A program made the translations under genes and the position numbers. Below, piece by piece: positions 1 through 64,000 of a stretch of DNA of 64,000 nt (position 1 is the stretch's first letter; every line of letters begins with the position of its first letter). The stretch is taken from the NCBI RefSeq assembly GCF_000384395.1, contig NZ_ARWE01000001.1, forward strand, positions 682,001 through 746,000. The letters run 5' to 3'. Source of the DNA: Geopsychrobacter electrodiphilus DSM 16401. Lineage in GTDB: Bacteria; Desulfobacterota; Desulfuromonadia; Desulfuromonadales; Geopsychrobacteraceae. The notes beneath the pieces are model-generated. The model ran no database searches, was not told where the DNA came from, and saw nothing but the letters and a program-made list of their open reading frames with translations.

Positions 1-352
1 CGCCCAGGACCACTTCCGGGATCATTATCGGTGCCAGCAGCAGGGTGTTGAGGGTGTTTTTGCCGGGGAACTCGCAACGGATGAACGCCAGAGAGGCGAG
101 GATGCCGATGGTGGTGGAAAGCAGCGCAGTCAGTGCACCCAGAATGAGGGAGTTTTTAAACGCATCAATAATCGCTGAGTCTTGCGCCAGCTTGATGAAC
201 CAGCGCAGGCTGACGCCCTCCATCGGAAAGATGCCGAATTGCTTGGGGTTGAACGCCAGCACGATGACCACGACAATGGGAGTGAACAGAAATATATAGA
301 CGAGAAATGTGTAGATTTTTATTAATGTCCATCCGGGTGAAAAGTTTTTCAT
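1..352 (-). CDS. potC: ABC transporter permease, spermidine/putrescine type (PotC-like), C-terminus cut by window
   Basis: Inner-membrane permease of a polyamine-type ABC importer. Reading the minus strand from the ATG at 350-352 gives a short cytoplasmic start (MKNFSPGWTLIK), a first hydrophobic segment, the motif FPMEGVSLRWF typical of PotC proteins, and a second membrane segment before the window ends, so only about the first 117 residues are present. It begins three bases after the stop of the upstream permease gene, so the two are surely co-transcribed. The substrate could also be another small cation or sugar; polyamine is inferred from overall resemblance to PotC. Confidence 0.85.
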   Translation of the reverse strand, partial: MKNFSPGWTLIKIYTFLVYIFLFTPIVVVIVLAFNPKQFGIFPMEGVSLRWFIKLAQDSAIIDAFKNSLILGALTALLSTTIGILASLAFIRCEFPGKNTLNTLLLAPIMIPEVVLG

Positions 353-355
353 GGT

Positions 356-1222
356 TTATTTGCCCTGCAAGCTTTTGAAGATCTGATTGACCCCAAAGTA
401 GCGATTGTAAGTCCAGACGATGGCAAACAGCAGCAGGAGCAGGATGACGCTGATCGCTGAACCAAATGGCCAGTCCAGCGTGCCTATGACCCGTTTATAA
501 ATGAGATTGGCGATCATGTCGTTGCCTGGGCCACCGAGGATCATCGGTGGCAGGTAGGTTCCCGCCGTTAACACAAATACCAGCAGGCTTCCGGCGCTGA
601 CCCCGGGGAGGCTCAAGGGCAGGGTCACCTCGCGAAACGCCTGCCATTCAGTGCACCCCATACTGCGTGCCGCTTCGAGCAGATTTTTGTCGATCCCTTC
701 CAGACTGACGTAAATATTCAGTACCATGAATGGCAGCAGATACATGAGCAGGCCCATCAGCACGCTGAACTCATTGTAGAGCATGGCAATGGGAGCATCG
801 ATCACCCCGATTTTCAGCAAAAAATGGTTAATCAGTCCCGAATCACCCATGATGTTGATCCAGCTCATGGTGCGGATGATGAAACTGACCCAGAAGGGCA
901 GCATGATGAGCAGCAGGAAGACCTGCTTGAAGCGGCTTGTGCTGCGGTAGAAAAAATAGGCGGGGATATAACCCATGACAACACAGAGAACGACGGATTC
1001 AAGGGCGATCCGGATCGTGCGCAGAAGGATTCTCGGGTAGAATAAGTCTTCGAAAAATTTGGCGTAGTTGCCGAACTGGAAGGCCGGGATGTCAGCTCCG
1101 CTGGGAGCACGCAGCCAGAAACTGTAGACGATGATAAAACAGACCGGGATGACCAGAAATAAAAAAACGGCAGTCACGGAGGGTGCCAGCAGCGCCCAGG
1201 GTTTCCACTTGCCACTTTTCAC
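356..1222 (-). CDS. potB: ABC transporter permease, spermidine/putrescine type (PotB-like)
   Basis: Inner-membrane permease, 288 aa, the usual length for PotB. It has a long first membrane segment (about residues 11-33), several further helices, and the cytoplasmic coupling loop near residues 183-203 (EAARSMGCTEWQAFREVTLP), the EAA motif that contacts the ATPase. It would import polyamines (inferred family substrate) together with the following PotC-like gene. No ATPase gene (potA) lies directly upstream; 540 bases of non-coding DNA precede it, so the ATPase and binding protein must be beyond the left edge or elsewhere. Confidence 0.88.
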   Translation of the reverse strand: MKSGKWKPWALLAPSVTAVFLFLVIPVCFIIVYSFWLRAPSGADIPAFQFGNYAKFFEDLFYPRILLRTIRIALESVVLCVVMGYIPAYFFYRSTSRFKQVFLLLIMLPFWVSFIIRTMSWINIMGDSGLINHFLLKIGVIDAPIAMLYNEFSVLMGLLMYLLPFMVLNIYVSLEGIDKNLLEAARSMGCTEWQAFREVTLPLSLPGVSAGSLLVFVLTAGTYLPPMILGGPGNDMIANLIYKRVIGTLDWPFGSAISVILLLLLFAIVWTYNRYFGVNQIFKSLQGK

Positions 1223-1762
1223 GGGCGATCCCCTTTGTATATTGTCATTTGCATATCCTGGGTCGTATGAGCCACTGGGTTAAAAGGCTCGACTTGGTTT
1301 GTTATTCTATTCTTCGGTCATTGTCCTCGTGCGATTTGTGGTTTGCAATATAGTTAAAATAACGCGGTTATATTTTTCAACCCTATGGAGTATCATCGGG
1401 TCTGTCAAGGACTCCCTGACACGGTCTTGATCTGGATGAGTGGTCACCCTGTTGCCTCATTGTCACATATGAGAGGCAACTGTCTGTTGCATAGTGGTTT
1501 TCTTGGTCCTGGCAGTAACAGTTTTATAGAACCCTATCCTTAAACCCTAAATTGGGCTGAAATTAAAGCATACCATCTGTGGCACGGATTGCCCGGATTT
1601 CGACAGAAATTTCAGAAATGCCGGCACCAGATAGGCAGAAAGGGTGATCCAAACGGTGGTTTTATTCTGGATTTTGTTTCACAACCTAAATGGCAACCTT
1701 GCCACTCTCTTTGCCCGGGACAGGCTTTGTTGTAACTTCGCTTGCCGTGAATGAGGTGAATT
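1223..1762. other. intergenic region between divergent potB and paiB
   Basis: About 540 bases with no convincing gene; overlapping short frames on both strands lack ribosome binding sites or recognisable products. It must hold the promoters of the minus-strand permease operon and the plus-strand paiB gene. AT-rich stretches near 1335-1385 could be promoter DNA. The only clear structure is the inverted repeat listed separately at 1451-1480. Confidence 0.6.
1451..1480. repeat. inverted repeat in potB-paiB intergenic region
   Basis: Arms GTTGCCTC and GAGGCAAC are perfect complements separated by 14 bases; pairing can extend inward with a small bulge. No T-run follows on either strand, so it is not an obvious terminator. 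It could be an operator or a fragment of a dispersed repeat; the sequence alone cannot tell. Confidence 0.45.
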
Positions 1763-2407
1763 ATGTACGTCCCCGAACTGTTTGCAGAACCTGATACCGA
1801 AGTCATGCATGAGGTGATACGTGCTCGGCCCATGGCCACGCTGGTGACCTTGAACGCCGCCGGACTTGAGGCCAATCACATCCCCCTGGTGTTGCAGGCA
1901 CAACCTGATTCATTGGGAGTTCTTCAGGGGCATGTCGCACGCTCGAACCCCCTCTGGCATGAGCATCCGCAAAACACCGAGGTGCTGGTAATTTTTCAGG
2001 GCCCTGAAAGTTACGTTACCCCTTCCTGGTATGCGTCCAAGGCCGAACATGGCAAAGTCGTTCCAACCTGGAATTACGTGAGTGTTCATGCCAGAGGAAA
2101 GTTACGTGTTTTCGAAGACGTAGGGCAGATACGGTCTCAACTCGAAGCCCTGACCGCCCAGAGTGAAGCCGCTTTCGCCCATCAATGGCGGGTGTCGGAT
2201 GCACCGCAGGACTTTGTTGAAAAGTTGATCGAGTCGATCGTTGGCATAGAGATTGTGATTACTGAGCTCAAGGGAAAATGGAAGGTCAGTCAAAACCGCC
2301 CGCCAGAGGACCGAGCGTCCGTGATCGCAGGCTTGTCGGAGATGGGGAAAGAAGAGATGGCGGACCTCGTGCGTACGCGTGGTGGCAAACCGAATCAGCA
2401 GACCTGA
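1763..2407 (+). CDS. paiB: PaiB family FMN-binding protein / negative transcriptional regulator
   Basis: 214 aa, the family's usual length. The opening MYVPELFAEPD, the segment RARPMATLVTLNAAGLEANHIP and the later PTWNYVSVHARGKLRV are characteristic of PaiB proteins, which have a split-barrel flavin-binding fold. In Bacillus PaiB is described as a negative regulator of sporulation and protease genes; in other bacteria its role is unknown, and a flavin-dependent enzyme is equally possible. Start ATG at 1763 is preceded by AGGTG at about 8 bases. Monocistronic: a strong stem-loop follows the stop. Confidence 0.88.
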   Translation: MYVPELFAEPDTEVMHEVIRARPMATLVTLNAAGLEANHIPLVLQAQPDSLGVLQGHVARSNPLWHEHPQNTEVLVIFQGPESYVTPSWYASKAEHGKVVPTWNYVSVHARGKLRVFEDVGQIRSQLEALTAQSEAAFAHQWRVSDAPQDFVEKLIESIVGIEIVITELKGKWKVSQNRPPEDRASVIAGLSEMGKEEMADLVRTRGGKPNQQT

Positions 2408-2423
2408 GCTACAGGTTTTGCAC

Positions 2424-2459
2424 AGGGAACTCTGCTGCTCTTCCACGGCAGAGTTCCCT
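2424..2459 (+). terminator. stem-loop downstream of paiB
   Basis: A perfect 12-bp stem (AGGGAACTCTGC paired with GCAGAGTTCCCT) around a 12-base loop begins 17 bases after the paiB stop. No clear T-run follows, so it may be a weak terminator or an mRNA 3'-end stabiliser rather than a classic intrinsic terminator. Confidence 0.5.
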
Positions 2460-2675
2460 TCGTCGGGCGGCATTTTACATCGACGGATAAATGCCCTATA
2501 TTGCCTGCATTATTTGAGTTAATGCGAGGGTGATATGGGTTGCTGTGGTGGGGCAGTTGGGTGAGTTGATGACCGTTTGTGTCGGTACGTGCCGGGCAGA
2601 CGGTTTTTTGTTGTCTTGAAGGTTGTGTTTTTGACCCTTCAGGTTTGGATGTTGTTTTTGTGAGGGAGTAATTAA

Positions 2676-5522
2676 GTGACGCCAGCACCTGAAGCTGAAG
2701 CACGTCAAAAGATTGATGCCCTCCTGGTGGCTGCCGGTTGGCTGGTTCAGGACGCCGCCGCCGCGCATATCCACGCCGGTCGTGGCATCGCGATCCGCGA
2801 GTTTTCATTGCCCGGGCATGGTTTCGCTGACTATCTGCTTTATGTTGATGGCAAGGCCGCTGGAGTCATTGAAGCGAAGAAGGTTGGTTCCACCCTGACC
2901 GGTGTCGAAGTCCAATCCACCAAATACACCCAGGGTCTCCCTGCCGGGCTGCCACGCTGGCACAATCCTCTGCCGTTCTGTTACGAATCGACCGGTGTCG
3001 AAACCCGCTTCACCAATGGCCTCGATCCAGAGCCGCGTTCTCGCAATGTTTTTGCCTTTCACCGTCCGGAGATGCTGGCTGATCTTCTCGATATAGCCGG
3101 GACAACCGGTCTTCCGTCTGATTTGGGCGGAGCTTCTATTGCCGCAGAATTCCAGCCGCAAACGTTTCTCGCTCGCCTTCAGCATATGCCTGAGCTGGTC
3201 ACCGAGGGCTTGTGGCCGGCACAGATCAAGGCGATTCAGAATCTCGAATTTTCCTTGAAAGAAAATCGCCCACGTGCCCTGATCCAGATGGCGACCGGCA
3301 GCGGCAAGACTTTCACCTCAATAAACTTCATCTATCGGCTGATCAAATTTGCTGGTGCACGACGCGTACTCTTCCTGGTCGATCGCGGCAATCTCGGACG
3401 CCAGACCCTCAAGGAATTTCAGCAGTTCGTCTCGCCCTACAACAACTTCAAGTTCAGCGAGGAGTACATCGTCCAGCACATGACCAGTAACGTGCTCGAT
3501 ACCACTGCACGGGTCACCATCTGCACCATTCAGCGCCTGTTCTCGATGCTCAAAGGACGCGAGCTTCCGGAGGAGCTGGACGAGGAATCGATGAGTGAAC
3601 TCGGCTCGCTATTCAAGGAGCCGGAGCCGATTGAGTACAACCCCGACTTTCCTATCGGCAGCTTCGATATCATCGTCACCGATGAATGCCACCGCTCGAT
3701 CTACAACCTCTGGCGGCAGGTTCTCGAATACTTCGATGCCTACCTGATCGGCCTGACCGCGACCCCAAGTAAACAGACCTTCGGCTTCTTCAACAAAAAT
3801 CTGGTCATGGAGTACGGTCACCCCCACGCGGTCGCCGACGGGGTCAATGTTAATTACGATGTCTACCGGATCAAGACCTCCATCACTGAGCAGGGGAGCG
3901 CAGTCGAAGCCGGCTACTACGTTGACAAGCGCGACCGCGAGACCCGCGAGGTGCGTTGGGAACAACTTGATGATGATGTCAGCTACGAGGCGAAACAGCT
4001 CGATCGCGACGTGGTCTCCGTCGATCAGATCCGCACCGTCATCCAGACTTTCCGTGACAAGCTCTTCACCGAGATTTTCCCCAACCGGACCGAGGTGCCC
4101 AAGACCCTGATCTTCGCCAAGGATGATTCTCACGCCGAGGATATCGTCAAGATCGTGCGCGAGGAGTTCGGCAAGGGGAATGACTTTGCCCAAAAGATCA
4201 CCTACCGCACCACCGGGGCCAAACCCGAAGATCTGATTTCAGCCTTCCGCAACAGCTACTTTCCGCGCATCGTCGTCACCGTCGACATGATCGCTACCGG
4301 CACCGACATCAAGGCCTGTGAGTGTGTGTTTTTCATGCGCAGCGTTAAGTCGCGCGCTTACTTTGAGCAGATGAAGGGGCGCGGGGTGCGGATCATCAAC
4401 GACAACGACCTGCAGGCGGTTACCCCCGATGCGGTGACCAAGGATCATTTCGTTATCGTCGATGCGGTCGGGGTCTGCGAGATGGATCAGACCGATTCGT
4501 TGCCGATGGAGCGCAAGAAGAATGTCGGCTTTGAGAAGCTATTACAGGCGGTCGCCTTCGGTAATGCCGAACCAGATGTGATATCTTCTGTCGCCGCTCG
4601 TTTGGCGCGAATGGAGAAGAAACTGACCACCGACGAGCAGGCCGAGGTGGCGAATCTGCTCGATGGTAAAACCCTCAAGGAATTGACCGGCGATCTGGTC
4701 GAGGCGCTCGATCCGGATAATCATCTGGTGCGTGCGCAAAAACTGTTCAGCGTCACCGAGCCGGACACCAAACAGATGCGCCAGGCGGCAGCACAGGTTA
4801 TCGGCGAGGCGGTCAAGCCGCTCTGTAATCCCGAACTGCGCGAGCTGTTGCTGGCGATCAAGAAGAAGAACGAACAGATTATCGACACGGTCAGCACCGA
4901 CACCCTGATCTTCTCCGGTTTCACCGAGGAGAAGGCCAGGGGCGTGGTCGAATCCTTCGAGCAGTTTATCGCCGACAACAAGGACGAGATCACCGCCTTG
5001 CAGGTGCTCTATAGCAAGCCGTATAAGCAGCGGTTGCGGTTTGAGGATGTGCGCGAGCTGGCCGAAAAGCTGGTTGCACAGGTCGAACAGTTGCAGATCT
5101 ATCAAACCCACCCGCAGGGGTGGGAGAAGCGGGTGCCCGATGAGCTGTGGGCGGCTTATCAGAAGTTACAGGCAGGCAAGGTGCGCGGTGCGTCGGCCAA
5201 TCATATCTTGACCGATCTGGTGTCGCTGGTGCGCTTTGCCATGCATCAGGATAATGAGCTGGTGCCGTTCCCGGAGAAGGTGCAGGTCAATTTCCGCACC
5301 TGGGTTGAGCAGCAGCAGACGAGTGGCAAGAGCTTCACCAGTGAGCAGCGCAAGTGGCTGGAGATGATTCGTGATCACATCGCCGCCAACCTTCAGATCG
5401 AGACGGATGATTTCGATTATGCGCCGTTTGCGCAGGCTGGTGGGATTGGGAAGGTGTGGCAGTTGTTTGGGGATGGTTTGAATGTAATTCTTGATGAATT
5501 GAATGAGGCGTTGGCGGCGTGA
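2676..5522 (+). CDS. hsdR: type I restriction endonuclease, R (translocase/nuclease) subunit
   Basis: Motor and cutting subunit of a type I restriction-modification complex. The N-terminal nuclease has D52, E66 and K68 in the PD-(D/E)xK arrangement (FADYLLYVDG...VIEAKK). A superfamily 2 helicase core follows with Walker A ATGSGKT around residues 206-212, a DECH box at 336-339 and GLTATPS, then the second RecA-like lobe with TGTDIKACE. The C-terminal quarter resembles the EcoEI-type HsdR tail. At 948 aa it fits EcoAI/EcoEI-like (type IB) enzymes. The GTG start at 2676 has GAGGGAG upstream. The stop overlaps the hsdS start (GTGA). Confidence 0.95.
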   Translation: MTPAPEAEARQKIDALLVAAGWLVQDAAAAHIHAGRGIAIREFSLPGHGFADYLLYVDGKAAGVIEAKKVGSTLTGVEVQSTKYTQGLPAGLPRWHNPLPFCYESTGVETRFTNGLDPEPRSRNVFAFHRPEMLADLLDIAGTTGLPSDLGGASIAAEFQPQTFLARLQHMPELVTEGLWPAQIKAIQNLEFSLKENRPRALIQMATGSGKTFTSINFIYRLIKFAGARRVLFLVDRGNLGRQTLKEFQQFVSPYNNFKFSEEYIVQHMTSNVLDTTARVTICTIQRLFSMLKGRELPEELDEESMSELGSLFKEPEPIEYNPDFPIGSFDIIVTDECHRSIYNLWRQVLEYFDAYLIGLTATPSKQTFGFFNKNLVMEYGHPHAVADGVNVNYDVYRIKTSITEQGSAVEAGYYVDKRDRETREVRWEQLDDDVSYEAKQLDRDVVSVDQIRTVIQTFRDKLFTEIFPNRTEVPKTLIFAKDDSHAEDIVKIVREEFGKGNDFAQKITYRTTGAKPEDLISAFRNSYFPRIVVTVDMIATGTDIKACECVFFMRSVKSRAYFEQMKGRGVRIINDNDLQAVTPDAVTKDHFVIVDAVGVCEMDQTDSLPMERKKNVGFEKLLQAVAFGNAEPDVISSVAARLARMEKKLTTDEQAEVANLLDGKTLKELTGDLVEALDPDNHLVRAQKLFSVTEPDTKQMRQAAAQVIGEAVKPLCNPELRELLLAIKKKNEQIIDTVSTDTLIFSGFTEEKARGVVESFEQFIADNKDEITALQVLYSKPYKQRLRFEDVRELAEKLVAQVEQLQIYQTHPQGWEKRVPDELWAAYQKLQAGKVRGASANHILTDLVSLVRFAMHQDNELVPFPEKVQVNFRTWVEQQQTSGKSFTSEQRKWLEMIRDHIAANLQIETDDFDYAPFAQAGGIGKVWQLFGDGLNVILDELNEALAA

Positions 5523-7300
5523 GTAGTTTTAATATTAAAGATTTACCTGAAGGTTGGACCTCCGCAAGGATTGATAAAGTCTGCGATGTAAACCCTCGGC
5601 TGAATAAGACCGAAATATCCGATGACCTTTTGGTTTCCTTTGTGCCAATGCCGGCCGTAGGTGCGGGAGATGGCTCTATAGATGTTTCTCAGGAACGTCC
5701 GGCTTCTGAAGTTAAAAAAGGATTTACCGCTTTTATGCAGGGGGATGTTCTCTTTGCCAAGATAACACCTTGTATGGAAAACGGGAAAATGGCTGTTGTC
5801 CCCAAGGTTTTAAATGGATATGGATTCGGATCAACAGAGTTTCATGTTTTGCGGCCTAAAGAAGGTGTGGAAGCTCGGTACGTTTATTATTATGTGTCTA
5901 GCCAAAACTTTCGAGGTGTTGCAGAACATTACATGACGGGTGCCGTTGGGCAAAAGCGTGTCTCTACGACTTACCTGAAAGAACAAGCGATCCCCCTTGC
6001 GCCTCTAGAGCAACAAAAACGCATCGTCGCGGAGATCGAAAAGCAATTCTCCCGCCTCGACGAAGCCGTCGCCAATCTCAAGCGCGTCAAGGCCAACCTC
6101 AAGCGCTACAAAGCCGCCGTCCTGAAAGCCGCCGTCGAAGGCAAGCTCACCGAAGAATGGCGCAAGCAGCATCCCGATGTTGAACCTGCCGCCAAGCTGT
6201 TGGAGCGGATTCTTGAAGAGCGTCGTGCGAATTGGCAGGGGAGGGGGAAGTACAAGGAGCCTGCTGCGCCGGATACGACAGACTTAAATATGTTGCCAAG
6301 TGAATGGTCTTGGGTGTCATGGGAAGCTGTATTGGCTCATGAGGATGGTGCTTTTAAGCGTGGCCCGTTCGGTAGCGCATTGAAAAAATCTATCTTTGTC
6401 GAATCCGGCTACAAAGTCTATGAACAGTATTGTCCAATAAACGATGACCCTTCTTTTGTTCGTTATTACATCACTGAGCAAAAATATCGTGAGATGGAAG
6501 GTTTTTCAGTTAAGGCGAAAGACTTTCTTGTCAGTTGCTCAGGAGTTACGCTGGGGCGAATAACGCAAATTCCGATTGAATTTGAAGAGGGGGTTATTAA
6601 CCAGGCTCTTTTGCGCGTTCGGGTCAATAGGCAGGCTATTATAGATGAGTATTTCTTAGAACTATTTCGTTCCCCTTACTTTCAGGCAAAAATCTTTGAT
6701 AATTCTCAGGGAGCCGCAATACCAAACGTAAAAGGAGTTAAGGAATTGAAGGCGATACCAATACCATTGCCTCCCTTAGCTGAACAACGTGCCTTGGTTC
6801 TGAAAATTGAAGAAATTAAAACTGTAATAGAAGCAGTTGATAAGCAACTTGAAATGAATCTGAAACGTGGTGAGCGTCTACGCCAATCGATCCTCAAACA
6901 AGCCTTCTCCGGCCAACTCGTCTCCCAGAACCCCAACGACGAACCGACCAGTGTGCTGCTGAAGCGGATACGAGCAACAAAACCCGCGCAAACCAAAGAA
7001 CCGGCAGCACGCCAACATAAGCACAGAACCCCTGCTCCCAAGGCAGTTGCACCCTCGCCCGAGCCGATGCCGCTGGTCGCCGAAGTCACCGCCACCTACG
7101 GCGACGCCATAGCCGCCCGCATCCTTGCCGTCATGCAACCCGACCGCGAGTACGCCCGCGCCGATCTGGTCGATCCGCTCGGCTTGACCACTGGACAGTG
7201 GAATAGTGCCATTCAGGAGTTGAAGCGGCGCAAGAAGGTGCGGCAGGTAGGGGAGAGGCGCGGAGCGCGGTATTTGTTGAGTGGGAGGGCGCTGCCATGA
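5519..7300 (+). CDS. hsdS: type I restriction-modification specificity subunit with C-terminal winged-helix extension
   Basis: DNA-recognition subunit, 593 aa. Two target-recognition domains are visible: one from about residue 8 to 160 and one from about 262 to 415, each ending in the conserved PLAPLEQQKRIV / PLPPLAEQRALV motif and followed by a long coiled coil that sets the spacing between half-sites. After a Pro/Ala/Lys-rich linker (about 480-520) the last 70 residues (YGDAIAARILAVM to the end) look like a winged-helix domain, which ordinary HsdS proteins lack. GTG start overlaps the hsdR stop. Its own stop overlaps the next start (ATGA). Codon usage in the TRDs is more AT-rich than in flanking parts, as is usual for exchanged TRDs. 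Confidence 0.95.
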   Translation: MSSFNIKDLPEGWTSARIDKVCDVNPRLNKTEISDDLLVSFVPMPAVGAGDGSIDVSQERPASEVKKGFTAFMQGDVLFAKITPCMENGKMAVVPKVLNGYGFGSTEFHVLRPKEGVEARYVYYYVSSQNFRGVAEHYMTGAVGQKRVSTTYLKEQAIPLAPLEQQKRIVAEIEKQFSRLDEAVANLKRVKANLKRYKAAVLKAAVEGKLTEEWRKQHPDVEPAAKLLERILEERRANWQGRGKYKEPAAPDTTDLNMLPSEWSWVSWEAVLAHEDGAFKRGPFGSALKKSIFVESGYKVYEQYCPINDDPSFVRYYITEQKYREMEGFSVKAKDFLVSCSGVTLGRITQIPIEFEEGVINQALLRVRVNRQAIIDEYFLELFRSPYFQAKIFDNSQGAAIPNVKGVKELKAIPIPLPPLAEQRALVLKIEEIKTVIEAVDKQLEMNLKRGERLRQSILKQAFSGQLVSQNPNDEPTSVLLKRIRATKPAQTKEPAARQHKHRTPAPKAVAPSPEPMPLVAEVTATYGDAIAARILAVMQPDREYARADLVDPLGLTTGQWNSAIQELKRRKKVRQVGERRGARYLLSGRALP

Positions 7301-7995
7301 GTGAAAAGTTGTGCCATATCAATATTTATTGCGATGAAAGCCGGCACACCTCGAATGGTGAAGATCCCTACATGGTGATCGGCGCCATTGCCTGTCCGCG
7401 TGAGCAAAAAGCCGAAATCTATCATGCCATCAACCTGCTCCGTAAAAAGCACGACACTTGGAAGGAGTTTGGCTGGAAAACCTTGTCGCCCAGCCGTAAG
7501 GATTTTTACTGGGAACTCCTTGAACTCTTTCGTATCCGGAAAGATTTGAGTTTTCGCTGTCTGGTGGTTGATCGAAATATTCTCGATCATGAGCAATACA
7601 GCGAGGGTGATGCCGAGTTGGGCTTTTACAAACTCTATTATCAGATGTTGGTTCACTGGTTACAGCCGGAGTGCGCCTATCACCTTTACCTCGATTGGCA
7701 GCAGAATCGTGAGCAGGGGCGGTTCAAGGACCTGGGGCACGTTCTTGGCAAAAAGCTCTCCGGTCGGGCCAAGATTGAATGTCTTGAACCAGTTGGCTCA
7801 AAAGAACAACCGTTGGTGCAGTTGTGTGATCTGTTTATCGGTGCCGTGGGGTATGCGTGGAATGATCGGGCGGGGAGTGAAACCAAGGTCGAGTTTTGTA
7901 ACGCTCTGGCGGCAGGTGTCGGGTTGTCTTCGTTGAAGGTGGGTACTTACAAAAACGCCCCCAAGTTTAACGTCTTTCATTTCACGGGGCGCTGA
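7297..7995 (+). CDS. DUF3800 family protein (RNase H-like fold), within the RM operon
   Basis: 232 aa. The start (INIYCDESRH), a middle acidic site (LYLDWQQN) and the later LVQLCDLFIGAVGYAWN are the DUF3800 signature, a family with a predicted RNase H-like fold and conserved acidic residues at the would-be active site (D13, the Asp of YLDW, the Asp of QLCDL). Members are common in defence islands and prophages but have no settled function. The ATG overlaps the hsdS stop by four bases, so it is translationally coupled to the restriction genes. A nuclease role in defence is inference. Confidence 0.88.
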   Translation: MSEKLCHINIYCDESRHTSNGEDPYMVIGAIACPREQKAEIYHAINLLRKKHDTWKEFGWKTLSPSRKDFYWELLELFRIRKDLSFRCLVVDRNILDHEQYSEGDAELGFYKLYYQMLVHWLQPECAYHLYLDWQQNREQGRFKDLGHVLGKKLSGRAKIECLEPVGSKEQPLVQLCDLFIGAVGYAWNDRAGSETKVEFCNALAAGVGLSSLKVGTYKNAPKFNVFHFTGR

Positions 7996-7996
7996 G

Positions 7997-8527
7997 ATGT
8001 CTGAGCATCTCTGGCCGTTGCTGAGACTAAAATCTGAATCAGATGCCGGTCTCAAGGAAGAATATTACAAAAAATATCTTGAAACTTATGTGCGAAATTC
8101 TGATGGAGAGGCAATCCAAATTTACGACTGGAATCAAAATAGGATTTTTTTCAATTCGCATTTTAATTCATTTGAGCATGCTTTTACTGAGAACAAAAAT
8201 TATCGGTACAGCTATGGTGTGCATTCAAAAGAATTGTGTAAAAATCGTGCGAGACGAATGCTTTGGATAAAGGAGGTTCTCAAGGGAGAGATTGGCACCA
8301 TTGAGCGCCGTCAAGAATTTCGCAAAGACAATCGTGGAAGAATGAAGAAAAGACGGACCCTGGTTGTCTTGGAAGAGCGGTATGTGGTGGTTTTGGAGGA
8401 AAGAGACGGACGGGATGGGTATGATTTCGTCTCTGCAATCCCGGCGGATGAGCCCTACCTCAGCAGAATGCGCAAAACTAGTACTCTGCTAGAAACAAAA
8501 AAAAGCCCCAGTCTTAACGGCGACTGA
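7997..8527 (+). CDS. hypothetical protein, possible BECR-fold RNase-like domain
   Basis: 176 aa, starting one base after the DUF3800 stop and co-directional with it. I do not recognise it firmly. The C-terminal half (HAF around residue 61, an Arg-rich stretch RARRML, a strand RYVVVLEER and the closing FVSAIPADEPYLSRM) recalls phage-type barnase/EndoU/ColE5/RelE-like (BECR) nuclease domains, where a closing FVTAYP-like strand is frequent. The nucleotide composition from 8040 to 8260 is clearly AT-richer than hsdR/hsdM, suggesting acquisition. The last codons coincide with the hairpin that terminates an opposite-strand RNA. The assignment as an RNase is inference. Confidence 0.65.
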   Translation: MSEHLWPLLRLKSESDAGLKEEYYKKYLETYVRNSDGEAIQIYDWNQNRIFFNSHFNSFEHAFTENKNYRYSYGVHSKELCKNRARRMLWIKEVLKGEIGTIERRQEFRKDNRGRMKKRRTLVVLEERYVVVLEERDGRDGYDFVSAIPADEPYLSRMRKTSTLLETKKSPSLNGD

Positions 8528-8531
8528 GGCG
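8499..8531 (-). terminator. intrinsic terminator of the minus-strand RNA, overlapping the 3' end of the upstream plus-strand gene
   Basis: Minus-strand stem GCCTCAGT/ACTGGGGC with a 9-base loop, followed by TTTTTTTTG. It lies inside the final codons of the plus-strand gene that ends at 8527. There is no T-run on the plus strand, so it acts only on leftward transcription. Confidence 0.65.
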
Positions 8532-8624
8532 CTGCCACGGTCCTGAGCCTTGAGCAAAGGGCCAACAGCCTTGCGGCTTGGATAGATACTACCCAACGTT
8601 GCCTCCCCGTGCAACAAGTTTTTT
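8505..8624 (-). ncRNA. putative structured non-coding RNA between the unknown gene and hsdM
   Basis: Read on the minus strand, four stems follow in series: GTTGC/GCAAC (8615-8598), GGGTAG/CTATCC (8594-8580), CCAAGCC-GCAA-GGC with TTGG (8581-8562, a GNRA-type GCAA loop), and GCCTCAGT/ACTGGGGC (8531-8507) followed by eight T residues, an intrinsic terminator. The compact stems, the tetraloop and the terminator argue for a discrete RNA of about 110-120 nt. A weak promoter (TTCATT, 18-base spacer, AATACT at 8636-8631) would start it near 8624; this start is a guess. It is convergent with the unknown gene and divergent from hsdM. Confidence 0.5.
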
Positions 8625-8670
8625 GTATGCAGTATTGCATAACGCAACTCATCTAATGAAGGTTGATTGA

Positions 8671-10161
8671 ATGACCCCAGCAGCAATTGTTTCCAAACTT
8701 TGGAATTACTGTAACGTCCTGCGTGACGACGGCATGAGCTATGGCGACTATGTCGAACAGCTTACCTATTTGCTCTTTCTCAAAATGGCCGACGAGCGGA
8801 CTAAACCACCATACAATCAATCGGGTAATGTCCCGGCCGCTTACTCTTGGCCGACGCTGCTCAAGAAGGACGGCGACGAGCTGTTCGACCACTACCGTCA
8901 TACCCTGGAAAACCTCGGCAACGAGAAGGGCCTGCTCGGACTGATCTTCAACAAGTCACAGAACAAGTTCCAGGACCCGGCCAAACTGCGTCGCCTGATC
9001 GTCGATCTGCTCGATAAGGAAAACTGGTCGGTGATGAGCGCCGATGTGAAGGGGGACGCCTACGAGGGGCTGCTGGAGAAGAACGCCCAGGACACCAAGA
9101 GCGGGGCTGGACAGTATTTCACCCCGCGTCCGCTGATCCAGGCGATCGTTGACGTCATCGCCCCCAAGCCGGGTGAGACCATCAGCGACCCGGCCTGCGG
9201 CACCGGCGGCTTTCTGCTCGCCGCTCACGACAGCATTGTTTCCAAGCATCCCCACATGACCAAGACTGAACTCAAAGGGCTCAAGCAGGGAACCTTCAAG
9301 GGGTGGGAGCTGGTGCAGGCGACCGCACGGCTCTGCGCCATGAACCTGATGCTGCACGGCATCGGCAGTGATGACAGCGATCTGCCGCTGCTGGTCTCCG
9401 ATTCCCTCGCCGCCGATCCGGGTGATCGTTTCGATATTATTCTAACCAACCCCCCCTTTGGCAAGAAGAGCAGCACTACCATCGTCGGGGAAGACGGCAA
9501 GGTCGGCAAAGAGAAGGAGACCGTCGAGCGGGACGACTTCTGGGCGACCACCTCGAACAAACAGCTCAACTTTATCCAGCACGTCAAGACCTTGCTTAAG
9601 CAGCATGGCCGCGCCGCCGTGGTCGTGCCGGATAACGTGCTGTTCGAAGGCGGGGCGGGGGAGACTATCCGCCGCAAGCTGTTGCACGAATGTAACGTCC
9701 ACACCATCCTGCGCTTGCCAACCGGTCTCTTCTACGCCCAGGGTGTCAAGGCGAACGTGATCTTCTTCGACCGCAAACCGGCCAGCGAAACGCCCTGGAC
9801 CAAAAAGCTCTGGATCTATGATCTACGCACCAATATGCACTTCACCCTTAAGACGCACCCACTCCAGCGAAGCGACCTCGACGAGTTCGTCGAGGTCTAC
9901 AGCGCCAAGACCCGCAAGGAGAGCTGGAGTGAAACAACTCCGGATGGCCGCTGGCGCTGCTACGACTACGCTGATCTGATCGCGCGCGACAAGGCCAGCC
10001 TCGATATCTTTTGGCTCAAGGATGACTCGCTGGAGGATTCGGATAATCTGCCCGAGCCCGGCATTCTTGCCGCCGAAATCGTGCAGGATCTGGAAGCAGC
10101 ACTGGAGCAGTTTCGGTTGATAGCTGAGGATTTGGGTGAAGATGTTGAACCTGATGTCTAG
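8671..10161 (+). CDS. hsdM: type I restriction-modification DNA methyltransferase, M subunit
   Basis: Adenine-N6 methyltransferase subunit, 496 aa. It has the HsdM N-terminal helical domain (about residues 5-135), the junction GQYFTPRPLI, the SAM-binding motif DPACGTGG at 173-180 and the catalytic NPPF at 260-263. Together with HsdS it methylates the target site, and with HsdR it forms the restriction complex. It stands last, after the two accessory genes, rather than first or beside hsdS. A weak AAGG lies 10 bases before the ATG. A 143-base gap with its own possible promoter separates it from the preceding gene. Confidence 0.95.
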   Translation: MTPAAIVSKLWNYCNVLRDDGMSYGDYVEQLTYLLFLKMADERTKPPYNQSGNVPAAYSWPTLLKKDGDELFDHYRHTLENLGNEKGLLGLIFNKSQNKFQDPAKLRRLIVDLLDKENWSVMSADVKGDAYEGLLEKNAQDTKSGAGQYFTPRPLIQAIVDVIAPKPGETISDPACGTGGFLLAAHDSIVSKHPHMTKTELKGLKQGTFKGWELVQATARLCAMNLMLHGIGSDDSDLPLLVSDSLAADPGDRFDIILTNPPFGKKSSTTIVGEDGKVGKEKETVERDDFWATTSNKQLNFIQHVKTLLKQHGRAAVVVPDNVLFEGGAGETIRRKLLHECNVHTILRLPTGLFYAQGVKANVIFFDRKPASETPWTKKLWIYDLRTNMHFTLKTHPLQRSDLDEFVEVYSAKTRKESWSETTPDGRWRCYDYADLIARDKASLDIFWLKDDSLEDSDNLPEPGILAAEIVQDLEAALEQFRLIAEDLGEDVEPDV

Positions 10162-10301
10162 GAGACTGGCAGACTATGCGGGTTTTAGCCAGGGGCTCAG
10201 GAGGTTATTGGCCACATTTGGTTGGTGATAATGGCAGAATCTGATTTTGTTTGTATCCCGGTCTGTCGGGGCCTCTCGTCCAGATTCTTGTGGGGCGGTT
10301 G

Positions 10302-11015
10302 TTAGTTTCCCTCAAAATCCCCGCCTCGCACAAAGCGATAACCACGGCCACGCACGGTTTGGAAGTGAAGAGGTTTTGCGGGGTTGAGTTCGAAATATTT
10401 GCGTAGCCGGACAATAAAGTTATCCAGGGTGCGGGTTTCGGTATTGGGCTTCATCCCCCACACTGACTGCAGCAGTTCCCCTCGACTGAGGATTCTCCCC
10501 TCGCGACTGAAAAACAGGGTCAACATCTTCACCTCAAGTTCTGTCAGTTCAAGTTCGCCGTTGTGGGTGAGCGCGCGACGCTCGGTCAGGTCGACGCGGT
10601 TGGCGCCGAAGGTATACGTTTGCGAGGCGGTGCGAATCCCCTGGCTGCGACGCAGCAGACCTTTCACCCGTAGTAAGAATTCTTTGAGACTGAATGGCTT
10701 GGTCAGATAGTCATCGGCTCCTTCACTGAGTCCAGCGACCCTGTCGTCCTCATCTCCCCGCGCGGTCAACATCAGGATTGGCAAATCTGAGCCACTGGCG
10801 CGCAGTTGCCGGCAGAGTTTAAGACCGTCCATTCCCGGCAGCATGATATCAAGCACCAGGAGAGAGAAGTTGTGCAGCGGAAGTTCTTTGAGCGCCTCTT
10901 CGGCCGACTGGCAGTGGATGACGCGGTAGCTCTCGGCCTCCAGATTAAAAATGATACCGTCGGCAATATTCGGCTCATCTTCTACGAGCAAAATTTCAAC
11001 CATGGCACTGTTCAT
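10302..11015 (-). CDS. OmpR/PhoB-family response regulator
   Basis: 237 aa, two domains. The receiver domain (about 6-120) has the acidic pair E12/D13, the phosphoacceptor D56 (LLVLDIMLPGMDG), the T of LTARG and the K of YLTKPFS. The C-terminal winged-helix DNA-binding domain (about 140-232) ends with RTVRGRGYRF, the classic OmpR-type wing. It is the partner of the histidine kinase encoded just upstream; its ATG overlaps the kinase stop codon (ATGA) and has AAGGA upstream. Target genes and stimulus are unknown. Confidence 0.93.
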   Translation of the reverse strand: MNSAMVEILLVEDEPNIADGIIFNLEAESYRVIHCQSAEEALKELPLHNFSLLVLDIMLPGMDGLKLCRQLRASGSDLPILMLTARGDEDDRVAGLSEGADDYLTKPFSLKEFLLRVKGLLRRSQGIRTASQTYTFGANRVDLTERRALTHNGELELTELEVKMLTLFFSREGRILSRGELLQSVWGMKPNTETRTLDNFIVRLRKYFELNPAKPLHFQTVRGRGYRFVRGGDFEGN

Positions 11016-11971
11016 CGCGGGTCCTTAGCTTTTTTGGAGGCGAGGGGCAGGCGCAGGTAAAAAGTGGACCCTTTACCCGGGCCTGCACTTTTGACCCAGA
11101 CCTTGCCATGGTGGCGGCGAATGATAGAGCGCACGATAAACAGGCCGAGACCGCTGCCGCGGATGGTTTTCCCGGTGATACGCACGCGGTAAAACATGCG
11201 AAAGATCTTTCTATACAAACGCGGGTCGATACCGCGACCCTGGTCGGTAATGCTCAACAGCGCAAAATCCCCATCAGTCTTTAACTCAATTCGGATTCGT
11301 GGTGGTCCCTCGGCATAAAGGATGGCGTTTTCAACCAGGTTGCGCAAGACCGTCTCTAGTGCTTCCTCATCAAAACGCAGGTAGAGTTGCGGTTCGATGC
11401 TCCAGTCGAGAGTTCCGTTTTTTGGGAAAGAGTTCTTTCTCTGCTGCAACCAATTTTCGACAGCCGCTGAGAAATCGCCTTCCTCCAAATTGAAATTACT
11501 GCTGCGATGTTCGAGTTTGCTCGCAGTCAGCAAATTATTGATCAGGCCGTGGAGGCGCTCGGTATCGCCCTGCATCAGGCGAACAAACTTTTGCAACTGC
11601 TGCGGTTCGGGTTGGCGCATCTCGATGGTTTCGAGGTGCAACTGGAGTGAGGCGAGGGGCGATTTCAGTTCATGACTGACCTGAGCGATAAAGTTGTGCT
11701 GGGCACGATAGAGGGCCGCCTGACGTTGCCAGTAGAGAAAGATAACGTAGACCCCGACTAATATCGCGACCAGCAGAATGATCCCTTCAGTCAGAATCAG
11801 CCAATCGGTTTTAAGCGGTAACAGTTCGGTCTGGTATTTTTCGGCCAGTTCTTTCAACTGCTGGTGGCGACCGAGAAACCAGTAGATCCAGCCAATCAGC
11901 AATAGAATCCATAAAAGTTGGATGCCAATGAAGGTGATCAGTGGATGGAAGATGCGGCGGATTAATTTCAT
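11012..11971 (-). CDS. membrane sensor histidine kinase
   Basis: 319 aa. Two membrane helices (about 11-34 and 58-80) flank a very short periplasmic loop of some 25 residues, so it probably senses the membrane or a partner protein rather than a soluble ligand. The HisKA box is SHELKSPLASLQ with phosphorylated H100; the ATPase domain has the N box NLVENAILYAEG, DQGRGID, and GSGLGLFIV. It phosphorylates the regulator encoded next. Overall it resembles the PhoR/BaeS type. It starts at ATG 11971; the 119-base gap to the divergent flavin oxidoreductase holds both promoters. Confidence 0.92.
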   Translation of the reverse strand: MKLIRRIFHPLITFIGIQLLWILLLIGWIYWFLGRHQQLKELAEKYQTELLPLKTDWLILTEGIILLVAILVGVYVIFLYWQRQAALYRAQHNFIAQVSHELKSPLASLQLHLETIEMRQPEPQQLQKFVRLMQGDTERLHGLINNLLTASKLEHRSSNFNLEEGDFSAAVENWLQQRKNSFPKNGTLDWSIEPQLYLRFDEEALETVLRNLVENAILYAEGPPRIRIELKTDGDFALLSITDQGRGIDPRLYRKIFRMFYRVRITGKTIRGSGLGLFIVRSIIRRHHGKVWVKSAGPGKGSTFYLRLPLASKKAKDPR

Positions 11972-12090
11972 GCTCTTTTGTAACAGGGAACAAGCCGCTG
12001 GACAAGGGCGGTTTTACACAACTATTACAGTTCGTTAGCCGGTTGCTCTGTTAAGGTGTGCGCTGATAAAATAATGCACAAGGAGCAGGT

Positions 12091-13170
12091 ATGACCGAGA
12101 AGTTGAAAATCGGACGATATATTGCGCGATTCCCGGTGATTCAGGGTGGTATGGGAGTGCGGGTTTCTGCCCATCGACTCGCGGGCCACGTTGCCAAAGC
12201 TGGCGGTGTCGGGCTGGTTGCTGCTGCCGGTCTGGCCTTGAATAGCGGTTTGTTCAATGGCAAAAACTTCTTTGTTGCCGATCGTGAAGCTGTCAAGATC
12301 GAATTGACCAAGGCCCGAGAAATTGCTCCGGATGGAATTATCGGGGTAAACTGCATGGTCGCGGTCAGCAATTATGACGATGTGGTTGTGGCGGCCTGTG
12401 AAGCGGGCGCTCAGTTAATAGTCAGTGGAGCGGGCCTGCCTTTGGGGCTGCCCGGTTTGACGGTCGATTATCCCGATGTCGCGCTGGTGCCAATTGTTTC
12501 GTCGATCAAGGCCGCCGAGTTGATCGCACGTAAGTGGCACCGGGGGTTCAATCGCCTGCCCGATGCGATCGTGGTTGAAGACCCCGAGACTGCTGGTGGT
12601 CATCTGGGGGAAAAGCCGGAAAATATCGGTGTCGGTAAATACGATCAGTACGCTACGGTCCGCGGGGTTAAAGACTATTTTCGCGAGACCTGGAATCTCG
12701 ATATCCCGGTGATCGCTGCTGGCGGCGTCTGGGATCGCGCCGATCTGGAGTACGCTTTGGCTCAGGGTGCCGACGGCGTGCAGATGGCCAGCCGTTTTGT
12801 GTGTACCGAAGAGTGTGATGCAGGGGATGCTTTCAAGCAGGCCTATCTGGACGCCCAGCAGGAAGATATTGATCTGATGATGAGTCCGGCAGGTTTGCCG
12901 GCGCGGGCGCTGGTACGTAATATTGATGCTGTGCGCCAGCATGATCTGGATATAAACCTGCGTTGTCCGCTGAACTGTTTGAAAAAATGTTCCTACAAGG
13001 AAAAGCAGGAACGCTTCTGTATCGTGACAGCCCTTGATCGCGCTCAGAAGAATGACGTTGAGACCGGCCTGATCTTCTGTGGCACCAATGCCTGGAAATC
13101 GGACCATATCGGCACGGTGGCCGAGATCTTTGAAGAGCTTTTTCCCCTCTCCGCGCGAGACCACATCTGA
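12091..13170 (+). CDS. NAD(P)H-dependent flavin oxidoreductase / nitronate monooxygenase family
   Basis: 359 aa TIM-barrel FMN enzyme of the nitronate monooxygenase/FabK superfamily. Visible motifs are PVIQGGMGVRVS at the N-terminus, ETAGGHLGE around the phosphate site, and IPVIAAGGVWDRADLEYALAQGADGVQ. A Cys cluster near residues 291-307 (RCPLNCLKKCSYKEKQERFC) is found in a subset of this family and might bind metal. The natural substrate (nitronate, enoyl-ACP or a quinone) cannot be told from the sequence. RBS AAGGAGC lies 8 bases before the ATG; a terminator follows, so it is monocistronic. Confidence 0.88.
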   Translation: MTEKLKIGRYIARFPVIQGGMGVRVSAHRLAGHVAKAGGVGLVAAAGLALNSGLFNGKNFFVADREAVKIELTKAREIAPDGIIGVNCMVAVSNYDDVVVAACEAGAQLIVSGAGLPLGLPGLTVDYPDVALVPIVSSIKAAELIARKWHRGFNRLPDAIVVEDPETAGGHLGEKPENIGVGKYDQYATVRGVKDYFRETWNLDIPVIAAGGVWDRADLEYALAQGADGVQMASRFVCTEECDAGDAFKQAYLDAQQEDIDLMMSPAGLPARALVRNIDAVRQHDLDINLRCPLNCLKKCSYKEKQERFCIVTALDRAQKNDVETGLIFCGTNAWKSDHIGTVAEIFEELFPLSARDHI

Positions 13171-13195
13171 GTTATCAGGTTGATATGACTCATCC

Positions 13196-13236
13196 GGGCC
13201 GGCCATGATGTTGACCATCAGGGCTGGCCTTTTGTG
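13196..13236 (+). terminator. intrinsic terminator after the flavin oxidoreductase gene
   Basis: A GC-rich stem (GGCCATGATG with CATCAGGGCTGGCC, one internal mismatch) is followed by TTTTGTG, 25 bases downstream of the stop codon at 13170. Confidence 0.65.
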
Positions 13237-13393
13237 TTTAATGGCCGGAGATGTCAGGGGGCGAAGCTGGTACAAACCTTCGTTCCTGCTTGAGTTGCGC
13301 TCTCCGATTAGTGTATCCTAGACGGATTGTTCTCGACGCCTCACCTGACATTAAATGAGGGGTCACGGAGGGGCCACCAGCATGGGAGAGAGT

Positions 13394-14503
13394 ATGAGTT
13401 CAGCAGAAGAAAAGTTCATCCCCAAATGGATCGCCTGGGAATCAACCCAGCGCTGCAACCTTAATTGCGTGCACTGTCGGTGCTCGTCAGACATGAGCGC
13501 GGCCGCCGGCGATTTTAATACCGCTGAAGCCTTTAAGTTAATTGATGATATCTGTGAAGTTTCAACTCCGGTAATGGTGCTCTCGGGCGGCGAACCGCTG
13601 ATGCGGGCTGATATCTTCGAGATCGCCGAGTACGGGACCAGCAAAGGGTTGCGCATGTGCATGGCGACCAACGGCACGCTGATCACCGATGAAATCTGCC
13701 AGAAAATGCTCAAGGCGGATATCAAGATGGTCTCATTGTCGCTGGATGGTTCGACGGCCGCAATCCATGACGATTTCCGCAGCAGCCCGGGCGCTTTCGA
13801 AGGGACCCTGCGCGGGGCCGAAACCCTCAAACGCAATGGCATCAAGTTTCTGGTTAATTCATCCTTCACCAAGCGCAATCAGACCGATATCGGGAATACT
13901 TTTCAGTTGGCCAAGAGCATCGGTGCCACCGCCTGGTATATGTTCATGATCGTCCCGACCGGTCGCGGTGAAGATATTATGAGCGAACTGATATCGGCCG
14001 ATGATTACGAAGACATTCTGGCCTGGCACTATGAGCAGGAGAAAAACGAGGATGATATCCTCATGCGCCCGACCTGTGCTCCACATTATTACCGGGTGGT
14101 ACCACAGATGGCCAAGGCCGAAGGGGTCGATTTTAAACGGCGCAGCCTGACTTTTTCGACCGGCGGAGGCAAGGGCTGCATCGCCGCTCAGACCATCTGC
14201 CTGATCGACTGTTTCGGTAATCTGAAGCCCTGTTCCTATTTCCATTCATCGGTCGGCAACGTAAAGCAGATCCCCTTCAAGGATCTCTGGTTTAACAGCA
14301 AAACCTTCAATGACCTGCGCGATTTCAAGAGCTACAAGGGGAAGTGTGGCGAGTGCGAGTTCATCAATATCTGCGGCGGTTGCCGCGCCCGGGCCGATGC
14401 GGTCCACGGCGATTACATGGCTGAAGAACCCTTCTGTAACTACATCCCCGGGCGGACTGCCAAACGTCTGGCCGCCGAAGCGGAAGAAAACGCGGCAAAG
14501 TAA
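13394..14503 (+). CDS. radical SAM/SPASM protein, heme biosynthesis type (AhbD/NirJ-like)
   Basis: About 369 aa from the ATG at 13394, which has GGGAGAGA just upstream; an in-frame ATG at 13382 is the alternative. The radical SAM cluster motif is CNLNCVHC near the N-terminus, followed by LSGGEPL. The C-terminal SPASM-type region has [18 protein letters not shown] and EPFC, ligands for auxiliary 4Fe-4S clusters. In this superfamily AhbD converts didecarboxysiroheme (iron-coproporphyrin) to heme, and NirJ acts on heme d1 precursors. Location directly before hemE, with hemH and hemG nearby, supports a tetrapyrrole role; the exact reaction is inferred. Confidence 0.82.
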
Positions 14504-14515
14504 TCTGAACTTGAG

Positions 14516-14542
14516 TGGGGACAAAATTCAATTCTGTTCCCT
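14516..14542. repeat. REP-like inverted repeat between the radical SAM gene and hemE
   Basis: The segment GGGGACAAAATTCAATTC followed by TGTTCCC forms an imperfect hairpin (GGGACA versus TGTTCCC, AATT centre). Sequences of the type GGGGACAGAATTGAATT...TCCCC are a common dispersed element linked to REP-associated (IS200-like) transposases in related bacteria. Only one copy is apparent here, so the link rests on recognition of the motif. Confidence 0.45.
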
Positions 14543-14568
14543 TAGCGATATATGGAGGCAACATACTA

Positions 14569-15606
14569 ATGTCCAAGCAATACGATTTCATTAAAGCCTG
14601 CTGGTGCCAGCCTGTTGACCGTGTCCCTGTCTGGCTGATGCGCCAGGCGGGCCGTTATCTGCAGTGTTATAAGGATGTCCGCGCCCAGGGTGGCGGCACC
14701 TTTCTCGATCTGTGTAAGGACCCGGCGCGCGCTGCCGAGGTGACTATTCAGCCGATCGATATTCTTGATGTTGATGCGGCGATCATGTTTTCAGACATTC
14801 TCACCCCGATTGAACCGATGGGGATGGCCCTTGATTTCGTGCCCGGTCCGGTCTTCGAAAAGCCGATCCGCACTGCAGCTGACGTCGAGGCCTTGATCCT
14901 GCCTGACGATATGGCTTTAGCCGTGCCCTATGTGCCGGCAATCATCAAGCGTTTGCGCATTGCCTTTGAAGGCCGCGTGCCGCTGATCGGCTTTGGCGGT
15001 GCCCCGTTTACCCTGGCCTGCTACATGGTCGAAGGGAAGGGCTCCAAAGATTTTGCCGAGCTGAAGAAGATGATGTATTCCGACTTCCCGCTCTATGACG
15101 CACTGATGCAGAAGATCACCGAGATGGATCGGCGCTATCTGAATATGCAGATCGATGCGGGCGCGCAGACCATCCAGATTTTCGACACCTGGGGCGGACT
15201 GCTGGCACCGCATGATTTCGAGCGCTATATCCTGCCCTACGCCAAGCAACTGATCAATGGCCTCAAGCGTGACGGCATTCCGGTGATCTACTTTGTCAAG
15301 GGCGGCGGCGGAATGCTCGAACTGGTCAAGGAAGCCGGCGCCGATGTTATCGGTCTCGACTGGCACGTCAATCTGGGCAAGGCGCGTGACATTCTGGGCG
15401 ACAAAATTGCGGTGCAGGGGAATCTTGATCCGACCGTGCTCTATGCACCTAAACCTTACATCGAGCAGGAAGTGCAGCGGATTCTCAATGAGAACGCCGA
15501 TCGTCCCGGATTTATCTTCAACCTGGGACACGGTATCCTGCCGACCGTTCCGCCTGAGAATGCGATACACATGGTCGAGTGTGTACACCGTTTAAGCCAA
15601 AAATAG
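14569..15606 (+). CDS. hemE: uroporphyrinogen decarboxylase
   Basis: 345 aa cytoplasmic enzyme that removes four carboxyl groups from uroporphyrinogen III to give coproporphyrinogen III. The N-terminal signature VPVWLMRQAGRYL and the following FLDLCKDP, plus MFSDILTPIEPMG and IGFGGAPFTLA, are diagnostic; the catalytic Asp lies in SDIL. I choose the ATG at 14569 because GGAGG sits 9 bases before it and homologues start here; a longer frame from 14515 runs through the REP-like repeat and has no RBS. Followed after 89 bases by hemH. Confidence 0.96.
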   Translation: MSKQYDFIKACWCQPVDRVPVWLMRQAGRYLQCYKDVRAQGGGTFLDLCKDPARAAEVTIQPIDILDVDAAIMFSDILTPIEPMGMALDFVPGPVFEKPIRTAADVEALILPDDMALAVPYVPAIIKRLRIAFEGRVPLIGFGGAPFTLACYMVEGKGSKDFAELKKMMYSDFPLYDALMQKITEMDRRYLNMQIDAGAQTIQIFDTWGGLLAPHDFERYILPYAKQLINGLKRDGIPVIYFVKGGGGMLELVKEAGADVIGLDWHVNLGKARDILGDKIAVQGNLDPTVLYAPKPYIEQEVQRILNENADRPGFIFNLGHGILPTVPPENAIHMVECVHRLSQK

Positions 15607-15616
15607 CGTGAGACGC

Positions 15617-15685
15617 GAGGTGTGAGGAGTCAGGCGTAACAGCTTTCAATTCCTCACACCTCACCCTTCACCCCTCACACCTCAC
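15617..15685. repeat. direct and inverted repeats between hemE and hemH
   Basis: The 13-mer CCTCACACCTCAC occurs twice (15652-15664 and 15673-15685), and its complement GAGGTGTGAGG occurs at 15617-15627, so this 70-base spacer can fold into alternative hairpins. Such CTCAC-rich spacers look like dispersed intergenic repeats; a role in mRNA stability between hemE and hemH is possible. Confidence 0.6.
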
Positions 15686-15695
15686 GGTTTCCACA

Positions 15696-16667
15696 ATGTC
15701 TTTAGAGCAACCGACTGCTTTAATCCTGCTCAACATGGGCGGCCCCGATTCTCTCGAGACGATCGAGCCTTTTCTGTATAACCTGTTTTCCGACCGGGAA
15801 CTGATCCAACTCCCCATGGGTGCGCTGCTGCAGAAGCCCTTCGCTAAGCTGATCTCCCATTTTCGTAGCAAGAAGGTCCGAGAAAGCTATAAGTATATCG
15901 GCGGCCGTTCGCCGTTACTCGCCTGGACACGGAAGCAGGCGGTTGGGATTGCCGAACGGCTTGGCGGTCACATTCAACCGTTTGTATTGATGCGCTACTG
16001 GCAGCCAAGGGCCGCCGAGGTCATGACGCAGCTGAAAAAAGCCGGAATCCGGCAGGCGATTGTGCTCTCGATGTATCCGCACTATACCGGGGCCACGACC
16101 GGCAGCAGCATTAATGATTTTGAGCAGCATGCCGAAAAGCTCTACCCCGAACTCAGCTATCAGGTGATTGATCAGTGGTACGATTGGCCGGGGTATGTAA
16201 CGGCGCTGGCATCTCGGGTGGAAGAGGGTCTGGATAATTTTCACGAGTTGATGCGCGATGATGTGCGCATCCTTTTTTCGGCTCACGCCCTGCCGCAAAA
16301 ATTTATCGACCGTGGCGATCCTTATCAGCAGCAGGTTGAAACGACTGCGAGGCTCGTTATGGAGCGCGTCGGTAACTATCGCTGGAGCATCGCTTACCAG
16401 AGTCGCAGTGGGCCGGTGAAGTGGATGACCCCCGGAACGGACCTTGAGCTAATCCGACTCGGCGCCGAAGATGTGAAGTCACTCCTGATGGTGCCGATCT
16501 CCTTTGTTTCAGATCATATCGAAACCCTTGAAGAGATTGATCTTCAGTATCGTATGCTGGCAGAACAGCATGGGATTGCGCACTTTTTCAGAGCGCCGTC
16601 GCTGAACGATCACCCTGACTTTCTGGAGGGGATGGCAGGGTTGGTGCGAGAGCGATGTCAGATATAA
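15696..16667 (+). CDS. hemH: ferrochelatase
   Basis: 323 aa, inserts ferrous iron into the porphyrin (protoporphyrin IX, or coproporphyrin in the alternative route). Visible family features: LILLNMGGPDSLETIEPFLYN, LMRYWQPRAAEVM, IVLSMYPHYTGATTGSS, FSAHALPQKFIDRGDPY containing the catalytic His, and the late VPISFVSDHIETLEEID. Start ATG at 15696. The small Cys gene overlaps its last 13 bases, so these are co-transcribed with hemE. Confidence 0.95.
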   Translation: MSLEQPTALILLNMGGPDSLETIEPFLYNLFSDRELIQLPMGALLQKPFAKLISHFRSKKVRESYKYIGGRSPLLAWTRKQAVGIAERLGGHIQPFVLMRYWQPRAAEVMTQLKKAGIRQAIVLSMYPHYTGATTGSSINDFEQHAEKLYPELSYQVIDQWYDWPGYVTALASRVEEGLDNFHELMRDDVRILFSAHALPQKFIDRGDPYQQQVETTARLVMERVGNYRWSIAYQSRSGPVKWMTPGTDLELIRLGAEDVKSLLMVPISFVSDHIETLEEIDLQYRMLAEQHGIAHFFRAPSLNDHPDFLEGMAGLVRERCQI

Positions 16668-16846
16668 GGAAGTGTCGCATTTGTGCGGAAGAGTTTTCTT
16701 CAGACCAGAACCTTGATTTACCCGAACAGCAGGTCGGTCTCCATCTGGCCAAACAGGAATATGCTGACCTCGGCGAGCTTTGTGCGAGGTGCCTTGCCAG
16801 TCGAGGACGCTTGGCGATGATGTATAAAACCGAGTGCTTTGACTAG
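16655..16846 (+). CDS. small protein with two CxxC motifs
   Basis: 63 aa. ATG at 16655 lies inside the end of hemH, and GCGAGAGCG gives a weak ribosome site; the overlap suggests translational coupling. The motifs CRIC (7-10) and CARC (about 43-46) could form a zinc ribbon or hold a metal. I do not recognise a family. Being followed directly by a terminator supports its being the last gene of the heme operon. Function unknown; a heme- or iron-related role is only suggested by position. Confidence 0.6.
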   Translation: MSDIRKCRICAEEFSSDQNLDLPEQQVGLHLAKQEYADLGELCARCLASRGRLAMMYKTECFD

Positions 16847-16870
16847 GGCGCTCGACATTTTGGGACAAGT

Positions 16871-16916
16871 AAAAAGAAAGGCCCGGCTGAAATTCAGTTG
16901 GGCCTTTCTTTTTAGT
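16871..16916. terminator. bidirectional terminator between the heme operon and ccsA
   Basis: Stem AAAGAAAGGCCC with GGGCCTTTCTTT, loop of about 15 bases, flanked by A-rich and T-rich runs on both sides. It can stop transcripts of the plus-strand heme genes and the minus-strand cytochrome biogenesis genes, which converge here. Confidence 0.85.
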
Positions 16917-16932
16917 ATTTTGAAAAAGCGGC

Positions 16933-17793
16933 TTACATGCCTCCGCCACCATAGGAGTGCAGTCCCGAGAGAACCAGGTTGACGCCGAGATAGCAGAAAA
17001 TGGTTGCCGCAAAACCGATTACTGATAACCAGGCCGCACGACGACCGACCCAGCCGCGGGTGAAGCGGGCATGCAGGAAGGCGGCGTAGATGAACCAGAC
17101 AATCAGGCTCCAGGTCTCTTTCGGGTCCCAACTCCAGTAGGTGCCCCAGGCGTAATTAGCCCAGGCGGCGCCGGTGATGATGCCGAGGGTCAACAGCGGA
17201 AAGCCGATCATGATGGCGCGATAGTTGATGTCATCGAGGACACGGATGCTCGGGAAGATCCCGAGAATGCCGCCGATCGGGCCATCACCCTTCTCCTCTT
17301 TGCCGACCTTGATCAGATACATGATTGACACCCCGCAGGCGACGGCAAAGGCTGCATAGCCGAGGAAGCAGGTGAGAACGTGATAGGTCAGCCAGTTGCT
17401 TTGCAGCGCCGGGACCAGCGGTTCAATCGAGGTGTTGAGGGTCAATTGCGCCCAGGTCATCCCGAGAAATGCAAAGGGGAGGACAAAGGCTCCGATCGAG
17501 GGCTGCTTATACTTGAAATCGATGAGCAGGTAAATTACCAGGATGGTCCATGCAAAAAAGACCACCGATTCATACAGATTTGACAAAGGGGCATGACCGA
17601 CACCACCGGGCATCTGATAAGACTCATACCAGCGCATGCCAATGGCCAGGGTATGCACTGCCACGCCGGCCACGCAAAACAGGTGGGCGAGAAAGGCGAC
17701 CTTGGAATTCCGGGTCGCAAGGTAGGTAATAAAAAGAACCATGGCGATGAAATAGCCAAGGGTCACAAAGTTAAAAAGTTGTCCACTTTCCAT
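16933..17793 (-). CDS. ccsA: cytochrome c biogenesis protein CcsA/ResC (heme handling)
   Basis: 286 aa, about eight membrane helices. The heme-binding WWD-type motif is present near residues 223-232 ([11 protein letters not shown]), and conserved His residues in AVHTLA and FLHARF could be axial ligands. With ResB it forms the system II synthase that exports heme and attaches it to CxxCH motifs in the periplasm. It lies 20 bases after resB. The usual family length is about 280-320 aa. Relevant here because the same window encodes a di-heme oxidase subunit II. Confidence 0.94.
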
Positions 17794-17813
17794 GAAGATC
17801 TCTCCTTGCCTGA

Positions 17814-19184
17814 TCAGGCTTTATTCGTGACCGTGTTCTCGATCTGTTTTTTAAGTTCTTCAAACGTCAGGGAAAATGCCGCCTGATTCCGATGGGCATT
17901 GGCTGCCATTTGCACCCTGGTTTTGCCCTGTTCGTGCGAGAGCCGAATCCAGACACGCCGGTGTGAAAAGAAGAAGGCACTCATCGAGCCGAACACCATC
18001 AAGAAACAACCAAACCAGACAATCCACACCCCTGGATCTTTTGCGACCTGTAGCCCGGTGTACTGTGGCTGGTGGTAAGACTTGAGGGCAAAGCTGAAGT
18101 CACCGCCACGACGTGCATCAAACTGCGGGAATTTCTGCAGGATGATAAACGGCGTGCGATGTTTCCCCTCGGGGGTATCGACATGCAGCTTAGCGGCCGC
18201 ACCATAGCTCTCATAGCTTGCCGTGAAATCGTCGACGGAGAAGAAGAAACCGTTCGGCAGCGGGACGCGTTGCCCCTGTGCCGGGTTCACTGTCAGTTTA
18301 TCACCACTTTTATTATCAGTGACTTCGATTTCAAAGGTGCCGGTTCCAGCCGGGCCATAGCTCGACTGATAGAAAGTGATCCCTTTGTAGGAGAGGGGTT
18401 CGTTGACAATAATTTTTGCCTTATCGTAAATAACCTTACCGTTGTCGACGATGGTCAAAAGACTGCGGAATTCTTTGGGGCGCATGGTTCCCGGGTAGTA
18501 TTCGACTTCAAATTTATCACAGCGCACGCTGTAGCCGAGTTGAATCGGCTGGTTGCCGTTACGTGGCCAGACCTGAGTGATTGAAGTCCCTTCAACGATG
18601 TTGACGTAGGCTTTGTAGCCCCAGACTGTACCGATAATCGCTCCCAGCATGATGATCAGAATCGACAGGTGGGTCATGTAGGCGCCGAAGCGTGAATAAA
18701 TCCCTTTTTGGGCAAACAGATTCAGGTGCCCGTCAACTTCAGTCAGGGTTGGTCTGGTAAAGGCGGATTTCAGGGTGTCAGTGAGGCGCTGAGCCAATTC
18801 ATCAGCGGGCTCTTTGGTGATGAATTCAGCCTTGTTGGCCGAATTTTTATAGGTACCGTCTCCCGCAACCAGCATCGGCTGGCTGACGAATTTCCATACA
18901 CGCGGAAAATTCTTGATCGAGCAACAGATCAAGTTGACGCAGAAGAGCCCCAGCAGCCCGACGAACCACCAGGAATGGTACATGTCAGTGAGGTGCATTT
19001 TTTGGAAGAGCTCGTAGTTGGAGCGACCGTACTCTTTGATGTACTCTTCGGCCGCGCCGTCCTGCTGGATGACGGTCCCGATAATCGAGGTGACTGCAAG
19101 CATCAGCAGAGTAAAGATTGTCAGTTTAAGGGAACAGAAAAAATCCCATAAGCGGTCAGGTGAAGATGTTTTCTTGACGTTCAA
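17814..19184 (-). CDS. resB: cytochrome c biogenesis protein ResB
   Basis: 456 aa inner-membrane partner of CcsA in system II cytochrome c maturation. Three N-terminal membrane helices (about 18-38, 72-92, 168-190), a large periplasmic domain containing [16 protein letters not shown], and a last helix near residue 390 followed by RVWIRL. All match ResB/Ccs1. First gene of a two-gene operon with ccsA; the ATG at 19184 is preceded by AGATATTC only, so the RBS is weak. Confidence 0.93.
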
Positions 19185-19285
19185 GGCGTGAATATCTCCA
19201 ATAAGCAGATTACCCGGCTAATGTTGACAAATCGTGTCATATTAGCCGGAGTGGGGTGTTGCGTCAACTGGGAGGAGGAGATAAA

Positions 19286-19711
19286 TCACATCAGCAGAAT
19301 GGTGCTGCGCCGTTGTTTGTCCGTTTGAGAAAGGGGTTGAAGGGGGGGGGTGTGCAGATTTGCAGCATAAAATACCGCATATTGCTGAGGGATCGGATCT
19401 GCACTGTGGTATTCGGGTTCTTCGCGATGGGAACCAAGCAGGGCCAGGGCGTTTCCGCCGTTGAGACTGATCAGGGTTGGCTCATTTTGGGTCTGACTGG
19501 AAGGATGGTTGTGGTGGCAAAGGGTCGAGGCCGGTCCAGGGATTAAAACTTCGTAGGGCAGCGGATGACAATCGGCCACTTGAGGGGTACAAGAGGAACT
19601 AACGCCGGTCCGCGCACAGCAGTTGAGTGCGCATTGCAGGCTTCCGCTGCTGAGGATGACAAACAGCAGTACGGTCAGGAAGAGCATATGTCGGAGCGGA
19701 GTCTCACTCAT
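19286..19711 (-). CDS. hypothetical secreted small protein, Cys-rich at its N-terminus
   Basis: About 141 aa from the ATG at 19711 (GAGGAG lies 13 bases before it). A typical signal peptide opens the protein (MSETPLRHMLFLTVLLFV), then LQCALNCCARTG with closely spaced cysteines, then a Pro/His-rich region with CHHNH. No family recognised. It lies between resB and the dnaJ-like gene on the same strand. It might be a small membrane or metal-binding protein, but it could also be a chance frame; the signal peptide and RBS are the main support. Confidence 0.42.
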   Translation of the reverse strand: MSETPLRHMLFLTVLLFVILSSGSLQCALNCCARTGVSSSCTPQVADCHPLPYEVLIPGPASTLCHHNHPSSQTQNEPTLISLNGGNALALLGSHREEPEYHSADPIPQQYAVFYAANLHTPPLQPLSQTDKQRRSTILLM

Positions 19712-19829
19712 GTTAATTTGAAGCTTCTCCTCGTCAACAGCGCCAGAGCATAAGGACACAGGACGATACTATTTGCAAGCAGAATGCCGGTCATGCGGCG
19801 ACTGTGCGTTAAAAGCCGAAAAAGGGTAT

Positions 19830-20705
19830 TTAGAGACCGCTCTTGGCAAGATCTTTTATCAATTTAAGCTGGACTTCATCAAGTTGGGCCGGGACCTCAA
19901 CATTAATCCAGGCGTAAAGGTCGCCGGCTGGTCTTCCGGCGGCTGCGGGTACGCCAAATCCCCGAAGCCGGATTTTCCCCCCGGGTTGAAATCCTGCGGG
20001 GACCTTGATCCGCTTCTCCCCTTGCAGGGTCGGGACCTCAGTACTGCAGCCGAGGCAGAGCTGGCTAAAGGGGAGCTTGATCTCGACCAGCAGGTTGTTC
20101 TCTTCGCGTTTGAAGATCGGATCGGGATCGATTTTGATCTGAAGGAAGAGATCCCCGGCTTGCCCGCCCGCCGGTGCCTGGCCTCCCTTTCCCGAAATTC
20201 GCAGTTTGGCGCCTTCTTCAATCCCCGCCGGAATCCGAACCTTGATTTGCTCGATCTGCCCCTCGTTGCGGTAGTCGACGCGGCGTTCACCGCCTTCGAG
20301 GGCCAGGCGCAGCGGGATGCTGACCTCCATCGAATAATCCTGCCCTTTGACTGGCGGGCGGTGGCCGCGAGCGCGTCCTCGTCCACCACCAAACAGTTGG
20401 CTGAACAGGTCTTCACTCCCACCGCCGCCGAACAGGTCACCGAGATCGACATTGCGGAAGATATCTTCCTGGCTGAAGCGTTGGTGGAATCCCGTTTCGC
20501 CGAAGCGATCGTACTGCTGGCGTTTCTCTTTGTCGGATAGGACCGCGTAGGCCTCGGCGACCTCCTTGAAGCGGTCCTCGGCCTTTTTGTCGCCGGGGTT
20601 GCGATCCGGGTGGTGGGTTTGAGCGAGTTTGCGGTATGCTTTCTTGATCGTTGCCTGGTCTGCATCTCTGGCAACGCCGAGGGTCTGATAATAGTCTTTG
20701 GCCAT
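19830..20705 (-). CDS. cbpA: CbpA-type DnaJ co-chaperone
   Basis: 291 aa. J domain at residues 4-68 with HPD at 32-34, a Gly/Phe/Arg-rich linker (about 75-125), then two substrate-binding beta domains without the zinc-finger repeats of full DnaJ. This is the CbpA layout. It stimulates DnaK ATPase and delivers substrates; some CbpA proteins also bind DNA. I place the start at the ATG at 20705 (MAKDYYQTLGV), not further upstream, because the J domain begins there. Divergent from hemG across a 230-base promoter region. Confidence 0.92.
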   Translation of the reverse strand: MAKDYYQTLGVARDADQATIKKAYRKLAQTHHPDRNPGDKKAEDRFKEVAEAYAVLSDKEKRQQYDRFGETGFHQRFSQEDIFRNVDLGDLFGGGGSEDLFSQLFGGGRGRARGHRPPVKGQDYSMEVSIPLRLALEGGERRVDYRNEGQIEQIKVRIPAGIEEGAKLRISGKGGQAPAGGQAGDLFLQIKIDPDPIFKREENNLLVEIKLPFSQLCLGCSTEVPTLQGEKRIKVPAGFQPGGKIRLRGFGVPAAAGRPAGDLYAWINVEVPAQLDEVQLKLIKDLAKSGL

Positions 20706-20935
20706 GGTTTGGTGCGGCCCTTCCGTTTGGACTGTTGCTGTGGGTTGCCTGTTTGGCAGTCGTTTTAATGAATAACGAGCGAAACTATAGGAACCGGTGC
20801 TGATCAGGTCAAGCGCTTTTGTCACTCAGGTCGCGGCGCTTGACGGATATTGGCAATATCGTTAGTATTTGCCGAAAAATTTGGAATAATTTAATTTCAG
20901 GTTGTAACACAGACTTGATTATATTTGGAGATTTT

Positions 20936-22348
20936 ATGACCAAAATTGTCGTTCTGGGTGCCGGTATTTCAGGATTATCAACGGCCTATGCCCTTGAAAA
21001 TTTCGCGCGCCGCGAAGAGTTGGACATCGAAATTCTGGTGCTGGAAAAACTCGACAGAAGTGGCGGGAAGATCATGAGCGTCAAGTCCGAGGGCTTTCTC
21101 TGTGAATGGGGTCCGAACGGTTTTCTTGACAACAAGCCGATGACCCTTGATCTCTGTCGCGCTCTCGGGGTCGACTCCGTTTTGTTGCGGTCCAGCGATA
21201 ACGCGCGTAAGCGCTTTATCTATGCGGCAGAAACCCTGCATCGCCTGCCTGAGGATGCGATTTCATTCTTTAAATCAAAATTGATCAGCTGGCCGGGTAA
21301 ATTACGCCTCGGCTGCGAAATGCTGATTCCCGCCAAACGGGGAACCGTCGATGAAACCCTGGCTGCATTCGCGCGCCGCCGACTGGGTGCTGAAGCCCTT
21401 GATCGCTTGATTGGACCGATGGTCTCGGGAATCTTTGCCGGTGATCCCGAAACTATGAGTTTGCGCAGCTGTTTTCCGCGTATATACCAGCTTGAACAGG
21501 AATACGGGGGCCTGATAAAAGCGATGGCCAAGCTCGGCAAAAAGTCGCGTGCCGAACGTAAGGCCGGCAAACAGGTGGCGAGTGCCGCCGGTCCGGGAGG
21601 GGTGCTCACTTCCTTCACCGGCGGAATCCAGGAGTTGACCGACTCACTGATTGAAAAACTGCAGGCCAAGGTGCTTACCGATAGCGGGGTGGCGCGGATC
21701 GAAAAGAAGCAGGGGGGATTTCTGCTGCATCTTGAAGATCAGTCCCGGATCGAAGCTGAAATGGTAATCAGCTCTGTTCCGGCCCATGCGCTCTCAGGCA
21801 TGCTGGCAGAGTTGGATTCAGAGTCGGCAAGCCTGCTGAATCAGATCCCCTATGCTTCTATGAATGTGGTTTGTTTCGGGTATCAGCAGGACAGGATTTC
21901 CCGCGACCTCGAAGGGTTCGGATACCTGATTGCCAAAGGGGAGAAGCGCAACACGCTGGGAACCTTGTGGGACTCGAGTATTTTCCCTAACCGTGCCCCC
22001 GAGGGGCATGTGCTGCTGCGCTCGATGCTGGGAGGCGCAACCAATCCGCAGGCGATTAATTTTAGTGAGGATGAGGTCAGACAGAAGACCATGGCTGATC
22101 TGAAAAAGATCATGGGGATTGAGGCTGCGCCTGACTTTGTCCGGATCTTCCGCCATCGACAGGCGATTCCTCAATATATACCTGGACACGGTGCGCGCCT
22201 CGCGGCATTGGATAGCCGGATGGATAACTTTAAAGGACTTTTCCTGACTGGTAATGCTTTTTCCGGGGTCGGGATTAACGACTGTGTTAATGCCTCTAAT
22301 CAAATTGCTGAAAAAGTGATCACAGCACTCAAGCAGCAGCGGTTATGA
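20936..22348 (+). CDS. hemG: protoporphyrinogen oxidase, HemY/HemG flavoprotein type
   Basis: 470 aa FAD enzyme that oxidises protoporphyrinogen IX or coproporphyrinogen III to the porphyrin. N-terminal dinucleotide fold VVLGAGISGLSTAYALE, then SGGKIMS, GPNGFLDNKP, and a C-terminal GLFLTGNAFSGVGINDCV that binds FAD. I choose the ATG at 20936, preceded by GGAG at 7 bases, over an upstream frame start at 20819. This type normally uses O2 as acceptor; its presence beside a cytochrome oxidase operon in a probably anaerobic lineage suggests oxygen tolerance. Convergent with the ferritin-like gene. Confidence 0.93.
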   Translation: MTKIVVLGAGISGLSTAYALENFARREELDIEILVLEKLDRSGGKIMSVKSEGFLCEWGPNGFLDNKPMTLDLCRALGVDSVLLRSSDNARKRFIYAAETLHRLPEDAISFFKSKLISWPGKLRLGCEMLIPAKRGTVDETLAAFARRRLGAEALDRLIGPMVSGIFAGDPETMSLRSCFPRIYQLEQEYGGLIKAMAKLGKKSRAERKAGKQVASAAGPGGVLTSFTGGIQELTDSLIEKLQAKVLTDSGVARIEKKQGGFLLHLEDQSRIEAEMVISSVPAHALSGMLAELDSESASLLNQIPYASMNVVCFGYQQDRISRDLEGFGYLIAKGEKRNTLGTLWDSSIFPNRAPEGHVLLRSMLGGATNPQAINFSEDEVRQKTMADLKKIMGIEAAPDFVRIFRHRQAIPQYIPGHGARLAALDSRMDNFKGLFLTGNAFSGVGINDCVNASNQIAEKVITALKQQRL

Positions 22349-22391
22349 TGAGGCTGCGTGCCGCTTTTTTGCTGCCTCCTTGGCGGGCCTC

Positions 22392-22850
22392 TTAGCCTTT
22401 GTTATAGAGACGAGCATAGTCCGAGGCAATCATTTCGTAATGGTTCTGGGTCGATTCGGCATTTTTTTCAACCACGGCCCGTGCACCAATGTCGTTGAGT
22501 TCAAGGGCCATTTTACGCAGATTTCCTTCGACCTCTTTTTCCAGTTTCATCGCCAGTTGTAAGGCCTGGCATTCGTCGAGCCGGGCGATCAGACCGACGT
22601 CGAGGGACTGGGCGATTGTGGTATTCGTTTGTGCCTGCAGAACCATGTCATCAAACGTCGGGAGGTCATCCTCGGGATAGATTGCATAAAAACTGCGGGC
22701 GTGCTCCCGTTCTTCATCCGCTAACTGGTTGAAGTGAAAAATGGCCCCTTCATCCTGCATCGCCTCGGTTGCCTTCTGGTAATAAACCATCGCATCCAGT
22801 TCGACCTGAATCATTTTACGGATCGCGGTTTTCAGTTCAGTTACTCTCAT
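22392..22850 (-). CDS. ferritin-like / rubrerythrin-related diiron domain protein (copy 1)
   Basis: 152 aa four-helix protein. The EExxH-type motif EEREHARSFY (about 50-59) and additional Glu residues (ELDAMVYY, LEKEVEGNL, NHYEMIASDY) give the ligands of a diiron site. Family members act in iron or peroxide handling; the exact role is unknown. A paralogue is at 46995-47459, and the two align from this ATG, which fixes the start. It overlaps the end of the upstream 108-codon gene, suggesting coupling. Confidence 0.82.
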   Translation of the reverse strand: MRVTELKTAIRKMIQVELDAMVYYQKATEAMQDEGAIFHFNQLADEEREHARSFYAIYPEDDLPTFDDMVLQAQTNTTIAQSLDVGLIARLDECQALQLAMKLEKEVEGNLRKMALELNDIGARAVVEKNAESTQNHYEMIASDYARLYNKG

Positions 22851-23163
22851 TCTCCAGCTCCTCAGTTTCAACTGTGTTCCCAACGGCAAGTTGGGACATG
22901 ATCTGCAGTGGCGAATTGTCCTGGAAGCTTAACCTACCTCCAGAACTATTATCAATCAAAGTGATAGGTCCGGTGTGCGAAATGCGAATCCCTTCGGTCG
23001 TCGTGCCGCGGGTGATGATTGCCTCTTCATCCAGACTCCAGAGGATATTGATTTTTAGTTGGTACCGGTGTGTGCCTCCGCCCTGAAGCTGTCCCATTCG
23101 GCGTCTATCCGGACCTTCTCCGTTCAAGGGTTTTTTTTGCTCTGGCTCAGCAGGCGGTGTCAT
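22837..23163 (-). CDS. hypothetical protein, possible PilZ-like domain
   Basis: 108 aa. The last 14 bases overlap the start of the ferritin-like gene, so the two are probably one transcript and translationally coupled; this supports its being real. The segment LIDNSSGGRLSF followed by PLQIMSQLAVGNTVE resembles the DxSxGG...PLxxGxxV pattern of PilZ domains, but the N-terminal RxxxR motif that binds c-di-GMP is not evident. The start is uncertain, with no strong RBS before 23163. Confidence 0.45.
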   Translation of the reverse strand: MTPPAEPEQKKPLNGEGPDRRRMGQLQGGGTHRYQLKINILWSLDEEAIITRGTTTEGIRISHTGPITLIDNSSGGRLSFQDNSPLQIMSQLAVGNTVETEELENESN

Positions 23164-23308
23164 CGGTGCGCCCTGGTGGAGGCAAAGAGGAATTCTGCTC
23201 TTGAGCTAAGAGTACACAAAGACTCAACCATCTGCTTCACTATTGACGATCTGTCCCGCTGCTGGGTATTCTTCGATACCGCCCGTCAGTCCTTGTAAGG
23301 AGAAATAA

Positions 23309-23605
23309 ATGTCTGAAGACAGGGAACGTTTTGAAAAAGATTTAGCCGAAATCGATTGGCGCTCGCTCCGCATTCATGCCCGGCGTGATGCCCTGATTCT
23401 GGTTGATCTTCAACTTGACCTGATTGAAGTCGCGATCAAGGTAACCGCCGATGCGGCCGAACAGGTCGGCAGCTGGATTGAAAAAGGGCTTCTGTGTAAG
23501 CCGACAGCCGAGCAGATGTCCTGCTGGGAGACTGTACTCGACAAGCCTTTCCATATGCTCATCGCCGCTCCATATATTCTGTTTCAAGAAGTTCATCGTG
23601 CCTGA
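23309..23605 (+). CDS. DUF2288 family protein
   Basis: 98 aa, matching the whole length of the DUF2288 family: IDWRSLRIHARRDALILVDLQLDLIEVA, then WIEKGLLCKPTAEQ and the closing LIAAPYILFQE. Family function unknown. RBS TAAGGAG lies 7 bases before the ATG. It overlaps the following UDG-like gene by eight bases. Confidence 0.83.
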   Translation: MSEDRERFEKDLAEIDWRSLRIHARRDALILVDLQLDLIEVAIKVTADAAEQVGSWIEKGLLCKPTAEQMSCWETVLDKPFHMLIAAPYILFQEVHRA

Positions 23606-24272
23606 GGCATTTGTAGCCACACTTGCCGCTTATCGCCGGTGCGCAGTTTTTAATCCCTGGGGGGAGCGCGATCCACAAAACGACCGAGATCTGGACGGGC
23701 CGTTGGTGCGCCGCCGGCAACTTCTGGCCTATCTTCAGGAGCGGATCGGCGCCGCGCGGATTTTGCTGGTGGCCGAAGCGATCGGCTATCAGGGAGGGCA
23801 TTTCAGCGGTATTCCGATGACCAGCGAACGACTTCTCCTCGGCGGCTTGCAACATAAAGACATTTTCCCCGCAGATGTTTTCCGTCGCGCTCCGCAGCGC
23901 ACCAGTTCCCCCAAAATCAAACCCGAGGGGTTTACCGAGCCGACGGCGACCATCGTCTGGGGCCTGCTTAAAAGCCTCGGCATAGACCCGCGCTCGGTTG
24001 TCCTGTGGAATGCGTTCCCCTGGCACCCCTACCAGCTCCAAAAGGGGCTGCTGAGCAACCGCACCCCAAGCGATGAAGAATTGGTCGACGGGCACGGGGT
24101 TTTGCGACTGCTGCTCAGTTTGGGAGGGTTTAAGACGCTGGTGGCCGTTGGGCGAAAATCGGCAATCCAGCTTGCCGGATTGGGACTTGATGCGGCTGAA
24201 GTCCGGCATCCGGCCAATGGCGGTGCCGGGAAATTTCGCGAACAGATGAGCGGCATATTGAGGGGACTATGA
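23598..24272 (+). CDS. uracil-DNA glycosylase superfamily protein
   Basis: 224 aa from a GTG at 23598, overlapping the DUF2288 gene. The fold signature is visible: RILLVAEAIGYQGGHFSGIPMTSERLL (ligand-binding loop region), WNAFPWHPYQ and, near the end, VRHPANGGAGKFR equivalent to the C-terminal HPS loop. It is not a canonical family 1 UDG; a mismatch-specific (MUG/UdgX-like) or unclassified member of the superfamily is likelier. It probably repairs uracil or other damaged bases, but could have lost glycosylase activity. The next gene overlaps it (ATGA). Confidence 0.75.
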   Translation: MPEAFVATLAAYRRCAVFNPWGERDPQNDRDLDGPLVRRRQLLAYLQERIGAARILLVAEAIGYQGGHFSGIPMTSERLLLGGLQHKDIFPADVFRRAPQRTSSPKIKPEGFTEPTATIVWGLLKSLGIDPRSVVLWNAFPWHPYQLQKGLLSNRTPSDEELVDGHGVLRLLLSLGGFKTLVAVGRKSAIQLAGLGLDAAEVRHPANGGAGKFREQMSGILRGL

Positions 24273-24898
24273 ACTGGTGGGCTGAATTTTTGACGATTGC
24301 GCTGGTCCATCTGCTGGCGGTAGCGAGTCCGGGTCCTGATTTTGCGATGGTTATGCGTCAGAGTATTGTTTGTGGGCGACGACCGGCGATCTATACCAGT
24401 ATCGGAATCGGTACCGGCATCCTCGTGCATGTCTCCTATTGCCTGCTCGGGCTCGGTTTGCTGATCTCCCGCTCACTGCTGCTTTTTAACCTGGTCAAGT
24501 TGGTGGGGGCTGCTTATTTACTTTACATCGGTTGGCATTCATTGCGGGCCCAACCGACACCTCAGGAAACAAAGATCGCGGTTGCCGCGCAGGTGATTCC
24601 ATCTGCCTCCCAGGCATTGCGAATCGGATTTTTGACCAATCTGCTCAACCCCAAGGCGACTCTTTTTTTTCTGTCACTCTTTTCTCTGGTGATCTCCCCG
24701 CAGACCCCGCTCTGGGTGCAGCTTGGCTATGGTGTATATATGGCGCTGGCCACCGGACTCTGGTTTAGCGCCTTGTCGGTTTTTCTGACTCGGCCAGCGG
24801 TGCGTGGTTTTTTTCGTCGCTTCGGTCACTGGGCTGAACGGCTGATGGGAGGAGTGTTGATCGCCCTCGGCATCAAGCTCGCTTTGACCCAGAGGTGA
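24269..24898 (+). CDS. LysE/RhtB family amino-acid exporter
   Basis: 209 aa inner-membrane protein with six predicted helices. Typical motifs are AVASPGPDFAMVMRQS near the N-terminus and GFLTNLLNPKATLFFLSLFS in the middle. Members export homoserine, threonine, lysine or similar compounds. ATG overlaps the stop of the glycosylase gene; last gene of the DUF2288-UDG-LysE group. Confidence 0.9.
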   Translation: MNWWAEFLTIALVHLLAVASPGPDFAMVMRQSIVCGRRPAIYTSIGIGTGILVHVSYCLLGLGLLISRSLLLFNLVKLVGAAYLLYIGWHSLRAQPTPQETKIAVAAQVIPSASQALRIGFLTNLLNPKATLFFLSLFSLVISPQTPLWVQLGYGVYMALATGLWFSALSVFLTRPAVRGFFRRFGHWAERLMGGVLIALGIKLALTQR

Positions 24899-25001
24899 CA
24901 GCACCCCAGGGGATGAAACGATTTGGAAAACTTTGCATTAGTGATATCATGTCGCCAGCTGAACTTTCTTTATCCATCCTCATCACGCATTTGGAATCAC
25001 T

Positions 25002-25331
25002 ATGAAAAAAACGTTTAAAATGTCCCACCCGAAGATTAAAGTCCCAAGGCTTGTCGAAGCCATCAAATATGAAGTGAAAAAATATATTAAACGCGAGCGC
25101 GGCAAGACTTTACCCGCCAATGTCGATTTCTGGGATTTTGACTGTCGGTTCGGCGATGATGAGGCGACGAGCGAGGTGATTCATCTCTCAGAGATTAATA
25201 AGTGTATTTCTCAGGCTGAAGCCAGAGAGCTGGAATCCTTCTATCTCGAAATCCTGGCCAAACCAGGCATTCGCAGCAAAAAGCCTAAAGAACGAGTGTC
25301 GATGGATTCTGACGATTCGGCCATCGGGTAG
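25002..25331 (+). CDS. DUF6172 family protein
   Basis: 109 aa. The opening MKKTFKMSHPKIKVPRLVEAIKYEVKKYIKRER and the central VDFWDFDCRFG match a small family of unknown function, DUF6172, found in proteobacteria. It is basic in its first third and acidic later, without membrane segments or cysteine clusters. It stands alone, 100 bases after the LysE gene, before the riboswitch. Confidence 0.75.
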   Translation: MKKTFKMSHPKIKVPRLVEAIKYEVKKYIKRERGKTLPANVDFWDFDCRFGDDEATSEVIHLSEINKCISQAEARELESFYLEILAKPGIRSKKPKERVSMDSDDSAIG

Positions 25332-25443
25332 GCGAAGGAAAGACAGCAAAATACACGGTTTTGCGACCTAATATTAGAGTGATTGACAGGCATTGTTAAA
25401 TATATTTTAATATCGCAGTCGTAAGGATAAGTTTTTTATAGAC

Positions 25444-25540
25444 CCAGACCGACAATGGCAAAATCAGAGAAATCTGGTGACGCAAAGCCACGGGTCCTCT
25501 TTGTGTTGATACAAAAGGATAGCCGGGCCACCGAAGGATG
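25444..25540 (+). promoter_or_regulatory. GEMM-I (cyclic di-GMP-I) riboswitch aptamer
   Basis: The conserved core is present in order: GACAATGGCAAAATC, a stem closed by a GAAA tetraloop (ATCAGA-GAAA-TCTGGT), GACGCAAAGCCACGGGTCC, a second stem (CTTTGTGTTGATACAAAAG) and ATAGCCGGGCCACCGA. The base preceding CAAA (position 20 in Vibrio Vc2 numbering) is G, the c-di-GMP type, not the A typical of the cGAMP-sensing variants. A terminator follows, so ligand probably controls readthrough into the receiver gene at 25666. Confidence 0.9.
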
Positions 25541-25564
25541 GTGCCCTCTCTTCGGGCTGTTTTT

Positions 25565-25606
25565 GAAGCGCCATCTCTTTTTCCAAAAGTGATGGCGCTT
25601 TTTATT
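25565..25606 (+). terminator. riboswitch expression-platform terminator
   Basis: Stem AAGCGCCATC with GATGGCGCTT, 15-base loop, followed by TTTTATTTG. It lies between the aptamer and the receiver gene, so folding of the aptamer may decide whether it forms. Confidence 0.85.
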
Positions 25607-25665
25607 TGTCTGGGCCGGGTAGTTGTCTTGAGCCGTTGGTACGGCAAGAAAAGGAGATTTAGCTT

Positions 25666-26064
25666 ATGTCCCAACGTATCGCTCTGGTTCTGGAAGATAA
25701 CCAGGAATGTCGCACGCTGCTAACAGAACTGTTGGCGGAAAAACAACTGCAGGTGAAGGCTTTTTCCGGCCCGGATTCTTATCTGGTGACCCGACTTGAC
25801 AAGGAATGTCAACTCAGCTGTCCCTTTGACGGGTTCACGATGACCGATAACGACCTGCCGGGGATGAGTGGTCTCGAATTTTTAGAAAAGCTTGAAGCCG
25901 GAGGGTGTAAGCTTCCTGTTGACCGCAAGGCGATCATTTCGGGAAACTGGTCCGCAGAAGAACGCATGCGTGTGCGTCTGTTGGGTTGCCGTGTCTTCAG
26001 CAAGCCGCACAAGATTGCCGAGATTTATCAGTGGGGTGATAAGGGCCCGGCGGAGAAGGTTTGA
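25666..26064 (+). CDS. receiver-only response regulator under riboswitch control
   Basis: 132 aa single receiver domain with no output domain. Acidic residues ED near position 10, the phosphoacceptor in MTDNDLPGMSG, the ISGNW switch region (Ser in place of the usual Thr) and the Lys of FSKPHK are all present. A single-domain receiver usually acts through protein contact or as a phosphate shuttle. The gene is alone behind the c-di-GMP riboswitch and terminator, linking its level to c-di-GMP. RBS AAGGAG lies 10 bases before the ATG. Confidence 0.88.
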   Translation: MSQRIALVLEDNQECRTLLTELLAEKQLQVKAFSGPDSYLVTRLDKECQLSCPFDGFTMTDNDLPGMSGLEFLEKLEAGGCKLPVDRKAIISGNWSAEERMRVRLLGCRVFSKPHKIAEIYQWGDKGPAEKV

Positions 26065-26106
26065 GCCAAAAACCAAGGGCATCGCGCGTTTTTTAGCGGG
26101 AAAATT

Positions 26107-26412
26107 TTACTGCTCCGGCTGCGTCGACAGGGCTTCGACCTCTTTGACAATCGTGTCGATATCCTCGAGTTTTACGGCGGAATACCAGATCCCTTGGGGG
26201 TAGATCATCAGGTTTGGCCCCTCGTTACACAAACCCATACATAAACTTTGGGAAACACGGATGCTGTCGGGTGGCAGGTCCATCTTTTGAAAACGGTCTT
26301 TAAGGATCTGTCGGATCTCGGCCCCTCGGCCGTCGGCGCAGGATTTGCGTGCGCCTTGACGATCATTGACACAGACGAAGATATGACAGCGGAACGGGGA
26401 CTTTTTAACCAT
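26107..26412 (-). CDS. thioredoxin-like [2Fe-2S] ferredoxin
   Basis: 101 aa. The Cys pattern CHIFVCVN near the N-terminus, then KSCAD, and CMGLCNEGPNL matches the thioredoxin-like ferredoxin family also seen in the NuoE subunit. It probably carries electrons for an unidentified partner. Lies 24 bases after the deformylase gene on the same strand; last gene of the gcvR-like/def/ferredoxin operon. Confidence 0.87.
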   Translation of the reverse strand: MVKKSPFRCHIFVCVNDRQGARKSCADGRGAEIRQILKDRFQKMDLPPDSIRVSQSLCMGLCNEGPNLMIYPQGIWYSAVKLEDIDTIVKEVEALSTQPEQ

Positions 26413-26436
26413 CGTAATTCTCCGGCATCTAGCTGC

Positions 26437-26937
26437 TTACTTGCGGCGAAACAGGTCGGTCTTGAGGCTTGAGACCCGGTCGAGGAAGAGGTAACCATCG
26501 AGATGGTCAATTTCATGCTGAATGGCGATCGCTTCGAAGCCAGCCGTTCTGATCACCTGTAGTTGCCGATCCTGATCTTGAAATTTAACCACAATCCGCT
26601 CCGCCCGCAGGACATTGCCGGTGTAGTCAGGCACCGACATACATCCTTCCCGGACGGTTGTTTGCCCCTCGTGCTCGATAATCACCGGGTTGACCATGCA
26701 CAGCAGCCCGTGATTCTCCTGTTTCTTCCCCAGTTTACTCTTGGAGACATCAACCACCACGGCACGCCTGGTGTCGCCTATCTGGGGAGCGGCAACGCCG
26801 ACGGAATGCCCGGCATCGACCATGGTGTCAACCAGATCCTGCAGCAGAGCGGTGACGCTTGCGTCCCACTTTTCGATGGCGGAACAGACCTCTTTGAGTA
26901 TCGGGTTGGGATAAAGAAGGACCTCTTTAACAGCCAT
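26437..26937 (-). CDS. def: peptide deformylase
   Basis: 166 aa metalloenzyme removing the formyl group from new proteins. All three motifs are present: GVAAPQIGD (motif I, with Val in place of Leu), EGCMSVPD (motif II, metal-ligand Cys) and QHEIDHLDG (motif III, two His ligands and catalytic Glu). Located six bases after the ACT-domain gene. Not next to fmt, which is its common neighbour elsewhere. Confidence 0.96.
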   Translation of the reverse strand: MAVKEVLLYPNPILKEVCSAIEKWDASVTALLQDLVDTMVDAGHSVGVAAPQIGDTRRAVVVDVSKSKLGKKQENHGLLCMVNPVIIEHEGQTTVREGCMSVPDYTGNVLRAERIVVKFQDQDRQLQVIRTAGFEAIAIQHEIDHLDGYLFLDRVSSLKTDLFRRK

Positions 26938-26943
26938 CGTTCG

Positions 26944-27483
26944 TTAAAGCTCCACCGGGGTGATCGAACGCACCGAAATATCGACCTTCAGTTCCCGTTT
27001 GAGATCGGTCATCCAGCTTTCGACTTCTTCGATCTCGACACCCTGATTAAGCACCGCTTCGATCATCATGACATAGACCGGGGTGCCTTTTTCACCAATT
27101 AATTTGGTGTTCAAATCGGTGATGTTGATTTTTCGGTCGCCCAGTTCGCGGGCAACCCGGTAGACGATTCCCGGCTTGTCGGCACCATAGACGGAAATCA
27201 TACAGATCTCACCCTGCAGATCGGGATGTTCTTCGCCGCCAGGTTTTAACGTGCGCAGGTAGACCGACAAATTCTTCTTCTCGAGTGGGGCGAATGCCTG
27301 GGACAGGGCCATCTGATCCTGAAGCTCCGGGTGTGAAATAATCAGGATCATCGAAAATTGCCCGCCGAGGATGGAGCAACTGCTGTCGGCAATGTTGCAG
27401 CCGAGCTGGTAAAGGATACTTGTGACCTCGGAAACGATGCCGGGGCGGTCACGGCCTATAATGGTCAGGGCGAAATGGTTCAT
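26944..27483 (-). CDS. ACT-domain protein, GcvR-like regulator
   Basis: 179 aa with two ACT domains (about 2-75 and 92-170). The first begins FALTIIGRDRPGIVSEVTSILYQLG; the second ISVYGADKPGIVYRVARELG. This is the layout of the glycine cleavage repressor GcvR, which senses glycine and acts through protein partners. No gcv genes are in the window, so the target is unknown. First gene of the operon with def. Confidence 0.85.
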   Translation of the reverse strand: MNHFALTIIGRDRPGIVSEVTSILYQLGCNIADSSCSILGGQFSMILIISHPELQDQMALSQAFAPLEKKNLSVYLRTLKPGGEEHPDLQGEICMISVYGADKPGIVYRVARELGDRKINITDLNTKLIGEKGTPVYVMMIEAVLNQGVEIEEVESWMTDLKRELKVDISVRSITPVEL

Positions 27484-27663
27484 ACTGCTCCTCCTGGGCG
27501 GTGTCAGACTGACGGTAAAGTCGCATGCAAAAGCAGGGAGAGCCCGGCCGTCTCAAGGGTCGACTACGTCATGTGGATTGTCGATCTCTGCTATACTTTG
27601 TAGCATGTTCGCTGGGGGGTTGGTCAATATATTCAGAGGTATTAGCTTCATGGAAGGGAGACG

Positions 27664-28476
27664 ATGATTGGCGATCAATTACTTTTAAATGATGGTGAAG
27701 TCCCGCTTTCGTATAATCGGATCGATGTCGCGGCTGAGTTACAGCTTCGGATCGATCGTCTTAAGAGAGATTTTTACAGCAACGAGAGCGGTCGAGTCGA
27801 CTACCAAGCCCTGCGTGATTCGCAAGGGTTTAAAGATTATTGCGTTTGTTGCCGGCAGTTGCAGGAATATGATCTGCTGAATTTGAAAACCGTACCCGAA
27901 AGGACCGCATTCTGGATCAATCTTTACAACAGTCTTATTGTGCATGGAATCATCGCTCTCGACATCCGGCAGACGGTTAAGGATGTTTATGATTTCTTTG
28001 GCCGGATCTACTACCGGATAGGTATCGCCGATTACTCGGCAGACGATATTGAACATGGTATCCTGCGCGGCAACCGGCGTCCGCCATACGGTCTGTTTCA
28101 CCCCTTTGACGAGGGCGATATTCGTCTGGATTATCGGGTTGAGGAGGTTGATCCGCGGATTCATTTCGCTCTGGTCTGCGGCAGCTCTTCCTGTCCTCCT
28201 ATCAACTATTATGCCGCTGATAAGCTTGAGGATCAGTTGGAGATGGCTGCCGATAATTTTATAAACGGCGCCGAAGTCGAGATTCTTCCGGAGCAGAATT
28301 TACTGAGGCTTTCACCCATTTTCAGATGGTATAAATCTGACTTTGGCGGGCAAAAGGGGGTTCTTGAGGCCCTTGCCCGCTACCGCAAAAAGCCGGAAGA
28401 TCGTATCTTTCTGCAGGAGTTTGGCAGTAAAGCCCATATTGAATGGAAAGAGTATGACTGGACGTTGAACAGTTGA
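27664..28476 (+). CDS. DUF547 family protein
   Basis: 270 aa. Typical DUF547 segments are TAFWINLYNSLIVHGII and IHFALVCGSSSCPPI, followed by a helical C-terminal region. No signal peptide is visible, so it is probably cytoplasmic. Function of the family is not established. Start ATG at 27664 has GGGAG 5 bases upstream. Followed after 74 bases by the selenoprotein gene on the same strand. Confidence 0.85.
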   Translation: MIGDQLLLNDGEVPLSYNRIDVAAELQLRIDRLKRDFYSNESGRVDYQALRDSQGFKDYCVCCRQLQEYDLLNLKTVPERTAFWINLYNSLIVHGIIALDIRQTVKDVYDFFGRIYYRIGIADYSADDIEHGILRGNRRPPYGLFHPFDEGDIRLDYRVEEVDPRIHFALVCGSSSCPPINYYAADKLEDQLEMAADNFINGAEVEILPEQNLLRLSPIFRWYKSDFGGQKGVLEALARYRKKPEDRIFLQEFGSKAHIEWKEYDWTLNS

Positions 28477-28550
28477 ATCCGTGCGGGGGACGACAGCAAC
28501 AACGTTGGTCATATTATGTTACGGAATCTTTTGGTGTGAAAGGAGTCTCC

Positions 28551-28769
28551 ATGGACGTCAGTATCGCCTACTGTACCCAGTGAAATTATCTTCCCAAGGC
28601 CACCAGTCTGGCGGCCAAACTCAAACAGCGGTTTTCAGCACAGGTAAACCTGGTCCCCTCGTCTGGTGGTGCCTTTGAAATCGTAGTAAATGGTCGAAAA
28701 ATTTACTCTAAGCTTGAGACCGGGGACTTTCCCGATGAGGAGCATCTGATTCAGTCGCTAGGCGGCTGA
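28551..28769 (+). CDS. selW: SelW-like selenoprotein (CxxU motif, in-frame TGA)
   Basis: Reading from ATG 28551 through an in-frame TGA at 28581-28583 gives a 72-residue protein that ends at the TGA at 28767-28769. The start MDVSIAYCTQU has Cys8 and selenocysteine 11, the CxxU redox motif of the SelT/SelW/SelH (Rdx) family; the second half (SGGAFEIVVNGRKIYSKLETGDFP) is the family's diagnostic GxFEVxVNGxxIxSK...FP. A SECIS-like hairpin follows the TGA, and GAAAGGAG is the ribosome site. Standard gene callers would break it at the TGA. Function: small thioredoxin-fold redox protein, partner unknown. Confidence 0.92.
28598..28616 (+). promoter_or_regulatory. bacterial SECIS-like hairpin for selenocysteine insertion
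   Basis: GGCC-A-CC, loop AGTCT, GG-C-GGCC forms a stem starting 14 bases after the in-frame TGA. The apical loop carries a GU pair of bases, 25-26 bases downstream of the T of TGA, close to the distance in E. coli fdhF where SelB reads GU. It lies inside the coding sequence as bacterial SECIS elements do. Confidence 0.7.
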
Positions 28770-28776
28770 ACTGTAA

Positions 28777-29682
28777 TTAACCCAGGTTGTCGAAAAAAAG
28801 CGTCATGAGCAAAAGAGCCATCGACAGATTGACCAGATGAAAAAGATGTCCACTGCTGGCGTGTTTTGCGCCACGGAGCAGCTCTTTGGAGCTGGCCAGC
28901 AACAAGGCTGCGAGTAGCGCAAGATAGATGTCGGCAAGCAGTGTGTTGCTGATCATACCGAAGAGGATAAAGAGGAAGTAGCAGAGGAAAAGAGCTGCCA
29001 TCCAGCAGGCGTTGATGCCGAACAGGCGTTCTTCGCTGATCTGGCGAAAGGGGGTGGGTAGGCCAGAATCAAGTTGATCCTGACGATAGCGCCAGGCCAG
29101 GAGCCAAAAATGTGGAACCTGCCAGATCAACAGGGTGCCGGCTAAGATGACGGCCGCCGGATCGAGGATTGACCCTCCCGCAGCACTATAGCCGATCAAC
29201 GGTGGCAACGCCCCACAGATGGCACCGGGAAAGACCGCCCAGGCGGTCTTTTTTTTGAGTGGAGTGTAGACGCCGTTGTACCACAAGATGGCAAGCAGGC
29301 CGAGCAGCAGTGGCGTTTGGCCACCGTTCATTAACAACATCAGGCCACAACCGATCACCCCGCCCGAGATCAACAAGGCGTGACCCGGCGTGAGTTCCCC
29401 GCTGGGCAGCGGTCTTGAGCGGGTGCGGCCCATCCGGCCGTCAATATTAATTTCCTGCAGCTGGTTGAGGGCCGAACAGCCGGCCGCCAATAGCCAGATC
29501 GCCAGAGTCGTCAGAACGGCAGGCGGTGCAAAGCCGTGTGCCGCAAAGAGATAGCCACTCAGGGTCGAGAGCGCAACCAGACTGGCGAGGCGCACCCGGA
29601 ACAGCCGGGTGAGAATGCTCAGGGTTTCACTAACCATCCCTCCGATTTCAGTGCCGACCATCTGGCTGAAAATCTGTTTCAA
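28777..29682 (-). CDS. ctaB: protoheme IX farnesyltransferase (heme O synthase)
   Basis: 301 aa UbiA-family prenyltransferase, about nine membrane helices. The first Asp-rich site is modified as LNQLQEINIDGRMGRTRSRPLPSG, as in CtaB/CyoE. It attaches farnesyl to heme b for the oxidase. Last gene of the oxidase operon, 13 bases after coxB. The frame starts at ATG 29682. Convergent with selW, only seven bases apart. Confidence 0.92.
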   Translation of the reverse strand: MKQIFSQMVGTEIGGMVSETLSILTRLFRVRLASLVALSTLSGYLFAAHGFAPPAVLTTLAIWLLAAGCSALNQLQEINIDGRMGRTRSRPLPSGELTPGHALLISGGVIGCGLMLLMNGGQTPLLLGLLAILWYNGVYTPLKKKTAWAVFPGAICGALPPLIGYSAAGGSILDPAAVILAGTLLIWQVPHFWLLAWRYRQDQLDSGLPTPFRQISEERLFGINACWMAALFLCYFLFILFGMISNTLLADIYLALLAALLLASSKELLRGAKHASSGHLFHLVNLSMALLLMTLFFDNLG

Positions 29683-29695
29683 CGGACCTCTTTTC

Positions 29696-30916
29696 CTATT
29701 TCTTCAGGAGTTCCTGCACAATTGCCTCGACCTCGGCATCGCTCAACTGGTCGAAGGTCGGCATGATCGCCGGGTAATCGTCGACGACTTCGTAATTCGG
29801 CTGGCGCAGGGCGCGCCGCAGGTAATCGGCATCGACCTTGAGTTTAATCTCTTTCCCCTCGCGTTTGACCTCGGTCGTCCGCGTGCCCAACCCCTTGAAG
29901 CTCGGCCCGGCCAGTCGGCTGCCATCGGTTGAATGGCAGCCGAGGCAGCCGTTCTCCTCGATCAGTTTCTGACCATCAAGCTTCTGTGGCTTGGAGGCCG
30001 GTTGGGTGTTTTGGTTTAGCAGGTAATCGACGATTGCCTGCTGATCGGCTTCGTTGAGCTGATCCTTTTCGAAAGCCGGCATGATCGGTTGGAACCCCTC
30101 AACTACGTCGGCCTTCGGTTCGCGGATCGAGCGGCGTAAATAATCCGCATCGACTGTTAATTTCCGCTCCTGCCCCTGGGTCTTCACTTCGATCTGCTTG
30201 CCGTTCAACTGGAACAGGCTGGGTCCGACCCCGGCGCTGCCGTCCAGGCTGTGGCAACCGGTACAACCGTGCTCCTTCAGCAGCGTCAAGCCACGTGGTT
30301 CGGTATTCTCGACCGCCGGCTGCGCCCATTTAGCGTAATCCGCCTTGTTCAGAGCCTCGACAGTGGTGACCATCTTGGAATGGCTGACCCCGCAATACTC
30401 GGCGCAGAAGACGTCGTAGCTGCCCGGTTCGGTGGCCTTGAACCAGACGTAGGACTCCATGCCGGGAACCACGTCACGCTTGATGCGGAAGGCGGGGACA
30501 AAGAAACTGTGCAGCACATCGACCGAGGTCAGATTGACCTTGACCGGTTGGCCGACCGGGACATACAACTTGGCCGACTTCCGGCCGTTGGGATATTCGA
30601 ATTGCCAGGACCACTGACGAGCCGTGCATTTGATCTCCAGCGCCCCATCCGGGACGTTGCGCAGGCCCAGGTAGCTGACCCAGCCGTACCAGAACATGGT
30701 CATGACAATCAGCGTCGGGAGCAGAGTCCAGACCACTTCCAGCCAGAGGTTACCGTGAACATCGGAGGTCGGCTGCGGATTTTTTGAACGCCGATAGCGA
30801 ATGACAAAATAGATCATGGTGAGGGTGATTCCCACCAACATCAGCGCCGAGATTCCGAAAATGTAGATCAGTACGTTATCGACCCCGATGGCAGTCGGAT
30901 TGTTCAACGAATTCAC
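29696..30916 (-). CDS. coxB: cytochrome c oxidase subunit II with two C-terminal cytochrome c domains
   Basis: 406 aa. Two N-terminal helices (about 15-40 and 60-80), the CuA cupredoxin domain with CAEYCGVSHSKM (Cys, Cys, His, Met ligands), then two cytochrome c domains with CxxCH at 218-222 and 324-328. The two c domains are internally similar, sharing GPSL/GPSF, LKVDADYLRR and IMPxF, so they arose by duplication. Usual caa3 subunits have one. GTG start. It passes electrons from soluble carriers to CuA; needs the ResB/CcsA system. Confidence 0.94.
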   Translation of the reverse strand: MNSLNNPTAIGVDNVLIYIFGISALMLVGITLTMIYFVIRYRRSKNPQPTSDVHGNLWLEVVWTLLPTLIVMTMFWYGWVSYLGLRNVPDGALEIKCTARQWSWQFEYPNGRKSAKLYVPVGQPVKVNLTSVDVLHSFFVPAFRIKRDVVPGMESYVWFKATEPGSYDVFCAEYCGVSHSKMVTTVEALNKADYAKWAQPAVENTEPRGLTLLKEHGCTGCHSLDGSAGVGPSLFQLNGKQIEVKTQGQERKLTVDADYLRRSIREPKADVVEGFQPIMPAFEKDQLNEADQQAIVDYLLNQNTQPASKPQKLDGQKLIEENGCLGCHSTDGSRLAGPSFKGLGTRTTEVKREGKEIKLKVDADYLRRALRQPNYEVVDDYPAIMPTFDQLSDAEVEAIVQELLKK

Positions 30917-30924
30917 GAGGACTC

Positions 30925-31209
30925 CTAACGGTAGAGCACATCAAAGAAAGTAACACCGATGAAGATTGCCACAATGACCAACAGCACCAGCAGGCCGATT
31001 TTAAACAGCCGCATCTCATGGCGCAGATGCATGAAGAAGAAGATCACCAAGCTCGATTTGAGTGAGGCAATACCCAGCGCGGCCCAGATGTTCCAGGGGC
31101 CCAGATGGATCCGCGAGACGATAACCGTGGTGACGGTTAATATCAGCAGGCAAATCCAGACCTGGATGAAGGTGCGAAAAGGAACCGGTTCGTGTTTTTG
31201 CTCAGACAT
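30925..31209 (-). CDS. coxD: cytochrome c oxidase subunit IV (prokaryotic type, CoxD/CyoD-like)
   Basis: 94 aa from ATG 31209, with GTGAGG upstream; a GTG at 31221 overlapping the coxC stop is the alternative start. Three membrane helices: FIQVWICLLILTVTTVIV, AALGIASLKSSLVIFFFMHLR and LLVLLVIVAIFIGVTFF. The middle LKSSLVIFFFMHLRHE is the family signature. Small accessory subunit of the aa3-type oxidase. Confidence 0.88.
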   Translation of the reverse strand: MSEQKHEPVPFRTFIQVWICLLILTVTTVIVSRIHLGPWNIWAALGIASLKSSLVIFFFMHLRHEMRLFKIGLLVLLVIVAIFIGVTFFDVLYR

Positions 31210-31217
31210 GCGCAGCC

Positions 31218-31817
31218 TCACAGAATCAGATAGTAGAGCGGAAACAGAAAAATCCAGATCAAATCGACCAGGTGCCAGTAGAGGGCAGTATTCTCGAGCA
31301 GTGTATAGCGCTCGCTGGTCACTTTGCCCTTGGCGGTCATGATCGCGACCACAGTGATCAGGGTCCCGCCGATCACTACGTGCAGGCCGTGCAGCCCGAG
31401 GGTGAAAAAGTAGAGATTAAAAAATGCCGCAACCCCTGGGGCCTGCTCGGCGAGATGGTGGGATCCGGGATAGATACCGTGGCCGATCTCGGCCGACCAT
31501 TCGAAATATTTGTTGATCAGAAAGACGATTCCCAGGAAAACCGTAGTCCCGCACAGGATCAGGGTCAGCTTGGTGCGCCCCCGTTGAAGGGCGGTAACCG
31601 CCATGGCGATGGACAGGCTGCTGGTCAGCAACACCAGGGTATTAACGGTCCCAAAGTAGATATTCAGGCGGTGACTGGCGTTGCTGAAGTCGTTTGGAAA
31701 TTTGGCCAGGGCCATGGCGTAAAGCAGAAACAGGCCGCTGAACAGGATGACTTCCGTGTAGAGGAACAGCCACATGCCGAAGCGGGCGCCGGTATCATCG
31801 CGATGCTCAATACTCAT
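31218..31817 (-). CDS. coxC: cytochrome c oxidase subunit III
   Basis: 199 aa from ATG 31817 (an in-frame start at 31823 is possible), five helices, the short form lacking the first two helices of mitochondrial subunit III. Motifs FGMWLFLYTEVILFSGLF at the N-terminus, LHGLHVVIG in the middle and ALYWHLVDLIWIFLFPLYYL at the end. The start lies within the end of coxA, and the stop abuts coxD. Confidence 0.93.
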   Translation of the reverse strand: MSIEHRDDTGARFGMWLFLYTEVILFSGLFLLYAMALAKFPNDFSNASHRLNIYFGTVNTLVLLTSSLSIAMAVTALQRGRTKLTLILCGTTVFLGIVFLINKYFEWSAEIGHGIYPGSHHLAEQAPGVAAFFNLYFFTLGLHGLHVVIGGTLITVVAIMTAKGKVTSERYTLLENTALYWHLVDLIWIFLFPLYYLIL

Positions 31818-33432
31818 CGGCAACCACTCCTTTAAAATCGTAGGGTCCGTGGGTTACAACCGGATCTTCTTCGCCGAAATTTTCGATCGGCGGCGGGGAG
31901 GGGATCTGCCATTCGAGTGTTGCCCCCCCCCAGGGATTTGGGCCGACCGGAGTGCCGCTGCGGATCCCCTTCCAGAGATTGACGAACATTACCAGCAGAC
32001 CAAGCGCCATAACCCATGAACCGACCGTCGAGACCTGGTTCAGAGTGGTGAACTGCGGCAGATAATCATAGTAACGCCGCGGCATGCCCATCACCCCGAG
32101 AACCTGCATCGGCATGTAGGTGAAATTAAAGCCGACGAACATCAGTGCCCAGGCGATCACCGCGCGTTTATGATTGTACATACGACCGAAAAACTTCGGC
32201 AGCCAGTAGTGCAGGGCGGCGAAAAAGGCGAAGCCTGTGCCGCCGAACATGACGTAATGGAAATGCCCGACGACGAACATGGTGTCAGTCAGGTGGATGT
32301 CGCTGGCGGCAGCGCCCAGCACCAGTCCACCGAGGCCGCCGATGGAGAAGAGGAAGATAAAGGAGAGCGCGTAAAGCATCGGCGGGGCCAACTGGATTGA
32401 ACCCTTGTACAGGGTCGAGACCCAGTTGAAAACTTTGATTGCGCTGGGGATGGCGACGATGAAGGTTAAAAAGGAGAAGATCAAGATCGCCATGTCACTC
32501 ATGCCGCTGGCGAACATGTGGTGTCCCCAGACCAGTGAGCCGGCAAATGCGATCGCCAGGCTGGAGAGCGCCATCGCCCAGTAGCCGAACAACGGTTTAC
32601 GGGCGAAAACCGGGATGACTTCGGAGATGACCCCCATCCCCGGCAGGATCATGATGTAGACCGCCGGGTGTGAATAGATCCAGAACATGTGCTGGTAGAG
32701 GATCGGATCGCCGCCGCGCGCCGCATCGAACAGCCCGGCGCCGAAGACTCTTTCGAATACGATCAGCAGCAGGGTGATACCGATCATCGGGGTCGCCAGA
32801 ACCTGAACCCAGGCGGTGGCGTAGAGTGTCCAGACGAACAGCGGCAGCCGGCCCCAGGTCATACCCTTGGCGCGCAACCGGTGGATGGTGGTAAGAAAAT
32901 TGAGTCCGGTCAGGATCGATGAGAAGCCGAGCATGAAGGCGGCCATCACCGCCAGGTCGATGTTAGTCGTGGTCTGAGTGCTGAACGGCACATAGAAAGT
33001 CCAGCCGGTATCGGGCGCCCCGGTGCCGGTGAAGATCGAGAGGATCGCGAGAACCGCGCCGATGATATAGCAGTACCAGGAGATCAGGTTGACCTTGGGA
33101 AAGCTGACATCGCGCGCACCAATCATAATCGGCATCAACAGATTGCCGAAGGAGGCCGGGATGCTCGGAATGATGAAGAGGAAGATCATGATCACCCCGT
33201 GCACCGTGAAGGTGGCGTTGTAAGTCTGGGCGCTCATGACGGTCGGTCCCGGGGCGATCAGTTCCAGGCGGAGTGCCAGCCCCAGGCAGGCACCGACGAT
33301 GAACATGGTGGTGACGCAGCACAGGTACATGATGCCGATCCGTTTATGATCGGTCGACAGCAGCCAGCCGAGAATGCCGCGACGCTGGCCTTGTTGCCAG
33401 AACCCGCTGTAACTGGAGTTTGTTTCGCTCAT
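31807..33432 (-). CDS. coxA: cytochrome c oxidase subunit I (heme-copper oxidase, aa3 type)
   Basis: 541 aa, 12 helices. The catalytic site is complete: the heme a His in TFTVHGVIMIF, the CuB and crosslink residues in FWIYSHPAVYIMILPGMG (H-P-x-V-Y), HHMFASGM, and HFHYVMFGG carrying the heme a3 and a ligands. Reduces O2 to water and pumps protons; the YSHPxVY motif and HHMF place it in type A. First residue ATG overlaps the sco stop (ATGA). Its Glu of the D-channel is replaced by the YS pattern typical for A2-type enzymes. Confidence 0.96.
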   Translation of the reverse strand: MSETNSSYSGFWQQGQRRGILGWLLSTDHKRIGIMYLCCVTTMFIVGACLGLALRLELIAPGPTVMSAQTYNATFTVHGVIMIFLFIIPSIPASFGNLLMPIMIGARDVSFPKVNLISWYCYIIGAVLAILSIFTGTGAPDTGWTFYVPFSTQTTTNIDLAVMAAFMLGFSSILTGLNFLTTIHRLRAKGMTWGRLPLFVWTLYATAWVQVLATPMIGITLLLIVFERVFGAGLFDAARGGDPILYQHMFWIYSHPAVYIMILPGMGVISEVIPVFARKPLFGYWAMALSSLAIAFAGSLVWGHHMFASGMSDMAILIFSFLTFIVAIPSAIKVFNWVSTLYKGSIQLAPPMLYALSFIFLFSIGGLGGLVLGAAASDIHLTDTMFVVGHFHYVMFGGTGFAFFAALHYWLPKFFGRMYNHKRAVIAWALMFVGFNFTYMPMQVLGVMGMPRRYYDYLPQFTTLNQVSTVGSWVMALGLLVMFVNLWKGIRSGTPVGPNPWGGATLEWQIPSPPPIENFGEEDPVVTHGPYDFKGVVADEY

Positions 33433-34232
33433 TTTTTCTTCTTTCTTCCACTAAGAATCAGGTACAGCAGGAATGAACCGAGGACCAGCAGGATCGAGGT
33501 CGCGCTGATCCGCAGCAGATTGAAGACATATTTATGTCCCTGTGGATCGTAACTGAAACAAAACTGCAGCGCTTTGCGGATCGGGACCCCGATCCGGTCC
33601 TCGCGCGCTTCAACCAGCGCCATGGTCAGGTCGAGGGCGGAAAAATTTTGACCCGGCAGATAGCGGACGATTTTGCCCCCTTTGTTGACGACAAAGGCGA
33701 CCACCGGATGCAGGAAATCATCCCCCTGTTTGGTAAAATAATAACCGGCCGCATCAGTGACCTGGTGAATGTTGACCTGATCGCCGGTTAGAAAATGCCA
33801 GGCGTCCGGGGGGTAAGATCCCTGCAGAGCGTTGAAAAAGGTTTTTTTGCTATGGGCCGACTGGACGCTGGTCTCGTCGGGATCGATGCTGAAGGTGATA
33901 ACGTTGTAGTCCTTGCCGGCTTGCAGCTTGAGCTGCGGCAGGACCTGGGCAAGTCCACCGAGCAGGAAATTACAGACGTTGCGGCACTGGTAATAGACCG
34001 GTACCATCAGGGTTGGCCGATTGATCAACTCTGCAAGCTGTAGTTGACGACCGCTTGAATCGGTGAACGATGCGCTGAGCGGTATAGATTCGCCGAGCCG
34101 TTCATCCAGTCTGTCGAGCGACGGCGTAGCGCCAAGTTGATGCTTGATCGAGGGTTCGCTATCGTGAGCGGTGGCCGCTTGCAGGGGGACAAGGAAGCAG
34201 ACTATGATCAAAAAAAGCTGACGGTAAGTCAA
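33429..34232 (-). CDS. sco: SCO1/SenC-type copper chaperone with C-terminal membrane anchor
   Basis: 267 aa. Signal peptide ending near AATAHDS, a thioredoxin-like domain with CRNVC (copper-binding CxxxC), and a His in FLHPVVAFVV that would complete the copper site. Unlike most SCO proteins it has an extra C-terminal region and a membrane helix (about 240-261) with a Lys-rich tail. It probably delivers copper to CuA of CoxB. First gene of the oxidase operon; divergent from slyX across 170 bases. Confidence 0.88.
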   Translation of the reverse strand: MTYRQLFLIIVCFLVPLQAATAHDSEPSIKHQLGATPSLDRLDERLGESIPLSASFTDSSGRQLQLAELINRPTLMVPVYYQCRNVCNFLLGGLAQVLPQLKLQAGKDYNVITFSIDPDETSVQSAHSKKTFFNALQGSYPPDAWHFLTGDQVNIHQVTDAAGYYFTKQGDDFLHPVVAFVVNKGGKIVRYLPGQNFSALDLTMALVEAREDRIGVPIRKALQFCFSYDPQGHKYVFNLLRISATSILLVLGSFLLYLILSGRKKKK

Positions 34233-34408
34233 TGGAATCCCTCTAGAAATTATAAATTATGAGAAATGCGGATATTTTACTTTATTGGTCGTTAATTGCA
34301 AGTATTTATGGATTTGATGCGGATATTTAAAAGCGTAACATAAAAATTTCTAGGCAAGTGTTCCTGACGGGCATTAAGATGCGTTTCGCAATAACATAAG
34401 GAGTCATG

Positions 34409-34600
34409 ATGGAAGATATTATTCAACGTTTGACCGCCCTGGAGATGCGCTTCTCTTTTCAGGAGGAGACGCTCGAGGAACTGAACCAGGTTGTGACCAG
34501 GTGCAATCTGCAGATTCAGCAACTGAGCCGTGAGAACAGCTCGTTGCGCGAGATGATGCGCTCGCTGGCGCCGGACATGCCGGAATCGCCAGATGAATAG
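34409..34600 (+). CDS. slyX: SlyX family coiled-coil protein
   Basis: 63 aa. IIQRLTALEMRFSFQEETLEELNQVV is the SlyX heptad pattern, and the protein is one coiled coil. Function unknown. Two ATGs stand in tandem; the second, at 34409, is 5 bases from AAGGAG and is preferred. It overlaps the rhodanese gene by eight bases and begins the divergent operon. Confidence 0.83.
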   Translation: MEDIIQRLTALEMRFSFQEETLEELNQVVTRCNLQIQQLSRENSSLREMMRSLAPDMPESPDE

Positions 34601-35099
34601 TCCGATGATTCCGTCACGTCGTGTCTTGCTTGAAGCAGTGGTGCTCGTTCTGGTCGCTGTTGCGGTCGGCTTGAGTCTTAACCCCAGGTTGGTCATGAAC
34701 GCCTTCATGGGGCGAAATGTCGTCAGCAAAAAACCGCCGATCGCCGCTTCGGTCCAGAAATTTCCCCAACCGGTTGATTACGAAGAGCTTGATTCCCTGA
34801 TAGCCGCAGGGGATCAACTGGTCGATGCGCGAGACCACCACCTCTACGCTACGGCACATCTGCCCGGCGCCATCTCGCTGCCTCTCGGGGAAGTCGGTCA
34901 ATCCCTGAAAAAGTTCAAGGCGCAGATTCCGCTTGAGACCCCCCTGATTCTGTATTGCAACGGTTTTGGGTGCCCCGACTCCTTCGATCTGGGGGTGCGG
35001 TTGATCGCCGCTGGCTATCTGCATGTTCAGGTTTACGAAGGCGGATTCCCTGAATGGCGTGATCGTGGCCGTCCGTTAGAAGCAGGAGAGGGGCGATGA
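34593..35099 (+). CDS. membrane-anchored rhodanese-like protein
   Basis: 168 aa. One N-terminal helix (about 10-28) acts as an anchor or uncleaved signal, so the rhodanese domain (about 58-165) is periplasmic. The usual DARxxxxYxxxHLPGAISLP is present, and the active-site loop is CNGFGC with the catalytic Cys first. It transfers sulfane sulfur or acts as a redox relay. The next gene overlaps it (ATGA) and encodes a MauE/DoxX-like membrane partner. Confidence 0.87.
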   Translation: MNSPMIPSRRVLLEAVVLVLVAVAVGLSLNPRLVMNAFMGRNVVSKKPPIAASVQKFPQPVDYEELDSLIAAGDQLVDARDHHLYATAHLPGAISLPLGEVGQSLKKFKAQIPLETPLILYCNGFGCPDSFDLGVRLIAAGYLHVQVYEGGFPEWRDRGRPLEAGEGR

Positions 35100-35536
35100 A
35101 ACTCTGGCTCTACCATCTGTGCCGCCTGCTGTTAGCAGGGGTTTTTATCTATGCAGGATTTTTGAAGGGGCTTGACCCGGTCGCTTTTGCCGGGCAGGTC
35201 GCCGCCTATAAGATTCTCCCTTATGCATTCAACTATTTCGTCGCCGCAACCCTCCCCTTTGTTGAAGTTTTGTGCGGCATCTTATTGCTGCTGAATCAGC
35301 GCGTCCGGCCTGCACTTCTGGTGCTGTTCGGACTCAATGGGGTTTTTATGCTGGCGCTCTCCAGCCTGCTGGCGCGTGGTCTCGAAATCGATTGCGGTTG
35401 TTTTCACCCCGGCGGAGAAGCGGGAGCGGGGACCAGCCCGCTGATGGCTCTGGTGCGGGATGCCGGTTTGATGCTCGTGATACTGACCACCTGGGTTTTG
35501 CGCCAGCGACAGGCTCAGGAATCGCCTGATGAATGA
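35096..35536 (+). CDS. MauE/DoxX-like membrane protein
   Basis: 146 aa, four helices. Begins LCRLLLAGVFIYAGFLKGLDP, a typical MauE/DoxX start, and has a conserved CGC near residue 98 (IDCGCFHPGG). MauE proteins help form disulfides or maintain electron carriers in the periplasm; with the overlapping rhodanese gene it probably forms a small sulfur or disulfide redox module. The last eight bases overlap the KamA-like gene. Confidence 0.83.
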   Translation: MKLWLYHLCRLLLAGVFIYAGFLKGLDPVAFAGQVAAYKILPYAFNYFVAATLPFVEVLCGILLLLNQRVRPALLVLFGLNGVFMLALSSLLARGLEIDCGCFHPGGEAGAGTSPLMALVRDAGLMLVILTTWVLRQRQAQESPDE

Positions 35537-36581
35537 ACCCTGGCAGCAGCAACTGCGGGACCTGTTGACTGATGTCAATGAACTGAGCGAACGGTTTAAC
35601 CTGGACCCGCAGACGCTGGGCCCGGTCGTCGAACGCTACCCTTTGCGGATCAGCCCTGCGGTGCTTGATCTCATCGAAGCCCCCGGTGATCCGATCTGGC
35701 GCCAGTTTATCCCTGACCCGCGTGAACTTGAAGAGACCGGGCTGGTCGACCCGCTCGGCGAGGAGAACCTCTCGCCGGTGCCGAGTGTCGTGCATCGCTA
35801 CCCCGACCGCGCTCTCTTTCTGGTCAGCAGCAGTTGCGCCAGCTATTGCCGCTTCTGCACGCGTAAGCGTCGCGTCGGTTGCGTCGGCAGCGCCCCCAGC
35901 TTTCGCGAGCTGCGTGACGGGATCGACTACATCGCCGCACATCCGCAGATCCGCGATGTGCTCTTTTCCGGCGGCGACCCGCTGCTGTTGCCCGACGCAG
36001 TGCTCGGCGATCTGCTCAACCGCGTACATCAAATCCCGCATGTCGAAATCATCCGTATCGGCAGTCGCGTACCCCTGACCCTGCCCACGCGGATTACCCC
36101 GCAGCTCTGTCAACTGCTAAAGAAATTTTCCCCCCTGTTCTTGAACACCCATTTCAATCACCCGCGGGAACTGACCCCTGAGGCGGGCGCTGCCTGCCAC
36201 CTGCTGGCTGATCATGGAATTGTCCTCGGGAATCAGACGGTTCTGCTCAAAGGGGTGAACGATGATCCGGCGCTGATCCAGGAGCTGTTCTTCAGGCTCC
36301 TGAAGATGCGGGTGCGCCCTTACTACCTGCATCAGATGGACCTGGTGCGTGGCGGCGAACATTTTCGCACGCCGCTTGACTGCGGACTGGATATTATGGC
36401 GGGCTTGCGTGGCCCGGTTTCGGGACTCGCATCACCACATTTTGTCGTTGATCTCCCCGGGGGCAAGGGGAAGGTGCCGCTGTTGCCAGGCGCCATCCTC
36501 CGACGCGGGCGCGCAACGCAGATTCGTTCGGCGGCCGGAGAATTGATCGACTATCCCGACGCCGGGTCCGAAAACATCTAG
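35529..36581 (+). CDS. KamA family radical SAM aminomutase-like protein (lysine 2,3-aminomutase family)
   Basis: 350 aa. The radical SAM cluster is CASYCRFC at C103, C107 and C110. Downstream are LFSGGDPLLLPD and, near the end, the PLP-binding motif DLPGGKGKVPL with K315. Those are the features of lysine 2,3-aminomutase, but this protein is about 65 residues shorter than KamA and nearer to the EpmB/YjeK size (342 aa). EpmB supports beta-lysylation of EF-P; the only EF-P-like gene here is EfpL with Arg at the loop tip, so a free-lysine or other substrate is also possible. Substrate unresolved. Confidence 0.85.
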   Translation: MNEPWQQQLRDLLTDVNELSERFNLDPQTLGPVVERYPLRISPAVLDLIEAPGDPIWRQFIPDPRELEETGLVDPLGEENLSPVPSVVHRYPDRALFLVSSSCASYCRFCTRKRRVGCVGSAPSFRELRDGIDYIAAHPQIRDVLFSGGDPLLLPDAVLGDLLNRVHQIPHVEIIRIGSRVPLTLPTRITPQLCQLLKKFSPLFLNTHFNHPRELTPEAGAACHLLADHGIVLGNQTVLLKGVNDDPALIQELFFRLLKMRVRPYYLHQMDLVRGGEHFRTPLDCGLDIMAGLRGPVSGLASPHFVVDLPGGKGKVPLLPGAILRRGRATQIRSAAGELIDYPDAGSENI

Positions 36582-36656
36582 ATCCCGGACTGGTTTCGCG
36601 TCTTTTTTTGACCCAGGTCATGTCGCGTGGGCCGAGGATAAGACAGACTTCGACTT

Positions 36657-37676
36657 ATGAAAAATTTTGCGTCTATCCAAGCTCTGCTGGGCCGGAGTCC
36701 CTTGCTCCGCCTGCGTCTGCTGGTGCAATGGGGCATGCTCTGCTGGTGCCTGGTGCTGGGAGTTCAACTTGGCCTGTTCGTCCGTCATTTTGATACGGGC
36801 GGGCGTGCCGCCTACTATCCACGGTTTCCCGGGGTCGAGGCTTTTCTGCCGATCGGCGCGCTGGTCAGCCTGAAAAACTGGCTGTTGAACGGACAGGTCG
36901 ATACGATCCATCCGGCGGCGCTGGTGCTGTTTGTGACTTTTGTTGCGCTGGCGCTCATCACCCGCAAGTCCTTCTGCTCCTGGTTGTGTCCGGTTGGGAC
37001 CATCGAAGAACTGATGTGGAAACTGGGGCAACGGCTTTTCGGCCGTCTCTGGCAACCCTGGCGCTGGTTGGACCGGCTGCTGCAAAGTCTGAAGTATCTG
37101 CTGCTTATTATATTCGTCAAGCTGATCCTGATCGACATGCCCGCGCTGGCGGTCAAGAATTTTCTGGCCGCACCTTACTGGGCGATGGCCGATGTTAAAA
37201 TGTTGCACTTCTTCGCCGGTCTGGCTGGCATTCCGCTCATCACAATTTTATTGCTGTTAATCCTGTCGTTGTTTTTCCGTAACCCCTGGTGTCGTTATCT
37301 CTGTCCCTATGGTGCGTTGCTCGGCATTTTCTCCGTTTTCAGCCCCAGCCGTATCCGCCGCGACCCGCAGGTCTGTATCGATTGTGGTACATGCAGCCGG
37401 GTCTGCCCGGCGCGCTTGCCGGTCGCTGAAAGAATCCAAATTCTCTCTCCGGAGTGCACCGGTTGTCTGACCTGTGTCGCCAACTGTCCGCAAGCGGGGG
37501 CTCTGAATATGGCGTTATTAAAGCACCCCCTTCCGCAATGGGTATTCCCACTCATGGTCTTGCTGGTCTTCACTGGCGGCGTGGCGGGCGGGATGCTCAG
37601 CGGTCATTGGCAGACATCGCTCTCCTATGCAGATTACCAACGCCTGATTCCGTTCAGTCAATTTTTGGGGCACTGA
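36657..37676 (+). CDS. NapH/CcoG-like membrane ferredoxin (4Fe-4S)
   Basis: 339 aa polyferredoxin with five membrane helices. Two membrane-embedded CxxxCP motifs (CSWLCPVG, CRYLCPYG) are followed by two 4Fe-4S sites CIDCGTCSRVCP and CTGCLTCVANCP, then a C-terminal helix. The layout matches NapH/RdxA/CcoG proteins, which pass electrons across the membrane or help oxidase maturation. Neighbouring oxidase and rhodanese/MauE genes suggest electron supply to a periplasmic reductase, but this is inference. Confidence 0.87.
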   Translation: MKNFASIQALLGRSPLLRLRLLVQWGMLCWCLVLGVQLGLFVRHFDTGGRAAYYPRFPGVEAFLPIGALVSLKNWLLNGQVDTIHPAALVLFVTFVALALITRKSFCSWLCPVGTIEELMWKLGQRLFGRLWQPWRWLDRLLQSLKYLLLIIFVKLILIDMPALAVKNFLAAPYWAMADVKMLHFFAGLAGIPLITILLLLILSLFFRNPWCRYLCPYGALLGIFSVFSPSRIRRDPQVCIDCGTCSRVCPARLPVAERIQILSPECTGCLTCVANCPQAGALNMALLKHPLPQWVFPLMVLLVFTGGVAGGMLSGHWQTSLSYADYQRLIPFSQFLGH

Positions 37677-37712
37677 TTGCTTCGCTGAGAGCTTGCCGGT
37701 TATGATGCCGAT

Positions 37713-38420
37713 ATGAAACCAATTCTGATTTTAAAAACAGGCAGTACCTCTCCCGCGATGGCTCATGAATTTGGCGATTTCGAAGACTGGATTATCGCCG
37801 CGAGTGGTGCCGCGCCGGGGCTTTTTACGGTGGCAGATGGCATTATTGAGCCGCTCCCCGCGCTGTCCAAGCTTTCTGGCCTGATTATTACCGGTTCGCA
37901 TCTGATGGTTTCTGATGGCGGGCCGCAGGTTGAGCTCTGGTCAGGACTGGTGCGGAATGCGGTCGCAGCCCGCTTGCCGGTCTTCGGTCTCTGCTATGGC
38001 CATCAACTGCTGAATTATGCGCTTGGCGGAGTGGTGGCCGATCATCCCGGCGGTCTGGAGTTGGGTCAGGTTGAGATAGAGATGGAAGCCGCGGCCCAGG
38101 ATGATCCGCTCTTCAGCGTTCTTCCGACCAGGTTCTCGGCCTACGCGACCCATCTGCAATCGATTCGAAAACTGGCCCCCGGGGCCTTTGTCTACGGATA
38201 TAACGCCTTTGAATCTCATCACGCGGTCCGTTTTGCCCCGGCCGCCTGGGGGGTGCAGTTTCATCCGGAATTTAAGCAGGCGATCATGCATGCCTATATC
38301 CGCCAGCAGCGCAAGCGCCTTGAGAGCGATGCGCAGATGGAGTCACTCGTCAACCAGGTCGAAGCCTTGCCGCAGGCGGGTCTGCTCATCCAGCGCTTTT
38401 GTCAGCTTCTCAGCAGCTGA
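37713..38420 (+). CDS. class I glutamine amidotransferase (GuaA-like domain, stand-alone)
   Basis: 235 aa. The nucleophile Cys is in FGLCYGHQLLNYALGG, and the catalytic His-Glu is in WGVQFHPEF. Single-domain class I GATases of this kind are often annotated as GMP synthase glutamine amidotransferase subunits, but no ATP-pyrophosphatase partner lies nearby; some act as gamma-glutamyl hydrolases. 36 bases after the ferredoxin gene; tail overlaps by 19 bases with the convergent radical SAM gene. Confidence 0.85.
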   Translation: MKPILILKTGSTSPAMAHEFGDFEDWIIAASGAAPGLFTVADGIIEPLPALSKLSGLIITGSHLMVSDGGPQVELWSGLVRNAVAARLPVFGLCYGHQLLNYALGGVVADHPGGLELGQVEIEMEAAAQDDPLFSVLPTRFSAYATHLQSIRKLAPGAFVYGYNAFESHHAVRFAPAAWGVQFHPEFKQAIMHAYIRQQRKRLESDAQMESLVNQVEALPQAGLLIQRFCQLLSS

Positions 38421-39442
38421 GTCAGATTGCCCAGGTCGACCCCAGGTTCGGCTTTAATCGCCCTGAGAATGGCTAACAGTTCAGCATGTTGCGGGTGGTC
38501 TGCCGCGGCCACATCTCTCAACTTGTACGCCTGTCTTGAAAACGTCCCCCAATTGATCAGTCGGCTCAGGTAGAGTTCGGCGCCAATCCCCAGTGCGATC
38601 TGGTGCAGGTCGTTAATCTCCCGGAAATTATTCTGCTGGACCACCATGCTCAGTCGGAGCGGTGCCCCCAGGCTGGCAACGAACTCCAGGTTTCGGCAGA
38701 GGCGCGCGAAGTCGCCGCCCCGATTCAGTGCATAGGTGGCGGCACGACCGGCGTCGACCGAGATTTCGACCGATTTCAACAGGGGTTGCAGAGAAGGGAG
38801 CCGGGCCCAGTGGTTTTCATCAAACAGCAGCCCGTTGCTGTGCAGGCGCAGTTCTTTGAGCTGCGGCGCGTCGTGGGGGGTGATCTGCGTCAGCAGTTTG
38901 AAATAGACCGGGCTGGCAAAAGGGTCGCCGTAACCGCTCAGGGTCAATTGCTCTGCGGTCGGCAACAGCTGCTGCCTGATCCGTTCAGCCAGCTGCTCGG
39001 CCTGGGCAAGGTTGGTACCGTTCGAAATTTGCGGGTGGGGGCGACAGCTCGGGCAGGCGAGGTTGCAGCTGTAATCGAAACAGAGATTGAGGCGCCGCGG
39101 GAGATAGGGGAGGCTGACTTGTCCCTGGGAAATGGCTTTTTCTGCCTGCGAAGATGCTGCTTCGACAGCCTTTGAGGCAGGGTCAAGCAGGCGAGGACAT
39201 CTCTTCTGGCTGCAGTTGTGGTAGCTGCGGTTCAAAATCGATTTACGGATTTCGAGGGCTTGTGGACTGTTCCAGATTTCATCAATGGGTTGGGCGAGTA
39301 GATTGCCGATGGTGCGTTTCAGCCAGGAGGGGCAGCACAGAAACACCCCGCCATCCGGATGGATTTCTGCCCATTCGAAAGGGCGGGGGCAGAGGGCTGC
39401 AGCTACCGTTGATTGAGTCGGGTGTTTCGACATGGTCTTCAT
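38402..39442 (-). CDS. radical SAM protein with N-terminal SPASM-like Cys domain
   Basis: 346 aa. Residues about 15-85 (CPRPFEWAEIHPDGGVFLCCPSWL and IDEIWNS...KRC) look like a SPASM/twitch cluster-binding domain, which here precedes the radical SAM core instead of following it. The core motif is CNLACPSC at about 128-135, followed by LTLSGYGDPF. This order, SPASM-like first, occurs in a subset of peptide-modifying or uncharacterised enzymes. No precursor peptide gene is apparent next to it. Substrate unknown. Confidence 0.82.
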   Translation of the reverse strand: MKTMSKHPTQSTVAAALCPRPFEWAEIHPDGGVFLCCPSWLKRTIGNLLAQPIDEIWNSPQALEIRKSILNRSYHNCSQKRCPRLLDPASKAVEAASSQAEKAISQGQVSLPYLPRRLNLCFDYSCNLACPSCRPHPQISNGTNLAQAEQLAERIRQQLLPTAEQLTLSGYGDPFASPVYFKLLTQITPHDAPQLKELRLHSNGLLFDENHWARLPSLQPLLKSVEISVDAGRAATYALNRGGDFARLCRNLEFVASLGAPLRLSMVVQQNNFREINDLHQIALGIGAELYLSRLINWGTFSRQAYKLRDVAAADHPQHAELLAILRAIKAEPGVDLGNLTQLLRS

Positions 39443-39608
39443 CTATGCAAATAAGCAGGAGGAGAGACTGCATTCTATGGCTTTAAGTTATGGTCGACAA
39501 GTGCTGCGGAATTTTCGTTGCCAACCTGGGAATGAAGACTACTTTTGCGTAAATTCTTGACAGCAATTCGCGGCTTGGTTATCTTCTGATCTTCAAAGGA
39601 GCAAAACA

Positions 39609-39665
39609 ATGTTTCGTCATTTGTTGCCCATAGATCTACTGCTGGTCGTAGTCGTCGTAAACTGA
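39609..39665 (+). CDS. branched-chain amino-acid leader peptide (ilv attenuator)
   Basis: 18 codons from ATG 39609 to TGA 39663-39665: MFRHLLPIDLLLVVVVVN, with five Leu, five Val and one Ile (ATA). AAGGAG lies 7 bases before the ATG. It stands 200 bases upstream of acetolactate synthase with a terminator between. The five consecutive Val codons lie within a hairpin (39654-39671), as expected for ribosome stalling when charged tRNA for Leu, Val or Ile is scarce. Translational attenuation control is inferred from the classic ilv model. Confidence 0.88.
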   Translation: MFRHLLPIDLLLVVVVVN

Positions 39666-39671
39666 CGACGC
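39654..39671 (+). promoter_or_regulatory. pause hairpin over the leader peptide Val codons
   Basis: CGTCGT-AAACTG-ACGACG is a perfect 6-bp stem around the leader peptide stop codon. In attenuators a hairpin here pauses RNA polymerase so that the ribosome can follow. Alternative pairing with downstream sequence cannot be settled by eye. Confidence 0.6.
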
Positions 39672-39761
39672 GCGGCTGCCTTGGTCTGTTTGCAACAAGC
39701 AACAATCGAAGGAGAGCGCGGGAGAAATAACCCGGTGTCCCTTCGCTAAAGCGCTAATGAA

Positions 39762-39795
39762 GGCCACGGGGCACAACCTGTGGCCATTTTTGTTT
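39762..39795 (+). terminator. attenuator terminator before acetolactate synthase
   Basis: Stem GGCCACGGG with CCTGTGGCC, loop GCACAA, followed by ATTTTTGTTT. It lies between the leader peptide and the acetolactate synthase start, so it must be bypassed for expression. Formation would depend on ribosome position on the leader. Confidence 0.88.
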
Positions 39796-39867
39796 GTCCC
39801 TGCAAAAGAGATCGGGCGATTCAAGGCTGCGGGGACCATGTTTTTCATCACCAAAGAGGAGAGGCTT

Positions 39868-41538
39868 ATGAAAAGCGGAGCACAGATTTTACTGGATTGT
39901 CTGAAACAGGAGGGGGTCGATACCATCTTCGGTTACCCCGGTGGCCGCTCGCTGCTGGTTCACGACGCGCTGATGGACGACAAGGAGATTCGCCATATCC
40001 TGGTGCGGCACGAGCAGGGGGCGGCACATGCCGCCGATGGCTATGCGCGAACCACCGGCAAGGTGGGGGTTTGTCTGACGACTTCGGGACCGGGGGCGAC
40101 CAATCTTGTCACGGGGATAGCAACGGCTTACATGGATTCGGTGCCGATGGTGGCGCTGACCTGTCAGGTGCCGACCGCCGAGATCGGCAACGATGCCTTT
40201 CAGGAGGCTGACATGGCAGGTATCACGCGGCCGATCACCAAGCACAACTACGTGGTCACTGATGTCAAGGATCTGGCGCGGGTCATCCATGAGGCCTTTT
40301 ACATCGCCCGCACCCGTCGCCCCGGTCCGGTCCTCATCGATTTGCCGAGTGACGTGCTTGGCGCAAAAATCAAACCTCTGACATACACCCCGGCAAAACG
40401 GCGTGGCTATCAGGAGATGCCGACCCTGAATCATAACCAGCTCAAGCGTGCGGCCGATCTGATCAACAAGGCCAAGCGGCCTTTAATCTACGCCGGCGGC
40501 GGGATCACTCTGTCCAACTCTTCTGACAAGCTGCGTGCGGTGGCCCAAAAAGGGCAGATTCCGGTGACCCATACCCTGATGGGGATCGGCATCATGGATC
40601 CGAAGTCGCCATTGTCGGTCGGGATGCTCGGCATGTACGGCGCCTGGTACGCGAACCAGGCGGTGGGTGAATGCGATTGTCTGATCGCCATCGGCGTGCG
40701 CTTTGACGACCGGGTGACCGGCAAGGTCGCCAGTTTTGCACCCAAGGCCAAGGTGATCCACTTTGATATCGACCCTTCGAGTATCCGCAAGGTGGTGCAG
40801 GGCGGGGTGCCGGTCGTCTGTGACGCGGCCGAAGCGCTGGAGCAACTGATCGACCTGATCGAGGAGAAGGATCATTCTGAGTGGCTGGCGCAAATTGACG
40901 GCTATAAAGAAAAATTTCCCCTGCCGCGTCCCGAGCGAGATCATCTGGCACCCCATGAGGTGATGGAAGCGATCGCCGCTGTCGCCGGTGACACGCCGGT
41001 GGTGGCCTCCGATGTCGGTCTGTCGCAGATGTGGACTGCCAACTATCTGCCGTTTGCCGGCCCGCGCCAGTACATCACCAGCGGTGGTCTCGGCACCATG
41101 GGCTTCGCCTTGCCGGCAGCCCTGGGTGCGGCGCTGGGCAATCCCGACCGCCCGATCTTTGCCATCAACGGCGACGGTGCCTTCCAGATGAACTGCCAGG
41201 AACTGGCGACCTGCGCCCAGTATCAGATTCCGGTCAAGTGCATCATCCTGAATAATGGCAAACTTGGGATGGTGCGTCAGTTTCAGCGGGTGCTGATGAA
41301 AAACCGCTATGCCTCGACCTGTCTCGGTCATCGTGTTGATTTCTGCATGGTCTCGGAAGGGTTCGGGGTCAAGGCGCTGCGCGTCGAGGATAAATCAGAT
41401 CTGCTTGCGGTCCTGCAGCAGGCGATGGCGATCCCCGGTCCGGTGGTGGTTGAGGTGCCGATTCATCCTGATACCTATGCATTCCCGATGGTGCTGCCGG
41501 GGAGTGATGCAACACAGATGGTCTTTGACGCGGATTGA
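39868..41538 (+). CDS. ilvB: acetolactate synthase large subunit
   Basis: 556 aa thiamine-diphosphate enzyme making acetolactate or acetohydroxybutyrate for Val, Leu and Ile. Visible motifs: VDTIFGYPGG with the catalytic Glu in LVRHEQGAAHAADGYAR, LTTSGPGATNLVTG, and the ThDP/Mg site INGDGAFQMN...ILNN. Start ATG 39868 has GAGGAGAGG upstream; an earlier in-frame start crosses the terminator and is unlikely. No small regulatory subunit gene (ilvN/H) follows; a terminator does. Regulation by the upstream attenuator points to a biosynthetic rather than catabolic enzyme. Confidence 0.93.
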   Translation: MKSGAQILLDCLKQEGVDTIFGYPGGRSLLVHDALMDDKEIRHILVRHEQGAAHAADGYARTTGKVGVCLTTSGPGATNLVTGIATAYMDSVPMVALTCQVPTAEIGNDAFQEADMAGITRPITKHNYVVTDVKDLARVIHEAFYIARTRRPGPVLIDLPSDVLGAKIKPLTYTPAKRRGYQEMPTLNHNQLKRAADLINKAKRPLIYAGGGITLSNSSDKLRAVAQKGQIPVTHTLMGIGIMDPKSPLSVGMLGMYGAWYANQAVGECDCLIAIGVRFDDRVTGKVASFAPKAKVIHFDIDPSSIRKVVQGGVPVVCDAAEALEQLIDLIEEKDHSEWLAQIDGYKEKFPLPRPERDHLAPHEVMEAIAAVAGDTPVVASDVGLSQMWTANYLPFAGPRQYITSGGLGTMGFALPAALGAALGNPDRPIFAINGDGAFQMNCQELATCAQYQIPVKCIILNNGKLGMVRQFQRVLMKNRYASTCLGHRVDFCMVSEGFGVKALRVEDKSDLLAVLQQAMAIPGPVVVEVPIHPDTYAFPMVLPGSDATQMVFDAD

Positions 41539-41566
41539 AAATAATTTAAAAGTCATCAATTAAAAT

Positions 41567-41606
41567 GGCCGTTACTCACTTAAACTCCGAGTGGCGGCCG
41601 TTTTTA
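41567..41606 (+). terminator. terminator after ilvB (bidirectional)
   Basis: Stem GGCCGTTACTC with GAGTGGCGGCC, loop of 11 bases, then GTTTTTATG. The preceding TTAAAA also gives a T-run on the minus strand, so it can serve the convergent Nudix gene, which ends at 41618. Confidence 0.8.
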
Positions 41607-41617
41607 TGTCCGAGGTT

Positions 41618-42226
41618 TTACAGGAGTCGCTCAATTCCGAGGCTGACAAAAAACTTCTGCAACAGCCGATAGCTGATTCCCCATAAAATGCGCGCGCAAT
41701 AACCATCCAGATTGAGTGTCGGGTGAGTGCGATCCTTGCCGCGGTACTCGAAACGACGGGGTTGGTTACGTTCCGGGTCGAGCAGCACGCTCAGTGGCAC
41801 GCTGAAGGTTTTGACGACTTCGTGGTTCAGGCGTAACGGCGGGAGTTCGGGCAGCTGATAGAGGTGCGCACTGATACTGACCGGCAGGTAGGCGCCGCTG
41901 ATCGAGCCGAGAGCTCCGAGGTAGGTCTCCGGCGGAAGAGACAGGCCGATCTCTTCGCGTGTTTCGCGTTCGGCTGCGGCGCGACTGTCCCGGTCATGTT
42001 CTTCGATCCCTCCGCCCGGAAAAGCGACATCTCCCGACCAGGGGTCGTTCTGATATTCTGCGCGACGGATAAAAAGTAGTTCCTGCGCCAGAGGGGACCC
42101 GAGGAGGATCATCGCGACAGCCGCGCGACGACCCTCCTGCGGTTCGGTTTCGGTGGAGTTCTGCCTCAATCGTTCGCGGATGCGCTTGAGACAGAAGAGC
42201 TCTGTCGGCACACCAGTCTCAGGCAC
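41618..42226 (-). CDS. CoA pyrophosphatase-type Nudix hydrolase
   Basis: 202 aa from GTG 42226, which overlaps the last codons of efpL in the same way (GTGCCTGA) seen at 23598. The sequence LFIRRAEYQNDPWSGDVAFPGGGIEEHD is the NuBI-like CoA-hydrolase motif, followed by the Nudix box RETREEIGL. It would cleave CoA or oxidised CoA to phosphopantetheine and 3',5'-ADP. Translation is probably coupled to efpL. Confidence 0.83.
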   Translation of the reverse strand: MPETGVPTELFCLKRIRERLRQNSTETEPQEGRRAAVAMILLGSPLAQELLFIRRAEYQNDPWSGDVAFPGGGIEEHDRDSRAAAERETREEIGLSLPPETYLGALGSISGAYLPVSISAHLYQLPELPPLRLNHEVVKTFSVPLSVLLDPERNQPRRFEYRGKDRTHPTLNLDGYCARILWGISYRLLQKFFVSLGIERLL

Positions 42227-42779
42227 GGGAGACGAAGCGGCACTCTCGGGTATCAACCTTAATCCGTTCGCCGCTCTCCAGATAGCCAGGGACCTGAATG
42301 CTGATGCCGGTCTCGAGGATCGCTTCTTTGGTCTGGGCCTGAGCCGTGGCATTTTTGATCGCCGGGGCGGTCTCAGTGACCAGAAGCTCAACCACCATCG
42401 GAGTTTCGAGGCTGACCACCTGCTCGTTGTAGACCCCCAGGGTCACCTCGGAGCCATCGAGCAGATAGCCTTTGACGGCGTCATACACCTCGCCCCCTAC
42501 CTCAAACTGCTCGTAGCTTTCCATATCCATGAACACCCCTTTTTCGCCGTCAGCGTAGAGGTATTGCCCCTTACAACGTGCAAAGTCGGCTTCGTCGATG
42601 CGATCTCCGGACCGGAAGGTTTCATTTAGAAACTGGCCAGTCAAAAGGTTGCGCAGTTTGGCTTTGATCAGGGTGTTGCCGCCTCGTGCAGTCGGTGATT
42701 GCGAACTGACTTCGAGGACGGTATAGGGGGCATTATTCAATTTAACGACGAGTCCTCTTTTTAGATCTGATGCGTTCAT
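42219..42779 (-). CDS. efpL: elongation factor P-like protein EfpL (YeiP)
   Basis: 186 aa, three beta-barrel domains as in EF-P. The loop that reaches the peptidyl-transferase centre reads QSPTARGGNT with Arg at the tip, the YeiP/EfpL sequence, rather than the KPGKGQA-type loop with Lys of canonical EF-P. EfpL helps ribosomes through proline-rich and other stalling motifs. The C-terminus FVSRA overlaps the Nudix start. A separate canonical EF-P may lie elsewhere. Confidence 0.9.
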   Translation of the reverse strand: MNASDLKRGLVVKLNNAPYTVLEVSSQSPTARGGNTLIKAKLRNLLTGQFLNETFRSGDRIDEADFARCKGQYLYADGEKGVFMDMESYEQFEVGGEVYDAVKGYLLDGSEVTLGVYNEQVVSLETPMVVELLVTETAPAIKNATAQAQTKEAILETGISIQVPGYLESGERIKVDTRECRFVSRA

Positions 42780-42904
42780 ACGTCTTTGACTCCTGTGAAG
42801 AAATAGGCTCTTGTCGGTCTTCTGACATATTTATCTGGCGGCTGTCAAGACGCGACAGTTCTCTGGAGGGGGTGAGCCGGGTCATGCACTCAATTGGCAG
42901 TGGT

Positions 42905-43318
42905 TTAAAGGGATTCAGAAGGGATGATCGATTCGGTCTTGCGATAGGCGGTCCCTTGAAAGAGGGCGATCAGGTTGTCCTCCTGGTCGGTGATCCGCAC
43001 TTGATAACTGGAGAGTTTACGATTGATCGAGATCTCCTCCGCTGCGGCGTAAAGAGTGCCCTGGGTCGCTGCACGCAGAAAGCTGGTGCTGGTGTTGATT
43101 CCCATCGCCAGGTTGCCGTGAGAGTTCGAGGCGACGGCGAAAGCGAAATCGGCCAAGGTCAAGATCGCTCCCCCATGAACGGTTTTGGCGCCGTTTAAGT
43201 GGCAGGGTGCGATTTGAAGACTGGCCCAGGCTTTTCCAGGTTCAACCCTGAGTAACTCAATCCCCGTATGCCGTGCGAAATGATCCTGCTCACTGAAGAA
43301 TCTTTTGATCTTTTCCAT
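42905..43318 (-). CDS. PaaI-type hotdog-fold thioesterase
   Basis: 137 aa. The hotdog helix and active-site region is HLNGAKTVHGGAILTLADFAFA with the catalytic HGG and acidic D; the rest (MGINTSTSFLRAATQGTL) fits PaaI/phenylacetyl-CoA thioesterases. It hydrolyses an aromatic or short acyl-CoA; substrate unknown. Separated from efpL by 125 bases; no overlap. Confidence 0.85.
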   Translation of the reverse strand: MEKIKRFFSEQDHFARHTGIELLRVEPGKAWASLQIAPCHLNGAKTVHGGAILTLADFAFAVASNSHGNLAMGINTSTSFLRAATQGTLYAAAEEISINRKLSSYQVRITDQEDNLIALFQGTAYRKTESIIPSESL

Positions 43319-43360
43319 GTTGCGGCTCCGGTTTCGGGTTAAGCCAGGTCGTTAGCTTCT

Positions 43361-43552
43361 TCAACCCCAGAAGTTATCCCCGGTCGATTTTTTGAGCGGC
43401 AAGGGGTTGTGAAGATGTTCGGCACGGTTTGCCTTGCGGCGGCATTTGCCACAGACAAACTGGGGGCTGGTACTGCGTTGATCCGCTTCCTGCATTAACC
43501 CGGCGGCATGAAGTTCACACATCTTTGGTGGTTCGGTTTTCTTGTCGTTCAT
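43361..43552 (-). CDS. small Cys-containing hypothetical protein
   Basis: 63 aa. CELHAAG near the start, then CGKCRRKANRAEHLHN, a CxxC plus possible His/Cys ligands, suggests a zinc ribbon-like module. AAGGAG lies 9 bases before the ATG. It precedes the thioesterase on the same strand with a 42-base gap. No family recognised. Confidence 0.55.
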   Translation of the reverse strand: MNDKKTEPPKMCELHAAGLMQEADQRSTSPQFVCGKCRRKANRAEHLHNPLPLKKSTGDNFWG

Positions 43553-44270
43553 AACGGCTCCTTAAAAAACAGCAAAAACAGGATCGAACGAGGTTTGTTT
43601 TGGAGTTAGTGCAGATCCACAGTGGAAAAACAGCGACAATTTTCCCTAGTGGGAATTTTACGTCGCCATCTTACCAAAGAAAAGTGAATTACTGCTAGTC
43701 AGGTGTTTAACTATAGGAATTTATTCCTATTTGTAGAGCTTATGGCTTAATTCACAAAGGTAGGATGTTTATCCTCAAGCGGAAAAAATTCTCATTCGCG
43801 TTGCATCGCCATTGAATTCTCACACTCTGCAGATGTAACGATATTCTACAAAAAAAGCCCTTGACCCACCAGTTTTCTGGCCTTAAATTCGCGCAGGTTT
43901 GTATCTGTCATCAGTCCTTTAATTTTAAAACGGAACCTTGAATGCTTGGATTTATTTTACGGCACTTCAGCTTTAATTTCACCGACAAAGTCAGCTGTCG
44001 ACTCCACTTCGGGGCGCGCCGTCTGCGTCGCATGCGCTGGCACTCGAGCCAGCTGTTTCACCGTTAACTCCGCCAGAACATCATTCCAAGCAGAAGCCAT
44101 AAAATTGAATTTTTCGGCCAGGCTTTGCGCTATTCCTAATGGAGCGGTCTACCGACTTTACGGCAGATCCCGCTCTTGCCTCGTTGTCAGGCGTTGCAGA
44201 TGCTACTGCGACTGGCGCTGGCGGTAGTCCCCCTTCCATATCGACCTCTTCTGCTTGCTTGGGTTCAATA
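43553..44270. other. long intergenic region before lemA
   Basis: About 718 bases. The right part (43960-44270) has a minus-strand frame beginning MASAWNDVLAELTVKQLA at about 44100 and ending at 43957, preceded by open sequence in another frame (MEGGLPPAPVAVASATPDN). No RBS supports either, so it may be a frameshifted small gene or chance. The left part (43553-43945) is AT-rich with one palindrome at 43713. I see no RNA gene. Confidence 0.4.
43713..43730. repeat. perfect inverted repeat ATAGGAAT-TT-ATTCCTAT
   Basis: Two perfect 8-base arms around a 2-base spacer in AT-rich intergenic DNA. The short spacer and lack of a T-run are more like a protein-binding operator than an RNA hairpin. Its target gene is not obvious. 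Confidence 0.45.
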
Positions 44271-44834
44271 CTATGAAAAATTAACCTCGACATCCTGCCG
44301 GTGCGCCGGGTTGATCTGCCATAAGGGGCGCGAGGTAAAATTAAACAGGCGCGCAACCATGACATCGGGGAACTGATCAAGTCGGGTGTTATAGATGGTT
44401 ACGGCCGAGTTTACCAGCTCGCGACGGTCGGCGATCTGATCTTCGAGTTCGGTGATGCGATTCGCCAGTTGACGGAACCCCTTGTCGGCCTTCAGGTTGG
44501 GATAGCGTTCCACCACCATGAAAAGAGATTTAAGGGTGTCGCTGAGAGCGTTCTGGGCCGCCAGTTTCTGGCTCTCAGTGTCGGCACTGTTGACTGCGGT
44601 CCGGGCCTTGATGACTGCCTCGAGGGTCGTCCGCTCATGCTGCATATAGCCTTCGCAGACCTTGATCAGTTTCGGCAGTTCATCGAAGCGCTGCTTGAGC
44701 ATGACATCGATATTGCTCCAATCGCGATCGATGCTGTTTTTCATCGACACAAAACCGTTGTAAAGCACAATGACATAGATCACAACCAGCGCAAAAAGCA
44801 GAGCCAGCACCCCAAGTACAATCCATCCGATCAT
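44271..44834 (-). CDS. lemA: LemA family membrane protein
   Basis: 187 aa. One N-terminal helix (VLALLFALVVIYVIVLYNGFV), then NSIDRDWSNIDVMLKQRFDELPKLI and the long helical LemA domain, ending ARLFNFTSRPLWQI. LemA proteins are small membrane-anchored helical proteins of unclear function, often linked to envelope stress. It lies just after the GIDE-domain gene on the same strand, a common pairing. Confidence 0.9.
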   Translation of the reverse strand: MIGWIVLGVLALLFALVVIYVIVLYNGFVSMKNSIDRDWSNIDVMLKQRFDELPKLIKVCEGYMQHERTTLEAVIKARTAVNSADTESQKLAAQNALSDTLKSLFMVVERYPNLKADKGFRQLANRITELEDQIADRRELVNSAVTIYNTRLDQFPDVMVARLFNFTSRPLWQINPAHRQDVEVNFS

Positions 44835-44895
44835 AATAATCTCCTTGTTCAGCTATGATGAGCATTCGTTGAGTTTAACAGCAGCCGCGGCGTTT

Positions 44896-46920
44896 TTATA
44901 AAGTTTTCAGCAAAAGCCAGAGGCTGACGGCACCGAATAGTGCCCCCAGCATAAAGAACAAAGTCATTGACAGTGTATATCGGCTGGTCAATTTGGCTTC
45001 GGATGCCGTTTCGGCTATGACGAAAGGGATCCCGCGGTGACAGGGTTTGCCGATCACCACCTGATCTTCCTGGCGCTTGCGTTCCTGGCTGGCGTTTAAG
45101 TCTTCACTCAGCAGTTGTTCGTCGACCTCATCACGGGCCGCCTGCCATTCTTCGGCATCAAGCTGGCCATCCCCGTTGGTATCATATCGGGCTAACTTCT
45201 GCGCGTCCTGCTTGATGCGTCGCAAGGCCTCGGCGCGCCGTTGCTGGCGTGGGGGGAGACTGCTTTTCTTGACCTGGGCCTCACCCAAAACGTAGATCTG
45301 TGCGCCGTCGTAGATCATCTCCTCGACCCACTTTTCATCAGCACTATCAGAACCACCAAAGGTCGAGCCTGCGTGATTCAAACTCTCTTCCCGGTGCCCG
45401 GCCCTAACTGTAGCGGCAGCCGGATCGACGCTCACCCTGCCCGTGTTATCTTCGAGCCAGAATGGGACGTGGCCGCTACTGGTAATGCTGCTGACAACCC
45501 AGTCGTTCTTCTGGTTCTTTCGGTAGCGGATCAGGCGGTAGTAGATGCAGGGGATGTCGGTTCGGGGTGAAAACAGGGCATATTGCCGTCGTGCGGTGCC
45601 CTGCACCTCAACCAGGCCCATGGCAATCGAACGAATCTTACTGGTCGGGGTGTTCTGCATCAGGCGCTTCAGCGTTAATAAACGAAACCCGCTGATAAGA
45701 CAGCCCGCCGCGATTAAGGCGGTCAAACTCCCCGAAGTGAAGGCTTTAGCGATCAGTGGCCCTAGCCAGCGCGGGGCCTCGCCAAATTTGGCCAGCAGGG
45801 CCAATGCTCCTATCAGCAGAAAACCGGCGATTGCGCGGGGGGTGGTCCAGACGTTGTGCTGTTGCGCGTCGGGAGGTGTCAGCAGTAGCGGAGGCGGGGC
45901 AGCAGGGGGCGTTCCATCGGTTGATCTTTTGGGCGTGAACTCCCTGCTCAGTTCGGTCATGACCTCCTGCCGGCCCGCCAGGTTGGCCGCCGCGCCCGGT
46001 GCGAGTGTACTGAGCAGTGCGGATGTGGCAGTGAGCGTCTCCGCCGCTTCCGTTTCTGCCTGCGCGGGCCCGTGCTGTGCATCGATATCCGCCTGCAACC
46101 AGGCGTAACGGGTCAAACAGCGTAGGTTTTTCTTCAACCCCTCAAGGTCAGTCCCCTTCACCGGGTTCAGCCGTGCGTGGGGGAGTGGCGAGAGGCCGAA
46201 GCGCATATCGATGCGCGACTGGCCGGCGTATTCCTGGGTTAATGCGATCAGTTGTAACAGATTTTGAGTGGCACTCAAGGTAGCGCGTTCTCCGAGCCCC
46301 TGATGATCAAACTTCCCGGGGAAGGCGCGCACCCCTGCGGTTGGACGGCCATTCTTGTCCAGCAGGTAGATATCGAGAACCGGTCGCCCCTGCAGGATGG
46401 CGCGCTGCAGCTTTTCAAGCGGCAGGCCGCTGTTGGCAGCGCCGCCGCGATAGCGATGATCGGAGAGGATCTGACCGAGGCTGCGTTCGATCAGGGCTCC
46501 CGAGAGTTCGGCCAAAAGGATCAGGACCCGACCTCCCCGGGGCAGAATCAGCTGTTTCTCGCGTCCGAAGAATGTCAGCGTCTGCGCTTGAGTCTCGAGT
46601 CTCGAAAGGAGAAAGGGGGAAAAGCTGATCGGGCTGGGGGTGACAACATGACTCAGAATGCTGTGTTGAAGGAGGCTGTGTTTGATCGCAAAAAGCTTTT
46701 CGGCTGGTCCTGTGCTTAGGAGTGCCTGGCCGGGGCCGAGTAATAACTGTCGGCAGTTATAGCTGTCGAGGCCGAAAACTGTGCCCAGATCCTTGAGCAA
46801 ATCCGGCAGACCGGGCATTGCTCGACTTTGCTGTTCGACAATGAGTAGTGTCTCTGCGGGCATGAGTCCCGGACCTGTATGATGAGAAAGAAGAATGTTC
46901 AAATTTAACGGGATATGCAA
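44896..46920 (-). CDS. GIDE-domain membrane protein with EF-hand (E3 ligase-like family)
   Basis: 674 aa (655 if the ATG at 46863 is used; neither has a strong RBS). The N-terminal 320 residues are an uncharacterised region. After a Pro-rich linker there are two helices (about 366-385, 398-420), then a GIDE-type region: VEVQGTARRQ, IPCIYYRLIRYRKN, VPFWLEDNTGRVSVDP. It continues with a Lys/Arg-rich helix, one EF-hand loop DTNGDGQLDAEEW and a C-terminal helix pair. GIDE is the domain that eukaryotic MULAN shares with bacteria; ubiquitin ligase activity is not implied. Upstream of lemA. Confidence 0.8.
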   Translation of the reverse strand: MHIPLNLNILLSHHTGPGLMPAETLLIVEQQSRAMPGLPDLLKDLGTVFGLDSYNCRQLLLGPGQALLSTGPAEKLFAIKHSLLQHSILSHVVTPSPISFSPFLLSRLETQAQTLTFFGREKQLILPRGGRVLILLAELSGALIERSLGQILSDHRYRGGAANSGLPLEKLQRAILQGRPVLDIYLLDKNGRPTAGVRAFPGKFDHQGLGERATLSATQNLLQLIALTQEYAGQSRIDMRFGLSPLPHARLNPVKGTDLEGLKKNLRCLTRYAWLQADIDAQHGPAQAETEAAETLTATSALLSTLAPGAAANLAGRQEVMTELSREFTPKRSTDGTPPAAPPPLLLTPPDAQQHNVWTTPRAIAGFLLIGALALLAKFGEAPRWLGPLIAKAFTSGSLTALIAAGCLISGFRLLTLKRLMQNTPTSKIRSIAMGLVEVQGTARRQYALFSPRTDIPCIYYRLIRYRKNQKNDWVVSSITSSGHVPFWLEDNTGRVSVDPAAATVRAGHREESLNHAGSTFGGSDSADEKWVEEMIYDGAQIYVLGEAQVKKSSLPPRQQRRAEALRRIKQDAQKLARYDTNGDGQLDAEEWQAARDEVDEQLLSEDLNASQERKRQEDQVVIGKPCHRGIPFVIAETASEAKLTSRYTLSMTLFFMLGALFGAVSLWLLLKTL

Positions 46921-46931
46921 AATCTGACAAG

Positions 46932-46967
46932 AAAAAAGGCCGCATCCTTTATTTGAGGTTGCGGCCC
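46932..46967 (-). terminator. terminator of the second ferritin-like gene
   Basis: Minus-strand stem GGCCGCAACCT with AGGATGCGGCC (two mismatched bases), followed by TTTTTTC, 28 bases after the stop at 46995. Confidence 0.85.
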
Positions 46968-46994
46968 AGGAGTCTGCAGGTTAAAAGCGAAAAA

Positions 46995-47459
46995 TCAACC
47001 GCCCATCCCGAGCATCGCCCGGTAATCTGCTTCGACCATTTCGAGGTGATGATGGGTCGAGGCAGCATTGGTCAGATAAACCTGTTTGATCTTCGGGTCA
47101 TCAATGGTCGCCGCGGTCGCCAACAGGCTTTTGGCCAGCAGATCTTCCTGCTCGATCGCCAGCTCCAGAGCCAGCCGCTCATCAAACTCATTAAGCATCG
47201 CCTTTTGCAGGGCGAGATACCAGGATGAACCCGTATCTGGCGCATCCGCCATCATAACCTCGAACGCGGGGAAATCATCCCCATTGTAGGCGTTGTAGAA
47301 AGAGCGGGCGTGCTGACGTTCCTCACGGGCAAGGATTTCAAAGGTGGCTTTAGCTTTTTCATCAAAAATTTTAGCGGCGCCCATGGTGTAGAAATCCATC
47401 GCGTCCTTTTCGGTCTGGATCGCTTTACGCAGAGCGTCTTTTAAGGTTTTGTCGTCCAT
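46995..47459 (-). CDS. ferritin-like / rubrerythrin-related diiron domain protein (copy 2)
   Basis: 154 aa four-helix protein, a paralogue of the one at 22392-22850. EERQHARSFY, TEKDAMDFYT and HHHLEMVEADYRAM give the likely iron ligands, and the C-terminal His cluster THHHLEMVE is extra. RBS AAGGAG lies 5-9 bases before the ATG. Single gene with its own terminator. Probably iron or peroxide handling; no rubredoxin domain. Confidence 0.85.
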   Translation of the reverse strand: MDDKTLKDALRKAIQTEKDAMDFYTMGAAKIFDEKAKATFEILAREERQHARSFYNAYNGDDFPAFEVMMADAPDTGSSWYLALQKAMLNEFDERLALELAIEQEDLLAKSLLATAATIDDPKIKQVYLTNAASTHHHLEMVEADYRAMLGMGG

Positions 47460-48124
47460 TCTCGGCTCCTTCTATGATCAAAATCGAACACCGCCAGAGG
47501 GCTAGGCGGCGGGGAAATACAGTTAATCAGTCAGCTAAACTGTCTACTGTATACAATTTAACACAGCGAGACCTGGTGATCCAGCCTTCTTTTTGGGCAG
47601 GAGGGCATCGCGAACTAGCGCTCTGTGGGGACGCGAAAATCGAGTTGCGTCTCGCTGTATATGCCGCTAATGGCTATCAGATTCAGGTGAATCGTCTATT
47701 CGATTCAAGGTTTCGTAGCGTAAACGACTGAAATAATCCTGATGAGAAAAATCGATAATCTTGCAATAACAGTGAAAAGGCGAGAGCTCTTTTATTCCTG
47801 GTCGTAATAGGTCCGCACCTGGATATCATCGGTACCCCCGAAAGAAATAATGTTCCGGGGTGGTTTCAATGACCAAACGCAAAAACCTTACCGGATATTT
47901 TCGACTTGAAAGCGATCTTTCTGCAACTTATGCAATTTGTTTCGGGCGAAGAAAGTGCCTTTGTAGCAAATCCTGATGACGCGGAAGATGGAGGCCAATC
48001 AAGTTCATTCCGGAGATTGCCAACTTAAAAAAATACCCTAAACTTAAACCATGAAAAGCAGCTCTGCCCTGCATTTTCTGGTGTTTCGCCACCGCCAACA
48101 ACAATTTTGCAGGAGGACATAAAG
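47460..48124. other. intergenic region between the ferritin-like gene and the ClC gene
   Basis: About 665 bases, AT-rich. It holds divergent promoters. A 9-bp hairpin with one mismatch (ACCCCCGAA at 47834-47842, TTCCGGGGT at 47853-47861) is followed by a frame of about 35 codons with no good RBS. An open frame at 47474-47731 has no family resemblance. Nothing I would call a gene. Confidence 0.5.
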
Positions 48125-49903
48125 GTGATCCATATTGCGTTCCACGCGGGCAAGCGCTGGCTGGTTGAGAGGGCGGAACTGCAGTTGACTCTACTTGCGG
48201 GGGTGGTCGGAATTGCAGCTGGGGGCGCCGCGGTGGTATTTCGGGGCCTGATCAGTCTCTTCCACAACCTGTTCTTCTCCGGGACATTTTCCTGGTCCTA
48301 TGATGCCACTCAACATACGGCTGCGAGCCCATGGGGTGCCGGAATAATTCTCATTCCGGTGGCAGGCGCGGTGCTGGTTGTTTTTCTGGTTAAAAATTTC
48401 GCGCCAGAGGCCAAAGGGCATGGCGTACCCGAGGTCATGGATGCTGTTTATTACAAAAAGAGTATCATCCGACCCAGCGTGGCCCTGATCAAATCATTAG
48501 CTTCGGCACTCTCTATTGGTTCGGGGGGCTCCATCGGTCGGGAAGGCCCAATCATCCAGATTGGGGCTGCGCTCGGCTCGGCTACCGGTCAACTCCTGCG
48601 GCTGCCCTACTGGCAGCGCTACACCCTGATCTCTGCGGGAGCCGCAAGCGGCATCGCAGCGACCTTCAATACCCCGATTGGCGGACTACTGTTTGCCATC
48701 GAACTGATCTTGCCCGAGATCAGCGCCCGCACCCTCATTCCTGTTTCTATCGCTACAGGCGCCGGAACCTTTTTCGGTAGACTCTTTTTCGGCGACACAC
48801 CTGCCTTTATAATCCCCTCACTGGTTCTGCCTGTGGCCCACAAAACCAGTCTCGCGGAATTTACCGCCTATGCATTCCTGGGTGTTCTCCTCGGTCTGGT
48901 CGCGACTCTCTACATTCGCTCGATTTACCGCTTTGAAGACTTTTTTGACAGCCTGCCGGGCACTTACTATACGCGGCACATGAGCGGCATGCTGTGTGTG
49001 GGTCTGATGATGTATCTCTGCCTGCGCTTCAGCGGGCACTACTACATTGAAGGCGTTGGATATGCAACAGTACAAGACATGTTGTCGGCAACCCTACAAC
49101 AACCCTATTTTTTATTATTCCTGCTCTTCGCTAAATTGCTGGCGACCTCCCTCACCCTTGGTTCTGGCGCTTCGGGAGGCGTTTTTTCACCTTCCCTGTT
49201 TATGGGGGCGGCTCTCGGCACCGGGTACGGGCTCCTTCTGAATGACTGGTTTCCTGCCCTGAATCTCAATGTGCAAGGTCTTGCAGTCGTCGGAATGGCA
49301 GGACTGGTGGGGGGCGCCACCGGGGCCGTCATGACGGCGGTCGTGATGATTTTCGAAATGACGCGGGATTACAACGTCATCATTCCCCTTATGATCTGCG
49401 TTTCCATTGCCTATGGTGTGCGTCGGATTTTGCTCAGCGAAAGCATCTACACGATGAAACTTAGCCGCCGCGGCCATCGTATTCCCCAAGTACTGCAAAC
49501 CTCCTGGTGCATTTCCGCACGGGCCAGTGATGTCGCAATGTCCCCACTCCTTATCGCTAATCCTCATGAGGACTGGACTGCGCTACGCAAGTGGCAACAG
49601 CCAGCCGACGGACAACCATATATCGTCGTACTTGAGGGACAGAAAATTGTGAAGGTGCTTGATCCGCAACCACCAGGTCAGGGAGAACCAAACGAGGAGC
49701 GTGAAACCACTTTTATGCTGGCGACGGCTGATGACCTATTGCTGGATCTTCTCGCCGAGCTTGAGGAGACGGGATCTGATGTGGCTGTAGTCGTCAGGCC
49801 GGACGGGGAATTGGATAGTCCTGGAAATATTCTCGGGATTTTAGCGTTTAGCACAATCATCAAGGAATTTAACGGGGCAAACAGCTCATTTGATACACTC
49901 TAA
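48125..49903 (+). CDS. ClC family chloride channel / H+ antiporter with C-terminal regulatory region
   Basis: 592 aa from GTG 48125, which has AGGAGG 8 bases upstream. The ion-pathway motifs are present: KGHGVPEVM (GxGIPE-like), GSGGSIGREGPIIQIG with the gating Glu, and GASGGVFSPSLFMGAALG. About twelve helices up to residue 440, then about 140 residues of soluble C-terminus that may be CBS-like. Exchanges chloride and protons or conducts chloride; used in acid resistance or ion balance. Stands alone. Confidence 0.92.
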   Translation: MIHIAFHAGKRWLVERAELQLTLLAGVVGIAAGGAAVVFRGLISLFHNLFFSGTFSWSYDATQHTAASPWGAGIILIPVAGAVLVVFLVKNFAPEAKGHGVPEVMDAVYYKKSIIRPSVALIKSLASALSIGSGGSIGREGPIIQIGAALGSATGQLLRLPYWQRYTLISAGAASGIAATFNTPIGGLLFAIELILPEISARTLIPVSIATGAGTFFGRLFFGDTPAFIIPSLVLPVAHKTSLAEFTAYAFLGVLLGLVATLYIRSIYRFEDFFDSLPGTYYTRHMSGMLCVGLMMYLCLRFSGHYYIEGVGYATVQDMLSATLQQPYFLLFLLFAKLLATSLTLGSGASGGVFSPSLFMGAALGTGYGLLLNDWFPALNLNVQGLAVVGMAGLVGGATGAVMTAVVMIFEMTRDYNVIIPLMICVSIAYGVRRILLSESIYTMKLSRRGHRIPQVLQTSWCISARASDVAMSPLLIANPHEDWTALRKWQQPADGQPYIVVLEGQKIVKVLDPQPPGQGEPNEERETTFMLATADDLLLDLLAELEETGSDVAVVVRPDGELDSPGNILGILAFSTIIKEFNGANSSFDTL

Positions 49904-50063
49904 ACCCATCGACAATAGAACTCTGGAAATAGTTGCCTTGTGTTTCGTCGGGAGGGGCAATGTGGGTTGCGGCGAAATCCACTTGGGCCAAGGCATCTGA
50001 AGTAGATACCGGCCCGAAGAATATTCTTAAAGATGATAGTAGATATGTCTTTTTAACTGATCT

Positions 50064-50615
50064 TCAAATGTCATCTGCAGGTGCCTGCGCCCAGGGTGGA
50101 TCTAAGCGGAGGATCTTGTCATAGACAGGACAACTCTGCTGATGAGCGCCAGGTAGGTAGCCGGTGCTCATCAAAAATTCACCGGTAATTTCGCCGCCAG
50201 TGAAGCAAAATGTCCATTTGAAGAGCTTAACCCATTCTGGCTTGGGAAGAGGATGATGGAACTCTAGCCAGGAGCCGAAACTGCCGAACTCATGACGGAT
50301 CTTAACCAGTCTGCGAGCATTTTCGATGGCGGCATCAATCTTGAGGCGGTTACGGATAATCCCGGCATCGGCCAGCAGTCGCTGCCGTTCTGTTTCTCCG
50401 TAGCCGGCGATCCGGTTGATGTCGAAACCCTCAAATGCGCTGCGAAAGTTATCCTTCTTCTTTAGAATCGTCAGCCATGACAGTCCTGCCTGATTAATTT
50501 CGAGCACAAGTCGTTCAAACAAGAGATGATCGGCGCCCAGCGGGAAACCATATTCATTCTCATGGTAAGGTCCGTGCCACTGATGGCCCGGTGCCATTTC
50601 GCAATAACTGCTCAT
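50064..50615 (-). CDS. tag: DNA-3-methyladenine glycosylase I
   Basis: 183 aa HhH-family enzyme that removes 3-methyladenine from DNA. WHGPYHENEYGFPLGADHLLFERLVLEINQAGLSW is the Tag signature, and the late WTFCFTGGEITGEFLMSTGYLPGAH gives the zinc-binding and base-recognition end. The N-terminus is MSSYCEMAPG, shorter than the usual MxRCxW. Isolated gene, RBS AGGAGACC-like, on the minus strand. Confidence 0.92.
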   Translation of the reverse strand: MSSYCEMAPGHQWHGPYHENEYGFPLGADHLLFERLVLEINQAGLSWLTILKKKDNFRSAFEGFDINRIAGYGETERQRLLADAGIIRNRLKIDAAIENARRLVKIRHEFGSFGSWLEFHHPLPKPEWVKLFKWTFCFTGGEITGEFLMSTGYLPGAHQQSCPVYDKILRLDPPWAQAPADDI

Positions 50616-50769
50616 GAGGTCTCCTTTTTTTCAATTTGGGAGGAGTTAGTTGATTATAAACCATGCTGTTGATGCCCATGGACTTTTTCAATAAATAACT
50701 GTCTATCTCCTTTCATAGGGGGATTTGTGATATAGTTGATTCAACCCAAACGCAAAGGAGGAAGACGAT

Positions 50770-50832
50770 ATGCCAGTCTCTGAGCCACCGGACCAGATGG
50801 GATTAAGAGCGTTAAAAATCAACGATCAATGA
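50770..50832 (+). CDS. possible small peptide gene with strong RBS
   Basis: 20 codons, MPVSEPPDQMGLRALKINDQ, starting 8 bases after AAAGGAGG. Stem-loops follow the stop codon, then the terminator at 50897. It could be a leader or regulatory peptide, or simply the remnant of a longer gene: the frame continues after the stop as PGGSMPVEVPSGNTAYL. No homologue recognised, so confidence is low. Confidence 0.3.
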   Translation: MPVSEPPDQMGLRALKINDQ

Positions 50833-50893
50833 CCCGGCGGAAGCATGCCGGTTGAGGTTCCCTCTGGGAACACTGCATATTTAGATGCCCAAA

Positions 50894-50926
50894 AAGAAAG
50901 CCTCCGTTGCAATGACGGGGGCTTTC
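50894..50926. terminator. terminator at the end of the GspE-like gene
   Basis: Stem GAAAGCCTCCGT with ACGGGGGCTTTC (one G-T pair). On the minus strand it is followed by TTTCTTTTTGGG, so it should end the gspE-like transcript, whose stop is at 51010. It may also end the short plus-strand unit. Confidence 0.75.
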
Positions 50927-51009
50927 GCGCTTTTGAATTTATTATTGTATTTACTCCATCGCGGAAATTTGGTCAGGAGAGAGTCGTCATTGCTCTGTTT
51001 CTTTCCGGC

Positions 51010-53280
51010 CTACATGCACACGCGTAAAATTTGCTGTAAGTCCGTGTGACCGGAAAGAATCTTGCTGACGCCATCCATCATCAGGGTTCGCATCCCGTTT
51101 TCTACGGCAATTTTTTGCAGGTCCTCCATGTTCTTTCCTGCCTTGATCGTGTGACGCACAATTTCAGTCGCAGGGAGCAACTCATGAATAGGAACCCGAC
51201 CTCTGTAGCCGGCCTGGCCACACAGGTCACAGCCGATTTTTCGGTACATGGTGATTTTTTCACGCCTGTTGGGCATCTTATGCTGTTGGTAAAGGGTTTC
51301 TCCGTAGGTATGCTTCAGTTGCTCGAATTCCTCGGGAGATGGTTGATAAGCTTCTCGACAGTTGTGACATAAGCTCCGCGCAAGCCTTTGAGCCAGGATG
51401 CCGATAAGTGCATTTGCAAAGTTAAAGGGGTCCATTCCCATCTCAATCAAGCGCACCGCGGTCTCGACAGCACTGTTGGTGTGCAGGGTGCTTAAAACCA
51501 AATGCCCGGTCAGAGAGGCATCAATGGCCGTTTTGGCGGTTTCAGTGTCGCGCATCTCGCCAACCATAATGACGTCGGGGTCAGAGCGTAAAAAGGAGCG
51601 CAAAGCCTGCTCAAAGGTAAAGCCGATTTTAGGGTGGATCTGAACCTGGCGCAGACCCGGTTGAGTAATTTCGATCGGATCCTCAGCAGTCCAGATTTTT
51701 CTGTCCGGGGTATTGATGTGCCCGAGCGCCGAGTGGAGGGTGGTTGTCTTCCCTGATCCGGTTGGTCCGACACAAAGGATGATGCCGTACGGCTTGGAGA
51801 GCATCTCAATAAACATTTCACGGTTTTTATCAGTGAACCCCAGTTCGGTAATTTTAAGTGGTTCGGAAGATGACAGGATTCTGAGGACCGCATCTTCCTG
51901 TCCGCCGGCAGTCGGAGTCGTTTCCACGCGGAACTCTATCTTGCGGCGATCCGAGCGCATGGCAATTTTCCCGCTTTGAGGTTTTCGCCGCTCGGCAATG
52001 TCCAGTTTGGCCATAATTTTAATCCGGGAGATCATTGCCTTTTTATAGGTGGCTGAAACCTGGTGCGCGATATTGCAGGCCCCGTCAATCCGGTATCTGA
52101 TTTGAAGGGGATGGTTCGCCGGACCTGGTTCAAAATGGATGTCGGAGGCCCCTTTACTGAAGGCATCGAGAAGAATTCGATTGACCAGAGATATGATCTG
52201 CGAATCAGTTTCGCTGGCGGCGGAATCGACAAACTCGTCAGTCTCCTCAACAATGCCGACCAGTTCTTCGGAAAGATCGCCAATAATCTCGGCAATGTGC
52301 TCTTCATTGCTGCCATAATATTTATCTATCGCCGCGCGTATTTGAGAGGCAGGCGCTGCGACGAAATCGATCGCTTTATTGGTGAAAAAGCGCAGGTTAT
52401 CACCAATAGTCGGGTCTGTCGGATCAGAGGTCGCGATCGTCAATCGGCCATGTTTCAGCTTCAAAGGCATGATTTTGAACTGCACGGCCAGATTCCGTGT
52501 CACAACCGCCAGAGATTCAAGGTCAGGATCAACGTTATTGAGGTCGGTAACCGGGATACGAAACTTTGTTGACAACGCTTTCAGGAGTTGCTCTTCAGTA
52601 ACCAATCCTTTTTCCAGCAGCAGTTCGCCTACGCGTTTCTTTCTGTCCGATTTTTGGTCTTCAAGGGCTTTTTGGACCTGTTCATTGGTGACCAGTTTGG
52701 CTTGAACCAGCAGATCGCCGATCCGAATTTTTTGTTCTTGTGCGGTGGCTGAGGACATTTTCGCCAGTTGTTCGATTTCTCCCTGGTTGAGGGCCGAATT
52801 CTCTGCGATTATTTCGCCGACCTTTTTACTGCGCAGTTGATCCTGCTCGTTGAGGACCTCTTCAACCCGACTGCTCTCAAGCCAGCCGTTCTCTTCTAAT
52901 ATGTCTGTCAGAGGCCTTTTTTCAAGTCTTTGGCGGATACCATTCAAGGTAAAGAAAATGCTGCGATATGAAGCCTTCGGATCGACAGGGAAAGCATAAA
53001 ACCCATTGGTGTATTGCTGATTGTCAGGAACCCTGATGTCAAAGGTTTCCCCGGTGGTGGTTTCTATCTGTTCCGCAAGCTCGTCCTGTTGATTAGGAAG
53101 TCGCCAATTTTTCTTGTCGAGAACCATGACGTAGCAGAGTTCATCCAGAGGGATGGAAATTCCTTCCTGGTTGCGGTTTAATTCAACGTGGATTCTGTCG
53201 TCTTGCGGACGAAAGGGACTTAGAAGGTTAACTTCTTCCTGGCGGCCCGATAAGAATTTCACAATCAACGGTTGTTTCAT
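51010..53280 (-). CDS. GspE/PilB-type secretion or pilus assembly ATPase with N-terminal MshEN-like repeats
   Basis: 756 aa, long for the family. Residues 1-100 are an unknown beta-rich domain. From about 115 to 260 there are three repeats of the RVGELLLEKGLVTEEQLLKAL kind, the pattern of MshEN modules that can bind c-di-GMP. The hexameric ATPase core has Walker A GPTGSGKTTT at about 505-514, the Asp box and Walker B, VGEMRDTETAKTAIDASLTGHLVLSTLHTN, and the zinc-site CHNC...CDLCG. No pilus or type II genes adjoin it. Isolated, so its machine is unknown. Confidence 0.9.
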   Translation of the reverse strand: MKQPLIVKFLSGRQEEVNLLSPFRPQDDRIHVELNRNQEGISIPLDELCYVMVLDKKNWRLPNQQDELAEQIETTTGETFDIRVPDNQQYTNGFYAFPVDPKASYRSIFFTLNGIRQRLEKRPLTDILEENGWLESSRVEEVLNEQDQLRSKKVGEIIAENSALNQGEIEQLAKMSSATAQEQKIRIGDLLVQAKLVTNEQVQKALEDQKSDRKKRVGELLLEKGLVTEEQLLKALSTKFRIPVTDLNNVDPDLESLAVVTRNLAVQFKIMPLKLKHGRLTIATSDPTDPTIGDNLRFFTNKAIDFVAAPASQIRAAIDKYYGSNEEHIAEIIGDLSEELVGIVEETDEFVDSAASETDSQIISLVNRILLDAFSKGASDIHFEPGPANHPLQIRYRIDGACNIAHQVSATYKKAMISRIKIMAKLDIAERRKPQSGKIAMRSDRRKIEFRVETTPTAGGQEDAVLRILSSSEPLKITELGFTDKNREMFIEMLSKPYGIILCVGPTGSGKTTTLHSALGHINTPDRKIWTAEDPIEITQPGLRQVQIHPKIGFTFEQALRSFLRSDPDVIMVGEMRDTETAKTAIDASLTGHLVLSTLHTNSAVETAVRLIEMGMDPFNFANALIGILAQRLARSLCHNCREAYQPSPEEFEQLKHTYGETLYQQHKMPNRREKITMYRKIGCDLCGQAGYRGRVPIHELLPATEIVRHTIKAGKNMEDLQKIAVENGMRTLMMDGVSKILSGHTDLQQILRVCM

Positions 53281-53558
53281 GGGGTTCCCGTAATAACTCT
53301 GGAAAATATAGTTTTACCTCCGTGGCCGCTGGGTGATCTCAGCTACGCAGCGGCCGCAGTATAGATACGCGATATCTTAACAGATTCGGACGCTCACTTC
53401 TTGAGCAAGTCTATCAAAAACTTGCAAGGCGCTCTTCAATTTGACTGATGTGCAAGGAAAAGCGGCAAAATATGTGATGACGGAGGTTCTGCTGCGCGCT
53501 TCTTTTCCTGCGGGTGCATATATCTATAGGGCAGGTGGCGTGTTCGTCTTCCAGGCCG

Positions 53559-54047
53559 CTAATTAGTGGGGGCCTGGCGTGCCGCGGGTTGCTGTAAGGG
53601 GATCTCGCCTTTCTCCCGGATGTGCATACTCGGGAGGAGCTGTCCGAGATCGAGTTTAGCTTCAAACTCATAGTGGAGGCGGTCCCGAGGCTCGGACATC
53701 AATGTGCTCAACAGACGCAGTCCGTTCAACAGATCTGTTGTCGCCTGCAGCAGAATGTCTCCTTCCCCGTAACCTTGAATAGTCGGGAGGTCATTTGTGA
53801 CTCCGGTCAACAATTTATGACCCTCAATACTTATCTGATAAACAACCCCTTTCAGGGGGAGGGGGATGAGATTCGGGTTGATCACGTGCAGCCCGATTTC
53901 AAAGCGTGGCGCCATGCTTTGAGAGGGCAGCAGGCGGAAGGAAGTCAGACTGACCTGTGGTGATTCAAGGCCTGGTGTCAGTGCTGCGCAACCCGTTGCC
54001 AAGAACAGGAGGATCAGATAGATCGCCGAACGAATTGATTGACGCAT
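53559..54047 (-). CDS. LEA14-like (WHy domain) lipoprotein
   Basis: 162 aa. Lipoprotein signal ending in the lipobox LATGCAALT (Cys at about 20), then a single WHy/LEA type 2 domain with VSLTSFRLLP, FEIGLHVINPNLIPLPLKGVVYQI. These proteins are linked to stress or desiccation, function in bacteria unclear. Anchored in the outer or inner membrane. 66 bases before the deacetylase gene on the same strand. The 278 bases upstream of 53558 hold no gene. Confidence 0.85.
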   Translation of the reverse strand: MRQSIRSAIYLILLFLATGCAALTPGLESPQVSLTSFRLLPSQSMAPRFEIGLHVINPNLIPLPLKGVVYQISIEGHKLLTGVTNDLPTIQGYGEGDILLQATTDLLNGLRLLSTLMSEPRDRLHYEFEAKLDLGQLLPSMHIREKGEIPLQQPAARQAPTN

Positions 54048-54113
54048 GGGGGTTCCGCCTTTTACTGTTTGAGGACAGGGATCATTTCATTAAACCGCGA
54101 CAGACTGGCCGGG

Positions 54114-54812
54114 TCAATTGAGCAGGGTCGTTACACTCACCAGTTTGAACCCTCGACTGCGCAGGGTGCGAATGATTTCGGGCAGGGCCTTGGCGGTTTG
54201 CCAGCCACGTCCGTTGGCGTGCATGACGACGATTGACCCGTTGCGAGCCGCTTTGGTCACAGTTTTAACAAGCTGCGCGGCCGAAAAATTGCGGTCAGGA
54301 TCGCCACTCACCACGTCCCACTGGATGGTCCGTACCCCGGTGGTGGAGATCGCTTGCAGCACGCGCGCATCAAAGTAACCGAATGGCAGGCGAAACAGCT
54401 GAGGTGATGGTCCGAAATGTTGCTGCAGCAAAGATTCGGTCCGTTCAATCTCGGTGCGGATAGCGGCATCGTCCAGTTTGCGCAGGTCAGGATGATCCCA
54501 TGAGTGGTTGCCCAGAACGAACAGTGGGTTCTTCAGTTCGGCCGCCTCCTGTGAGTGGGTTCTCAACCAATCTCCTCCGACGAAAAAGGTGGCTGGTGTT
54601 GCGGTCTGCTGCAGCACCTTGATCACGCCGCGGTCAAATCCCGAGGGGTGTTTCGGGGTCTGGCAGAGATCAAAGGTCAAGGCAATGCGCGGGCGGTTGC
54701 GCGGGCCGTGAGTAATCAGCAGCGCAGAAGAATCCGCCTTGACCGGCGCAGAAAAACCCAGCAGGAGGCAGCACAACAAAGGTGCAAATATTTTTAATAA
54801 CGTGTTTATCAT
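54114..54812 (-). CDS. polysaccharide deacetylase family protein (NodB fold)
   Basis: 232 aa with a signal peptide (about 1-26). The NodB motif 1 reads IALTFDLCQ in place of the usual TFDDG: the catalytic Asp is kept but the second Asp, normally a metal ligand, is Leu. Motif 2 is intact, GNHSWDHPD with the two zinc His, as are RLPFGYFD and the late IVVMHANG. It may deacetylate peptidoglycan or another glycan in the periplasm. The start codon overlaps the stop of the preceding DUF1456 gene. Confidence 0.87.
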   Translation of the reverse strand: MINTLLKIFAPLLCCLLLGFSAPVKADSSALLITHGPRNRPRIALTFDLCQTPKHPSGFDRGVIKVLQQTATPATFFVGGDWLRTHSQEAAELKNPLFVLGNHSWDHPDLRKLDDAAIRTEIERTESLLQQHFGPSPQLFRLPFGYFDARVLQAISTTGVRTIQWDVVSGDPDRNFSAAQLVKTVTKAARNGSIVVMHANGRGWQTAKALPEIIRTLRSRGFKLVSVTTLLN

Positions 54813-55318
54813 GATGGCACCGGTCTCTTGTTGCTGTCCTGTGGCTCGTTCTCCCCAGAATGACCCCGATATTTAAGCTGCAAGCCCTTCAGGAAGTTGC
54901 GTAAAATCTGATCCTGGCATTCACGGTAGTGTTGATGTCCGGGGCGCCTGAAGAAGGCACTTAATTCGTGTTTACTGATGTGAAAGTTGGCCAGATCCAT
55001 CACAGCTGAGACATCCTCGGCCTTCAGATTTAAGGCGATTTTCAATTTCATAAAAATAATATTGTTAGTTAAACGCGTCTCTGGCTCCGCTTGAGGGCCC
55101 TCTTTTTTACCCCGTTTGGCGTTGATCAACCCGTTGAGAAACAACGCCAGATCGCGGTCATGACATTTGTCATAGGCAGGATCTTCTTCCTTTTTAAGCC
55201 AGTCACTGACCTGTTCGCGAGTGACTTGACACCCTGCCTGACCAAACAGGGCGATCATCTGTGAATCATCAAAGTCGAAGACATAACGGAGGCGGCGCAA
55301 AATATCATTATTGGTCAT
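54809..55318 (-). CDS. DUF1456 (YehS-like) protein
   Basis: 169 aa. Two copies of the DUF1456 repeat: MTNNDILRRLRYVFDFDDSQM and, later, LTNNIIFMKLKIALNLKAEDV. E. coli YehS has the same duplication; function unknown. I take the internal Met (TNNDILRRLRY) as start rather than the GTG at 55336. The stop overlaps the deacetylase start (ATGA). Confidence 0.88.
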   Translation of the reverse strand: MTNNDILRRLRYVFDFDDSQMIALFGQAGCQVTREQVSDWLKKEEDPAYDKCHDRDLALFLNGLINAKRGKKEGPQAEPETRLTNNIIFMKLKIALNLKAEDVSAVMDLANFHISKHELSAFFRRPGHQHYRECQDQILRNFLKGLQLKYRGHSGENEPQDSNKRPVPS

Positions 55319-55580
55319 GGGTTTGTCCTCGGGCACGCGTACTTATAGAAAAATCCGGGAGAAAACACCCCGGTGAGGGTTTCCATCTGAGTTTAGCTCT
55401 TTTGTGCCGGAAAATACCTTACTAAAATGTTTCATACTAGGAGACCAGGTGAAGATGCTTTGCAGAGGGTGAATCCCTCTTGCGGCAACTTGGCTGATAG
55501 CTTATCGTCCCTGTTGGTCGTTTTTTTCGCGCATTTTTCTGATAGAGATAACCTGAGTACGGTAGTTTTCAAGTGAGGCC

Positions 55581-56450
55581 ATGAAAAAATATTTTTTACT
55601 TACTCTGCTGCTTCTTCTCCTGACAGTTCCCCCCGTTCAGGCCTGGTACCCTCGTCTGAAGAAGGAGATGATAGTTACGCGAGAGACGACCGTTGTTGGT
55701 CATGATCGTGATTATATTACGGATTCCAGTGATACGCTAATTGAGCTGGCCAGGCGTGCGGGGATCGGGTTTGAAAATTTGGTGAGGGCTAACCCAGGAG
55801 TCGATCCCTGGAATCCGCGCGCCGGGACTCGTCTGGTGTTGCCGAGCGCCGTTTTATTGCCGAGCGGGGCGCAAATCGGCATTATTATTAATCTTGCCGA
55901 ATTGAGACTTTATTTTTTCTGGGATGAGGCTGGGGTAAAAAAAGTCCGGATTTACCCGGTGGGGATCGGCCGGGAAGGATGGGCGTCTCCACTGGGGAAT
56001 TTTGAGGTGAAGACGATCATCGATAACCCGGAGTGGTCGCCTCCCGCCTCATTGCGGCAGGAAAAGCCTGAGCTGCCGGGGATTGTGCCGCCGGGGCCGG
56101 ATAACCCATTAGGCAGCTACTGGATCGGGTTGTCTGCAGCGGGGGTGGGCATTCACGGTACAAATCAACCCCTCGGGGTTGGACGTCGCGTCAGTCATGG
56201 GTGTATCCGACTCTATCCTGAGGATATCGCTGATTTGGTGGGACGGGTCCGTCCCGGAACCCCGGTCCGAATTGTCGATCAGCCGGTGAAACAGATCGTC
56301 CATGCCGGAATTCTTTATCTGGAGGTCCATCTGAGCACTGAAAATCCTGCCGGGTTTGATTTTTATTCGGGTAACTGGAACCGGGAGGTGATTGCTCAGA
56401 CCCTGAAGCTGGCTCAAGGTCTGCCGGTGAAAATTCTGCCATTAAGGTGA
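55581..56450 (+). CDS. L,D-transpeptidase (YkuD domain) with LysM
   Basis: 289 aa, signal peptide of about 21 residues. A LysM domain (about 47-90, DTLIELARRAGIGFENLVRANPGVD) is followed by the YkuD catalytic domain with GIHGTNQPLGVGRRVSHGCIRL, the catalytic Cys in SHGC. It forms 3-3 crosslinks or attaches lipoproteins to peptidoglycan. The next convergent gene encodes an Ala-zipper lipoprotein, a plausible substrate of such an enzyme (inference from Lpp attachment by ErfK/YbiS). Confidence 0.92.
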   Translation: MKKYFLLTLLLLLLTVPPVQAWYPRLKKEMIVTRETTVVGHDRDYITDSSDTLIELARRAGIGFENLVRANPGVDPWNPRAGTRLVLPSAVLLPSGAQIGIIINLAELRLYFFWDEAGVKKVRIYPVGIGREGWASPLGNFEVKTIIDNPEWSPPASLRQEKPELPGIVPPGPDNPLGSYWIGLSAAGVGIHGTNQPLGVGRRVSHGCIRLYPEDIADLVGRVRPGTPVRIVDQPVKQIVHAGILYLEVHLSTENPAGFDFYSGNWNREVIAQTLKLAQGLPVKILPLR

Positions 56451-56465
56451 TTTGTCTGGTTTTAT

Positions 56466-56494
56466 AAAAAAAGCCCCGTTTCCGGGGCTTTTAA
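56466..56494. terminator. bidirectional terminator between ldt and the Ala-zipper lipoprotein
   Basis: Stem AAGCCCCG with CGGGGCTT, loop TTTC, with AAAAA and TTTTA tracts on the two sides. Serves both convergent genes. Confidence 0.85.
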
Positions 56495-56495
56495 A

Positions 56496-56825
56496 TTACT
56501 TTTTGAGAGTCATCTCAAAGGCTTTTTTGGCATCTGCTGCGCTCTGGCTTGCTCTGGCAGCGGCGGCTTCAGCCGAACCTGCAGCTACATCCGCCCGCTT
56601 TGCAGCTTCTTCAGCCCGCACTGCAGCCGCTTCCGCCCGCTGAGCTGAAGTTGCCGACATCGTTGCCGAGCTGGCAGCGGCTGTCGCCGACTGACTCGCA
56701 CTGACGCTGGCATCCTTGGCCTGATTGAGCAGGTCGCGGTCCGCTTGCGAAAGTTGAGCTGCGCAGCCGGTCATCAGAAAGCCGGTTGCTAATACAGCGA
56801 CCAGAAAGTAGGTTGCTTTTTTCAT
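56496..56825 (-). CDS. Lpp/OprI-type alanine-zipper lipoprotein
   Basis: 109 aa from ATG 56825 (GGAGAC upstream). Lipobox FLMTGCAAQ at about residues 16-24, then a long Ala-rich heptad region (SATAAASSATMSATSAQRAEAAAV) ending KKAFEMTLKK with C-terminal Lys, as in Lpp. Predicted to form a trimeric coiled coil linking outer membrane and peptidoglycan, possibly fixed by the adjacent L,D-transpeptidase. Confidence 0.87.
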   Translation of the reverse strand: MKKATYFLVAVLATGFLMTGCAAQLSQADRDLLNQAKDASVSASQSATAAASSATMSATSAQRAEAAAVRAEEAAKRADVAAGSAEAAAARASQSAADAKKAFEMTLKK

Positions 56826-57046
56826 TGTTAAGTCTCCTTGGTGGTGAGGGTTAAATATTATATACATTGAAGCTTATATGTAACGATTGTCAATTAAAAC
56901 GGTAGCCGTCAGATGGGAAAAAGGAAATTTTGTTGGTTTACTTTTTCGACTCACGCGCCATCGTCTCGTCTTGTTCTCCTTTTTCGACGATGGCATAGTG
57001 CCGTATGTCCTAGAAAATGTTCATTTAATAAGAAAGGTACCTCTGG

Positions 57047-57520
57047 ATGATTCCCTTATCTGTCAGTGAAGCCTGGAACGAACTCCCCGAAAATAAACGG
57101 ACTGCCGTTTGCCGCCAATGTGCCAAAAAACAACCAACGATTTTCGCGCGCTGGATCGACGCAGCCGGATTGAAAAGTTTTCGCCATGATTCTGTGGTGA
57201 ACCGTAAAGTCGGAGCAGGTTTGCGCCTCGATGCAGTCCTCTTCAAGGCCGAAGAAGGTCAATTGGCAGCTGATGTGCTGGTGGCTTATTTTACTGAACT
57301 CGCGCCGGAAATTAATAATCAGTATCTCGCCTTGATTGAGGAGGCCGGGAATGAAGAGCCTGAAACGAAGCTCGAAATTTATGCGCAACTTGCGCGTCGG
57401 CACAAAGATTCTCCCTTCATCAGGCTCTATCTGGTCACTGCCCTCTGGGTTGAAGAGTTCCATGAAGAGGATATTAAACTTGTCGACCAACGTGCAGCCG
57501 AGTTGTCCGAGTCCGCCTGA
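57047..57520 (+). CDS. hypothetical protein
   Basis: 157 aa. GAAAGG lies 9 bases before the ATG. No family recognised. Residues 10-45 are basic with CRQC, later part is mostly helical and acidic (LAPEINNQYLALIEEAGNEEPETKLEIYAQLARRH). Codon bias suits a real gene; an open minus-strand frame over the same bases lacks an RBS. Function unknown. Confidence 0.62.
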   Translation: MIPLSVSEAWNELPENKRTAVCRQCAKKQPTIFARWIDAAGLKSFRHDSVVNRKVGAGLRLDAVLFKAEEGQLAADVLVAYFTELAPEINNQYLALIEEAGNEEPETKLEIYAQLARRHKDSPFIRLYLVTALWVEEFHEEDIKLVDQRAAELSESA

Positions 57521-57656
57521 GGCCTGAGATACGGAAGCGGCGCGGTCTCTTTGTCCGTCTTCCTCCGTCGTCTGCAAGCCCGCTCGGGTTTACAGGCGAC
57601 AGAGTAATAATTGGGGCAACTTAGCCCTGACTCTGTGCCGAGTGTTCTGATACCCG

Positions 57657-58439
57657 TCAGGCGTTTTGCTTAAGGCTTCGTGGGCGATACAAATTGATGG
57701 CATTCTGATAAAAGACCCTGCTCGCAAGCTCTTCACCCAGCGCATCAATTACTCTGAAAAAGTCAGCGTCCGAATAAGGCTCCGGTGCCCTTGTTGAGGG
57801 GAGATCCGTCCCGAATATGAGCGCTTGCGGATTCGTCGCTGTAATGGCTCTCAGGACTTCTCCAACTTCGAAATCAACCCGGCCAAAGCCGGTAGCTTTT
57901 ACATACACTCCCTTTTCAACCAGAGCCAGGAGGGCGGGCAGGCCTGCCGCCGTCAGCCCAAGGTGGTCGATACTGACTGCCGGGAGTTTGACCAGGAACT
58001 GGTGCAGATCAGGCAGATCTTTCGCGTCGACATATAGTTCCGTATGCCAGCCCACCGTTTCGTGAACACGCATGGCGAAGCGTTCCAGGTTTTCGACCCG
58101 CTCTGAACCACCCCGTTTTAAATTAAACCGAACCGCTCTGACTCCCGCTTCATTCAGGTCCACCAATTCACCGTCCGAAACTGTTGCCGGAAGTTGCGCG
58201 ACTCCTGCAAACCCGGGCCCGAGTTCCTTGAGCGCCGCCAGCAGGTAGGTCTGGTCAAAAGCCTGAAATGAACCGCATACGATGGCGCCTCCCCCTATGT
58301 CATAGTGCCTGGTCCGAGTTTTGTAATCATTGATTGAAAAATTGTCAGGTATGAATCCCTGATTCGAAATCAGCGGGAAGCGTTGGTCGATAATGTGAAA
58401 ATGGCTGTCAAACAGCTTGAACTGGTGCAAATTTTTCAT
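57657..58439 (-). CDS. amidohydrolase family protein (TIM barrel)
   Basis: 260 aa. N-terminal FDSHFHI has the HxH metal motif, and downstream SIDHLGL and FGTDLPST supply further His/Asp ligands of the amidohydrolase-2 barrel. Members hydrolyse lactones or decarboxylate aromatic acids; substrate unknown. Separated by 71 bases from the AlaX gene, same strand. Confidence 0.88.
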   Translation of the reverse strand: MKNLHQFKLFDSHFHIIDQRFPLISNQGFIPDNFSINDYKTRTRHYDIGGGAIVCGSFQAFDQTYLLAALKELGPGFAGVAQLPATVSDGELVDLNEAGVRAVRFNLKRGGSERVENLERFAMRVHETVGWHTELYVDAKDLPDLHQFLVKLPAVSIDHLGLTAAGLPALLALVEKGVYVKATGFGRVDFEVGEVLRAITATNPQALIFGTDLPSTRAPEPYSDADFFRVIDALGEELASRVFYQNAINLYRPRSLKQNA

Positions 58440-58510
58440 TTGACCCTTGCCGTGCGTTCTAGGGGAGGTTGGAATTATCCGTTGAGCCAGTACAGGGCGG
58501 GACGATCGCG

Positions 58511-59158
58511 TCAGCTTAACGAGCAGAGATAAATTTCGATCCGCTCTTTGCCCTGGCCGATGTTATTGCGTCTCAGCTTGATCGGGCCCACCTCGGCCGT
58601 TCGTTTAATGTGGGTTCCGCCACAGGCCACCCGGGCAAAGCCGTCAATCTCCCAGTAGCGCCGTTCGCGCGGCTCGTCAGCGAAGGCGCTGGTGATCCCC
58701 AGATCGGCTGCGATGATGTTGTTGACCTCTGCGGTCAGGGCCGGCAACATGGGTGAAAGGTTTTCTGGCCACGCGAAATCGATGCGCGCTTTTTCCGGCC
58801 CGATGTGTGCGCCCAGCTTGTTTACGCCTGTCAGCACCTTATAGCAAAGCTCCAGGACCAGTTCCGCCGCAAAATGCAGGCGCATGAGTTGATATCGCCT
58901 GTTCCAGTCGATCTTTATTTCTACCGGTTGACCTGGCACGAGACCGTGATTTTCAGGCAGGGTGTAGACAATCTCCATGTCATCCTTGCGTGTAGAACAC
59001 ACCGGGTAGCCACTGATGGTTCCCTGGTCACTTTCCTGCCCCCCGGCGAAGGCATAGAAGATTGTTGAGTATAGGGTAACCTCCGTACCGTTGACCCGGG
59101 AAACCCTGGTGTCATGGGTCGTCAGGTAGGGATTCTCCCAGAACATCTTCTTTGTCAT
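58511..59158 (-). CDS. alaX: alanyl-tRNA editing protein (AlaX family)
   Basis: 215 aa free-standing editing domain that removes Ser or Gly from mischarged tRNA-Ala. AGGQESDQGTI near residue 39-49 and VACGGTHIKRTAEVG at the C-terminus are typical. The first zinc motif reads RLHFAAELVLE: His95 is present but the second His (HxxxH) is Glu99, so one zinc ligand is altered. Confidence 0.87.
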   Translation of the reverse strand: MTKKMFWENPYLTTHDTRVSRVNGTEVTLYSTIFYAFAGGQESDQGTISGYPVCSTRKDDMEIVYTLPENHGLVPGQPVEIKIDWNRRYQLMRLHFAAELVLELCYKVLTGVNKLGAHIGPEKARIDFAWPENLSPMLPALTAEVNNIIAADLGITSAFADEPRERRYWEIDGFARVACGGTHIKRTAEVGPIKLRRNNIGQGKERIEIYLCSLS

Positions 59159-59200
59159 TGCAACTCTCTATAGATAGGCATCGGCCATTTTTTGATAGTA

Positions 59201-60061
59201 TTAATTGGATATTTGAGCGTCATTGTTATGCCTCTCCCGAATTACGAGGGTAATGCCTCCGAGAATCGCGATAGAGGTCAATGCCAGGCGCAAGGTTATG
59301 GGCTCGGAGAGGAGGGCACTGCCTCCCAGGGCAGCAATGACCGGAACGCTGAGTTGTACCGTCGAGGCACTCGTCGCTTTCATCTCGGGTACGACAGTGT
59401 ACCAGATGGCGTAGCCCAGTCCGGATGCCAGGGCACCCGATAAGATCGCGTACCAAACCCCGGCGCTGTCCAGGGAGCTGGCATGAAATGTCAATCCGCT
59501 CCATGCCACCGCAAGAGGAACCGTCCGCAAAAAATTCCCCGCGGTTACTCGCGTCGGATCCCCCGTTCCTTTACCGCGTATGGAATAGATGCCCCACGCC
59601 ATGCCGGCACCCAACATCAGGCCGGAAGCCGCCAGTGGTGGTGCGGTAATCCCGGGCAGCAGGAGACCGACAATCCCGACGATGGCAAGGACGAGTCCAG
59701 CGATTTGCAGTTTAATAAGACGCTCTCCCATGAACAATCCATAGCCAATCATCGTTGCCTGTACTGCGCCAAAGAGCAGCAAGGCGCCGGTTGCCGTGGG
59801 GAGGCTCATATAAGCAAAAGAGAATCCGGCAGCGTAGGCAAACAGCGCACATGACGACATCCAGTTACCGCGACCACTCTGGGCGCTATGTTTTACGCGC
59901 GTCACCAGCCACAGGATTATCGCGCCGGAGATGAGCCGGCTTGTCGTAAAACTCGCGGCGTCGATGCTCGTGTGTTTCAGAGCGGTCCGGCAGAGTAGTG
60001 AATTCCCCGCAAACGCAATCATGGCAAGCGCTGTCAGGGCAATAAGGCGTTTTTGTGACAT
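59201..60061 (-). CDS. EamA/DMT family transporter
   Basis: 286 aa from ATG 60061 (GGAGAGAC upstream), ten membrane helices in two EamA repeats. First helix ALTALAMIAFAGNSLLCRTAL with the conserved N-x-x-R pattern; second repeat GGSALLSEPITLRLALTSIAILGG near the end. Exports amino acids or other metabolites; substrate unknown. Stands alone. Confidence 0.9.
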   Translation of the reverse strand: MSQKRLIALTALAMIAFAGNSLLCRTALKHTSIDAASFTTSRLISGAIILWLVTRVKHSAQSGRGNWMSSCALFAYAAGFSFAYMSLPTATGALLLFGAVQATMIGYGLFMGERLIKLQIAGLVLAIVGIVGLLLPGITAPPLAASGLMLGAGMAWGIYSIRGKGTGDPTRVTAGNFLRTVPLAVAWSGLTFHASSLDSAGVWYAILSGALASGLGYAIWYTVVPEMKATSASTVQLSVPVIAALGGSALLSEPITLRLALTSIAILGGITLVIRERHNNDAQISN

Positions 60062-60267
60062 GTCTCTCCTTGCCGGAAGCATCCGGCTAAATCAGGTTCA
60101 ATCATAACCAGTAACGTCAATGGAGAAAAGGAAGATTCCCTTTCCCTCGTGAAAACTTCTCTCCGGGCATCGCTGATTTTGCTATCCATTCAAGCTGTTT
60201 AGGTGTAATCAGCGTAAAGTGAACACTCTGTCTGCCGGGTCACCGTGACCCGCCCCTGCAGGATCTT

Positions 60268-60845
60268 ATGGATAGCGCACAAGAAACCCCGTCTCCTCGA
60301 TCAATTGCCGCGCTGATCGGCGCCTTGCAGCCCCTGAAGGTCATTGGATCTTCCTGCCTGACGGTGCAGGGCATTCAGCATGATTCCCGGGTGGTACAGC
60401 CGGGCGAGGTCTTTGTCGCCATCTCGGGTTTGCACACCGATGGCGCCAGACATATCGATCAGGCGCTTGCCCGGGGGGCCGTCGCGGTCATCAGCGATCA
60501 GCCGCTCAGCCTGAGTGTCCCCTGTCTTCAAGTGGACCAGCCGCGCCTGGCCCTGGTTCAGGCGGCCGCCTGGTTCAACAACTACCCGAGCCGGAAATTG
60601 AAACTGGCCGGGGTAACCGGGACCAATGGCAAGACCACGACCTGCTACCTGATTAAAGCCATTCTCGACCGGGCCAGGGCGATAGCGGCGGTGCTGTGGA
60701 TGGCACCCCCGGTGATGTCGTCCTGATCGCTGGCAAGGGGCATGAAAAGGTGCAGATCTTCAAAGACCGGAGCGTGCCCTATTCTGATGAAAGTGCCGAT
60801 CGAGAGATTCTCCGTCCCTTGAAGAATCGGCGAGTCGCTGGTTGA
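60268..60845 (+). pseudogene. murE: murE relic: internal deletion and frameshift
   Basis: The first 135 codons match MurE: VIGSSCLTVQGIQHDSRVVQPGEVFVAISG and the P-loop GVTGTNGKTTTCYLI. Around 60670-60680 the sequence jumps to a different frame encoding the MurE C-terminus: GDVVLIAGKGHEKVQ and YSDESADREI, ending at the TGA at 60843-60845. About 310 residues of the central and C-terminal ligase domain are missing, and the frame is shifted by two. A functional murE must exist elsewhere; this looks like a decayed extra copy or an assembly collapse. Confidence 0.75.
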
Positions 60846-61316
60846 ATTGGAGGTGCGGAGTGGGGAGCATGTTGATCAAAAATGATTTAAGTTTTTGGAA
60901 AAAGGAAGATTCATATTGAAATACAAAATTCCACCATTAATTTAGAAGTAGTTAAATTAACACTCTATTTTCCCTCAATATTACTATCTAGTAACTGAGG
61001 AAGGTACCCTACATCAGTCGTAACGCAAATACAGCGCTGGCTCCGTTTGTTTAACCCCTCCACCAAGTGGTGCACTTGCGGCTAGAATCTGTCGATTTTA
61101 ATTGGGTGGAAGCAGATTCTGTATTTTTAAAAAGGGCAAGATTGCTTACGTGATCCGGCCCTTTGTTTTGGTATGTCATCGCCCCCTCCCGCTGGTAAGT
61201 TCAGCGAATTTAATCAATTAAAAAGCGATTCGTTAATTGGAAAGCAGTATACCAATTGACGAATCGCTTCAGGGTCGTTCTGGTCGGTTGATAATTCCAG
61301 TGGTAACTACTTTGTC
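60846..61316. other. intergenic region between murE relic and the outer-membrane protein gene
   Basis: About 470 bases, AT-rich, no gene seen on either strand. It includes the terminator of the minus-strand outer-membrane gene (61216-61269). The stretch 61000-61200 has no family resemblance; a partial stem GGCAAG..GGCCC is the only other structure. Confidence 0.5.
61216..61269 (-). terminator. terminator of the outer-membrane protein gene
   Basis: An 18-bp stem (AAGCGATTCGTTAATTGG paired with CCAATTGACGAATCGCTT, one mismatch) around an 11-base loop. Read on the minus strand it is followed by TTTTTAATTG, 47 bases after the stop codon of the gene at 61317-62078. Confidence 0.85.
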
Positions 61317-62078
61317 TTAAAAGCGGATCAGCGCCCCGATAAAGGGACCGCTGAAATCGACGTCGACGAACAGATCTGTCTGATCAATTTTAAGGGCAAA
61401 AGTCCGGTAGCCTGCATAAATACCGACCAGAGGCAGTGGTGAAAATTCAACCTGGGCCTCGGCGTCGAGGAAATTATTTTTGTCGTATTCCATATACCCG
61501 GCACGGGCAACGATCGCCAGATAGTCGGACAAGCCGACACGGGCCCGCGCTCCGATCGTTGGAATCGCAACGGTTGCACTGTCATGCTCATTGAATATCG
61601 TGGTTTCATCGACAAAATCGATTTTGGCGTCCACAACCTTGACCGCGACTTCAGGCCCTAATTGAAAGCGCACCGGGGTGTCATCGAAATTAATCAGGTT
61701 GTAGGTGTACCCGATGTCGTAGAGATCCAGCTTGATCTTCGACCGCACGGTATCTGCGGCTGAAAACGTTTGGCCATTGTAGCTACCGCTGACAGACATT
61801 TGGCCGGTGCCGGAAAACTCTATGGGTAGATAACCAAGGGAGAGGCGCGAGTTTCCGAGCTGAAATGCAACTTCTGCGGTTACACCCTTGCTGTCGCCGA
61901 GGTTGTTGTCCTTTTCAATATCAATCCGGGTCCCGACATTGTTTTTATTACCGGCAATAGTCCCGCTTGGTGTCAGGCTTTGATATCCGAGTTTCAATGA
62001 AACCATTTCATCGGCGAATGATGGTATGGCGATAAAAACCAGCAGCATACAGAGTAAAATTGAACGGATCTGGGTCAT
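61317..62078 (-). CDS. outer-membrane beta-barrel protein (TIGR04219-like)
   Basis: 253 aa. Signal peptide of about 22 residues, then alternating polar/hydrophobic strands typical of a small barrel, and the terminal residue Phe (ALIRF) used by the BAM machinery. It begins MVSLKLGYQSLTPSG and has YDIGYTYNLINF. Resembles the TIGR04219 family. Function unknown. Monocistronic with a strong terminator. Confidence 0.82.
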   Translation of the reverse strand: MTQIRSILLCMLLVFIAIPSFADEMVSLKLGYQSLTPSGTIAGNKNNVGTRIDIEKDNNLGDSKGVTAEVAFQLGNSRLSLGYLPIEFSGTGQMSVSGSYNGQTFSAADTVRSKIKLDLYDIGYTYNLINFDDTPVRFQLGPEVAVKVVDAKIDFVDETTIFNEHDSATVAIPTIGARARVGLSDYLAIVARAGYMEYDKNNFLDAEAQVEFSPLPLVGIYAGYRTFALKIDQTDLFVDVDFSGPFIGALIRF

Positions 62079-62140
62079 GGTCTGTCTCCTTAGTTAAAGT
62101 TTTAGTCTTACATTCTAACATCGATTTGAAAATCTGCGTG

Positions 62141-62671
62141 TTAGTTGGTTCGCAGATCAGCCAGCGTCAGAATGGATTCAATGTCGCGTCTTGCGGATTT
62201 GTTGATGATGACGGCGGTGCCGATGAGTATGGCATTGGCCTGGGTAAGAATGTCTTCGATGGCCAGGAGGGTGGCGCCCTTGGCGAAGAAGTCGTCGATA
62301 AACAAAATTCGTTCACCAGCGCTTAAGACGTCTTTTGATACGTGGAGGCGGGTGGTTTCTTGTTTGGTGAAGCTGAAACTGTCGGCAAAGTAGCAGTCAA
62401 CCATGGTCAGGGGCTGCTTTTTTTTGGCGAAGACGTAGGGGACGCCGAGCATACCGGCGACCGGCTGGGCGAGGATGATGCCGCTGGTTTCGGCGGTAAT
62501 GACCTTGTCGATCTTTTGACCGATAAAGCGGGTCGCGATATCCGCGGCGAGCAGGTCGATCAGTTGTGGGTCGACCATGTGGTTCAAAAACTGATCGACC
62601 TTGATGATTTCACCCGTGACCTGGCCGTCGCGCCTGATCCGTTGAAGCAGTGTCTGTGCGGCAGGATTCAT
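62141..62671 (-). CDS. xpt: xanthine phosphoribosyltransferase
   Basis: 176 aa type I PRTase, Xpt/Apt family. FLNHMVDPQLID near the N-terminus is Xpt-like, and the PRPP-binding loop is ILFIDDFFAKGAT. It salvages xanthine to XMP. It overlaps the stop/start with the upstream permease gene, so xanthine or guanine uptake and salvage are one operon. Confidence 0.9.
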   Translation of the reverse strand: MNPAAQTLLQRIRRDGQVTGEIIKVDQFLNHMVDPQLIDLLAADIATRFIGQKIDKVITAETSGIILAQPVAGMLGVPYVFAKKKQPLTMVDCYFADSFSFTKQETTRLHVSKDVLSAGERILFIDDFFAKGATLLAIEDILTQANAILIGTAVIINKSARRDIESILTLADLRTN

Positions 62672-63588
62672 TTGCGGTCCTCGCGATCATAGGGCAGGCC
62701 GAGGTTGCCGGGCTGCTGGCTGGCGCCTTTTTGCAGGCGGCGGGTTGAAATGACCAGCACGACGATGGTGAACACATAGGGAAGCATCTGCAGAATATGG
62801 GCGCTGACGGTGGTGCCCATCGCCTGAAAGCGCAGCTGCATGGCAGTGATACCGCCGAACAGGTAGGCGCCGAACAGGGCGCGGACACTCGACCAGCTGG
62901 CAAAAATAACCAGTGCGACGGCGATCCAGCCACGGCCGGCCGACATATTTTCGATCCACATCGGGGTGTAGGCCAAGCTAAGATAGGCACCGCCGATGCC
63001 GACCACGCCGCTGCCGACGGCGACCGCCAGAAAACGGTAGAGGTTGACCGGAATTCCGCAGGCGTCGGCCGCTGCCGGGTTTTCACCGATAGTGCGCAGT
63101 TCCAGGCCCCAGCGGCTGTGGTAGAAAAAGAACCAGATCAGAAGCACCAAGAAAAAGCTGAGATAGATCAGCCAGTCCTGATTAAAAAAGGCCTTGCCGA
63201 CCAGCGGCAGCTGCGAAAACAGCGGTACGGCATGGCGTTCAAAGCCGTCGATGGTCTGGCCGACGACGCCGCGGCCGAAGAGGGCGGTGACTCCGACGCC
63301 GAACATGGTCAGGGCGAGGCCGCTGACAATCTGGTTGCCGCGCAGCTGGACGCAGATCAGGGCGTGGATGCTGCCGGCGGCGAAGGAGGCGCAAAAGGCG
63401 GCGATCACCCCTAACAGCAGGCTACCGCTGGCGAGAGTCGCGGCGAAGCCGCTTAAAGCGCCGATTAGCATCAATCCTTCGATTCCCAGGTTAATGATCC
63501 CGGCGCGTTCGTTGATGATGGCACCTAAGGTGGCAAACAGAATTGGGGTGCCGGCACGTACCGTGGCATCAAGCAGGATCTCAAGCAT
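62668..63588 (-). CDS. nucleoside-type ABC transporter permease (second permease subunit)
   Basis: 306 aa from ATG 63588. GAIINERAGIINLGIEGLMLIGALSGFAA is the BPD_transp_2 motif of BmpA/RnsD-type nucleoside or purine permeases, followed by about nine helices with an internal SNPxAAxACGI-like loop. The start overlaps the end of the first permease (63581). Substrate inferred as a nucleoside or purine from the xpt gene next to it. Confidence 0.9.
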   Translation of the reverse strand: MLEILLDATVRAGTPILFATLGAIINERAGIINLGIEGLMLIGALSGFAATLASGSLLLGVIAAFCASFAAGSIHALICVQLRGNQIVSGLALTMFGVGVTALFGRGVVGQTIDGFERHAVPLFSQLPLVGKAFFNQDWLIYLSFFLVLLIWFFFYHSRWGLELRTIGENPAAADACGIPVNLYRFLAVAVGSGVVGIGGAYLSLAYTPMWIENMSAGRGWIAVALVIFASWSSVRALFGAYLFGGITAMQLRFQAMGTTVSAHILQMLPYVFTIVVLVISTRRLQKGASQQPGNLGLPYDREDRK

Positions 63589-64000
63589 GGGTCTCCTCCT
63601 TGACGCGGCGCAGGCGGAAATTGATAAAAAAGTCACTGGCCAGCAGGAAGAACAGGATCAGTCCCTGAAAGGCATAGGCAAAGGCTACGGGCAGTTGCCA
63701 TGAGAGTTGCAGGCTGTCGCCCCCGACCAGCAGTACCCCGAGGAGAAATGAGACGATGACGACCCCGAGTGCAGAACGTCGCGCCAGCCAGGCGATGATG
63801 ATGGCCGTGTAGCCGTATCCGGGGGAGAGGCCATGTTGCAGCCGGTGTTGGAGGCCGGCGACTTCGCTGAATCCGGCAATGCCGGCGATGGCGCCGCTAA
63901 GGGTCAAAACCAGAAAAATAGCCAGCCCGGTGTTCATTCCGGCGTAACGCGCCGCGGCCGGGTTGCTGCCGATCGCTTTAACCTGGAAGCCCCAGATCGT
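63581..64000 (-). CDS. nucleoside-type ABC transporter permease (first permease subunit), N-terminus cut by window
   Basis: At least 139 codons; the 5' end lies beyond base 64000. The visible part has AIGSNPAAARYAGMN, a permease loop, ISLQHR-like GLSPGYGYTAIIIAWLAR, and helices to the Arg-rich C-terminus INFRLRRVKEET. Matches the RnsC/YufP-type permease. Precedes the second permease with overlapping ends. Confidence 0.88.
   Translation of the reverse strand, partial: TIWGFQVKAIGSNPAAARYAGMNTGLAIFLVLTLSGAIAGIAGFSEVAGLQHRLQHGLSPGYGYTAIIIAWLARRSALGVVIVSFLLGVLLVGGDSLQLSWQLPVAFAYAFQGLILFFLLASDFFINFRLRRVKEETHA

Follow-up and report, generated by a model that had tools for sequence, protein, structure and literature searches.

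The stretch at 28551 to 28769 on the forward strand of the window (the whole 64,000 nucleotides of Geopsychrobacter electrodiphilus DSM 16401 DNA analyzed here) is almost certainly a gene for a small SelW/Rdx-family redox protein in which selenocysteine (Sec) serves as the reactive residue. The sequence reads from an ATG at 28551, placed 5 bases after a Shine-Dalgarno-like AAGGAG (28540 to 28545, same strand), through an in-frame TGA at 28581 to 28583 to the final stop, also TGA, at 28767 to 28769. Translation through the first TGA yields a product of 72 residues that contains C8-T-Q-U11, with Sec as residue 11 of the CxxU motif, and the segment GGAFEIVVNGRKIYSK, exactly the frame and features that the original prediction had described. 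An out-of-frame ORF at 28481 to 28678, which a gene caller might choose, gave no Pfam match at an E value of 0.001. A promoter scan near the gene returned a single weak forward-strand match (9/12) upstream of it, at 28490 to 28517, which is not convincing, since the region holds 5 such sites where 1.5 would be expected; no forward-strand terminator was found in the scanned region of the gene.

For comparison with family profiles, the 72-residue protein was used as the query with Cys substituted for Sec. It matched Pfam Rdx (PF10262) with an E value of 8.2e-22 and 77.6 bits (cut-off, 22.6) and NCBIfam CXXU_selWTH (TIGR02174) with an E value of 3.8e-20 and 71.9 bits (cut-off, 34.2), and C8-T-Q-U11 supplies the CxxC/CxxU motif near the N terminus that marks the Rdx, or SelW-SelT-SelH, family; the Rdx family match is not due to chance. 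The score against the Campylobacter-type NCBIfam equivalog model NF041051 (SelTWH_Campy) was 86.3 bits, just under the cut-off of 88, and the protein is therefore not assigned to that subgroup. Proteins of the Rdx family adopt a thioredoxin-like fold, and solved structures are available for some relatives, among them 2fa8 (Atu0228 of Agrobacterium, E value of 2.8e-12) and, with a weaker match, 2npb (Selenoprotein W, E value of 9e-4). Atu0228 is an example of the Cys-type Rdx proteins, which have the family and the CTQ motif in common with the window protein but carry Cys at position 11, where the latter has Sec. The SelW-like gene is the sole Rdx match at an E value of 0.001 in its own genome.

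The codon at position 11 was followed in two sets of homologues. A search of relatives, covering 60 genomes with our own included, gave 47 SelW matches in 40 genomes, and 45 of the 47 contained one in-frame TGA; one of the 2 matches without it spans residues 39 to 70 only. Thirty of the 47 matches were fetched as loci (L023 to L052), and all 30 have TGA at position 11. A scan of named genomes with six peptide patterns added 71 loci (40 with TGA and 31 with Cys), whose titles include Bacillus-type genera, Verrucomicrobia, Planctomycetota, Binatia, Devosia, Rhizobium, and Rhodobacter-type bacteria. In the resulting 101 homologous loci, where the gene under study, listed twice (L022 and L023), was counted once by leaving out L022, the codon at position 11 is either TGA (70 loci) or TGC for Cys (31 loci), and nothing else occurs; the proportion of 70 to 31 is not a natural frequency, because near relatives contributed 30 of the loci and one of the six patterns, which itself contains Cys at position 11, detects Cys forms only. 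The in-frame TGA thus aligns with Cys of homologues, and a lack of homologues with Sec or Cys at this position, which had been named in advance as an observation that would count against a selenoprotein, was not encountered. Cys occupies position 8 in 99 of the 101 loci; the other two, both from Virgibacillus (L089 and L094), retain TGA at position 11 while Arg replaces the conserved Cys8, and selA is over the cut-off in both genomes. Separately, four relatives (G009, G010, G016, and G025) have two or three SelW-like matches each, and one of those in G009 lacks a TGA.

The existence of Cys forms in 31 of the 101 loci, and the single base that separates TGC from TGA, raise the alternative that a Cys-type SelW gene has here become a decaying pseudogene, its TGC having turned into TGA. 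We regard this as very unlikely, given that the TGA stands at the identical place in 70 of the 101 loci, in relatives as well as in records from Bacillus-type bacteria, Verrucomicrobia, Planctomycetota, and Binatia, and that the sequence beyond it appears to be under protein-level constraint. When the 59 codons compared after the TGA are set against those of the nearest relative (L024), 22 show synonymous and 14 show nonsynonymous changes, and the changes favor third codon positions (14, 5, and 26 at the first, second, and third positions, respectively), a comparison that points to constraint on the protein downstream of the TGA. In six more distant relatives the nonsynonymous changes equal or exceed the synonymous ones (25 and 25 in L025; 27 versus 13 in L030), and third codon positions remain the most changed after the TGA. 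The presence of the Sec machinery in the genome also argues against a pseudogene.

That machinery was sought in the genome of the organism, a single contig of 4,241,730 bases that contains the window. Genome profile searches placed selA (543.5 bits), selB (359.3 bits), and selD (343.7 bits) over their family cut-offs, and the three genes adjoin one another at C1:1185320-1189634. A tRNA-Sec scored 66.4 bits against an Rfam gathering score of 47, and ARAGORN likewise reported a tRNA-Sec, with anticodon tca; its identification leans on this anticodon, because 5 of 14 control genomes also score over the cut-off of the family model. The expectation that the organism would possess SelA, SelB, SelC, and SelD, whose absence had been proposed as grounds for rejecting the selenoprotein, is therefore borne out by selA, selB, selD, and a tRNA-Sec (tca), all over cut-offs. 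As a side observation, selD (L018, G000:C1:1188717-1189634) itself contains one in-frame TGA and matches AIRS and AIRS_C when that TGA is read as Cys; because of this TGA, it too may encode a selenoprotein.

The distribution of selA follows the form of the gene. We selected 28 of the 71 named loci (18 of the 40 with TGA and 10 of the 31 with Cys) and searched their genomes for selA: all 18 TGA-form genomes had it over the cut-off, compared with 3 of 10 Cys-form genomes, and 3 further Cys-form genomes had matches below the cut-off. The genomes of L097, L105, and L122 combine selA over the cut-off with a Cys-type SelW homologue. In the search of relatives, selA was over the cut-off in 54 of the 60 genomes, and 3 of the 40 genomes with a SelW match (G008, G015, and G022, drafts of 590, 340, and 470 contigs, respectively) had no selA over it. 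That the UGA might be read as an ordinary amino acid, by near-cognate suppression or reassignment, found no support here and is highly improbable, since Cys alone replaces TGA in the 101 loci, selA accompanies the TGA form (18/18 versus 3/10), and the SelW-like gene itself terminates at a TGA (28767 to 28769).

A bSECIS-like hairpin was found at 28598 to 28616 on the forward strand, beginning 14 bases after the TGA, in agreement with the SECIS-like hairpin with a GU-containing loop that had been described there. It is laid out as GGCC-A-CCA, the loop GTC (GUC in the mRNA, 28606 to 28608), and TGG-C-GGCC, giving 7 pairs and an A-C mismatch (28602/28612), and it folds alone at -9.9 kcal/mol. The published bSECIS model calls for a loop of 3 to 9 nt, a stem of 4 to 16 bp, a distance of 16 to 37 nt from the UGA, a G in the first two loop positions, and an MFE of at most -7.5 (PMC13188914). 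Under our own coding of this model, which is distinct from bSECISearch and allows one stem mismatch, the hairpin passes with a 3-nt loop that has G first and U second, a spacing of 22 nt between UGA and loop, and the energy given above. Counting both strands, the window has 2444 TGA trinucleotides, and 177 of these pass the same test, in 64 cases with as low an energy. When the 63-nt stretch was shuffled 200 times, 31 of the shuffled versions folded equally well; on these grounds the hairpin alone is weak evidence and by itself could be a chance occurrence. Rfam at gathering thresholds gave no match at the hairpin, its one match in the window being a riboswitch elsewhere.

What makes the hairpin credible is its conservation in relatives. 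In an alignment reduced to distinct rows, 68 of the 70 with TGA and 30 of the 31 with Cys, every TGA row has the loop G (68 of 68), and T follows it in 66 of 68 even though this is a third codon position, while stem columns 24 and 30 of the TGA rows hold C-G in 41, G-C in 22, and A-T in 5. Eight column pairs were examined, one for each of the 7 base pairs of the window's hairpin and one for its mismatch. Pairing was found in 81.4% of their cells in the TGA rows, a value that falls to between 23.9 and 51.7% when the partners are slid by 1 to 3 bases and that is reached by none of 500 shuffles; in the Cys rows, 50.8% of cells pair in the same columns. At the base of the stem, the two column pairs 18/36 and 19/35 do not pair in most of the relatives. 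Two measures of covariation add no support, because 131 of 500 shuffles reached the observed number of pair types and 398 of 500 reached the count of pairs in which both partners had changed.

Frame, family match, machinery genes, and the conservation of both TGA and hairpin were observed directly, and the original reading of the gene as a SelW-like selenoprotein is supported by the family match, the Sec machinery, the restriction of position 11 to TGA or Cys, and the conserved hairpin. Taken together with what is known of the family and of Sec decoding, this evidence leads us to infer Sec insertion in G. electrodiphilus, which would proceed as follows: (i) SelD would provide selenophosphate and SelA would form the Sec-tRNA; (ii) ribosomes would start at 28551 and, at the UGA at 28581, the downstream mRNA hairpin would recruit SelB with Sec-tRNA-Sec; and (iii) this recruitment would lead to the insertion of Sec and to continued translation as far as 28767. 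From established knowledge of the family, the protein would be redox active, and its CxxU pair, acting with a thiol partner, would probably cycle via a selenenylsulfide bond.

Among bacterial selenoproteins, SelW-like proteins with Sec form an established family (PMC1794560, PMC2398784, PMC9312934): it is named for Geobacter sulfurreducens, Desulfotalea psychrophila, and others (PMC1794560), accounts for 427 Sec-type sequences in ocean samples (PMC2398784), and is entered as pfam10262 with CxxU (PMC9312934). A study of Epsilonproteobacteria adds that annotations missed some SelW genes completely and that an optimal SECIS was lacking in one putative SelW from Campylobacter fetus (PMC4607533). 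In Campylobacter jejuni, ribosome profiling and proteomics are reported to show that full-length SelW is translated past the UGA (PMC11955535). In view of these earlier reports, the window gene is of a kind long known. It shares with the bacterial SelW-like selenoproteins, such as that of G. sulfurreducens, the Rdx family (PF10262), a CxxU with Sec as its second redox residue, a downstream bSECIS-like hairpin, and a Sec-decoding host; no difference of substance was found at the level of the published listing (PMC1794560). The SelW of C. jejuni (CJnc60) is, like the window gene, a small gene with an in-frame UGA, described in its source as unannotated; its product has approximately 80 amino acids compared with the 72 of the window protein. 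Ribosome occupancy was reported across it, with a termination peak downstream of the stop codon of the full-length frame, and proteomic data support translation beyond the Sec site (PMC11955535). The present gene adds one well-supported SelW-like selenoprotein and by itself raises no new question; it supports UGA read-through in one more small gene, which callers that stop at TGA would miss or cut short.

The gene lies between a DUF547 gene upstream and a UbiA gene downstream; the neighboring haem and oxidase-like genes were recognized by eye, and the UbiA gene was the one checked. A tblastn search for the DUF547 and UbiA neighbors in loci L001 to L123, which extend about 1.5 or 2.5 kb each way and less at contig ends, matched only the window's own loci (L022 and L023), and gene order therefore gives no clue. 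It would be a long shot to regard the UGA as a putative selenium gate, by which scarce selenium would leave only a 10-residue peptide and the redox protein would appear only with selenium supplied, tuning the neighboring haem/oxidase-like genes. Elsewhere in the window, Rfam identified a c-di-GMP-I-GGC riboswitch at 25448 to 25536 (63.7 bits versus 59), and the ORF downstream of it, at 25666 to 26064, has a response-regulator match below the cut-off (27.5 versus 30.2 bits).
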